From Chitinophagaceae bacterium (GTDB taxonomy: Bacteria > Bacteroidota > Bacteroidia > Chitinophagales > Chitinophagaceae), in NCBI GenBank assembly GCA_027486835.1, contig JAIXOJ010000103.1, positions 1-42,569 on the forward strand: 42,569 nt of DNA, given 5' to 3'. Each line of letters begins with the position of its first letter. The first letter of the stretch is position 1. The notes beneath the pieces were generated by a model. The model did not search any database. It saw only the letters and a list, made by a program, of their open reading frames with translations, and had not been told where the DNA came from. A program made the translations under genes and the position numbers. Below are positions 1 through 42,569 of the stretch, piece after piece.

Positions 1-1
1 G

Positions 2-40
2 CTTGAGAAACAGTTGGCGAAGTTGAAAAGTGCCGCTTAA
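2..40 (+). CDS. C-terminal tail of an upstream protein (partial)
   Basis: An open frame enters from the left edge and stops with TAA at 38-40. It encodes LEKQLAKLKSAA, a lysine/leucine-rich stretch with heptad-like spacing that resembles a coiled-coil end. The fragment is too short to identify the protein. It could also be a chance open frame; the support is only its composition and its position at the window edge. Confidence 0.35.
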   Translation, partial: LEKQLAKLKSAA

Positions 41-92
41 AAGTCGCCGATTTATGCTGGCTTTAGGAGACTTGGAAACAACTTGAAGCGAA

Positions 93-150
93 GAAGTTAT
101 ATAGTAGTTACACGGAGATTAGTAGCTCAGTGGTTCTACTATATAACTTC
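93..150. repeat. 15-bp perfect inverted repeat with tRNA-like loop
   Basis: Arms 93-107 (GAAGTTATATAGTAG) and 136-150 are exact reverse complements around a 28-nt loop. The loop contains TAGCTCAGTGGTT, which resembles a tRNA D-arm (A box), but no matching D-stem or T-arm follows, so this is not a tRNA gene. It may be a small palindromic element or a transcript-end hairpin. Confidence 0.5.
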
Positions 151-190
151 TTTGCAAAAAAGTCGGTTTCTACATATTTGGTGGACAATT

Positions 191-222
191 CCCCTCTTGA
201 GGGGTGGCGGCACGCCGGGGTG
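191..222. repeat. GC-rich double hairpin, possible terminator of the aldolase gene
   Basis: CCCCTCTTGAGGGG is followed at once by a GGCGGCACGCCGGGGTG segment, giving two adjacent stems. It lies about 95 nt beyond the aldolase stop codon. Similar GC-rich palindromes are common between genes in Bacteroidota, so it may be a dispersed repeat rather than a dedicated terminator. No clear U-tract follows on either strand. Confidence 0.4.
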
Positions 223-316
223 TTAATTTCGCATAAGTTATACATGAAAGAAACAAAGCTGCCTTTTTTAAAACGCTGTACCTCCTCCGTGCAGCTCGGT
301 GAAATTTTCCCAACCC

Positions 317-1348
317 CTACCACCTCCCATTATATTCCATTTCCGCATCGTATTTACCCCGCATAGCTGCACAATTGCAAAGTGCGCGGTGTAAAAGTTG
401 TTCTTGTGCCCTGTTGATGTTTTCACTATTCCCCAACCATGTGGAAAGTGCAGGCTGCTGGAGGGCACGGGAATAAGAAAAAGTCAACGCCCAAGGTAGT
501 TTGTCCTTATATCTTACATGCATAGCATTTAGGCGGGAAGTAGCCAACTGGTAAGGTTGTCCGCCCGACAAGAAAGCAATGCCCGGTACAGTGGAAGGAA
601 CCACTGCTAATAAAAGCGAAACCGTAGTGTCCGCCATTTCGTCAATGCCAACTTGAAAGTCACAACCCAGACCAGGTAAAACCATGTTGGGCTTTAAGAT
701 GATGGCTTCCAATGCCACATGATGTAACTGCAATTGAGTAAAAACCGCTTGAAGTACCAATCGGGTAACCTCCAAACACCGTTCGATGCTGTGATTACCC
801 GCCATATCCACCTCGGGTTCTACAATAGGAACTAAACCAGCTTCTTGACAAATTTGCGCATACAAGGCAAGCACTTTCGCATTTGCTTCAATACATTCCA
901 TGCTTGGAATGTCCTCGCCAATTATGATTTCACCCCGCCACTTGGCAAAGCTTGCCCCCATTTTAGCATAAGTTGCTAGCCTCTTGCCCAATCCGTCTAA
1001 GCCCTGAGTAATTTTTTCTCCGGGATGATCCTTCATGTCTGCTTCCCCGGTATCTACTTTGATGCCGATACCGATTCCCGCCTTTTTTAGGATGTCGGTA
1101 AATGGAGTGCCGTCTGTACTCATTTGTCTAATGGTTTCGTCGCAAAGAATCACTCCATTTATATAATCACTCAAGTGCGGCGTGGTAATGAGTAAATCTC
1201 GATATGCCCGCCGCATGTCCACTGTGGCAGGTATGCCCAAGGCATTAAATCTTTTATTGCAACTAGGGATGCTTTCATCCATAGCCAGCAAACCTTTGTT
1301 ATTGATCACTAGGTTTTTGGCTATTTGGGCAATTGTTGGTAAGTTCAT
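317..1348 (-). CDS. Fructose-bisphosphate aldolase class I
   Basis: This 343-residue protein matches the classical class I glycolytic aldolase family, which cleaves fructose 1,6-bisphosphate through a Schiff base in the cytoplasm. Visible family motifs are LLAMDES near residue 21, FAKWRGE near 134, EPE at 177-179, and the Schiff-base motif ILKPNMV with the nucleophilic lysine at about 219. The phosphate-binding LSGGQ is near 260 and SYSRALQ near 291. Length is close to the usual 340-360. The ATG at 1348 gives a normal N-terminus, and no ribosome-binding site is obvious. It stands alone on the minus strand, with a 33-bp palindrome about 60 nt upstream. Both the fold and the active site look intact. 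Confidence 0.93.
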   Translation of the reverse strand: MNLPTIAQIAKNLVINNKGLLAMDESIPSCNKRFNALGIPATVDMRRAYRDLLITTPHLSDYINGVILCDETIRQMSTDGTPFTDILKKAGIGIGIKVDTGEADMKDHPGEKITQGLDGLGKRLATYAKMGASFAKWRGEIIIGEDIPSMECIEANAKVLALYAQICQEAGLVPIVEPEVDMAGNHSIERCLEVTRLVLQAVFTQLQLHHVALEAIILKPNMVLPGLGCDFQVGIDEMADTTVSLLLAVVPSTVPGIAFLSGGQPYQLATSRLNAMHVRYKDKLPWALTFSYSRALQQPALSTWLGNSENINRAQEQLLHRALCNCAAMRGKYDAEMEYNGRW

Positions 1349-1407
1349 TTTTTAGGGATAAGAGGTTAGGAATTAGTTCTGTGATATTGTTTGTTAAATT
1401 CGAGTTT

Positions 1408-1442
1408 CAGACCTGACAGGTTTTAAAAACCTGTCAGGTCTG
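1408..1442. repeat. AGACCTGACAGG palindrome, copy 1
   Basis: A near-perfect palindrome: AGACCTGACAGGTTTT is followed by its reverse complement. The same sequence recurs at 7238-7270, 32048-32080, 32163-32195 and as a half copy at 32284-32299. It could fold as a hairpin in either direction and lies in the divergent gap upstream of the aldolase gene. Confidence 0.85.
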
Positions 1443-1777
1443 AACATAATGGATGATGATATTGGATAAGTTATTAACCATACCTATTCAAGGATTTAAT
1501 TTGGAATTTTCCGCTGCAAAAATGAATCAGATCCTGCCACTTATGTTACACTGTTTTGGTAATGAATTATAAGATTCCTCATTTCCAGCTACCATTGGAA
1601 ATGAACCTTGGGTTGAGGTTTGCTACGAAAGAATCATGGTTTTATTATTAACTACATACGCAAACTAGTAAAAGAAAATGCGGTGATATATAAATAAATA
1701 AAACCATTAGCGAGAGAAGTCGAGATGCTGACAAATTGTCTTGAAATGGCTCCAAAAAGCCCTCAAAAGCCCAAAAA

Positions 1778-1924
1778 ATCGGTACAAATGTCCACCGTAA
1801 TGCTTCAAACGAGCATCCTAATGCCTCAAACGAGCATCGTAATGCTTCAAATGAGTACCGAAAAACTTCTAATGAGTACCGAAAAACTTCAAAAAAGTAT
1901 GGTAATGCTTCTAATGAGTATTGG
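1778..1924. repeat. 21-bp tandem array 1
   Basis: About seven head-to-tail units of exactly 21 bp; six clear ones start at 1799, 1820, 1841, 1862, 1883 and 1904. A representative unit is AATGCTTCAAACGAGCATCG plus one base. Units diverge by several substitutions, yet no indel breaks the phase. It is intergenic. Read as protein it gives a meaningless heptapeptide repeat. Confidence 0.85.
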
Positions 1925-2180
1925 AAACGTTCAGCGCTGCTTCCTATAAATTCAAAGGAGGGTTGAACTGAATGGGGAGGATGATAAATGATGTTTGATG
2001 GAGCTTTAACTGTTAAGGATGTTGACTTCTTTGTACCTGAATTTCATGTAACCCTATGCTACAACATTTTAATCTGTGAATGCTACAATTTTTCTCTCCC
2101 GTTGCGTAAAATAGTGGCCGAAATTAAGCACCACCTTTGCCATGTTGTTACCAAGTTGTTTCAACATTAATTCCTATAAA

Positions 2181-2849
2181 ATGAAAAATAATTCAGAATT
2201 ACAAACCGACGTTCAAAACGCCATTAAATGGGAACCTCTATTAAATGCAGCCGAAATTGGGGTAACTGCAAAAGACGGAATCGTGTCATTAACGGGTGTG
2301 GTGGATAGCTATGCCAAAAAAGTGGAAGCAGAAAATGCCGCCAAAAAAGTGATCGGTGTTAAGGCTTTGGTAGAAAAGATTGAAGTGCGTTTTTCTAACG
2401 AGTGGTCTAAAACCAATGAGGAAATTGCCAAAGAAGTAGTGGATGCTTTGCAATCTAATTGGTCGGTTCCCAACGATAAAGTAACTGTGAAAGTAGAGGA
2501 TGGCTGGGTTACCCTAGAAGGCGAACTTGTTTGGAATTACCAAAGAGAAGCTGCCAAGAATGCGATTAATTATTTAACTGGTGTAAAAGGTGTGACCAAC
2601 AACATCAAAATAAAATCTGACATTAAAGATGCGGTGGAAAAAGCCGATGTGGAAGATGCCATCGCTAGAAACTGGTCGATTGATGACAGCGATATTAATG
2701 TAGATGTATCTGGAAGAACGGTTACCCTTACTGGTACTGTTGACTCTTGGTACCAAAAAGAAGAAGCGGGCAGAATCGCTTGGAAAACCCCCGGCATTTG
2801 GAGTGTTAAGAATGAACTGGCAGTTGACTATGAGTATGCTTTTGGATAA
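2181..2849 (+). CDS. Triple BON-domain protein (OsmY-like)
   Basis: I start it at the ATG at 2181, which opens MKNNSELQTDVQ directly into the first domain; the ATG at 2142 would add 13 residues unlike the family. The 222-residue product holds three consecutive BON domains, at about residues 5-67, 74-142 and 152-218. Each shows the pattern of an amphipathic helix, a D/EGxVxLxGxV strand and a closing GVxxVxNxI-type strand. BON domains are linked to osmotic-stress proteins and to phospholipid or membrane binding. Unlike E. coli OsmY there is no signal peptide, so a cytoplasmic location is inferred. The next small gene follows 67 nt later on the same strand and may be co-transcribed. Confidence 0.9.
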   Translation: MKNNSELQTDVQNAIKWEPLLNAAEIGVTAKDGIVSLTGVVDSYAKKVEAENAAKKVIGVKALVEKIEVRFSNEWSKTNEEIAKEVVDALQSNWSVPNDKVTVKVEDGWVTLEGELVWNYQREAAKNAINYLTGVKGVTNNIKIKSDIKDAVEKADVEDAIARNWSIDDSDINVDVSGRTVTLTGTVDSWYQKEEAGRIAWKTPGIWSVKNELAVDYEYAFG

Positions 2850-2916
2850 CCTGTCTAATGCAAACGGGGGAGGTGTAGCAACCTCTTCCGTTTGTATGTA
2901 ATAATCAAAAACAACG

Positions 2917-3183
2917 ATGAAATCGAAAAATCCATTACCAGAAACCAAACCAATTGAAGCCCCTTCCACATCTCCTGTAGAACATGAAAAAGGGATTTAC
3001 AACCACAAGAAAGCTGCCATCCATTTTGCTGCTGCCGCAAAAAGTCATTTGAATGCCGCCAAGCACCACGAAGAAGGCAACCACGACCAAGCGGCAACCT
3101 GCACTGTGGAGGCACTTGGACATGCTTATTTGGGAAATGAGGCGCAGAAAGATGATGTTAAAAATCACTCTTTAAAAGTGTAA
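2917..3183 (+). CDS. Small helical protein of unknown function
   Basis: An 88-residue protein with a proline-rich N-terminal 25 residues followed by alanine/histidine-rich amphipathic helices. Histidines cluster in AAKSHLNAAKHHEEGNHDQA and again near GHAYLGNEAQ. No signal peptide or membrane segment is visible. It follows the BON protein by 67 nt on the same strand. The pairing suggests a stress-related role, but that is inference from context only. The frame has coherent codon usage and a plausible ATG, so I regard it as a real gene. I do not recognise the family. Confidence 0.7.
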   Translation: MKSKNPLPETKPIEAPSTSPVEHEKGIYNHKKAAIHFAAAAKSHLNAAKHHEEGNHDQAATCTVEALGHAYLGNEAQKDDVKNHSLKV

Positions 3184-3290
3184 TGGGCGGAGTATCTTAA
3201 AATGGAGGTTACCGACATTAACCATAATAAGGGGTATCAGCACAACTATAAAATGCTCGGGCTTTTTCTATCATTCAACCAGTTATCGCA

Positions 3291-3869
3291 ATGGAAAATA
3301 AGGTACAAAACGAAGATTGTAGGCACATAGAATTTCTGGCTATCAACTCAAAGGAGATTATTGAAAAGCAAGTGGATTCTTACCGCCAACAGCATTCCTA
3401 TGCTGGTACAATTATCGGCTTCACTGTGTTGTTTATCCCTTTTTTCTTAAATAGTTTGAATAACCCCAACAAAATATTACAGTCTATCTCCATCATTCCT
3501 ATTGCTTTATTCATTAGCTCCATCCTTATACTGTTGAGCATATTCAGAGGCAAACCGCTCGATCAGGCATTGTCTGTGACCAAATATCAGGAATTGATTA
3601 CCAAAAACTATCATGAAATATTGCTTTATGAAATAGAAGCCAACAAATGTTCCTACCTAAAAAACGATGGGTTGACCAAGAGAGCTAATAAAAGATATAT
3701 CCAAGGCGTAAGCCTTACTTCCATTGCCATTCTTATATCCATCATTTTGCTGTTAATCAACTCTTTCATGGCATTTGAAAAAGCTCCTGCCAAAATTCAG
3801 GTGATTAACCTAGGGAGCATAAAAACTTTTTCGTTTTGCCCCTCGCCTTTCGGAGAGGGGTTGGGGTGA
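3291..3869 (+). CDS. Three-helix membrane protein, C-terminus altered by element insertion
   Basis: 192 residues with three predicted membrane segments at about 37-55, 63-85 and 137-161, separated by a charged loop of about 50 residues containing ITKNYHEILLYEIEANKC. The family is not recognised. After residue L174 the frame enters a MITE at 3813, so the last 17 residues (GSIKTFSFCPSPFGEGLG-like) are encoded by mobile DNA. If the composite 3813-4640 and one copy of the 9-bp flank are removed, the frame reads on as INLSKKVA and stops at 4656-4658, giving an ancestral product of about 179 residues. The protein may still work, because the change lies beyond the last membrane helix. Confidence 0.75.
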   Translation: MENKVQNEDCRHIEFLAINSKEIIEKQVDSYRQQHSYAGTIIGFTVLFIPFFLNSLNNPNKILQSISIIPIALFISSILILLSIFRGKPLDQALSVTKYQELITKNYHEILLYEIEANKCSYLKNDGLTKRANKRYIQGVSLTSIAILISIILLLINSFMAFEKAPAKIQVINLGSIKTFSFCPSPFGEGLG

Positions 3870-3906
3870 GGTTTACCTAAAAACAGCGAGAAACTTTTAT
3901 GCACCC
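3813..3906 (+). mobile_element. MITE copy A
   Basis: 94 bp. The left end GGGAGCATAAAAACTTTTTC is the imperfect complement of the right end CGAGAAACTTTTATGCACCC. The centre is a CCCCTCGCCTTTCGGAGAGG hairpin followed by GGTTGGGGTGAGG. It supplies the stop codon of the upstream membrane protein gene. Confidence 0.85.
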
Positions 3907-4538
3907 TATTTCTGGCTTCGTAAATATTTAGATTCTTTCTTTCGTGTAATAAATTATATAATTTATTACAAACCAATAGCAGGGAGCGTTTTTATATGGC
4001 CCCCAATTTTTTTTGGGAGGAAAAATCACTCCGATTATACCCAAAGAAGCCTAAACAGGGCAAAAGGGAGCTTAGTTGCTACAAAAGGGAGCTTAGTTGC
4101 CACAAAAGGGAACTTAGTTGCCACAAAAGGGAACTTAGTTGCCACAAAAGGGAGCCTAGCAGCCTCAAAAGGGAATTTAGCAGCCTCAAAAGGGAAGTTA
4201 GCAGCCTCAAAAGGGAAGTTAGCAGTCGCAAAAGGGAAGTTAGCAGCCTCAAAAGGGAAGTTAGCAGCCTCAAAAGGAGACAGTTTGTCTTAACCAAGCG
4301 AATATATGTTATAGCTAAGGACAAAATGGCGGTTACTGGGTTTCTATTTGAATGTGCTTACTAAGCATTCGGAAGGAATTAGCAAATTGTTGAGAATGCT
4401 AAAGGATATAAGGAGGGTTTTAGTGGATTTAAGCAGTTAGCAGAACATAATTTTGACTCACCTAAGGGATAAACTTTTGAGTAGGAGTTTGATTTTGGAT
4501 AATTAAAGTAAACTAATGGTAAGTCTTAAACCCAAGTT
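3907..4538. other. Interior of the composite element
   Basis: Besides the 21-bp array, this stretch holds AT-rich, gene-free sequence on both sides (3907-4061 and 4286-4538). A short palindrome-like TAATAAATTATATAATTTATTA lies near 3946-3968 (written here with its central bases). I find no coding frame of plausible composition. Confidence 0.5.
4062..4285. repeat. 21-bp tandem array 2
   Basis: Ten complete units plus a partial, with AAAAGGGA starting at 4062, 4083, 4104 and every 21 bp to 4272. Two unit types occur in blocks: AAAAGGGAACTTAGTTGCCA first, then AAAAGGGAAGTTAGCAGCCT, each plus one base. The block structure suggests local expansion after divergence. It sits inside the composite MITE unit. 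Frames through it encode low-complexity heptads (KRELSCH) and are rejected as genes. Confidence 0.9.
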
Positions 4539-4631
4539 AGGAGCATAAAAGTTTTTCGTTTTGCCCCTCGCCTTTCGGAGAGGAGTTAGGGTGAGGGTTA
4601 ACTAAAAACTGCGAAAAACTTTTATGCACCC
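4539..4631 (+). mobile_element. MITE copy B
   Basis: 93 bp, with left end AGGAGCATAAAAGTTTTTCG and right end CGAAAAACTTTTATGCACCC. The core hairpin is almost identical to copies A and D, and the orientation is the same as copy A. Its right end abuts ATTAACCTA at 4632-4640. Confidence 0.9.
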
Positions 4632-4745
4632 ATTAACCTATCGAAAAAAGTAGCCTAGGGGCTTACGCAGTCCGCCCCTAGGAATCATTCACGCACCAAT
4701 AAATTGGAATTTAACCCTAACCTATAAAAATTTAACCCTAAAAAA

Positions 4746-6128
4746 ATGAACTTTCAAACAATTAATCCGACAACGAATAAACTGGTAAAGTCTTTCGAAG
4801 AAATGAGTGATGCTGTGATAGACCAATCAGTGGCAACAGCATCCAACACTTTTGCAGAATGGAGGCAAACAGATTACCAAACACGCGCGCAGTTACTTTA
4901 CACAGTAGCTGGTTTGCTACGAGCCAAAAAGAAAGAGTTGGCTAATTTGATAACCTTAGAAATGGGCAAACTAGTATCCCATGCAGAGGGCGAAATAAAA
5001 TTAAGCGCAGAAATATTTGATTACTACGCAAAAAATGCAGAAGGATTCTTAGCAGACAAAGTATTGAATCCTGTGCATGGCCATGCTATAATAAGGTATA
5101 GTCCCATAGGGGTGTTGTTTGGAGTACAGCCTTGGAACTTTCCTTTTTATCAGGTTGCCCGATTTGCAGCACCCAATATCATGATTGGCAATACAGTAGT
5201 AGTTAAACACGCCGCCAATGTGCCACAATGCGCCTTAGCCATTGATGCTATTTTTAAAGAAGCAGGTGCACCATTAGGGCTATACACGAATCTGTTGATT
5301 TCCCACCCACAGGCTGGAAAATTAGTTGCCGACAAACGGATAAGGGGCGTATCACTTACGGGTAGCGAAATTGCAGGTGCAAGTGTTGCTATGGAAGCGG
5401 GAAAGCACATTAAAAAATCGGTGTTAGAATTAGGCGGTAGTGATGCCTTTATCATTCTAGAAGATGCTAATATTGATAAAGCCGTTGAATGGGCCATTGT
5501 GGGAAGAATCAACAACAATGGTCAATGTTGTGTGGCATCCAAACGTTTCATAGCGGTGGAAGCCATAGCAGATGTATTCTTAGAAAAGTTTAAAGCCAAG
5601 ATGGAGGCGGTTGTAGTAGGTGATCCAATGGAAGAAACCACACAACTAGGGCCTCTATGCACAGAAGCTGCCGCCGTAAAAATTGACGACCAAGTAAAAA
5701 GGGCAGTGGCAGGCGGCGCAAAAATTTTGCTCGGCGGCAAAAGGGTAAATAGGGAAGGAGCTTTTATGGAAGCCACCATACTTACAGATATTGCACCCTC
5801 CAATCCAGTTTATTACGAAGAGTTTTTTGGCCCCGTGGCACTTTTCTTTAAGGTAAAAGATGAGGCAGCGGCCATCGCGTTGGCCAATGATTCGCCTTAT
5901 GGTTTGGGCGGTTCTGTGTTTACCCAAGACATAGAAAGGGGCAAACGGGTTGCCAACCAAATTGATACGGGAATGGTGTTTATCAATCACCCTACTTGGA
6001 CCCAAGCCGATTTACCATTTGGTGGTACCAAAGGATCAGGCTATGGCAGGGAAATGGCTCAATTAGGCTTAGATGAATTTGTAAATAAAAAACTGATTAG
6101 AACAAGTGAGCTAAGTGATCCGTTCTAA
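4746..6128 (+). CDS. NAD(P)-dependent succinate-semialdehyde-type aldehyde dehydrogenase
   Basis: This 460-residue protein is a complete aldehyde dehydrogenase, close in length and sequence style to the Sad/YneI group of succinate-semialdehyde dehydrogenases, which oxidise the semialdehyde to succinate in the cytoplasm. Catalytic features are PWNFPFYQ with the oxyanion asparagine at 131, SLTGSE at 203-208 in the cofactor-binding region, LELGGSD with the general base glutamate at 228, and GQCCVASKR with the nucleophile Cys262. EEFFGPV lies near 358 and [13 protein letters not shown] near 424. The start ATG at 4746 opens directly into the typical INP-TT-K-V N-terminus. No GABA transaminase is adjacent, so the in vivo substrate is an inference. 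A MITE and a hairpin follow the stop. Confidence 0.9.
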
Positions 6129-6185
6129 ATCGACTATAAAGGGTATCGTTTTTTATACTTTGAAGAGGCCGAAAAGAGGTGTACG

Positions 6186-6301
6186 GAATCATTGGGTGCA
6201 CAAAAGTTTTTCGATTTGAAGATTCATTTTAATCTTTTTGGGGTGTCAAACGCTATAAAGGTTTGCGAACAAGGCGAAAACTTTTATGCGTCCGAATCAT
6301 T
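6186..6301. mobile_element. MITE copy C with 8-bp target duplication
   Basis: The element is 6194-6293 (100 bp). It starts GGGTGCACAAAAGTTTTTCG and ends CGAAAACTTTTATGCGTCC plus one base. GAATCATT occurs directly on both sides, at 6186-6193 and 6294-6301. The core differs from copies A, B and D: the CCCCTC hairpin is replaced by unrelated sequence, so ends are conserved while the interior varies, as expected for a non-autonomous element. It lies 57 nt beyond the dehydrogenase stop. Confidence 0.88.
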
Positions 6302-6308
6302 AGCAATT

Positions 6309-6342
6309 AAACTTCTCGATAGTTTCAAACTTTCGAGAAGTT
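6309..6342. terminator. Hairpin beside MITE C, possible terminator
   Basis: Arms AACTTCTCGA (6310-6319) and TCGAGAAGTT (6333-6342) are exact complements. A closely related hairpin stands at 34801-34830, again just right of a MITE copy. It may be the original transcript end of the dehydrogenase gene, now separated from it by the insertion. No long U-tract follows, so termination is uncertain. Confidence 0.45.
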
Positions 6343-6445
6343 ACTATACGATTTATCTCCCATTTTAAGTGTAGTAAGCTGGAATGCAAATAAAAAAGAT
6401 TGTATAGATTAAGTAAAGAGGGAAGTTATTTGTAAACTAAATCTG

Positions 6446-7057
6446 ATGAAAATGTGGTTGATTCTAGGCAGTGTACTAATGGGTGGTTTTATTTTTTTTC
6501 AAGTTTATATCATGAATTCTATCCGTAAAACAGAAACCCAAGCCTATGAGGTGGTGCATAAAGAAGGCAAAATAGAAATAAGGCATTACCCCGCAGCTAC
6601 ATTGGCTAGGATTCATTCCAAGGCAACCAATTACAGTGATTTGGGCAAGTCAGGATTTGGCAAGTTGGCGCGGTATATTTTTGGTGGCAACAACGAAAAG
6701 AAACAAATAGCCATGACCGCTCCCGTTCACATGGAAATAAGTGACTCACAATCTACCATGGCCTTTGTGCTGCCTTCCGCCTTCAACACGTCCAATTTAC
6801 CCAAGCCCAACGACCCTGATATTGCTATTATAACTGCTGAACCTGAATATGTAGCTGCCATTCAATTTGCAGGATATGCATCTACAGAAAGCATTGCTAC
6901 CAATAAAAACCTCTTAGAAGCAGCTTTGAAGCAAAAGGGAATTACCTACTATGGTCACTTTCGGTTATTGGGATACAACCCACCGTATCAATTATTGTCT
7001 AGGCGAAATGAATTGATTGTGTCTATACATTGGGATTCGAAAGACGTGGTTAAATAG
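6446..7057 (+). CDS. SOUL-family haem-binding-like protein
   Basis: 203 residues with an N-terminal membrane anchor or uncleaved signal (about residues 3-25), followed by a SOUL domain. Recognisable motifs are YEVVHKEGKIEIRHYP near 33-48, GKLARYIFGGN near 72-82, IAMTAPV near 89-95, and the C-terminal LLGYNPPYQLLSRRNE near 178-193. SOUL proteins bind haem or small tetrapyrroles in some lineages; the bacterial role is not settled. The domain should face the periplasm if the N-terminal helix is an anchor. It is monocistronic, with gaps of over 300 bp on both sides. Confidence 0.87.
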   Translation: MKMWLILGSVLMGGFIFFQVYIMNSIRKTETQAYEVVHKEGKIEIRHYPAATLARIHSKATNYSDLGKSGFGKLARYIFGGNNEKKQIAMTAPVHMEISDSQSTMAFVLPSAFNTSNLPKPNDPDIAIITAEPEYVAAIQFAGYASTESIATNKNLLEAALKQKGITYYGHFRLLGYNPPYQLLSRRNELIVSIHWDSKDVVK

Positions 7058-7105
7058 TGGTTAGTCGTCTGTAGTTTTTCCATGTGAAAGTGATTCAGTT
7101 TGCAT

Positions 7106-7131
7106 ACGTAGGGGCGGCCTGCTCCCGCCCC
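7106..7131 (+). repeat. GC-rich palindromic repeat, forward copy
   Basis: ACGTAGGGGCGGCCTGCTCC followed by CGCCCC, a partial hairpin. It pairs with an opposite-orientation copy at 7422-7447. Such ACGTAGGGGCGG repeats are a common dispersed type in Bacteroidota. Confidence 0.6.
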
Positions 7132-7237
7132 ATTCTTAGGTGATCATTCGCTATAAGAAATCGATAGGTAACCTGCAAAACAAAGTAGTTTGTCAATTAA
7201 GAACCAAACCGCGCTTATATAACCATCAATGTTGTTC

Positions 7238-7270
7238 AGACCTGACAGGTTTTTAAAACCTGTCAGGTCT
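7238..7270. repeat. AGACCTGACAGG palindrome, copy 2
   Basis: A 33-bp palindrome matching the copy at 1409-1441 except at one or two central bases. It can form a strong hairpin on either strand, about 180 nt beyond the SOUL gene stop. Confidence 0.85.
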
Positions 7271-7421
7271 AGCTCGATTATTTTAATCATTACAAACAGT
7301 TCTTTTTTACTTAATCATCTGTACGACCATTAAGTCCTTTTGACTAATTAATCCCCCCCTCCCCCAATAGATAGGTTGTAAAAACCTGCAAATTGCTTAA
7401 TGAGAATGATGACCGTAGAAA

Positions 7422-7447
7422 GGGCGGGCGCAGCCCGCCCCCTACGT
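7422..7447 (-). repeat. GC-rich palindromic repeat, reverse copy
   Basis: On the minus strand it reads ACGTAGGGGGCGGGCTGCGC then CCGCCC, the same repeat as at 7106-7131 in opposite orientation, about 50 nt before the reductase start. Confidence 0.6.
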
Positions 7448-7496
7448 TGCCGACCTATTATCCCTAAACCCTAACTCCTCTTAAAATCTAAACCAA

Positions 7497-8606
7497 ATGA
7501 AAGTGTACAAATTATTTACACCTACAAACGTGGGTGCCCTAGCATTGAAAAACCGAATTGTAATGGCACCCATGACAAGGTGCAGAGCCATTGGTAACAT
7601 ACCCAATGATTTAATGGCAACCTATTACCAACAAAGAGCCAGTGCTGGATTAATCATAACCGAGGGTACCTCGCCATCACCCAATGGATTGGGATATGCA
7701 CGCATTCCAGGCATTTTTACTGAAGCGCAAGTAGAAGGCTGGAAAAAAGTAACTAATGCGGTGCATAAAAAAGGGGGAAAAATAGTTCTCCAGTTGATGC
7801 ACACCGGCAGGATTAGCCACATACTTAACATGGGTAAGGGTACGCACATCATTGCCCCATCGGCTATTAAAGCTACTGGGCAAATGTGGACAGATGCCCA
7901 TAAAATGCAGGACTACCCCATGCCCAAAGCCATGACCACAGAAGATATTACTAGCACCCAAGCCGAATATGTAAAAGCGGCTAATAACGCCATCAAAGCA
8001 GGTTTTGACGGGGTGGAGCTTCATGGTGCTAATGGGTATTTGCTAGAAGAGTTTTTATCCCCCGCAACAAATGTGCGTACAGATCAATACGACGGCAACC
8101 TAGAAAATCGGTGTCGGTTTGTTTTGGAAGTAACAGCAGCAGTAGCAGCAGCTATTGGAAAAGACAAAGTGGGTATCCGTTTATCGCCTTATGGTGTTGC
8201 AGGAGATATGCCTAATTATCCAGAAATTGATGCTACCTACGATTTCCTTTCCAAAGAACTCAACAAACTAGACATTGCCTACATCCACCTAGTGGATCAT
8301 TCAGCCATGGGCGCCCCCACTGTACCTATTGAAATGAAAGAATTGATTCGTACCAATTTTAAAAACACCTTAATCATTTGTGGTGGGTACGATAAAGACA
8401 GCGCAGAGGCCGATTTGGAAAGTGAATTATGCGATTTGGTGGGCTTCGGAAGGCCATTTATCAACAATCCAGATTTAGTAGAAAGATTGGAACAAGGTCA
8501 GGAATTATCCCAAAACCTAAAAACCGACCTGTTTTATTCGGCAGATGCAGTTGGATACATCGATTATACTCCCTATAAAGTACCCGTTTTACACCTAATA
8601 GACTAA
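7497..8606 (+). CDS. Alkene reductase, Old Yellow Enzyme family
   Basis: A 369-residue FMN-dependent ene-reductase of the OYE/NemA type, which uses NAD(P)H to reduce activated C=C bonds such as maleimides and enones. FMN and active-site features are LKNRIVMAPMTRCRA (residues 17-31), LQLMHTGR (98-105, where many relatives have a tryptophan instead of methionine), and ELHGANGYLLEEFLSP (174-189) with the His176/Asn179 pair that holds the substrate carbonyl. VRTDQYDGNLENRCRF and GFGRPFINNPDLVERL also match the family. Length is normal for it. The stop is 7 nt before the YceI-like gene, so the two are very likely one transcript. Confidence 0.92.
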   Translation: MKVYKLFTPTNVGALALKNRIVMAPMTRCRAIGNIPNDLMATYYQQRASAGLIITEGTSPSPNGLGYARIPGIFTEAQVEGWKKVTNAVHKKGGKIVLQLMHTGRISHILNMGKGTHIIAPSAIKATGQMWTDAHKMQDYPMPKAMTTEDITSTQAEYVKAANNAIKAGFDGVELHGANGYLLEEFLSPATNVRTDQYDGNLENRCRFVLEVTAAVAAAIGKDKVGIRLSPYGVAGDMPNYPEIDATYDFLSKELNKLDIAYIHLVDHSAMGAPTVPIEMKELIRTNFKNTLIICGGYDKDSAEADLESELCDLVGFGRPFINNPDLVERLEQGQELSQNLKTDLFYSADAVGYIDYTPYKVPVLHLID

Positions 8607-8613
8607 AATAACC

Positions 8614-9186
8614 ATGAAAAAAATCATCCTATCCTTTATTGCAGTAAGCCTGCTCAGTTCTTTCAGTATAAGTGAAACCTTGTGGACACCGGATAACATG
8701 CACTCCCAACTCAACTTCAGTGCTACCCATTTTGGTATATCGCATGTGGATGGTCGGTTTCAATCATTCAGCATCCAAATGAAATCGGAAAAGCCCGACT
8801 TTTCCGATGCACAGATTGACATGACCGCTAAAGTCAATTCCATCAACACCGAAGTGGCCTATCGAGATGAGGATTTGAAAGGATTAAATTGGTTTGAAGC
8901 CGCAAAATATCCCACGCTAGTTTTCAAAAGCACCTCCTTTAAACATCTTAGAGGCAAAATGTACCTACTCAGGGGCGACTTAACCCTGCATGGCGTGACC
9001 CAAGCCGTTGAGTTTTACGCCACCTTAAATGGATGGGCAGTTACCATGACCAAGAAAAATACCGCAGGATTTACAGTAAGAGGCAAACTAAAGCGCAGCG
9101 ATTATGGGCTGGGAGGCACACAATTAGTTACAGGCGTTAGTGATGAAATTATGGTATGGACAAATGTAGAATTGGGAAAAAACTAA
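8614..9186 (+). CDS. YceI-family periplasmic protein
   Basis: 190 residues with a signal peptide of about 19-21 residues (MKKIILSFIAVSLLSSFSIS) and a YceI-like lipocalin domain. Family features are WTPDNMHSQLNFSATHFGIS, the DGRF strand, NTEVAYRDEDLKGLNWFEA, YPTLVFKST, and GDLTLHGVTQAVEF. YceI proteins bind polyisoprenoid or amphiphilic ligands in a beta-barrel pocket. It lies 7 nt after the alkene reductase. Co-expression with a quinone-related gene downstream fits an isoprenoid-ligand role, but that is inference. Confidence 0.9.
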   Translation: MKKIILSFIAVSLLSSFSISETLWTPDNMHSQLNFSATHFGISHVDGRFQSFSIQMKSEKPDFSDAQIDMTAKVNSINTEVAYRDEDLKGLNWFEAAKYPTLVFKSTSFKHLRGKMYLLRGDLTLHGVTQAVEFYATLNGWAVTMTKKNTAGFTVRGKLKRSDYGLGGTQLVTGVSDEIMVWTNVELGKN

Positions 9187-9214
9187 TTGAATCAATATTC
9201 CGTACCCTCAAATA

Positions 9215-9248
9215 ATTGTAGAGACGCACGGCAATGCGTCTCTACAAT
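9215..9248. repeat. Intercistronic 14-bp-arm palindrome
   Basis: ATTGTAGAGACGCA (9215-9228) and its exact complement (9235-9248) enclose a 6-nt loop. It lies between the yceI-like stop and the mqnB start. It is of the GTAGAGACGCA type dispersed in several bacterial phyla. It could attenuate or process the message between the two genes. Confidence 0.75.
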
Positions 9249-9273
9249 GGGAAATAATCCTTCTTTTTGCAAC

Positions 9274-9912
9274 ATGCGAATAGCCATTGTTGCCGCCACT
9301 GCTTTTGAAATGGAGTATTTGAAAGCTACTTTTCAGTCGAATTCCCAAATTAGTTTCCACATTACAGGTGTGGGGCTTTTGGCCACTGCGGTTGCTCTCA
9401 CCCGCATTGCTTTGGAACATCAGCCCGATTTCTTATTGCAAGTAGGCATTGCAGGTTGTTTTAGTGAGGAATTATTGCTAGGATCAGTGGCTATAGTAGG
9501 ACAAGACAAATGCGCAGATGAAGGGGTTTGGGAAAATAACCAGTGGCATACGCTCTTTTCACTCGGGTTTGCCGATGGCAACACCCCTCCTTACCAAGCA
9601 GAATGGTTGGTAAATAACTACTTAGCAACAAGCAATCCACCCACTTTGCCCATCGTATCCGCCATCACAGTGAATGAAATCACCACCAATCCCAAGCGAA
9701 TAGCACAGTATCAATCACTTTATAATCCCATGTTGGAAAGCATGGAAGGGGCGGCCCTACACTATGTAGGCAACTTGCTACACATTCCCTACCTACAAAT
9801 AAGAGGGATTAGCAATAGAATTGGAGAGCGGGATAAAAGCCATTGGCAAATACAATCAGCTCTAGAAAATTCACAAAAGGCAGCAGAAGCATGGATCAAA
9901 AGTTGTTTGTAA
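9274..9912 (+). CDS. mqnB: Futalosine hydrolase
   Basis: A 212-residue nucleosidase of the MqnB type, which removes the base from futalosine in the menaquinone pathway that starts from chorismate. I start at the ATG at 9274 (MRIAIVAATAFEMEYL). The frame extends upstream only through the palindrome and a TTG codon, which gives non-family sequence. Motifs are the glycine-rich GVGLLATAVAL, LQVGIAGCF, LESMEGAALHYV with the ribose-binding glutamate, and QIRGISNRIGERDKSHW near the C-terminus with the catalytic aspartate, typical of MqnB rather than MTA/SAH nucleosidase. It probably belongs to the transcript starting at the alkene reductase. No other mqn genes are in the window. Confidence 0.88.
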   Translation: MRIAIVAATAFEMEYLKATFQSNSQISFHITGVGLLATAVALTRIALEHQPDFLLQVGIAGCFSEELLLGSVAIVGQDKCADEGVWENNQWHTLFSLGFADGNTPPYQAEWLVNNYLATSNPPTLPIVSAITVNEITTNPKRIAQYQSLYNPMLESMEGAALHYVGNLLHIPYLQIRGISNRIGERDKSHWQIQSALENSQKAAEAWIKSCL

Positions 9913-10297
9913 AAGCAATCAAGGAGTATTGCGCCTACGGCAAATGGTACGCAGTAGAATTATTGCTTTTTCGCCCACGGCAAATCATACACAGGTGGTA
10001 TTCAGGTGTTTATTCTCAAATTGAAATAAAAGCCTGGATTGACTTCCTTAAAAATGTTCGCATTTCTTTATGCTGACTAAACGATAACTTACGTTATAAT
10101 AAAAGCATACCCTGATATCTTGGGTAAAATCAAAAAAACACAAGCAACAACTAGCTGCAACCCATCCAAATAAGATTGAAGTAGTCTAATCGCTCATAAA
10201 TCCAAACCTTTTTTCACCCTCAAATGACAATATTCTACTAAAATGTTTTGCACATCAATAGGATACCCTGTTTATTTGCGGACAAATTTTTAGTGAG
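9913..10297. other. Gene-free gap after mqnB
   Basis: I see no supported gene or clear terminator. The frame 9843-10076 overlaps the mqnB end and has no coding character. A short near-repeat (CGCCTACGGCAAAT and CGCCCACGGCAAAT near 9931 and 9972) occurs within it. Confidence 0.4.
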
Positions 10298-10849
10298 ATG
10301 ATGACATTAACCCAGTCTGAATACAACCTTTATTTGAATACTACGCTGGAGCTATTCTATTATGTGGCGCAAAGAACCAAGCTCATTCCACTATCTTATA
10401 GTTTTAGCGAATTTGTAAACAATACTACCAACCTCAAGTATGAAAGCAGGAATAAGTTTCTACAAAATCCTTCATTCTTGTATGATTATATTACGTCAAC
10501 CGCTGGAAGGTTAACAGATGATGAACTAGATATGCTAGAAGGTTATAGGAAAAAGATACAGGATCAATTTATTGTGTATAGACATTTGTCCAAACATACC
10601 ATTGTCCAAGCAAAAAGCAACGAACAGTTCTATGCCATCAAATCGCTCGGAACCCCATTGACCGAACTGATTGTGGACACACCAACCATTGTTGAAATGG
10701 TTATTTTACCTTTCAATGGTCAAATAGTTTACGATGGATTTGTGGTGAGAAATGGACCAAGCATCACTTTTGGGGCATCAATGCGTGCATCTTTTAATGC
10801 TGAATACCAAGCAGCTAAAAAGAATAAGCAGATATTAATGGAACTATAA
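10298..10849 (+). CDS. Uncharacterised protein
   Basis: 183 residues, start at MMTLTQSEYN (the second Met at 10301 is equally possible). It is soluble and has no signal peptide. The N-terminal half is helical; the C-terminal half has a strand-rich part with VEMVILPFNGQIVYDGFVV near 132-150 and ITFGASMRASFNAEYQAA near 156-173. That C-terminal style recurs in uncharacterised bacterial proteins, but I cannot name a family with confidence. It stands alone between gene-free stretches, and codon usage looks like its neighbours. Function unknown. Confidence 0.75.
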   Translation: MMTLTQSEYNLYLNTTLELFYYVAQRTKLIPLSYSFSEFVNNTTNLKYESRNKFLQNPSFLYDYITSTAGRLTDDELDMLEGYRKKIQDQFIVYRHLSKHTIVQAKSNEQFYAIKSLGTPLTELIVDTPTIVEMVILPFNGQIVYDGFVVRNGPSITFGASMRASFNAEYQAAKKNKQILMEL

Positions 10850-11062
10850 TGCCTCCTTCTGATTTATTTCAATGTCCTCGGACATTAAAGTCGGCAACTA
10901 TGGGTAATTATACAACAGCATCAACCTAAAAAAGACAGCCCCAACATCTTCGTAGTGCAATATTTGGAATAGACATTTTGTCATAAACAGCACATGAACT
11001 GACAAAAGGGACACTCGGAAATGGTTGTGCGTTAGAAAGAAATGCTATGGGTTCACCCAAAA

Positions 11063-11131
11063 ATGGTCGGGGGTCACTTGATTGAGCTCGGGGGGCAGAC
11101 CCCAACGCGCTTTTTAGTGACCCCCGACCAT
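11063..11131. repeat. 69-bp element with 16-bp perfect inverted ends
   Basis: ATGGTCGGGGGTCACT (11063-11078) and its exact complement (11116-11131) flank a 37-bp centre with a further GGGGGCAGACCCC hairpin. No convincing target duplication is seen. It may be a small palindromic element or strong bidirectional hairpin, and is unrelated in sequence to the other repeat families here. Confidence 0.75.
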
Positions 11132-11157
11132 AAAAATTGGACGCTGGTTCTCTTTAA

Positions 11158-11355
11158 CCTGCCGCTTATCAGAAAAATTCTGCCGCTCATTATTACTTGG
11201 TTGATGTAAGCGCACTTTATGATGCAACAAGGGCTGTTCAACTAGCCCACCAAGCATTTAATATTGGATACCTGCCCAAAAATAGCAGTGCATCAACAAG
11301 AATCAGCGGCAACAGTAGGAGAAAAAAAACGTACTTGAACTTCTTAAAAGTTTAA
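11158..11355 (+). pseudogene. Coding-like fragment without start codon
   Basis: An open stretch of 65 codons with protein-like composition (HYYLVDVSALYDATRAVQ, then AHQAFNIGYLPKNSS) that ends in TAA at 11353-11355 and is closed upstream by TAA at 11155. It has no ATG. It starts 27 bp right of the inverted-repeat element at 11063-11131. It may be the remains of a disrupted gene; the family is not recognised. A chance frame cannot be excluded. Confidence 0.25.
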
Positions 11356-12015
11356 CTGCTAGGTATTCCTGATACCTCTATTTAATTTGCTCAAAATATA
11401 CTATCTAACCAATCCAATTTTTCTGTGGAATATGGCTATGGGTTCAAGGTTATAGGATTACTATAATACCATTTCATCTCATCAAGAAAATAAACCATTG
11501 TAATTGTAGAGACTAGGCATGCCATGTCTTAAGGTCTTTACGGGTTTTTATTAGATAACTACTGAAAACTTTAAGTACCCTTTTGAATCATCACAAAAGC
11601 CCATCCTCATATCATTTTGTGCCAGTTGCTGCAACAATAGAACAACAGTACTAGCCCTTTTTCGGTATGCTTGAGCAGTATTGCATAAGGTTAATGCGAT
11701 AAGCAATCGAACATTGGTAGATTAATAGCGCCCACAGTATTCTAATCAACACAAAAAGGTATGGGGTACATTAGCTGGTGCAAACCACAATAGGTTTAAT
11801 CTAAAAAATAGTAAAACCAACGAAATACTGCCCAAGTCAAGCATTTGCAACAATTGAACTAGTAAGAACAAAGGGAGAGGCTGATTTTTACATCCTGATT
11901 ATTGCCTTTTTTTAAACGATTTGCTATGCCTCAAGGTAGAACTACCTCTCCGCCATTAGGAACGATTGCCCGTTCAAACCCAATAAATTTTCTACAAACT
12001 TTTAATGCTTGCTTT

Positions 12016-15000
12016 ATGAAAAAGATGTTTCCATCAAGAAACAAGAATGCGTCTGCCATGATGTGTTCATTTGCTATTTTATTAGTTGCTATGTTATTTG
12101 CCGTTTCAGGTTCTGCCCAAACAACTTATTATTGGATAGGAGGTTCTGGAAACTGGGCAAGTGGAAAGTTTAGTACTACATCAGGTGGTGGTTCTTGTTC
12201 TTGTACACCAGCAATTACAGACTCGGTTGTTTTTGATGCAAATAGTGGAACACCTACTGTTACGTTAACCGCCACTGTTCGTTTGACATCAAAAGGGATT
12301 TCTTTTAACAGCAGTAACGTCACTTTTGCAGGTGCTTTTACGGATTCCGTTGCCTACATGACTATCAATAGCAGTCAGGTTACGTTTGTGAACAATGTTG
12401 TAATCTCAACAGGGTTAACGATGACAGGAACCAACCCAAGAATAACTGAAAATGCTGGTTCAAATGGGCAAGGGTTCACTTTTGGTACGGGGGGGGCGTT
12501 TAGTTTAGTCGGCAACTCAACCACCAATTATTTTACGGGTAATACTAATTCTTATTGGACTTTTAATACTACCACTCCGTTAACCGCTTTTTTCAACCCT
12601 ACTACGATAACGGTCGGGAATCTTCAAGTTTCGAATGGCAACATAACACTCGGGAATAGCCTGAATGCAAGTAGAATGAATCTTGGTAGTTTTACTACTA
12701 ACCAGCAGCTAATTTTAGCTCCTAACGTTGTTTTAACATTAGGTGCAAATGCTACGTCTATTTTCTCTAATTCTGCCAGTGCAGGTGCTATCGATGCCAG
12801 TGCATCTGGTTCAAAAGTGACGTTGACTTCTGTTGGTGCTTCCTACTTACAAACCACTGGCAGAATATTCAAAGCAAATACTACCATCAATGAATTGGAA
12901 ATCAATATCAATTCAGGCTATGTATTCACTAGTGCTTTTCCTTTGACTGTAAATAAACTGACATTGACACAGGGGTGTTTTAATAACACAACCAACAATG
13001 TAACAGTATTAAATGGTGGTACTGTAACTAGATCTAACCAAAATGCAATTTTATATGCTTCTCCTAATTATGGTGCTGCAACCCTTCCAGCAAATGCAAG
13101 TGACCGTGTAGCTGTTGTTATAAACGGTTCTTGTAATTCAGGATTTGAATTGTTGCCAACTACTGGTACAAACAATGGCAAAATTGGCACATTAACCATC
13201 AACAGCACTTTTACATATACGGTATCGCAATCCTTTGCTGCAGCACCAACTCTAACAGCTGCTGGTGGAGGCTATTCTACAAATCCAGCAATAACTTTTA
13301 CATCTCAAAACTCTGGCACAAATGCAACTGCTTCGGTCGTAGCATTATCAAACGGTGGAGTTTCCACATTCGGGCTTACCAATGTAGGCAATGGCTTTAC
13401 AACAGCACCTGCCTACACATTTGCTGCACCAAGTGGACAAACGGCATGGGCGGGTGGCCAGAGTATAACAGCAACAGGAACTGTAAGAACAAATGCTAGT
13501 AAAGTGTATTATTCCACTACTACTGGAACGACTGTGGCTGGGGCTGGACCTACACATACTACGGGGGCTGTAATTGATGGTACAGGGGGTGTTACTTGGC
13601 AATATGTATCAGCTACTCCTGGCATTACAGCAACAGGTAGTGCAACTGCTCAATCAGGTACTGGCATACAAGTTGATGCACTGACTGTGAACGGGACACT
13701 CAACTTTGCCAATTGTATCACCCCAACTACATTGTCTGTAACGGGTTCAATTACTTTAGGATCATCTGGGGTAATTAGTGCCTCCACTCTTTCAAATACT
13801 GTTCAACATACCCTCAACGTAGGTGGTAACATTACTGGCGGTGGTGCTAGTAGTAGTATCAACCTGTTTAATGCAGCAACAAGGGGAATTAATTTAGTAT
13901 TCAACGGAGCTACAACTCAAACAGTTTCTGGAACATTTGGTACTTTGACTTTTGCCGGTCTTTCTACCTCTGGTTCTGGTACTAATGTTTTGTTTAGTAC
14001 TACTCCAACTATTTCAGGTGCTGCAAGTATCGCAGCAAACACAACCGTACAAACTGGGGTTACTATTAATACACCAGGAGGTATGTCCGTTTCAGGAACA
14101 TTCCAGCTAAATGCTGGTGGTTGGGTTCAAACTTCAGGTGCAGGCGCATGGTCCTATACAAACGGAACATTAGTTTTCAATAACACATCATCTTATGGCG
14201 TAGCCAATGCGGATGTATTTTGGCCTACATCAAATGGACCTACAAACGTTAATATATTACAAGGAGGATTAACGCTTAACAGCGCGAACAGAACCGTTTC
14301 TGGTGTTTTCCAAACAGCCGCAGGAGTAACACTTAATAGTTCTACCCTCACACTAAATGGTACTGCCCAACTTAATACCGGTGGATTCTTCAACCAATCA
14401 CCAACTTATGGTAGTTCTTCAACCTTAGTATATAATACTGGAACTACTTACGGAGTTGGTTCCGAGTGGGTAGCCAATGCTACTTCTGGTGTTGGTGTTC
14501 CACAAAATGTAACCATAGGTGCAACGGGGGTTAATAATTCTGGTTTAAGCTTTGGTAGTGCCTCCCAGTTCCGCCAACTCTTAGGTGACTTAACGATTAG
14601 CAATGCATCTACAGGTAATAGCCTTTCTTTAAGTAGTGCCTTAGGTGGAGATTTATATATTAGAGGTAGTTTCACCAATAATGGAACATTTACCCATAAT
14701 ACCAGAGCCGTAGTATTTAATGGTACGTCTAATTCCACAACACAAACAGTATCTGGTACATTCAACGGTTCAAGTACTACTAACTGTATTACATACTTCA
14801 CCATGAGTACAACTGGTACTGCTGGCGTTACATTGGCTACGCCAGTTAATGTATCTAGTACTTTAACCTTGAACAGTGGTATCATTACAACAACCGCTAC
14901 TAATATACTTACGCTATCAGGTACAATAGCAGGTTCAGCTAGTACGGGTAGTAATACTGCGCATATCAATGGTCCTTTGAAATGGACTTTTAATACTGCT

Positions 15001-18000
15001 AGCGGTACCTACACTTACCCAGTAGGTAAATCTGGTACCTTATATCGTCTTGCATTAACCACTCCTAACACTGGTGGTGCCTCCATCTCTACAACCGTAG
15101 AGGCCTTTGCCTCTGGCAATAGTGCAGGGGGTACTATAGATGGTACATTAAGTGCAGTGAGTAGCGAGTACTGGCAAGTAACTTCCTCGTCTGCCTTATC
15201 TAGTGTAGCTTCAGTCGCACTAACAAGTGGCTCTGTAAATAGTAGTTCAGTTGTTGCTTATGGTGATGGAGGTACATATACCACTAAAGGCGGTACAGGA
15301 GGAAGTGGAGGAACAGTTACTTCAACAACTAGCTTGAGTACACCTACAACACAATACTATTCCGTAGGTACATTGCCGCAGTTTTCTTTGGGTACGGTTG
15401 TACCAACTGCAATCTCAGGCATTAGTGGTCAAGCCAATGCCAGTGGTTATTACGGTCAAACTATTACCATCAATGGTTTTGGATTTACGGCCTCCCCTGT
15501 AACACTTACTATTGGTGGTGTATCAGTAACACCATCATCTACAAGTAATACAGCCATTGTATTTGCAGTACCTACGACTGTTTCTTCAGGAACATTGCAA
15601 ATCAGCCAAAGTGGTACAGATCTAACAACTACTTTCACTGTTTTAGGGTATGTTACCAATGCAAATACCGATTGGAACACAGCTTCTACTTGGTTAAGCA
15701 ATTCGTTGCCGACCGCAAGTAGTATTGTCACCATAAATAATGACATTACCGTTAATGCCACAGTGGCTAGCTCACCAGCTACGGTAACCGTTCAGTCTTC
15801 AAAATCTATCAGTGTAGGTGCATCTGGCGTACTTACCGTTAGTACAACCTTGACCAACAATGGTACAGTTACTACCACATCTGGGGCATCATTAACAACC
15901 ACCAACACATTTACTAACGCAGGTACCTTAACTATGACAGCCGGTGGTACAGTTTCTATAGGTACTAGTGGTACTTTAACCAGCACGGGAACCTTTAATC
16001 ACGGAACTGGTACTATCAACTTTGTAGGAGGTACACCCACCTATTCTGGTATTACCAATTTCGCAAGCGTAACAATTGGCGGAGGTGTAAACTTCTCTGG
16101 AGCAATCATTAATGGTACACTTAGAATAAATGCTGGTGGATATGTAAACACCACAGCACCAGCATACTCGGCTACAGCTACACTTCAATACAATACGGGT
16201 ACTACTTATGGCAGAAGCATTGAGTGGACAGCTTCATCAGGTACCATAGGTACTACTGTTGGTTATCCACAAAATGTACAAGTTAGCAATAACACTACAG
16301 TAAATATGCCTAACGGCGCAAGTTTGCCTGCATTAGGTGTAGCGGGTAATCTTACAGTAGATGCTGGGTCATCTTTATATATGGACTTTGGTACACCTGC
16401 AAGTACAGGTGCATTAACCGTGGGTGGCAATGTGGTGCTTAATGGTAATTTATCATTAGGCAATATTGCTGGCGGCGACCTATATGTAGGTGGCAACTGG
16501 ACAAGAACTGGCACTTTCACACCAAATGGTCGTGCCGTATTCTTTAATGGTTCAAGCAATTCTACCATAAATAGTGCTACCACTTTTGACTATCTATTAG
16601 TAGCCAAATCTTCTGGTTCTGCAACTATTACGCTTGGTGCAAACACAACTGTTAATCAAGACCTGACTTTAACATTAGGTATTTTAGATTATTCAACCTC
16701 AACAATAACAGTAGCTGGAAATGTTGCAGTGGGTTCAGGAACTATTGCAACCGCAAGTGCTGGACAATTGGTAATGACAGGAAATAGTAAAACTATTCCT
16801 GCCTTAACCTTAGGAAACTTCAGCATAAACGGTACTACCAATAAAGTAACTGCAACAGGTTTATTGACTTTTGCATCTGGTTCAACTTTGAACATTGGAT
16901 CAGGTGATACTTTAGATTTGGGAAGCAATACCATTTCAGTAGGTGCATCATTTACTAATACAGGTACTGGTGCTATCAAAACATCTAGTACAGCTACCCC
17001 TGCTTTACCAACAGGCAGAACATGGACAGGGTGGGTTATGCTTACCAACAGTTCTGCATCTCAGACTTTACCTCCTGGTACTTATAACAATATCGATTTA
17101 GACTATAGTACTCTAATCGCTAGAAATATCGACCAAGGTAATGGCATAGGCACTGGTACAATTAATATTTCTGGTCAATTAAAATGGTCAGGTACTGGAG
17201 CTATTGCCTTTAATAAAACAACTATATCAGCAGGAGCTACAGCTACTTTGCCTTTTGGGTTAACTTTTTACAATCTCACATTTAGTGGTGTAACTGCACC
17301 ATTATTTAGTGGTGGTACAGGTTCTACCATCAATATCGGGGCAACATTCAACCCTGGTTCTACAACCAGCTTACAAGCGGGTAATAGTTCAGCCATTATC
17401 AATTTCTCTGCACCTTCAGGTGGTGGGGTAGTGGTTTCTTCACAAACTGTACCTAGTTACGCTTATCCAAGCTTAACAATCTCTGGCAATAGAGGTGCGA
17501 TTTCTGGGGTTTATGGAACAGTAACAAGTGGCTCCACTTATCTCAATAATCTTCCAAGTTCCATTGCTGCTGTAATGACTGGATTAACCATAAGTGATAC
17601 TGCTGGCTTTATACCTGGTGGAGCCACTGTTTCGGCATTTTCTTCAGGACAAACATCATCCACTAGTACAGTAAGTAGCCTCAATAATGCAGTAGTGTTA
17701 TGGTCGCCCACAAATGCAACCACATTACCTGGCGCTGGTGCAGCTTTAACCTCCATCAATGGTACTGCCCAAGGTGGAACAGTTACTGTCCTTTCAACAG
17801 TTAATAACGCAACCACTTTTACCATCAGTTCTTATGCATCTGGAACAAACCCCACCTTGACGTTATCAAGTGTAACTGGTCTAGGTTTAGGAATGGTGGT
17901 CAATTCCGTTTCTGGCGGTTCTGCTGGTTTCACTGCAGGTGCTTTAATATCTGGCATCAGTGGTAACAATGTAACCTTCACTGGTACATTCTCTGGTTCG

Positions 18001-21000
18001 GGCGGAACAGCCATTACTTTCCAACGTGCATTAACGTTGAGTACAACAATTGCTAGTAATGCTACTAACCTTACTTTCTCACCAGTTATCACATTATCTG
18101 CAAGTGCAACTGGTTCAGGTACAACCAAAGCTACTACTGGTGGCTACACTTTAGCCCTTGGGTCTGGAATCACAGTAGCCAATGGTTTTGTAGATAGCCA
18201 TTCTGGTACGCCAAGTACTTTGACTGCAAATACTATTACGCTTTTGTCTAGTGCAACTTCTATTAATTGTAGTAGCGCTGATACCGTACGTTATCCAATT
18301 ACTATCAACAGTGGTGCAACAGTTACCTTAACTAATAGATTGTTAATGGGTAATACACTTACAGTTGCAGGTACTTTAAATAATGGTACTAACTCGTTAA
18401 CTGCCGCTGTAGGTTTCGCACAAAGCGTTACTGGTACAATACAAACTCAATCTTCTACTACACCATTACCTACAGGTCAAACCTGGGGCGGTACTATACA
18501 ATATAATGGTACTACCCAAAACCAAAATATCATGGTAGGTACTTATAACAACCTTGATATTTCTGGTGGAACTACAGGTACTAGAGTATTTACCAATGGT
18601 GGCACATATACCATCCAAGGTAATTATACAGCACCCACTGGTTCGGGTGCTGTAACCACAACAGGTTCTACGGTAATATTTAGCGGTTCTGCGGCGCAGA
18701 CCATTACCAATCCGGCAACTTTTGGTAGTTTAACCATCAACAAAACAGGAACCGCAAATGCTTTAACCTTAAATGCTAGAGTAACGGTAGGAACAGTATC
18801 TACAGGTACATTGACTTTAACCAGTGGTAGGGTTGTTACAACTGCTTCTAACTCATTAACCTTGGCGGATACCATCCCTTCTGCTTTATCTGGCGGTAGT
18901 GCTACAGCTTATGTAGATGGACCATTGAGAAGATATGTACGCGCTGCTAGCGTTAACTACATTTTCCCTGTTGGAAACTATGTTTCTGCTGCAAACAACT
19001 ACTTTGTAGATACCCTTACTAGTGCCTCTACAACTGATACTATTAGTGTAACTGCTGTTAAAACAAATCTTGGTTCAGCAGATGGTACAACCATTTCATC
19101 TGTTAGCACTAACGAATATTGGGTAGTTAAATCAGTATTAGCTAACACGCTTAACATGTCATTTGCTCCTGCTTCACTAGGTATTTTTGATGTATTGGCA
19201 AGTAGTACAACCGCTTCAGGCACTTATGCTTCTCTTGGTGGTACGCCTACCACTACAAGCGTTGCTGGTGCGGTATCCACAACTGCCAACACAGATGTTT
19301 TCATAGCCGTAGCCAAAACTAACACACCGGCTCCTACCATTACCAACATTAGTTCAAGCAACCCTGGAGGAACTACTTTCTATGCGGGTGCTACTTTAAC
19401 CATCACAGGATCTGACCTAAGCAACCCTACATCAGTAACTGTTGGTGGCCAATCTGTTACTCCAACTTCAAATGATGGAACTACCATCGTTTTAACTGTT
19501 CCATCTAACGCCGCAACTGGCGTTGTAACCGTAAGCACTGCTGGTGGAACTGCCACCTTTAATGGTACCTTCAATAATGCTTTCGTTTCAATCATTGATG
19601 GCTCTTGGTCAACTGCTTCTACTTGGAACAGGAACGCAACTCCAACAACAGGTTCTAATGTAATTATCAATACCCAAGTAACCTTAAACGCTAACCTTAG
19701 TGCAACGGCAATGGGTAGTTTGACTATCAATTCTGGTGATTCTCTTTGGATTGGTAGTGCAACAGCAGCATCGCAATTAGTTGTTACGGGTTCATTTGTT
19801 AATGACGGTATCCTTAAAATAAGTTCACCTGTTGGCAATTTCTACAGCTACTTCACTGCAAACGGTACTTCTACGAATAATGGTATTGTCCGGGTACACA
19901 GGGGAAGTTCTTCAAGCAGTTTGATAATTGGTGGTGCATTTGCCAATGCAGGAACTGTTATTGATAGTTCAATCTTTCAAATAAACGCAGGAGGGTCTGT
20001 TACAGGCAATGGTATAACTTACGGAAACAATGCTTCCTTACTTTATAACACAGGTGCAACCGCCTATACACCAGGAAGTGAATGGATAGCGGGAATCAGT
20101 TCCGGTGCGGGTGTTCCAGCTAACGTTCAAATTGGTTTTGCCCAAACAGGTACGATAGTTTCTGGTACCAATGTGAACTTTGGTACAGGAAGAGTTAACA
20201 CGAACAGCTTTGTGGTAAGAACAGGTTACACGGCAACCATTGCGAATGGCAATACGCTAACAGTTGCTATTTTACAAGATTCTGGTATCGTTAATATTGG
20301 AACATCTCAGTTAAATACTACTGCTATTTATGGCACCCATGCTACTTTGAACGTAACTAGCGGAACGAGCAACATCGGCACACAGGGCAATGTGAATGTT
20401 TATGGGTATTTGAAATTAAATGGTAACATCAATAGATTGTCAAGTGGTGGAAATACTGGAAAAATAAACATATTTGATTATGCGGTTTACGAAGCAGCTA
20501 ACCCTGCACCGATTATTCCTTCCATTACAAATGGCATCACAACTACAGCACGTGTTTGGCCATCCAACTCAACGCTATATTATACAGGCTTATTGGGAGG
20601 ACCAGGTTCTGGAGATACTACCCAAACATTTGGTAATGTAATTATCAACAATACTGCGCAGACTGGAACAATCACTTTTATGGGTTTCAATAGCGTGAAT
20701 AAAATGGTGATATTGAATAGTGGCCCTTTGAACAGTGGGTATGCCATACGCTACCAAAACAACACCGCGAAAACTTGGAATAGCCTTCAGGTAGGTGGTG
20801 CTTACAGTTTCAATGGTTCAACCATTACACCAGCACATTCTATGCTTGGTTTTTCTTACAACAGTGCTAATACCACAACAACTGTTACTGGCGATGTAAC
20901 AATTGGAAGCGGCGATACCCTTGTGGCTTATGGTACAGGATCCATTTTGGAAATCGGAGGCGACTTTACTGTTAATGGTGGATTCACCAATACTAATACA

Positions 21001-24000
21001 ACTGTTTCTTTCACAGGATCTTCCGCAGCCACCATCTCTGGTGTGGATACGGTTAAATTTAATAATCTTACCATCAACAAAACAGGTAGTCTTTCAAGCG
21101 CAACGGTAACGTTGGATCAACCAGTTACAGTTGCCGCTGCTGGTACACTTACACTAACTGCTGGTAGGGTAGTTACTACATCATCCAATTTTATTACTCA
21201 TTTAAATACAACTGCTGCATCCGTTACAGGAAGTTCTTCCGCATATATTGATGGTACTTTAGCTCGTGCAGTAGCTGCTGCTGGTACAGGGTATGACTTC
21301 CCAATTGGTAATACGGCTTCTAGTGGTTATTTGCCTGTAACAATCAACACCGTTGGAAGTGCATCTACTATTACTGTTACTGCAAACAAAGGAGCTACAG
21401 GTGGTTCTGCTAACGGAACTACAGTTACTTCTATAAGTAATGCAGAGTATTGGAACGTAAAATCTTCTGTTGCCAACGCTGTATCGCTTGATGTTACACC
21501 TCTTTCATTGGGCAGTAACACAGTAATTGCATCAAGTACTACCAAAACAGGTAGTTATGCATCTATTGGAGGCATACCAAGTGTTTCTAGTGTTGCAGCA
21601 GCCACTACATTATCTACTTCAAATGTATTCTATGTAGTAGGCGTTTTCCCTCCTGCTACCATTACATCAGTTAGTTCTTGTATCCCAAGTGTGGCTCTAA
21701 ATAACTTCTACACTCGTGATACACTTACCATTACTGGTACCAACTTTCAAGCTACTTCTACAGTTACCGTAGGCGGACAAGCTGCGACAATAGTAGATGC
21801 CACAGATGTACCTACAAGTTTGAAAGTATTGGTTAGCGCTACGGCTTCTACTGGTACTGTAGTGGTGGGATCTGCGTCCTTTAGCGGGACGTTGCTAGCG
21901 GGTTATGTTACACGTTATGATGGTTCATGGAACAATGGCGTAGCAGCAAATGCATCTTTGCCTAATACCTCTATTTGGTTAGGTGGTTCACAACCTACTG
22001 GAACTATCACCGCAACTATCAGGAATATTGTCACTGTCTCTTCCAGCGTTAGTGGTCTGCAAAATATCACGATCAATAGTGGCGCATCCTTAACTACTTC
22101 AAATGTTGGATGGACTTTCAACAGCTCAAATAGTCCTACATTAGTAAACAATGGTACTTTAAGCATTGGTAATTCTGCGAACTATACTAATGTAGCCATT
22201 ACCAATAATGGTACCTATAGTTTAAGTCAAGGAATTACATTCAGTGGTGGTTCGTTCACTAATAATAGGTTGGTTACTATAACTGGCGCACCTACTTTCA
22301 CTAACTACACATTAACCAATAATAGTGGCGATAGCATCACTGCAACTTCTTCAATGAGTTGGAGTGGTACCACCACCATTACCAACAATGGTTATTTCAA
22401 ACATTCAGGTACAGCTTTCTATGTAGCGGCTGGTAGTACCATTACCTTCAATGGTAGTTCTATGGATACCATCAATACGCCTACACTTTCTGGTACTGGT
22501 GCTACTTTAACCTTCACAAAAGCACCTTATATCAATGGTAACTTCAACATTAATTACCCTGTAACTATTAACGGAGCAGAATATCCTACCTACTCAAGTG
22601 GTGGTGCTATTTATTACAACACTGGTGCTGCATTCACTGTAGGCCATGAATGGAAAGTGAATACAACAAGTGGGGCTGGATATCCTGCTGGTGGTGTTAC
22701 AATCGGTGGACAATCAGCTACCAATGCTGGTAGTGAAATAACATTTGGAGCAGGTACCTACACACTAGGGGGTGCTTTCAGAGTACTGTCAGGTTTAACA
22801 CAAGATGTACCTAGTACCACCATTTTGAAAGCAAATGGAGGTATGACAATCAACGGAACATTGAATATAGCAGATGGTGCTAAAGTGCAAAGTGGTGGTG
22901 CAGTTGCGGTTGGTTCAAGTGCAACGGTTAATATTGGTTCTTCTATTTTAACTGCTTTAGCTGATAGCACGCAAGATGCTGCCCTAATGGTATATTCTGG
23001 TGCGTTAACAGATACTGGTACAGTAAATAACTTTGGCTACCTCCGCATGGGCTCAAACAACTTTACGTTGCTAGCAAGTGGTTCGTTAAGTCCTAAAGCT
23101 TACTCTGTATTTGAAGCGGACAATAACAACCCAACTTTCCCAATTGCCTCATGGCCTACTACTTCTGCTTTGTATTTGACTGGTGCTACCAATTCATTCG
23201 GCACTAATATTACCCAAGCTTTCGGTGATGTAATTTTAAATAACACAGCTCAGAGTGGATATATTACACCGGTAGGGTTCAATAATGTTCAGAATCTAGT
23301 GGTGTTGAACACAGGTGCAAATGTTGCAACCAACCAAATTAGGTTCAACAATGTAACCAACACTTGGAAATCATTGCAAGTGGGTGGTAGTTTCACCATC
23401 AATGGTAATACCATCAATTCAACATTTGCCAATATTTCACTTGCTTATACTACCTCTTCGCTTTCTACAACCATCGCTAGTAATTTCACTATCGGTGCTA
23501 ATGGTTCAGTTACTTCATCAAATAGCACTGCTATTAATGTTGCAGGAAATTTTGCAAACAGTGGTACGTTCACACAAACCACTGGTACTACAACCTTTAA
23601 TGGTACTACCGCCCAAAGTATCACAGGTGCTACTACTTTCTACGGTTTGGCAAATACCAATACATCTGGTACGCTTTCAGTTAACAGCGCAATTGGTGCA
23701 ACTACCTTAAACATTGCTGCAAATGCAGTGATAGATATGAAGTCGAATGCGCTTGCAGGTTCATCTTTAACCACTTCAGGTGCTGGTATTCTCCGTACAC
23801 AATCAACTAGTGCAACACCACTTCCTGCTAGTAAAACTTGGGCTTTCAATGTGGAATTCAACAACGCAACTGGTGGTCAATCGATTGTTGCAGGTACTTT
23901 CAATGGAGGCTTAACCAATAGCAATACCAGTGGTATAAATAGTATTACTGCTGGCATTACGGTTAACGGATTGCTCACGCTTAATACAAATAGTGTTTTG

Positions 24001-27000
24001 GCACTTAACAATGCAATAGTCATCGCAGGTACATTAACTGGTTCTACTGGTGCTGGTACCCTTAGAATATTGGATAACAATTCAAATGCTTACAGAATTC
24101 CTGTTAACCTATCATGGTCTGGTACTGTTAATTACGCCAGTGGTGGCAATAATCGAATTGTGCCAGGTACTTATAACAACCTCAGCTTGGACAATGGTAC
24201 TGCTGCAGGCATCAGTTTTGGTCGCACTACTAATGAAGTGAGTACGATTACCGTAAATGGTACACTTACTTCTGTTAGTACATCTTTCACGCCTAACAAC
24301 TGTACGTTCGTGTTTGGTGGTACCAATCAAGTGATTCCTGCTTCTATTAGTTTCTACAACCTAAGCTTAACTGGAACAGGTACTACTTTCTCCAACGGAA
24401 CAATTTATGTGTCTAACACCTTTACCCCTGGTGCTATCACTAGTGCCAATCAAGGTACTATTGCCTTCAATGGTACTGGGGCACAAAGCATACCAGTATT
24501 TAATTATGCTGGTTTAACCATCAGCGGTGCTAGAACATCTAACAGTGTTACTTTACCTGCTGGTACAGTTGGTGTATCAGGTGCTTATGCGCATACTGCC
24601 ACTTACACTACAGGTTCAACCGTATTAAATGGTTCTACTTTCGATTTCAATGGTACTGGTACGCAAACTGTTTCTGCTAACACTTATAACAACCTAACCA
24701 TTAGTGGTTCAAGAACAGGTAATGTTACCCTTGCAAGCGGTACGATCAGTGTGGCAGGGAACTTCAATCGTTCAGCAACATTTAGTTCTGGCAGTATGAC
24801 TGCTTCTGGAAACACCATCAATTTCAATGGTGCTGCTGACCAAACAATCAGTGCAGCAAGTGGTACGCTTGGTTTCAATAATCTTACGCTTAACAATACC
24901 AAATCTGGTGGTGGTGTACTAACCCTAAATAATCCAGTAACGTTAAGTGGTAATCTTAATTTAACTGCTGGTAAAATCAGTCTTGGTAGCAACAACTTAA
25001 CCCTAGCGTCTGCTTCTACTGTGTCCGGTGCAAGTAGCAGCAACTATGTAGTTGTTGCTGCTACTGGTAAATTAGTGAAATCATCTTTAAGCTCAGCCGC
25101 TTTCACGCTACCAATTGGAACTACCACTTCTTATGCTCCAGTTACCTTAACTACCACTACAGGAAATCCTGATATCACTGCAGGTGTTACAGCCTTCCCA
25201 ATCAGTACTGGAACTGTAGCCGATGCTACTAAAGTGGTTCAATTGCAATGGTCATTGTTAAGTAATAAAGTAGGTACAACTTCCACCGTTAAGTTACAAT
25301 TCAATACCAGCAACGGAGCCGCTGGTTTCGACCATGCTGCCGCTTGCGAAATAGGTAGATATACCACCACTTATGTAGGCAATGTGTATAGCGTAGGTGT
25401 ACCAACAATCAATGGTTCAGCTTACACCGTCAGTGCTGCTAGTACACCAATTGCCAACACTGGTGACAATCTGTTCATTGTAGGAAATACAAATGCAGTA
25501 TTCTCTATTGCTTCCACAACTTGGACTGGTGCTACCAATACCGATTGGGAAACATTTACTAACTGGACTAACGGTGTTCCAGTAAGTTCTAGGGATGCGA
25601 TTATTAATGTCACTACTAATAAGCCAGTGATTGCTTCATCAGCAGCGGCACAAACAGTCAAAGCCCTAACCCTTGCTTCTGGTGCCATCATTACTAACAA
25701 TAGTACACTGAACGTTACGGAAACATTAACTAACTCAGGTACTATTACAGGTACAGGTAGCTTGGTATTGAATGGTTCTTCTGCTCAATCAGTATCTGGT
25801 ACTGGTACTGTAGTTAACTTAACCATCAATAATTCCAATGGAGTAACAGTTGCAAGTGGTAGCCACGAACAATATGTTACTGGTACCTTAACGCTTAGGT
25901 CTGGAACCTTTACCACCAATGGTAATGTAACCTTAAAATCAACCAGCATAGCTAACACAGCCGTTCTTGCACCTGTAGGTACTGCCGGAAATAATGGTGC
26001 TATCAGTGGTAACGTAACGGTGGAACGCTTCATCCCTAAAGGATATCGTACCTACCGCGACTTTGCACCTAGTGTGTTCAATGCTGGAAGCATCTTCAAC
26101 AACTGGCAAGAAGGCGGTAGTTATGCCAACAATGGTTATGGTATTTTCATAACAGGAACTACTGCAGCTAACGCTAGCCACGCCGTTGATGCTACTACTG
26201 GTTTAGATCAGACAGTAAATAGTGTTAAGTCTGCTTACACTTACACAGGTGGTGTTTGGTCAGCCATTACCAACACCAAAACCACAGATTTGAATCCATT
26301 CTCTGGTTACCGTTTGTTAATTCGTGGGGATAGAACCTTCAACATGTACACTACCCCTATTTCTACAGTAGGTACTACTGGTTGGTTGTTAATGCACAAC
26401 GCTACTAACCTAAGAGCAACTGGTAATTTAATTACTGGTAATGTCGAGTACAGCACTAGTGGTGTTACAAATGCGGTGTCAGGTGCTACTTATAATAGCG
26501 CAGCATTTGGATTAAATAGTTCTTCAACCACTGGTTTCAGTTCTGTTGGTAATCCTTACGTAGCCCCTATAGATTGGAAAAACATCTGGGATAATAATCG
26601 CGCTGTTAACCTAACGCCTAATTACTACTACTTAGATCCAACACTCGGTTCCACAGGTGCTTATGTATCGTACAATGCCCTAAGCGATGTAACCAGTAAT
26701 GGTACAATCGGCACCCGCAGATACATCCAATCTGGTCAGGCATTCTTTGTGGAAAACAACAGCAGTACTTCACCAAGTTTAACCATCACCGAAGCGGATA
26801 AAGCCATCAGTTCTACCAAAACAGCCGTCTTTGGAAATAGCGCAAGTCGTAAAAAACTAGCCATCAATTTGATGAAAGCCGACGGTACAGAGTGGAGAAC
26901 AATGGATGCAGCAACAGTAGTGTTCGACCAACAGTTCAGCAATGACATTCGCTCAGAAGATGCGGTGAAAATGATCAACAGTGGTGAAAACCTCTCCATC

Positions 27001-27579
27001 GTAAACAATGGTAAATTGCTCAGTATCGAAGCCCGTCAACCAGCACAGGCAGACGATCAATTACCATTGAGCATGGATAAAATGACTAGCAGCACTTATG
27101 CCTTAAACATTGATGCTACTAACTATAAAAACAGTGGTTTAGATGCCATTTTAGTAGATGCTTTAGATAACAGCTCAAGGATACTTACCGCTGGTGAAAA
27201 CAGTATCAACTTTACAGTTGATGCGAAAAACCCAGCTACTTACGCCAACAGGTTCTCAATTGTGTTCAAAACAGTTGCCAAAACAGCAACTATTAGCACA
27301 CCAATTGCTGCCACAGCGTTAAGTATTTATCCTAATCCATTAGTCGGAAAAGCGATTAATGTTCGTTTAGGCAATCAAGCCCCTACTGGCAAGTATGTGG
27401 TAATCATCTACAACAGCCTAGGACAAAAAGTGCTAGAATCAAACCTAGAACATGCCGAAACCTCTGCTGCACACGCAGTAAAATTGGGTCAGCAATTGTC
27501 CAAAGGCGTGTACCAAGTAACGCTTCAATCTACAGTTAATAGTAAACTTGTTTACCAAAGCAATGTGGTGGTAGAGTAA
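12016..27579 (+). CDS. Giant T9SS-secreted repetitive adhesin, 5187 residues
   Basis: I start at the ATG at 12016 because it opens a classical signal peptide (MKKMFPSRN, then a hydrophobic run ending SGSAQ at residue 35). Upstream TTG and ATG codons (11902, 11926) would bury it. The mature protein begins TTYYWIGGSGNW. The body is Thr/Ser/Gly/Asn-rich beta-solenoid-like repeat with recurring YNTG-EW-GYP-NV and VFNGS-QT units. Three IPT/TIG-like domains lie near residues 1130-1212, 2439-2520 and 3212-3298; the first two, like the region near 4503, are followed or marked by a DWNTASTW-type segment. IDGPL-FPVG modules stand near 980-1060, 2300-2400 and 3080-3180. A conserved pre-CTD region (ERFIPKGYRTYRDFAP, GYRLLIRGDR, VGNPYVAPIDW) spans about 4670-4915. 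The end is a type A T9SS sorting domain from about 5100 (SIYPNP, YNSLGQKVL, KGVYQVTL). Expected at the cell surface as an adhesin. Confidence 0.93.
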   Translation: MKKMFPSRNKNASAMMCSFAILLVAMLFAVSGSAQTTYYWIGGSGNWASGKFSTTSGGGSCSCTPAITDSVVFDANSGTPTVTLTATVRLTSKGISFNSSNVTFAGAFTDSVAYMTINSSQVTFVNNVVISTGLTMTGTNPRITENAGSNGQGFTFGTGGAFSLVGNSTTNYFTGNTNSYWTFNTTTPLTAFFNPTTITVGNLQVSNGNITLGNSLNASRMNLGSFTTNQQLILAPNVVLTLGANATSIFSNSASAGAIDASASGSKVTLTSVGASYLQTTGRIFKANTTINELEININSGYVFTSAFPLTVNKLTLTQGCFNNTTNNVTVLNGGTVTRSNQNAILYASPNYGAATLPANASDRVAVVINGSCNSGFELLPTTGTNNGKIGTLTINSTFTYTVSQSFAAAPTLTAAGGGYSTNPAITFTSQNSGTNATASVVALSNGGVSTFGLTNVGNGFTTAPAYTFAAPSGQTAWAGGQSITATGTVRTNASKVYYSTTTGTTVAGAGPTHTTGAVIDGTGGVTWQYVSATPGITATGSATAQSGTGIQVDALTVNGTLNFANCITPTTLSVTGSITLGSSGVISASTLSNTVQHTLNVGGNITGGGASSSINLFNAATRGINLVFNGATTQTVSGTFGTLTFAGLSTSGSGTNVLFSTTPTISGAASIAANTTVQTGVTINTPGGMSVSGTFQLNAGGWVQTSGAGAWSYTNGTLVFNNTSSYGVANADVFWPTSNGPTNVNILQGGLTLNSANRTVSGVFQTAAGVTLNSSTLTLNGTAQLNTGGFFNQSPTYGSSSTLVYNTGTTYGVGSEWVANATSGVGVPQNVTIGATGVNNSGLSFGSASQFRQLLGDLTISNASTGNSLSLSSALGGDLYIRGSFTNNGTFTHNTRAVVFNGTSNSTTQTVSGTFNGSSTTNCITYFTMSTTGTAGVTLATPVNVSSTLTLNSGIITTTATNILTLSGTIAGSASTGSNTAHINGPLKWTFNTASGTYTYPVGKSGTLYRLALTTPNTGGASISTTVEAFASGNSAGGTIDGTLSAVSSEYWQVTSSSALSSVASVALTSGSVNSSSVVAYGDGGTYTTKGGTGGSGGTVTSTTSLSTPTTQYYSVGTLPQFSLGTVVPTAISGISGQANASGYYGQTITINGFGFTASPVTLTIGGVSVTPSSTSNTAIVFAVPTTVSSGTLQISQSGTDLTTTFTVLGYVTNANTDWNTASTWLSNSLPTASSIVTINNDITVNATVASSPATVTVQSSKSISVGASGVLTVSTTLTNNGTVTTTSGASLTTTNTFTNAGTLTMTAGGTVSIGTSGTLTSTGTFNHGTGTINFVGGTPTYSGITNFASVTIGGGVNFSGAIINGTLRINAGGYVNTTAPAYSATATLQYNTGTTYGRSIEWTASSGTIGTTVGYPQNVQVSNNTTVNMPNGASLPALGVAGNLTVDAGSSLYMDFGTPASTGALTVGGNVVLNGNLSLGNIAGGDLYVGGNWTRTGTFTPNGRAVFFNGSSNSTINSATTFDYLLVAKSSGSATITLGANTTVNQDLTLTLGILDYSTSTITVAGNVAVGSGTIATASAGQLVMTGNSKTIPALTLGNFSINGTTNKVTATGLLTFASGSTLNIGSGDTLDLGSNTISVGASFTNTGTGAIKTSSTATPALPTGRTWTGWVMLTNSSASQTLPPGTYNNIDLDYSTLIARNIDQGNGIGTGTINISGQLKWSGTGAIAFNKTTISAGATATLPFGLTFYNLTFSGVTAPLFSGGTGSTINIGATFNPGSTTSLQAGNSSAIINFSAPSGGGVVVSSQTVPSYAYPSLTISGNRGAISGVYGTVTSGSTYLNNLPSSIAAVMTGLTISDTAGFIPGGATVSAFSSGQTSSTSTVSSLNNAVVLWSPTNATTLPGAGAALTSINGTAQGGTVTVLSTVNNATTFTISSYASGTNPTLTLSSVTGLGLGMVVNSVSGGSAGFTAGALISGISGNNVTFTGTFSGSGGTAITFQRALTLSTTIASNATNLTFSPVITLSASATGSGTTKATTGGYTLALGSGITVANGFVDSHSGTPSTLTANTITLLSSATSINCSSADTVRYPITINSGATVTLTNRLLMGNTLTVAGTLNNGTNSLTAAVGFAQSVTGTIQTQSSTTPLPTGQTWGGTIQYNGTTQNQNIMVGTYNNLDISGGTTGTRVFTNGGTYTIQGNYTAPTGSGAVTTTGSTVIFSGSAAQTITNPATFGSLTINKTGTANALTLNARVTVGTVSTGTLTLTSGRVVTTASNSLTLADTIPSALSGGSATAYVDGPLRRYVRAASVNYIFPVGNYVSAANNYFVDTLTSASTTDTISVTAVKTNLGSADGTTISSVSTNEYWVVKSVLANTLNMSFAPASLGIFDVLASSTTASGTYASLGGTPTTTSVAGAVSTTANTDVFIAVAKTNTPAPTITNISSSNPGGTTFYAGATLTITGSDLSNPTSVTVGGQSVTPTSNDGTTIVLTVPSNAATGVVTVSTAGGTATFNGTFNNAFVSIIDGSWSTASTWNRNATPTTGSNVIINTQVTLNANLSATAMGSLTINSGDSLWIGSATAASQLVVTGSFVNDGILKISSPVGNFYSYFTANGTSTNNGIVRVHRGSSSSSLIIGGAFANAGTVIDSSIFQINAGGSVTGNGITYGNNASLLYNTGATAYTPGSEWIAGISSGAGVPANVQIGFAQTGTIVSGTNVNFGTGRVNTNSFVVRTGYTATIANGNTLTVAILQDSGIVNIGTSQLNTTAIYGTHATLNVTSGTSNIGTQGNVNVYGYLKLNGNINRLSSGGNTGKINIFDYAVYEAANPAPIIPSITNGITTTARVWPSNSTLYYTGLLGGPGSGDTTQTFGNVIINNTAQTGTITFMGFNSVNKMVILNSGPLNSGYAIRYQNNTAKTWNSLQVGGAYSFNGSTITPAHSMLGFSYNSANTTTTVTGDVTIGSGDTLVAYGTGSILEIGGDFTVNGGFTNTNTTVSFTGSSAATISGVDTVKFNNLTINKTGSLSSATVTLDQPVTVAAAGTLTLTAGRVVTTSSNFITHLNTTAASVTGSSSAYIDGTLARAVAAAGTGYDFPIGNTASSGYLPVTINTVGSASTITVTANKGATGGSANGTTVTSISNAEYWNVKSSVANAVSLDVTPLSLGSNTVIASSTTKTGSYASIGGIPSVSSVAAATTLSTSNVFYVVGVFPPATITSVSSCIPSVALNNFYTRDTLTITGTNFQATSTVTVGGQAATIVDATDVPTSLKVLVSATASTGTVVVGSASFSGTLLAGYVTRYDGSWNNGVAANASLPNTSIWLGGSQPTGTITATIRNIVTVSSSVSGLQNITINSGASLTTSNVGWTFNSSNSPTLVNNGTLSIGNSANYTNVAITNNGTYSLSQGITFSGGSFTNNRLVTITGAPTFTNYTLTNNSGDSITATSSMSWSGTTTITNNGYFKHSGTAFYVAAGSTITFNGSSMDTINTPTLSGTGATLTFTKAPYINGNFNINYPVTINGAEYPTYSSGGAIYYNTGAAFTVGHEWKVNTTSGAGYPAGGVTIGGQSATNAGSEITFGAGTYTLGGAFRVLSGLTQDVPSTTILKANGGMTINGTLNIADGAKVQSGGAVAVGSSATVNIGSSILTALADSTQDAALMVYSGALTDTGTVNNFGYLRMGSNNFTLLASGSLSPKAYSVFEADNNNPTFPIASWPTTSALYLTGATNSFGTNITQAFGDVILNNTAQSGYITPVGFNNVQNLVVLNTGANVATNQIRFNNVTNTWKSLQVGGSFTINGNTINSTFANISLAYTTSSLSTTIASNFTIGANGSVTSSNSTAINVAGNFANSGTFTQTTGTTTFNGTTAQSITGATTFYGLANTNTSGTLSVNSAIGATTLNIAANAVIDMKSNALAGSSLTTSGAGILRTQSTSATPLPASKTWAFNVEFNNATGGQSIVAGTFNGGLTNSNTSGINSITAGITVNGLLTLNTNSVLALNNAIVIAGTLTGSTGAGTLRILDNNSNAYRIPVNLSWSGTVNYASGGNNRIVPGTYNNLSLDNGTAAGISFGRTTNEVSTITVNGTLTSVSTSFTPNNCTFVFGGTNQVIPASISFYNLSLTGTGTTFSNGTIYVSNTFTPGAITSANQGTIAFNGTGAQSIPVFNYAGLTISGARTSNSVTLPAGTVGVSGAYAHTATYTTGSTVLNGSTFDFNGTGTQTVSANTYNNLTISGSRTGNVTLASGTISVAGNFNRSATFSSGSMTASGNTINFNGAADQTISAASGTLGFNNLTLNNTKSGGGVLTLNNPVTLSGNLNLTAGKISLGSNNLTLASASTVSGASSSNYVVVAATGKLVKSSLSSAAFTLPIGTTTSYAPVTLTTTTGNPDITAGVTAFPISTGTVADATKVVQLQWSLLSNKVGTTSTVKLQFNTSNGAAGFDHAAACEIGRYTTTYVGNVYSVGVPTINGSAYTVSAASTPIANTGDNLFIVGNTNAVFSIASTTWTGATNTDWETFTNWTNGVPVSSRDAIINVTTNKPVIASSAAAQTVKALTLASGAIITNNSTLNVTETLTNSGTITGTGSLVLNGSSAQSVSGTGTVVNLTINNSNGVTVASGSHEQYVTGTLTLRSGTFTTNGNVTLKSTSIANTAVLAPVGTAGNNGAISGNVTVERFIPKGYRTYRDFAPSVFNAGSIFNNWQEGGSYANNGYGIFITGTTAANASHAVDATTGLDQTVNSVKSAYTYTGGVWSAITNTKTTDLNPFSGYRLLIRGDRTFNMYTTPISTVGTTGWLLMHNATNLRATGNLITGNVEYSTSGVTNAVSGATYNSAAFGLNSSSTTGFSSVGNPYVAPIDWKNIWDNNRAVNLTPNYYYLDPTLGSTGAYVSYNALSDVTSNGTIGTRRYIQSGQAFFVENNSSTSPSLTITEADKAISSTKTAVFGNSASRKKLAINLMKADGTEWRTMDAATVVFDQQFSNDIRSEDAVKMINSGENLSIVNNGKLLSIEARQPAQADDQLPLSMDKMTSSTYALNIDATNYKNSGLDAILVDALDNSSRILTAGENSINFTVDAKNPATYANRFSIVFKTVAKTATISTPIAATALSIYPNPLVGKAINVRLGNQAPTGKYVVIIYNSLGQKVLESNLEHAETSAAHAVKLGQQLSKGVYQVTLQSTVNSKLVYQSNVVVE

Positions 27580-27605
27580 TCAACCTGTTTAGATTGTTTA
27601 AAATA

Positions 27606-27643
27606 AAGCGGCGGTTTCTAATGCAGAAGCCGCCGCTTTTTTT
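27606..27643 (+). terminator. Rho-independent terminator of the adhesin gene
   Basis: AAGCGGCGG and CCGCCGCTT form a 9-bp GC-rich stem, extended by TTTCT/AGAAG pairing with one G-T pair, and followed by a run of seven T. It begins 26 nt after the adhesin stop codon. Confidence 0.85.
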
Positions 27644-27666
27644 GTATAAGGTCAATACAAGTTTAT

Positions 27667-27712
27667 GGTGCATAAATGAATTTCGCTTTGCCCTCGCTTT
27701 GGGAAGCGAGGG
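27667..27712 (+). repeat. Degenerate MITE left half
   Basis: GGTGCATAAATGAATTTCGC then TTTGCCCTCGCTTTGGGAAG then CGAGGGG resembles the left end and core hairpin of MITE copies A, B and D. No right end is found within the next 150 bp, so this is a truncated or decayed copy. Confidence 0.5.
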
Positions 27713-27970
27713 GAGTTAATCGGCGGGCCGGCAAGCAATTCTGCCGCCGAATTCCTTGCCAGCAACTGCCAGCTAACTGTCGGGTGACTTTTTAGAGGGG
27801 GTGAGTAGGTACCCAATCAAAATAATAAAATCAACGAAAAATTCAACAATCCATGTCATGCAATCCAAAACAGAAAAAACACTTTTATCCCCGTTTCTAG
27901 AAATACTCCTTTCTCATGCTAAATAGCTCCTGACAAGCCCAATAATCTTCATTTTTACATCTAAATATGA
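27713..27970. other. Gene-free stretch before array 3
   Basis: It holds a GC-rich inverted segment near 27721-27752 (CGGCGGGCC and GCCGCCG) and otherwise AT-rich sequence. No gene is seen. Confidence 0.4.
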
Positions 27971-28243
27971 CTGGATGTCATGCGCAACAGTCTGGATGTT
28001 ATGCGCAACAGTCTGGATGTCATGCGTAATAGACTGGATGTCATGTGTAATGGACTGGATGTCATGCGTAACAGTCTGGATGACATGCGTAACAGACTGG
28101 ATGTCATGCGCAACAGTCTGGATGTCATGCGTAACAGTCTGGATGTCATGCGTAACTGTCTGGAAATGTCTTGAATGAGGCTGGAAATGTCTTGAGTTAC
28201 GCTGGAAATGTCTTGAGTTACGCTGGAAATGTCTTGAAACGAG
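27971..28243. repeat. 21-bp tandem array 3
   Basis: Thirteen units whose CTGG starts fall exactly every 21 bp from 27971 to 28223. The first nine are of one type (CTGGATGTCATGCGTAACAG plus one base). The last four are a second type (CTGGAAATGTCTTGAGTTAC plus one base) in the same phase. It lies 300 bp upstream of mcrB. Frames through it on both strands encode nine-fold low-complexity heptads and are not genes. Confidence 0.92.
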
Positions 28244-28550
28244 CTATTTGGTTATCAATCTGTGTTACAACAGTCTTCAAGATTGCTGTTAAAGGTATAA
28301 ACAGCCCTGTTACCGTCATAAATCAAAAGAGCACGCAATACACCCTCCATTTACCCTCATTTACCAAAACCCAATTACTTTTAGCTCCTAACTATTTTCT
28401 TTCATTCGTTTTATGATACTTACTACCATTCTAAAAGACGCTGATTACAAGCTTACCCAGTTTAGCCAAAAAGTTATTTGGCAGTTTGAATTAAATAAAA
28501 TGAAAGTATTCGTTACAAAAATCTAATGAACTGAATTAAAGGGATATAAC
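28244..28550. other. Upstream region of the mcrB operon
   Basis: AT-rich and gene-free. The promoter of mcrBC should lie here. A GTTATTTGGCAG segment about 80 nt before the start is only a weak match to the Bacteroidota -7 element (TAnnTTTG), so I do not call it. Confidence 0.35.
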
Positions 28551-29834
28551 ATGAAAGAGTTTGAACTTGACTCGAACGAAGAAGCAGAAGAACTAGGGGA
28601 AGAAAATTCTGATTTGCCTAAAAGAAAAGGTGCTGATTTTTGGAAGCCTTTATTGATGGCTTTGCAGGAAGCAGGAACGCCAATCCCAAAAGCTCTAGCA
28701 CATGAATATGTAATAAAGAGTTTGAAGATTAGCGAAGACGAACTACTTCAAACAAGAAAAAAGTCAGGAAACAAGAAAATTGCTAATGATATTGATTGGG
28801 CAAGAGAGTCCCTTAAGCAAATGGGGCTCATTGCTCCACCTCAAAAAGGCGAAGCAGGAAAATGGGCTTTGACCAAAAAAGGGAAGGAAATATCCCCTTC
28901 TATTTTTGATTTTATAGAACAGGAGGATTTGAAAAAAGAGTTCCGTAAAAATAAAAATGCCGTACCGTATGATTTTGATAAGGACGAAGACAAGCCGTTT
29001 ATCCAAACACACCTTTTCAAGCAAATCGTTCAACTTCTCTTAAGAAAAAAGAATGTAATTCTTCAAGGGGCGCCTGGAGTAGGCAAAACATTTCTGGCCA
29101 AAAAAATTGCCTATCAAATTCTGGGCGAAACAAATGATGACTTGATAGAAATGGTTCAATTCCATCAGTCGTACAGCTACGAAGATTTTGTTCAAGGTTT
29201 CAGGCCAGACAATCATGGCTTTTTGGTAAAAGATGGTGTATTTGTCCAGCTTTGTAATAAAGCAAACGCTAACCCAAGGAAAAAATATTTCTTAATTATC
29301 GATGAAATCAATAGGGGCAATTTGAGCAAGATATTTGGCGAACTGATGATGCTTATTGAACAGGATAAACGAACGCCGAATTATGCCATTTCATTAACTT
29401 ATTCTAAGTCGGAAAGCTATAAATTTTTTGTTCCCGAAAATTTATACATTATCGGAACTATGAATACCGCCGATAGATCTTTAGCCTTAGTTGATTATGC
29501 CCTTAGGAGAAGGTTTGCTTTCGTGACCATACAACCAGATTTTGGAGATGTATTTAAGGATTTTATGTTGGATTGTGGGGTTTCCAACAGCATGCTGGAA
29601 CATGTCGTTTTATCTATCCTAAACACCAATGAAAAAATTAAAGGCGACCCAAATTTGGGGGAAGGATTTCAGCTGGGCCATAGCTATTTCTGTACTTTCA
29701 AAGAAGGGATGGACGAAAAAATATGGTGGGAAGAACTGTTGGAATACGAACTAAAGCCGCTGCTAGAAGAGATTTGGTTTGATGACAGCAAAAGCATTGA
29801 AAAGACAATGGAAATATTAGCCTATCATCGATGA
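28551..29834 (+). CDS. mcrB: McrB-type AAA+ GTPase with N-terminal winged-helix region
   Basis: 427 residues. The C-terminal part is the McrB motor: Walker A GAPGVGKT at 173-180, FHQSYSYEDFVQGFRP near 204-219, Walker B FLIIDEINRGN near 247-257, the McrB signature MNTADRS at 304-310, and LRRRFAF near 318-324. McrB hydrolyses GTP to drive the McrC nuclease on modified or foreign DNA. The N-terminal 25-115 residues (FWKPLLMALQEAG, ARESLKQMGLI, WALTKKGKEI) look like the winged-helix Mrr N-terminal domain instead of the E. coli McrB methylcytosine-reading domain, so target recognition probably differs. The stop overlaps the mcrC start (ATGA), so the two are translationally coupled. Base composition is more AT-rich than the flanking metabolic genes, consistent with transfer. 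Confidence 0.92.
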   Translation: MKEFELDSNEEAEELGEENSDLPKRKGADFWKPLLMALQEAGTPIPKALAHEYVIKSLKISEDELLQTRKKSGNKKIANDIDWARESLKQMGLIAPPQKGEAGKWALTKKGKEISPSIFDFIEQEDLKKEFRKNKNAVPYDFDKDEDKPFIQTHLFKQIVQLLLRKKNVILQGAPGVGKTFLAKKIAYQILGETNDDLIEMVQFHQSYSYEDFVQGFRPDNHGFLVKDGVFVQLCNKANANPRKKYFLIIDEINRGNLSKIFGELMMLIEQDKRTPNYAISLTYSKSESYKFFVPENLYIIGTMNTADRSLALVDYALRRRFAFVTIQPDFGDVFKDFMLDCGVSNSMLEHVVLSILNTNEKIKGDPNLGEGFQLGHSYFCTFKEGMDEKIWWEELLEYELKPLLEEIWFDDSKSIEKTMEILAYHR

Positions 29835-30880
29835 TACCAATAGAAAACATTTATTTTTTGCTATGCTATGCATGGGATAAGCTTGAGGAAAGGAGACAAG
29901 TGATTGTATCTTTTGATGCAACCACTAATTTATTGGACTTATTGGCTAAAGTGTTGATTAATGGATGCAAAAGGCTACTCAAAAAAGGGGTAGCAAAAAA
30001 CTATTTGGCAATCGAGGGAGTTGTGAACGGTATAAAAGGCAAATTGGATATTTCCCAAACTGCCAAACAACACTTATTACTGCGAAAAAAAGCCCATTGC
30101 GAATTTGATGAATTATCAAGTGATATCCTTTTGAATAGCATCATCCTAAGCACTTTGATAAATTTATGTAAAACAGATAATCTTGATAGGGGATTAAAAT
30201 CGGAATGTGTCAAAATAATTAGAATGCTGGATGGCATTCAATCTATTGTTGTTACTGAAAAAACTTTTGGGCAATTAAAATTTTCAAGAAGCCAAAAGTT
30301 TTATCAATTTCTCATCAATGTATGTGAACTAATTTTCCAATGCAGCCTGCTAAATACAATCACCGGAAAATATCAATTCATGGAATTTTTTCAAGATGAA
30401 AAAAGGATGAACAAGCTTTTTGAGGCTTTTGTAAGAAACTTCTACAAAATAGAAATGGGCAATGTTTTTAACGTGAGAAGGGAAACGATTTACTGGAAAT
30501 TAATAGCTAAAAAAAGTGCGCACAAAAAGTACTTGCCGCAAATGCAAACAGACATTACCCTTGAAAACAAGAATCAGAAAATAATCATAGACACGAAATA
30601 CTATAAAGAAGCATTTGCTAAGAATTTTGATTCAGAAAAAATCCATTCGGCACATCTATTCCAGATTTACAGTTATTTAGATAATCAAATCACGACCGAT
30701 TTCAGAACCAAGGAGGCTATTGGGATTTTATTGTATCCCACTGTTAACCAAGATTTAGATTTGGAATACCAACATAATAGGCATGCTATCAGAATCTGTA
30801 CCGTTAACTTAAATACTAATTGGCAAATTATTGTGAATAGGTTGAAAGAAGTTGTATTTACTTCAGATACCGATGGATAA
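29831..30880 (+). CDS. mcrC: McrC-type nuclease subunit
   Basis: 349 residues, about the length of E. coli McrC (348). The N-terminal IPIENIYFLLCYAWDKL is typical of the family and binds the McrB ring. The C-terminal half carries a PD-(D/E)xK nuclease core: FEAFVRNFY near 197-205, LPQMQTDI with Asp241, IIDTKYYK with Asp254 and Lys256, and LFQIYSYL near 276-283. These residues are intact, so cleavage activity is expected. Its start overlaps the mcrB stop by 4 nt. It is followed after 96 nt by the DUF3800-like gene, with a degraded coding tail in that spacer. Confidence 0.9.
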   Translation: MIPIENIYFLLCYAWDKLEERRQVIVSFDATTNLLDLLAKVLINGCKRLLKKGVAKNYLAIEGVVNGIKGKLDISQTAKQHLLLRKKAHCEFDELSSDILLNSIILSTLINLCKTDNLDRGLKSECVKIIRMLDGIQSIVVTEKTFGQLKFSRSQKFYQFLINVCELIFQCSLLNTITGKYQFMEFFQDEKRMNKLFEAFVRNFYKIEMGNVFNVRRETIYWKLIAKKSAHKKYLPQMQTDITLENKNQKIIIDTKYYKEAFAKNFDSEKIHSAHLFQIYSYLDNQITTDFRTKEAIGILLYPTVNQDLDLEYQHNRHAIRICTVNLNTNWQIIVNRLKEVVFTSDTDG

Positions 30881-30883
30881 ATT

Positions 30884-30955
30884 TAGAACACCCCGCTAAA
30901 CAAGCCGTAGAAAAAGGCGAGGAAAAGGCAATGGGGTGGATGAGAAAGAAATAAA
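30884..30955 (+). pseudogene. Orphan coding tail, module copy 0
   Basis: Directly after the mcrC stop, in another frame, the sequence reads HPAKQAVEKGEEKAMGWM then RKK and a stop. The same tail recurs in four copies at 31944-32369 beyond the DUF3800 gene. Here it lacks the palindrome. It looks like the 3' end of a lost gene. Confidence 0.5.
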
Positions 30956-30976
30956 AATAAAAAGTTTTAAAACAAT

Positions 30977-31807
30977 ATGACTAAAGAGCTAATCATTTGG
31001 TGCGACGAATCCGTTAAAAAGGGAAAGTATTATTCAAATTTTTATGGAGGGGTGTTAATTGAATCTACTCATCAAAAAGAAGTTTTAGCTAAACTAGAAG
31101 CTGTAGTAAATCAGTTAGGGTTAACTGATGAAATTAAATGGCAAAAGGTAAATGAGTTTCACTTAGAAAAATATTTGCAACTAATGGATGTTTTCTTTCA
31201 AATAGTAGCATCAGGTAAAATAAAAGTGAGGATTATGTTTACCCAAAATGCTAACATTGCAACTAATTTACTGTCACATCATATAGATAATGAATACTTT
31301 TTACTCTACTACCAATTTTTTAAACATGCATTTGGTCTTAAACATGCAAATAATGGAAATAGACCAGTTTATATAAGAGCCTACTTTGATGAACTTCCTG
31401 ATCAAATAGCACGAAGACATCAATTTAAAGAATACATCAAAGGTCTCGAAAGCACTAGGGATTTTCAATTGTCGAAACTAAAAATTAGAAAAGATGATAT
31501 TGCAGAAGTCAATTCAAAAAGTCATTTGCCTTTGCAGTTTTTAGATTTAGTATTAGGTTGCATGGCATATCGCCTAAATGATAAACACAAAGAAAAACCA
31601 TCAGGTAAAAAAAGAAGAGGGAAACGTACTATAGCTAAGGAAAAATTGTATAAACATATTTGTTCAAAAATCAGAGGAATAAAACCAAGGTTTAATATTG
31701 GTATTAGCACAGGTACTTCTGAATTAGAAGATAGATGGACAATGCCTTATAGACATTGGCTGTTTGTTCCTAAAGAATTTGAAACGGATGGGAATAGTTA
31801 TAAATAA
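30977..31807 (+). CDS. DUF3800-like predicted nuclease
   Basis: 276 residues of the DUF3800 type, which is predicted to have an RNase H-like fold. Family features are the N-terminal LIIWCDES (Asp10/Glu11), FYGGVLI, EIKWQKV near 52-58, an acidic strand AYFDEL with Asp138, and the late helix LPLQFLDLVLGCMAYRL with Asp190. These acidic positions could form a two-metal site; the biochemical role is unproven. A lysine-rich insert (SGKKRRGKR) follows near 209. It is strongly AT-rich. Placed 96 nt after mcrC on the same strand and flanked on both sides by copies of the same degraded tail, it is likely part of, or cargo in, the restriction island. Confidence 0.8.
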   Translation: MTKELIIWCDESVKKGKYYSNFYGGVLIESTHQKEVLAKLEAVVNQLGLTDEIKWQKVNEFHLEKYLQLMDVFFQIVASGKIKVRIMFTQNANIATNLLSHHIDNEYFLLYYQFFKHAFGLKHANNGNRPVYIRAYFDELPDQIARRHQFKEYIKGLESTRDFQLSKLKIRKDDIAEVNSKSHLPLQFLDLVLGCMAYRLNDKHKEKPSGKKRRGKRTIAKEKLYKHICSKIRGIKPRFNIGISTGTSELEDRWTMPYRHWLFVPKEFETDGNSYK

Positions 31808-31917
31808 AAAAGCTCCGTTCTACCTACATCAATCTTTCAAGTAACACTTGAACCTTCGGATAGCTACAGAGCCTTTGCGGACAAAAATAAGTGCTTGATA
31901 CTAAACAGACGTTAAAA

Positions 31918-32055
31918 ATGAGGCTAACGCAAATAATTTACCTCAATGCGCAACGCGAGCAATTACTTCAAACCACCAAACAAGCAGGAGGAATGGCCCT
32001 AGAACAAGACGAGGAAAATGCGATGGCGTGGATGGGATTACTTAATAAGACCTGA
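31918..32055 (+). pseudogene. Coding tail with start codon, module copy 1
   Basis: A 45-codon frame from an ATG at 31918 that contains EQDEENAMAWMGLLNK and stops at a TGA that lies inside the palindrome at 32048. It matches copy 0 after mcrC and copies 2-4 downstream. It may be the 3' remnant of a larger gene with an accidental ATG, and expression is doubtful. Confidence 0.35.
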
Positions 32056-32080
32056 CAGGTTTCAAAAACCTGACAGGTCT
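32048..32080. repeat. AGACCTGACAGG palindrome, copy 3
   Basis: A 33-bp copy in which the right arm reads ACCTGACAGGTCT instead of ACCTGTCAGGTCT, so the palindrome is imperfect. It supplies the TGA stop of the tail frame that precedes it. Confidence 0.85.
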
Positions 32081-32162
32081 GTGGAGACCGAAAAATAAGC
32101 AGGAGAATTGGCAATAGAACACGACGAGGAAAATGCGATGGCGTGGATGGGGTTGTATAATA

Positions 32163-32195
32163 AGACCTGATAGGTTTTAAAAACCTGTCAGGTCT
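32163..32195. repeat. AGACCTGACAGG palindrome, copy 4
   Basis: A 33-bp copy with one substitution in the left arm (CCTGATAGG). It again overlaps the stop codon of the tail frame. A half copy follows at 32284-32299. Confidence 0.85.
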
Positions 32196-32513
32196 GGGGG
32201 AAACTCGAAACCGCCAAACAAAACGTAGAAATGGCAATAGAAGCAGGCGAGGAAAAGGAGATGGGTGGATGGGGTTATATAATAAAACCTGTCAGGTCTG
32301 TGGAGACCGACAAGCAAGCTGTGGAAATGTCCATAGAACAAGGCGAGGAAAAGGCAATGAGTGGATGACAAAAGAATAAACCAAAACCCGGCAATGTTAT
32401 CATTTGGATAACCCCAAGATTGTAGCACCAATACCTATTAAAGCGCACAAGTTCACTTATCATTGCAAGGGGGGTAAACCCTTGTTGCCATTGCTTCACC
32501 AACTATTTCTTTT

Positions 32514-34616
32514 ATGCATTCATTTCATCCTCGCCTTACCAATTTCTTTTGGGTTCTTGCATTTGGGCTTTGCTTCCACTGTTCATTTGCCAGCAATATT
32601 GTGGTCAATACCAAAGCCTCACTCATTAGCAAAATGATAGCCGCCATTCCTGGCGATACCATTACAGTGGCCAATGGCAGCTACAGTTGGGATCTGGTTA
32701 GTTTCGTTAACACAAAAGGCAGTGCAAACGCAGCACCCATTGTATTGATGGCGCAAACCTTTAAAAAAGTGGTGTTCACTACCAATACCCGGTTTGAATT
32801 TCAAATAACCAATATGGTAATGACGGGCTTTGTGTTTACCAATGGTAACCCCGCTGGAAGTGCGGTCATTAAAATGGGCAAATCGACCTTACAGGGGTCT
32901 AACTACTGCCGCATTAGCCATATCATCATCGATAATTACAATGCCGATACTACTGTAGCCTCGCCAAAAAATTCAGAATGGATTGGCATTTATGGCGTGA
33001 GAAACCGGATTGACCATTGCACTTTTATCAACAAATATTATGGTAGCCCCGTGTTGGTTATTTGGTACGACAACGCCACTTTCCCACAAAAATCTACCTC
33101 AACTTACCACCTCATAGATTCTAACTATTTTAACCATATTGCTTATCAAGGAAGTAATGGGGGCGAATACATACGCTTGGGTGCAAGTGCCAACTGCAAT
33201 ACAGACGGCTACAATACGGTAGAATACAACCTGTTTGAAAACGGCGTTCAGCAGGAGCCAGAAGTTATTTCCAACAAATCCAATTGCAACACGTACCGCT
33301 ACAATACCTTCAAAAACAATGCGGGGGGAATTACACTAAGGAGAGGTAGGTATTGTAAAGTGTATAGTAATTTCTTTATCAAAGACACTGCCTACAATGG
33401 TGATAACCTCCAATATGGTATCCGCATTTTTGAAAAAGGCCACCAAGTGTATAACAATTACTTTGAAGGAATTGACGGCAACAAGGGTACAAACAACACC
33501 GCCCGATGCCCTATAACAATCAACAATGGCGAAGTGCCCATCAGCGACACGCTTGTATCGGCTTCACAAGCCCTTCATTTTCCAGCAGACAGTTGCATCA
33601 TTGCCTTTAACAGCATTGTGAATGCAGCAGGGGGTCAAGGCATTGCGCTGGGTTTCACGGCGGGAAATTCCTATCCTTACCAACCCAAAGGAGTAGTAAT
33701 TGCTAACAACCTGATTAAAATGGCACAAGGCGTGGCTATTTACAATGCCTCCACGAATACGGGGCTAACCTACACTGCCGAGGGCAACTGGTACCAAGCA
33801 CCAAATGGATTAACGGCTGGTTCAGGTGTGCTCATTCCTTCCAAAGGGTTTACGGCCAAGACACTTTCATTTGGTGTACGCAACCAAGGCATTTTGACAC
33901 CCCCAGCCAGCATAAAAGACAATGCGGTTAATTCTTCAGCCTATACTTCAATGCTCAATGGAAAAGATCTAACCGGGCAAAACAGAAGCCTTTTATATGA
34001 TATTGGTGCCCAAGAAACCGACCCAAGTGGTGTGGGCTTGTCCTTTCCGCTAGATTCCAACATGGTGGGTGCGGGAAAGCCTGCTTACTTACTGCCATTG
34101 ACGCTGATTAGTTTTGCTGCTTATTACGCCTCAAATGCCATCACTTTTCGTTGGCAAACCGAAGCCGCAACAGCCTTCACTAGGTTTGATGTGCAAGAAA
34201 GCATAGATGGGGTCGGTTATGAGGTTATTCAAACAATCTATGGAAATGGGGGTAAACAATACCAATGTCCTGGGCGGTCATTTTCCACAGGCAAAAGAAC
34301 CTACCGGTTGAAAATAACCAATGCAGACGGTATTGTTCAGTACTCTCCAATTCGATTGTTGTCTGCCAATGAGCCTATCCATATCCAAGTATTTCCAAAC
34401 CCGACAAAAGGGATTATCCATATAGATCGCGGTAATGAAACCACCCCAGTGTTGTTGCAAGTATTTAATACGGTGGGAATGGCAACCACCAGTTTTACAA
34501 CAACTCAACCACAAATTGAACTTGATACCCGTTTATTCCCCAATGGCTTATACCAATTAGTTTTATCAAAAGCAGGACAACCATTGTACCAATTTCCTTT
34601 TGTGGTTTCGCATTAA
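32514..34616 (+). CDS. Polysaccharide lyase family 6 (chondroitinase B/alginate lyase-like), T9SS-exported
   Basis: 700 residues. A signal peptide (about 1-27, ending CSFAS) precedes a right-handed beta-helix of the PL6 family, which cleaves acidic polysaccharides such as alginate or dermatan sulfate by calcium-assisted beta-elimination. The family signature is clear: NGGEYIRLG near 215-223, QEPEVISNKSN with calcium-ligand glutamates 248 and 250 and the catalytic Lys255, and LRRGRYCKVYSNFF with Arg276. After about residue 525 a beta-sandwich linker follows, then a T9SS type A sorting domain from about 625 (IQVFPNPTKG, PNGLYQLVLSKAG). It is therefore expected outside the cell or on the surface. 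No SusC/SusD pair or other lyase is adjacent, so the substrate is open. A MITE lies 70 nt after the stop. Confidence 0.9.
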   Translation: MHSFHPRLTNFFWVLAFGLCFHCSFASNIVVNTKASLISKMIAAIPGDTITVANGSYSWDLVSFVNTKGSANAAPIVLMAQTFKKVVFTTNTRFEFQITNMVMTGFVFTNGNPAGSAVIKMGKSTLQGSNYCRISHIIIDNYNADTTVASPKNSEWIGIYGVRNRIDHCTFINKYYGSPVLVIWYDNATFPQKSTSTYHLIDSNYFNHIAYQGSNGGEYIRLGASANCNTDGYNTVEYNLFENGVQQEPEVISNKSNCNTYRYNTFKNNAGGITLRRGRYCKVYSNFFIKDTAYNGDNLQYGIRIFEKGHQVYNNYFEGIDGNKGTNNTARCPITINNGEVPISDTLVSASQALHFPADSCIIAFNSIVNAAGGQGIALGFTAGNSYPYQPKGVVIANNLIKMAQGVAIYNASTNTGLTYTAEGNWYQAPNGLTAGSGVLIPSKGFTAKTLSFGVRNQGILTPPASIKDNAVNSSAYTSMLNGKDLTGQNRSLLYDIGAQETDPSGVGLSFPLDSNMVGAGKPAYLLPLTLISFAAYYASNAITFRWQTEAATAFTRFDVQESIDGVGYEVIQTIYGNGGKQYQCPGRSFSTGKRTYRLKITNADGIVQYSPIRLLSANEPIHIQVFPNPTKGIIHIDRGNETTPVLLQVFNTVGMATTSFTTTQPQIELDTRLFPNGLYQLVLSKAGQPLYQFPFVVSH

Positions 34617-34678
34617 TTGGCAAGTTGCTACGGAGTAGTTGAAACAGGTTATGCTTTATTGATGTAGCGGTATATTCA

Positions 34679-34787
34679 AAATGGGAGGGTGCATAAAAGT
34701 TTTTCGTTTTGCCCCTCGCCTTTCGGAGAGGGGTTGGGGTGAGGTTAAACTAATAACTGCGAAAAACTTTTATGCACCCAAATGGGA
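34679..34787. mobile_element. MITE copy D with perfect ends and 8-bp target duplication
   Basis: The element is 34687-34779 (93 bp). Its ends GGGTGCATAAAAGTTTTTCG and CGAAAAACTTTTATGCACCC are exact 20-bp inverted repeats. AAATGGGA flanks it directly at 34679-34686 and 34780-34787. The core hairpin matches copies A and B closely, so this is probably the youngest insertion in the window. Confidence 0.93.
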
Positions 34788-34800
34788 TAAATTCGTACAC

Positions 34801-34830
34801 AAACTTTCCGAGAGATTTAAACTTTTGGGA
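34801..34830. terminator. Hairpin beside MITE D, possible terminator
   Basis: AAACTTTCC and GGAAGTTT pair across an AT-rich loop. The sequence aligns closely with the hairpin at 6309-6342, which also stands just right of a MITE. It may end transcription of the lyase and, from the other side, of pabB. Confidence 0.4.
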
Positions 34831-34970
34831 AGTTTAACTCCTGAGAATTCCGCTCGCACTTTTTATCCTGTTTAAAGTATAGTCTTCATCAGCAATTCAT
34901 GTTTTTCCTATAAGGTTCTGGAAACCGATAATCAATCCCACAGGTATGATTACAATTTCGTGCAGCTCCA

Positions 34971-36278
34971 TTAAGCGTTACCCAACACCATCTGTATGGC
35001 TGTAGCTTTTAGCATGCATTCCTCATATTCTTCTATGGGGTTGCTCAAATTGGTAATGCCGCTACCCACAGAATAGCTTAGAGCATTGTTGGCATCGTTG
35101 TATAAAATACTTCTGATGACCACATTAAAATCAAAATCTTTATCGGGAGTAATGTAGCCAACGGCACCAGAATACAGTCCTCTTTGGGTGGGTTCAAAGG
35201 CATCAATCAATTGCATCACTTTGTTTTTGGGCGCACCTGTCATGCTTCCCATGGGGAAACAAGCAGCCATAATTTCACTGAAAGCAACATCTTTACGCAA
35301 ACATCCTTCTACCGTTGAAATCATTTGATGCACATGCGGAAAAGAATACAGGCCAAAAAGTTCTGAAACCTGCACACTACCCTCTGTGCAAATACGGCTT
35401 AAATCGTTACGTACTAAATCTACCACCATCACGTTTTCAGCTCGTTCTTTTGGACTTTCTTTTAAGGCATCTTTCAATACTGCATCAATTGTTTTGTCGT
35501 TTAAATCCCGCTTATTGGTTCCCTTTATGGGTTGCGAAATCAATTGTTGTCCCTTTTTGCGTAAAAACCTTTCGGGGCTAGCGCAAAGCAAATGGCTATG
35601 ACCCATTCGGTAATAACAGGCAAAAGGGTTAGGCGAAATTTGTGTTAGGCGCTTATACGTGTCTAAAGGATGAATAGCTCCTTCGATAGCAAAGAACTCC
35701 TGACAATAATTAATTTCATAACAATCTCCCCGATGAATATGCTGTAATAATTGTTCAATGGCTGCTATGTATTCGCTTTTGGACAATCGAGCCGCCATTT
35801 TTATACTGCTGTTGGAAGTAGTATGGAGGGGTAGATATTGCAACACATTGGTTTGTATAATGGCAGAGAAAACAGCCTGCGGATCAATCGCAATAGTTTC
35901 AATTCTTAAGGAGGTTTTCGTTAGCAATACAACAATCTCTGGTTGAAACAGTGCTATCGGTTGAAATCCAATAGGGGAGGAGGGTTTAGCCCCAAAGACT
36001 TTTGTGGGAATTATTTGCTGCGCAAATTCATAGTTAATATGACCAAAGATCCAGTCATTCGTTTGTGAAATGTATTGGTCAATTGCAGCATTATTGGAAA
36101 GATTAGTTAGTTGTGATGCCATGCCCACACCCACGATACATACAGCGTTGGAGTGGTTTTTGGCATATTCATTACTGTCCAAAAAAGAACAACTGCTATA
36201 CTGGCCAGACCAATATAGCAGTTGATGCTTTATAGAACCGTAATCTTGAATGGGAAAAGTAGCTACGATTCTCTTCAA
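34971..36278 (-). CDS. pabB: Aminodeoxychorismate synthase component I
   Basis: 435 residues of the chorismate-utilising family. The motif PIKGT at 250-254, with lysine where anthranilate synthase has alanine, marks PabB: the lysine attacks chorismate on the way to 4-amino-4-deoxychorismate for p-aminobenzoate and folate. Other conserved blocks are ASPERFL near 233-239, VMVVDLVRNDLSRI near 283-296, FPHVHQMISTVEG near 313-325, GSMTGAPK at 344-351, and the C-terminal SVGSGI and EEYEECMLKA. The protein is full length. No glutaminase (pabA) or lyase (pabC) gene is adjacent. The start is 27 nt after the acidic protein stop, so co-transcription with it is likely. Confidence 0.92.
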   Translation of the reverse strand: MKRIVATFPIQDYGSIKHQLLYWSGQYSSCSFLDSNEYAKNHSNAVCIVGVGMASQLTNLSNNAAIDQYISQTNDWIFGHINYEFAQQIIPTKVFGAKPSSPIGFQPIALFQPEIVVLLTKTSLRIETIAIDPQAVFSAIIQTNVLQYLPLHTTSNSSIKMAARLSKSEYIAAIEQLLQHIHRGDCYEINYCQEFFAIEGAIHPLDTYKRLTQISPNPFACYYRMGHSHLLCASPERFLRKKGQQLISQPIKGTNKRDLNDKTIDAVLKDALKESPKERAENVMVVDLVRNDLSRICTEGSVQVSELFGLYSFPHVHQMISTVEGCLRKDVAFSEIMAACFPMGSMTGAPKNKVMQLIDAFEPTQRGLYSGAVGYITPDKDFDFNVVIRSILYNDANNALSYSVGSGITNLSNPIEEYEECMLKATAIQMVLGNA

Positions 36279-36305
36279 AGGGAATTGTAATGAGTAGTTA
36301 GTGGG

Positions 36306-36761
36306 TTAATAATCATCAAAATCATCGTCAAGACCACCGCCTTTACGTTTACCACCGCCTCCACCACCGAAGGAATCGAATTCATTAAAGTCCTCGTCGA
36401 AGGAAATATCGTCATCGTCATCACCTTTCTTGCCTTTTTTGGGCACAGCACTTTTGCCAGTTTTTGACTTTGGAATATCAAACTCATCGAAGTCTGGATC
36501 CCAATCATCTTCATCAGATTTGTTCCAATCGTCTTCTACTTCTTCAGCGTCATCATCATCATCGTCGTCCTCTTTCGATTTCTTCGACGCTGATTTTGCA
36601 GCCCCTTTCTTTGGGGTTTTCACTTCCTCATCATCAAAATCTTCATCATCATCGTCTTCTTCAAGTTGCTTCTTGGGCTTTGAAGAAGCTTTAGGTGCTG
36701 GTGTATTTGCTGCACCTTTCTTAGCTGTGGATTTGGCATCCTTATCAGATTTAATAGCCAT
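36306..36761 (-). CDS. Acidic, lysine/aspartate-rich disordered protein
   Basis: 151 residues with almost no hydrophobic core. The N-terminal third is Lys/Ala/Ser/Pro-rich (AKKGAANTPAPKASSKPKK). The middle alternates aspartate runs with basic KTPKKGAAKSASKKSK segments, and a WNKSDEDDWDPDFDEFDIPK stretch follows. The end has FGGGGGGKRKGGG and DDDFDDY. It should be intrinsically disordered and could bind basic proteins or nucleic-acid complexes, but no function is established. It lies between purA (81 nt upstream) and pabB (27 nt downstream) on the same strand, which supports it being a real gene. The serine-rich frame on the plus strand is its shadow. Confidence 0.82.
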   Translation of the reverse strand: MAIKSDKDAKSTAKKGAANTPAPKASSKPKKQLEEDDDDEDFDDEEVKTPKKGAAKSASKKSKEDDDDDDDAEEVEDDWNKSDEDDWDPDFDEFDIPKSKTGKSAVPKKGKKGDDDDDISFDEDFNEFDSFGGGGGGKRKGGGLDDDFDDY

Positions 36762-36842
36762 GTTCTAATAAGATTTTAGTTAACTGGTAATACTTAAAAA
36801 ATGGGTTAAAAAATAAAAAAGTTTTCGTTTTTGAGAGGGCAA

Positions 36843-38105
36843 TTATACCGTAATTATTTGTTCCCTTCCTGGACCATTACTGATATAGTGGACAGAAGCA
36901 CCCACAAAATCATTAATAAAAGCCACGTATTCTGTCATTGCGGTCGGTAATGCTACAACATTTTTCAATTCGGAGGTATTTGTATGCCAACCTTTAAATG
37001 ATTTCCAAACAGGGTCAATATCAACTTTAGATATTTGAAACGGCACTTCCGCAGTTTCTTTTCCATTGATGCCATAGGCTGTACACACGTTCAGCTCTTC
37101 AAAACTGTCTAAAACATCTGCTTTGGTCATCACAATTTTGGTAACGCCATTAATCATGCAAGTATATTTCAAAGCGACCAAATCAATCCATCCACATCGG
37201 CGAGGACGACCTGTGGTAGCGCCAAATTCATTGCCAATGCGCCTTAACTCTTCGCCCACGGAATTGTTCAGTTCTGTAGGAAAAGGGCCACTACCTACTC
37301 TGGTACAGTATGCTTTAGTAACGCCGATTACCTCATTAATCTGCTTTGGCGAAACCCCAAGTCCTGTACAAACCCCAGCGGAAATGGTATTTGAAGAGGT
37401 TACAAAAGGGAAAGTGCCAAAGTCAATATCTAGCATGGTGCCTTGAGCACCTTCGGCCAAAACTTTCTTGCCCTTCGCAATTTCATTATTTATATAGTAC
37501 TCGCTGCTAATTACATTGAGGGTTCTTAGAAATTCTAAGGCTTCAAAAAATTCATCCTCCCAAGTAGATATATCTTCGATAAAATGAAAATTGTCTAACA
37601 GTTTTTGGTGTTTAAGTCTAAGTTTAATGTATTGGGATATGAAGCTTTTGTCTAGCAAGTCGCCCACACGCAGTGCATTTCTGCCAGTTTTGTCCATGTA
37701 GGCTGGGCCAATTCCTTTTAAGGTTGAACCAATTTTACTTTCTCCTTTTTGCAATTCGCTCGCTTTGTCCAAAGCCCTATGGGTGGGTAAAATCAAGTTA
37801 GTACGTTCTGAAATGAAAAGGTTTTTCTTTACATCAATACCAAAAGAAGCTACTAAATCACATTCTTTTTTCAAAGTAATGGGGTCTAATACTACACCTC
37901 CACCAATAATATTCACTGTGTTCTGGTGAAAGATACCCGAAGGAATTTGGTGTAGCACCACTTTTTTATCGCCCACGTAAAGGGTGTGACCCGCATTTGG
38001 TCCACCTTGAAATCTTGCTACAATGTCATAATTGGGGGCAAAAAAATCAACTATTTTTCCTTTCCCCTCATCTCCCCACTGCAAACCAAGAATTACATCA
38101 ACCAT
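36843..38105 (-). CDS. purA: Adenylosuccinate synthetase
   Basis: 420 residues from the ATG at 38105 (MVDVILGLQWGDEGKGKIVD). The frame is open 60 codons further upstream, but that part has no family similarity. The enzyme joins IMP and aspartate using GTP, the first committed step to AMP. Motifs include the GDEGKGK phosphate loop with the catalytic aspartate, GGPNAGHT with the catalytic histidine, GSTLKGIGPAYMDKTGRNA, AEGAQGTMLDIDFGTFPFVT, RVGSGPFPTEL and TTGRPRRCGW. All are intact and length is normal. It is the first gene of a probable purA - acidic protein - pabB transcript. The sequence upstream (38106-38500) is dominated by array 4. Confidence 0.95.
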   Translation of the reverse strand: MVDVILGLQWGDEGKGKIVDFFAPNYDIVARFQGGPNAGHTLYVGDKKVVLHQIPSGIFHQNTVNIIGGGVVLDPITLKKECDLVASFGIDVKKNLFISERTNLILPTHRALDKASELQKGESKIGSTLKGIGPAYMDKTGRNALRVGDLLDKSFISQYIKLRLKHQKLLDNFHFIEDISTWEDEFFEALEFLRTLNVISSEYYINNEIAKGKKVLAEGAQGTMLDIDFGTFPFVTSSNTISAGVCTGLGVSPKQINEVIGVTKAYCTRVGSGPFPTELNNSVGEELRRIGNEFGATTGRPRRCGWIDLVALKYTCMINGVTKIVMTKADVLDSFEELNVCTAYGINGKETAEVPFQISKVDIDPVWKSFKGWHTNTSELKNVVALPTAMTEYVAFINDFVGASVHYISNGPGREQIITV

Positions 38106-38274
38106 TAGTTTTATTTTTTTAAGAGGCGCAAATGTAGTGGTGTGAAAGTGATATGAGGGAATAAATATTTTTAGATTCCAAGTTGGGAAAAGTTGTTGAA
38201 AAAGATTCAAAGAACCATTTATAAGAGTATGAAAGTGGTTTGCACCTGCTCTTGCATACTTCGCCACCATTCTC

Positions 38275-38495
38275 CCGTTTCTCAACTAGTTTCACTTACT
38301 TCCCAACTAGTTCAACCTGCCTCGCCACTCATTCTCATGCTTCACAACTAGTTTCTCATGCTTCACAACTAGTTTCTCATGCTTCACAACTAGTTTCATA
38401 TGCTACGCAACTAGTCCCGCATGCTTCGCAACTAGTCCCGAATACTACGCAACTAGTCCCGCATACTTCGCCACTAGTCCCGTATGCTTCGTAGC
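38275..38495. repeat. 21-bp tandem array 4
   Basis: About ten units with CAACTAGT-type starts at 38283, 38304, 38325, 38345, 38366, 38387, 38408, 38429, 38450 and 38471; all steps are 21 bp except one of 20. Units drift from CTTCACAACTAGTTTCTCAT to CTTCGCAACTAGTCCCGCAT forms, each plus one base. It lies 170 bp upstream of purA, in the gap toward the next gene. Confidence 0.9.
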
Positions 38496-38526
38496 TAATT
38501 CAGCGTACTATTTCATACTCATAAGC

Positions 38527-38609
38527 AAATGGTTTGCGAAAAAAAGTCGCTATAATCTTTGTTGTTCCCTCTCTTTTGGAAAGGGTGAGGTATCATTCGC
38601 AAACCGTTT
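38527..38609. repeat. Small inverted-repeat element with MITE-like core
   Basis: Left AAATGGTTTGCGAA and right TTCGCAAACCGTTT are inverted repeats with one mismatch, about 83 bp apart end to end. The interior CCCTCTCTTTTGGAAAGGGT then GAGGT resembles the core hairpin of the MITE family at 3813 and 34687, but the ends differ. No flanking duplication is seen. Confidence 0.6.
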
Positions 38610-39228
38610 TCTGTCCAGTATAAGGGCATTTGATTCACGCTCATCACCTTTACCCTTTTTTCGCCCACCACCTGTATATTTCGTCAAACGACTTTATTTT
38701 TTGTCAATCTCCTGTATTTTTTATCAACCTACGATATTCAAAAGTACAAAGCAGTTTTCCCTGTCAATTGTTTTTAGAATTCATGGGTATAAAGCGCTTC
38801 AGTACATACCACGTAGGAGCGTTATATCCGCATAAAAATTCGCAACATCTTGGCGTGATGAAATGAAAAAATGTGTGGGATAAAAAAGCTCCAGTATTTA
38901 TAAATAGATAACCAACCACATTTAAGCACCAAAGACGAAAGAAACAGGAGGAGATTGTCTACAGGTATTGTAAATCTGAAATCTATTGTCTAGTTGGTTG
39001 TTTGTTGAAAATAGCTAGGATGGCTACTGGTGAAGTTGTTTTTTTGTGCGGGGATTCGGAAATAAAGCCATTGTTCCCCCTTATTCAAATGGGTTTATGG
39101 CTTATTGTTTATTATAACAACTAATAGGCTGTAACCTTGCGACATTTTATCTTCACCCCCATTCGGAAGAGCTGTAGGTTACTTTACTTAATTTCGACTA
39201 TTATACTTTTGAACTGATACGTAGTAAT
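38610..39228. other. Gene-free region upstream of the Ig-repeat surface protein
   Basis: About 620 bp with no supported gene. The frame 38630-38866 has improbable composition. The region should carry the promoter and leader of the surface protein gene. Confidence 0.45.
39204..39211 (+). promoter_or_regulatory. Possible Bacteroidota -7 promoter element
   Basis: TACTTTTG matches the Bacteroidota -7 consensus TAnnTTTG and lies 17 nt before the ATG at 39229. No clear TTTG stands at the usual -33 spacing, so the call is weak. Confidence 0.28.
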
Positions 39229-42200
39229 ATGAATGAATTTGTCAGTAGAGGAAAGTTGTTTCTCCTCGCTTTATTGGTGCTTTTTGTTATTCAACATCCC
39301 TTTGCTCAGAACTATGCAGACGGTACAGGAAAAGGCTCTTTGCAAAGGGAAGTCTTTTGGCTTACATGGAATTCAAACCTAGTAAGCAAACCGGCTGGTG
39401 CAGACACCTTACGAATTACTGCTGGCGAATACATTTGGATGGTAACAGACAACGCTAGGGTGAGGGCTACCGTAAGTAATATCACTCCAATTACTGCTGG
39501 TAGCTCACTTCGTATATACAACAGTGGAGAATTTGCCACTGATGGATTGCAATTGCTTTACCCTGGCCTCCGAGGGATGGGATTAAAAGATTCAGCCTAT
39601 GCAGGACAAATAAAATTTGATCTTAGCGTTGAATTGGAAGTAAAGAAAACCTTCAACTCTGCATGGACGAGTGTCACCTATCCGGGTATGGTAATAGCCG
39701 ATGGTGAATCCTTGGCCGATGGCGAATTTTTAAAAGCCTCCGCAGCTTCAAATAGCGTTGATTGGCAGGTTTTGGATATGCGTGTGGAGTCTTTCAGTAA
39801 AAACCCTGCTCAATATACCTTGACCATATCAGACAATGGCAAAACGGCTGGGGTGTCTCTTCCCGCAGGGCAAAACGACATTTTTGTGCAATCAGTGTTG
39901 TTTGGAAAAAATATTAGCCAACTCTCCAATGTAGAAACCAAAGGAAGGGGGTACACCGCTATAGGTATTGGTATTGTTGCACCATTTGATTTTGGCGACG
40001 CCCCTACTAGCTATGGCGATGCCGGACATTATATGGGCAATAACATCACTTTCAATAGCCTTACTGCACTTGCAGATGGTAACTACAGTGCCATGTCGCT
40101 GCCAAAAGTTACCGTTACCTCGGCCACCAAACTCTATTTTGGTAATAACAATACCGACCCGGACGGAAATGCGCCCCATAGTTCCACTGCCAACCTAGAT
40201 GATTCCACCAAAAATGATGATGAAGACGGAGTGGTAAGCTTTCCCAACATTGATGTGAATAAAGCCAGTAATGTGGTCATTAACTTAACCGCTACCAACA
40301 GCTCCACCCTGCCTGCCAATGTGTATGGTTGGATTGATTTTAATGGGGATGGAAAATTTTCAATTGCAGAATCAGTAACCGCTTCTGTACCTGCTGGGTC
40401 GGTTAAAAAACCAATAACCTTAACCTTTTTGTACTCAAAATTTTCAAGCATTATTAAAGCTGGCCCCACTTATGCCCGTTTTAGAATCACCACAAACACA
40501 TTAATTGACAATACTTTCACCCCCAGCATAGACGAAAGAAGCACATCAATAGCCCTGGATGGGGAAACTGAAGATTACAAGTTAAAAGATATTACCCAAT
40601 CCTCTCCTTCGAAACCAGAAGGAGTAGAGGATACAGACAGTACGCTTATCAACACGCCCGTTATCACCATCGTTAAGAACAACGATACCCTTAATGCCAT
40701 AACTGCAACGGTGGGTGTAGCTACGCAACCTGCGCATGGCTCCGCTACCGTTAATGCAGATGGCTCTGTCACGTATAATCCCGCAACTGGATATACCGGA
40801 GTGGATACCTACACCTATACACTCACTTCACCAGGAGGATTGGTGTCTGACCCAATTACAGTAATTGTAGTCGTGAAACCAATGGGAATTAATGATAAAG
40901 ACACTACTGGTATCAACACCCCAGTAACTATTCCAGTGAAAGCCAACGATGGGGCAAGTGGCAGCAATGGCAATACGGTTTCTACTAATAGCAACCCCAG
41001 CCACGGAACAGTAGTAGTGAATACAAATGGTACGATTACATACACACCCAATAACGGATACAGCGGTAAAGACACATTCACTTATGTACTTACAACACCT
41101 GATGGGGTGGTGAGTAATCCCATTGAAGTGGTGGTAAGCATTTTTCCCGTAGGCGTAAATGATGCTGCAAACACAAATATTAATACCCCCGTAACCATAC
41201 CAGTGAAAGCGAATGATGGCAGCGGTGCTACAGTGGATACAGTAAAACTGGCAACCCCGCCTGCTCATGGCACTGCTACAGTGAATGCGGACGGTACAGT
41301 AAGCTATACCCCTGGGAATGGTTATACAGGAAAAGACACCCTTACCTACACGCTAACCACCCCTGATGGAACAGTGTCTTTACCCATTACTGTAATTGTA
41401 ACCGTAAAACCTGTAGGGGTAAATGACAAAGACACAACGCTAGTGAATACCCCAGTCACTATTCCAGTGAAAAATAACGATGGGTCAAGTGGTAATAACG
41501 CTACTGTTACCATCTTTTCTAATCCATTACACGGCACTACTACGGTTAATGCTAACGGAATTGTAACCTATACCCCTAGTACTGATTTCGCTGGAAAGGA
41601 TAGCTTTACTTATGTCCTCATTACACCTGACGGCGTGGTATCTGCTCCGATTACTACTGTTGTGTGGGTACTTCCAATGGGTATAGACGATGTGGCTAAC
41701 ACCCCAATGAATACACCTGTAGGCATTCCTGTGAAAAATAATGATGGTGCGGGAAATGTGAATGATACGGTGAAAATTGTAGCACCACCTAACCATGGGG
41801 GAGTAGTCGTAAATGCTGATGGTACAGTAAACTATACGCCCAATAACGGGTACACTGGTAAGGATACTTTTACTTATTCCCTTACTACCCCAGATGGAGT
41901 AGTATCCGCACCTATTACAGTGATCATTAACGTAAAACCTATGGGGGTTAATGACCGTGATACAACAGTAATCAATGCTTCTATTGCTATTCCAGTGAAG
42001 AATAATGATGGGGCTGGTGCTACCAATAATACTGTTACGATTGCAGCTAACCCTATTCATGGAACAGCTAGCGTGAATACAAATGGTACGGTGCAATATA
42101 CCCCTTCAACTGGCTTTACGGGTAGAGACACTCTTAATTATGTGTTGACCACACCAGATGGTGTGGTGTCGGATACCATCAAGATATTCGTTGTGGTAAA

Positions 42201-42569
42201 ACCAGCAGGTGTAAAGGATAATGACACCACAAGGGTAAACACACCAGTAGTTATTCCTGTGAAAGACAATGATGGCTCCAGTGCAACCAATGCCACTGTG
42301 GGTATTAGTAGTAATCCTACCAATGGAACGGTAGTGGTTAATATTGACGGAACAGTTACCTACACACCCTCTACTAATTATGTGGGCAAAGACAGTTTCA
42401 CTTATACCATCACCACACCAGATGGGTTGGTATCTGCGCCTATTACGGTGTTAGTAACGGTCAAGCTACCGCCACCAACAGGTGTGAAAGATGTGGACAG
42501 CACTGTGATAAATGTGCCAGTAACAATTCCAGTAAAAAACAATGATGGTGTTAATGCTCCTCAAGACAC
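39229..42569 (+). CDS. Large surface protein: CshA-like N-terminus, GEVED-like domain, Ig-like repeats (partial, runs off the edge)
   Basis: The frame opens at ATG 39229 and has no stop before the window end (1113 codons seen). A signal peptide ends at about residue 27 (FAQ). Residues 28-250 (starting NYADGTGKGSLQREVFWLTW) resemble the CshA non-repetitive adhesin domain. Residues 253-455 (FDFGDAPTSYGDAGHY, DDEDGV, GWIDFNGDGKF, GETEDY) form a GEVED-like domain. From 465 come Ig/cadherin-like repeats of 88-91 residues, each starting GVNDKDTT-NTPVTIPV and containing HGT-VNADGTVTYTP and GKDTFTYTLTTPDG. Eight begin at nt 40621, 40885, 41152, 41416, 41680, 41944, 42208 and 42481. Tandem folds of this kind form stalks in surface adhesins. 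A T9SS tail is expected beyond the edge but cannot be seen. Confidence 0.9.
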   Translation, partial: MNEFVSRGKLFLLALLVLFVIQHPFAQNYADGTGKGSLQREVFWLTWNSNLVSKPAGADTLRITAGEYIWMVTDNARVRATVSNITPITAGSSLRIYNSGEFATDGLQLLYPGLRGMGLKDSAYAGQIKFDLSVELEVKKTFNSAWTSVTYPGMVIADGESLADGEFLKASAASNSVDWQVLDMRVESFSKNPAQYTLTISDNGKTAGVSLPAGQNDIFVQSVLFGKNISQLSNVETKGRGYTAIGIGIVAPFDFGDAPTSYGDAGHYMGNNITFNSLTALADGNYSAMSLPKVTVTSATKLYFGNNNTDPDGNAPHSSTANLDDSTKNDDEDGVVSFPNIDVNKASNVVINLTATNSSTLPANVYGWIDFNGDGKFSIAESVTASVPAGSVKKPITLTFLYSKFSSIIKAGPTYARFRITTNTLIDNTFTPSIDERSTSIALDGETEDYKLKDITQSSPSKPEGVEDTDSTLINTPVITIVKNNDTLNAITATVGVATQPAHGSATVNADGSVTYNPATGYTGVDTYTYTLTSPGGLVSDPITVIVVVKPMGINDKDTTGINTPVTIPVKANDGASGSNGNTVSTNSNPSHGTVVVNTNGTITYTPNNGYSGKDTFTYVLTTPDGVVSNPIEVVVSIFPVGVNDAANTNINTPVTIPVKANDGSGATVDTVKLATPPAHGTATVNADGTVSYTPGNGYTGKDTLTYTLTTPDGTVSLPITVIVTVKPVGVNDKDTTLVNTPVTIPVKNNDGSSGNNATVTIFSNPLHGTTTVNANGIVTYTPSTDFAGKDSFTYVLITPDGVVSAPITTVVWVLPMGIDDVANTPMNTPVGIPVKNNDGAGNVNDTVKIVAPPNHGGVVVNADGTVNYTPNNGYTGKDTFTYSLTTPDGVVSAPITVIINVKPMGVNDRDTTVINASIAIPVKNNDGAGATNNTVTIAANPIHGTASVNTNGTVQYTPSTGFTGRDTLNYVLTTPDGVVSDTIKIFVVVKPAGVKDNDTTRVNTPVVIPVKDNDGSSATNATVGISSNPTNGTVVVNIDGTVTYTPSTNYVGKDSFTYTITTPDGLVSAPITVLVTVKLPPPTGVKDVDSTVINVPVTIPVKNNDGVNAPQD

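Follow-up and report, generated by a model that had tools for sequence, protein, structure and literature searches.

An 819-bp unit, consisting of two MITEs and the repeat-bearing DNA between them, interrupts the 3′ end of a small membrane-protein gene in a Chitinophagaceae bacterium, and probably arrived there whole, by transposition. The gene lies on contig C101 of a draft genome of 6.4 Mb in 219 contigs; the whole of this contig, 42,569 nucleotides, was analysed and is referred to as the window. The best reading of the locus is that MITE A, 632 bp of cargo and MITE B would have moved together by transposition, through the outer terminal repeats of the two MITEs and with a transposase supplied in trans, most likely by a resident ISKra4-like IS with the same 20-bp ends. 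The target would have been the last codons of the gene, with 9 bp duplicated upon insertion, and the donor would have been lost or would lie outside the genomes sampled. Translation now continues into MITE A, and the terminal SKKVA would have given way to GSIKTFSFCPSPFGEGLG.

Structure of the unit and its flanking duplication

In its current form the gene (3291..3869, forward strand) encodes a product of 192 amino acids, and its last 18 codons before the stop lie inside MITE A. This element (94 bp, 3813..3906, forward strand) has the outer end GGGAGCATAAAAACTTTTTCG and an inner end closing with CTTTTATGCACCC. It is followed by the cargo (632 bp, 3907..4538) and then by MITE B (93 bp, 4539..4631), which lies in the same orientation, is 92% alike over 85 nt and has a perfect terminal repeat as its outer (right) end. 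The 9-bp sequence ATTAACCTA abuts the outer end of MITE A (3804..3812) and again that of MITE B (4632..4640), beyond which the former 3′ end of the gene, SKKVA and the stop TAG (4641..4658, forward strand), is in frame once the unit and one ATTAACCTA are taken out. The initial annotation had described an 819-bp unit duplicated at its outer ends only, and this was borne out exactly, with the unit spanning 3813-4631 and neither inner end showing such a duplication. By structure the unit is thus a MITE-bounded composite, two MITEs around other DNA with a target duplication on the outside alone.

The significance of this footprint was assessed on 77 loci of the same genome, the window included, which were fetched around matches to the terminal repeat and to the arrays and do not represent the whole genome. 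These loci contained 57 near-full copies of the ~93-bp MITE. Leaving out A, B and two copies with too little flank, 53 single copies were compared: 21 had an exact 8- or 9-bp duplication (20 exact 8-mers and one exact 9-mer), 30 had one with at most one mismatch, and 23 had two or more mismatches. The duplication is therefore decayed or absent in many single copies, and the missing inner duplications of the unit are weak evidence when taken alone, because 23/53 single copies look no better. In the composite, the left flank of A and the right flank of B match at 9/9 positions, whereas MITE A mismatches its own right flank at 5/8 positions, MITE B mismatches its own left flank at 5/8, and the left flank of B mismatches the right flank of A at 7/8. 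When left and right flanks were taken from different single copies, at most one mismatch occurred in 9 of 2,756 pairs, and only one pair was an exact 9-mer (AATTCAATC, at L022 and L072 on two different contigs), so that an accidental exact match is rare, though not unheard of. Within the fetched loci there were 11 same-locus pairs of ends 300-5000 bp apart, of which the A/B unit alone gave an exact match; the left ends of A and B had been entered manually in case they escaped the ungapped scan. At 9 bp ATTAACCTA is longer than the commoner footprint of exact single-copy duplications (20 of 8 bp against one of 9 bp), yet both lengths fit, because the transposase superfamily discussed below is reported to make 8- or 9-bp duplications (PMC3942029).

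Between the MITEs the cargo contains an array of 21-bp repeats, ~10.3 copies (4061..4277). Relatives of the cargo were found at four loci of the same genome only, on contigs C202, C125, C63 and C54, all with related arrays; the longest is on C202 (783-1309), 78% identical over 547 bp to cargo positions 3927..4473. No other copy of the whole 632-bp cargo was found in 13 genus genomes (the own genome and 12 congeners). Further copies of the 819-bp unit, for which the initial annotation had proposed to look, did not turn up either: neither a second copy nor a donor of the whole unit was found in the assembly or in the 12 congeners. Contig C202 was rejected as donor, the junctions being absent there, and the 4 kb examined on this contig revealed no MITE-family end. 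The cargo's left edge corresponds, as read by eye, to the opening codons of a degraded C202 ORF, which would place the inner junction of MITE A just within what was once the start of a gene. That ORF reads as a shortened paralogue from a family with a member of ~234 amino acids, which did not lead to a donor. An ORF running from the ATG at 3996 through the array (3996-4364) resembles a C202 ORF (L003:851-1276) throughout, with M..FW.EKSL...KRE heptads, and given this resemblance a coding origin of the array is possible.

Elsewhere in the window (1796-1921, 27971-28238 and 38279-38491) there are further 21-bp arrays whose units differ in sequence, as there are, by eye and with heptad ORFs, at L050 (970-1458); one genome combines a single 21-bp period with many different unit sequences. 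At L069 on contig C110 (1048-1345) a perfect terminal repeat and an array with a 41-bp unit are 9 bp apart. This was not counted as a composite, no second end being found in the 2 kb fetched.

The 3′ end of the interrupted gene

When the flanks are joined without the unit, the gene runs through KIQVINLSKKVA to a stop at 4656-4658 and its product ends in INLSKKVA, although an open frame this short is weak evidence when taken alone. Two claims of the initial annotation hold here: removal of the unit and one 9-bp copy restores a frame ending in SKKVA at that stop, and the present protein ends in MITE-encoded residues, the last 18.

No Pfam family was detected in the protein at E≤0.001. Clear orthologues were present in 8 of 294 family genomes (the own genome being among the 294), with a weak match in two more, and a protein search of GTDB genome contigs gave 35 loci. 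Over the whole query their amino-acid identity is at most 76%. In the protein search of the 13 genus genomes, congener G006 gave a partial match of 35% containing stops. No DNA-level empty site was found in the 13 genus genomes, the 294 family genomes or the 35 loci from GTDB contigs, because no relative is close enough. Nor was the terminal repeat found at up to 4 edits in the fetched flanks of 32 of these loci (L156, L158 and L159, which are partial, being omitted).

The ending was therefore compared at the protein level. The tail was defined as the residues past the last conserved motif, P-x-K-V-Q-V and its variants, and was obtained from 27 of the 35 relatives; the other eight were partial or did not match the motif pattern, and two of these, L129 and L143, also have K at the fifth tail position. 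At this position K stands in 17/27 relatives and Q in 5/27. Two successive K residues begin here in the joined frame, and the MITE-encoded tail has no K at that point. When 71,966 stop-free continuations of 9 bases were sampled from the two strands of the window, 0.09% scored as well, a figure to be taken as a guide and not as a strict probability, since the relatives are not mutually independent. These tails support INLSKKVA and a stop as the original ending, at the protein level only. The initial annotation had proposed to look in related genomes for an empty site with this ending; the ending agrees with the relatives, and the DNA-level empty site was not found.

Past the last conserved motif the 27 relatives differ widely in tail length, from 5 to 42 residues, which speaks for a mild effect of the MITE-encoded tail. 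The new C-terminus lies in a naturally variable part of the protein, and the change was probably near-neutral. That the MITE supplies a new C-terminus, as first proposed, is correct in that it encodes the last 18 residues, but in view of this variation a meaningful replacement is not supported. One orthologue, at L042 / L141 (G159, UBA4407), has an unusual tail, GIIKMHGCMNQSALLL, for which inserted repeat DNA may be the source.

The MITE family, a resident IS and a second composite

With up to 3 mismatches allowed, the 20-bp terminal repeat is matched 296 times in the genome, while a reversed-pattern control gave 1 match. With the limit set at 2 mismatches, 10 of the 13 genus genomes, the own genome among them, contain the repeat, and G008 to G011 have 51 to 85 matches each. 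The elements qualify as MITEs by their length of 93 bp, their 20-bp ends, their many copies and their target duplications, and their ends are common to an IS of the same genome, at both ends of which the 20 bp are identical.

A tree of 57 MITE copies resolved almost nothing, with 2 starred of 50 inner branches. MITE A and MITE B pair in it (89/83, from few columns), which is only suggestive. They have two states in common, each found in 2 of the 55 other copies, and as many such rare states are common to 11 of 1,485 other MITE pairs. These states would fit a local duplication before the move, a later homogenisation or the recombination alternative considered below, and they are the weakest point in the case for movement as a unit. 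Together with the pairing in the tree they agree with duplication or gene conversion of one MITE no less than with two separate insertions.

The window holds a third 93-bp MITE (34687-34779) with its own exact 8-bp duplication, AAATGGGA. An element of ~100 bp at 6194-6293, directly downstream of an aldehyde dehydrogenase gene, has similar terminal repeats, a different interior and exact 8-bp flanks, GAATCATT. A 488-bp element at L055 (987-1475, contig C33) has ends of this MITE family; by eye, it is a MITE of the 215-bp type broken by another element with the ends AGCGTATATACAC and GTGTATATACGCT.

The IS itself lies outside the window. On contig C75 a transposase ORF stands beside a terminal repeat identical to the MITE end, while the ends of C57 and C7 carry a second terminal repeat and the 5′ end of the transposase gene. 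Since C57 overlaps the end of C75, an IS of ~1,291 bp (~1.29 kb) can be put together, spread over C75 and C57 or C7, and 7/8 bases are the same in its two outer flanks, on C57 and C75. The second ORF alone scored 184.6 bits against the NCBIfam ISKra4 model (NF033572), the best of 4 models though below the model cutoff of 205. The transposase ORF scored 110.7 bits against the ISLre2 model and 39.8 bits against Pfam UPF0236, above the cutoff of 24.3 for the latter. The two ORFs of the IS overlap at a run of nine A, where the shift reads +1/-2, homopolymer length being uncertain in a draft assembly. The transposase superfamily in question is described as having 18-39-bp ends and 8- or 9-bp duplications, and circular intermediates have been suggested for it by the authors (PMC3942029). 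Duplications and ends of the MITE copies fall within these ISKra4-family lengths (8-9 bp and 18-39 bp). The resident IS, with the same 20-bp ends, is likely the motor of the MITEs, a role that we treat as putative.

A larger composite bounded by these MITEs is probably present at two or more sites of the same genome, each with its own duplication, as judged from contig ends only (contigs C190, C199, C76, C68 and C37, which correspond to loci L079, L085, L065, L062 and L058 of G000). Contigs C37, C76 and C190 terminate alike: an outer end is separated by ~223-237 bp from an inner end of equal orientation, and the outer flanks differ. Contigs C199 and C68 both close with a MITE and, after it, 64 bp that are identical in the two. 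The outer flanks pair at 8/8 positions between C190 and C199 (AGACGAAC) and between C76 and C68 (TTGTGATG). Both pairs were spotted by eye before all end pairs were scanned, and in that scan 4 of 13,066 between-locus pairs matched as 8-bp duplications: these two, one poly-A pair, and L007/L015, which looks like two contigs covering a single locus. The exact 8-bp pairing suggests that C190 adjoins C199 and C76 adjoins C68.

No continuation of the right end beyond the 64 bp, that is, of the middle of this composite, was found in the assembly. Exactly 119 terminal bases are common to C199 and C68, and likewise to C37 and C76, which is likely the word length of the assembly. Judged by eye, the composite is bounded on the left by half of a 93-bp MITE and on the right, in one of its copies, by a complete MITE of the 215-bp type. 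In the C76/C68 copy the two outer halves, again by eye, add up to one 93-bp MITE, and this would also fit an insertion into a MITE.

Alternative explanations and comparison with known systems

We infer movement of the unit by a transposase and not by recombination, and this is preferred because the duplication is confined to the outer ends and has a length typical of the superfamily, and because the contig ends of the second composite pair. The main alternative is that a single MITE inserted first and made the 9-bp duplication, and that a circle containing the cargo and one MITE, or a donor tract of MITE, cargo and MITE, later recombined with it through MITE homology and split it into A and B. 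An identical outer-only duplication is predicted in that case, and for this reason the term direct evidence of mobilisation, used in the initial annotation, is too strong, even though movement as a unit remains the best reading. Recombination would also agree with A and B being direct repeats with two rare states in common, with the great number of single MITEs with duplications in this genome, with the cargo relative on C202 standing apart from any MITE-family end in the 4 kb examined, and with the outer halves of the C76/C68 copy. It requires, however, two independent events and a donor that was not found, and a single resident MITE is insufficient for the second composite, with its half MITE on one side and, in one copy, its 215-bp type on the other. 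We consider recombination unlikely overall, at roughly a third of the weight that we give to whole-unit transposition.

Far less credible is that A and B inserted separately and lost their own duplications, with ATTAACCTA matching by accident or through a target preference. Loss would not be unusual, given the 23/53 single copies above, one exact 9-mer did arise among the mixed pairs, and similar AATTTAACCCTAA motifs occur in the downstream region. But an exact match is that rare, the flanks of single copies show by eye no common target motif, and, as an independent point, joining the flanks brings back a tail residue that is conserved. A distinct question is whether the MITE tail is an adaptive C-terminus kept by selection. 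In its favour, 18 codons of the MITE read without a stop and the rest of the gene is intact; against this, the tail has the wide length range already noted in 27 relatives, no similar tail was seen among those from 32 loci and 8 family genomes, two sets that overlap in some contigs, and the authors who described a comparable MITE-encoded tail, that of QMITE2 in Coxiella EnhC, called its effect unclear (PMC5896051). Selection for the tail is thus highly improbable in our estimation.

Returning to transposition of the whole unit, the closest published counterparts are the TIME-COMPs, composites bounded by MITEs for one of which transposition has been demonstrated (PMC13367494). As in the present unit, two MITEs bound unrelated DNA, the duplication lies at the outermost ends and the transposase acts in trans; in the cases studied there, the ends are derived from Tn3, the duplications are of 5 or 6 bp and the cargo consists of resistance genes (PMC13367494). 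The present unit differs in its ISKra4-like ends, its 9-bp duplication (8 bp in most single copies) and its minisatellite cargo. It is not a TIME-COMP in the proper, Tn3-derived sense, with 9 bp here, 8 or 9 bp in single copies and an ISKra4-like transposase. Composite-like segments between two MITEs, as here, have also been described in Acinetobacter, for NFM2 pairs around integrons and for MITE-297, although these involve other MITEs and carry resistance integrons or, for MITE-297, a 76-kb plasmid region (PMC6382973).

BrickBuilt of Porphyromonas gingivalis resembles the unit in being a MITE-like element of the Bacteroidota with a minisatellite, of 23-nt units, between inverted ends; it is described as one element with leader and tail, always intergenic, and with IS5-family-like ends (PMC4596501). 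In the present unit, by contrast, the array is enclosed by two full MITEs, and a gene was the site of insertion. Assignment to the BrickBuilt type was rejected, the unit having two complete MITEs whose ends are common to an ISKra4-like IS. QMITE2 in enhC of Coxiella burnetii Dugway is like MITE A in lying in frame at the 3′ end of a gene and forming the C-terminus (33 residues), and differs from the whole unit in being a single MITE with no cargo (PMC5896051). ISKra4 and ISMich2, placed in p-MULT 4 of the prokaryotic Mutator superfamily, share overlapping ORFs and 8- or 9-bp duplications with the resident IS, whose +1/-2 shift at nine A is to be set against the -1 shift reported for ISMich2 (PMC3942029). 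The present case is a combination of a MITE composite, a minisatellite MITE and a MITE-encoded C-terminus, each already in print, with a different transposase family.

Among the open-access matches listed, none had the combination of ISKra4 and MITE as its title or abstract subject, and no paper joining MITE wording with Chitinophagaceae was found in the open-access literature. ISKra4 elements with MITEs seem to be sparsely described, at least in that literature and leaving aside a large insertion-sequence survey. Plant Pack-MULEs are known for capturing genes. A bacterial counterpart, in which MITE pairs driven by a prokaryotic Mutator-type transposase would time and again pick up host repeats and pieces of genes and disseminate them within this genus, is a tentative and rather doubtful extension; here the cargo joins a minisatellite not found in 12 congeners to the first codons of a degraded gene, and the same genome has a second composite, in several copies and with different cargo. 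MITE composites can be found by matching the outer flanks of terminal repeats in pairs, which even suggests which contig ends adjoin. Taken with the systems above, the unit adds an ISKra4-like, Mutator-type MITE family to the few in which MITE pairs carry other DNA.
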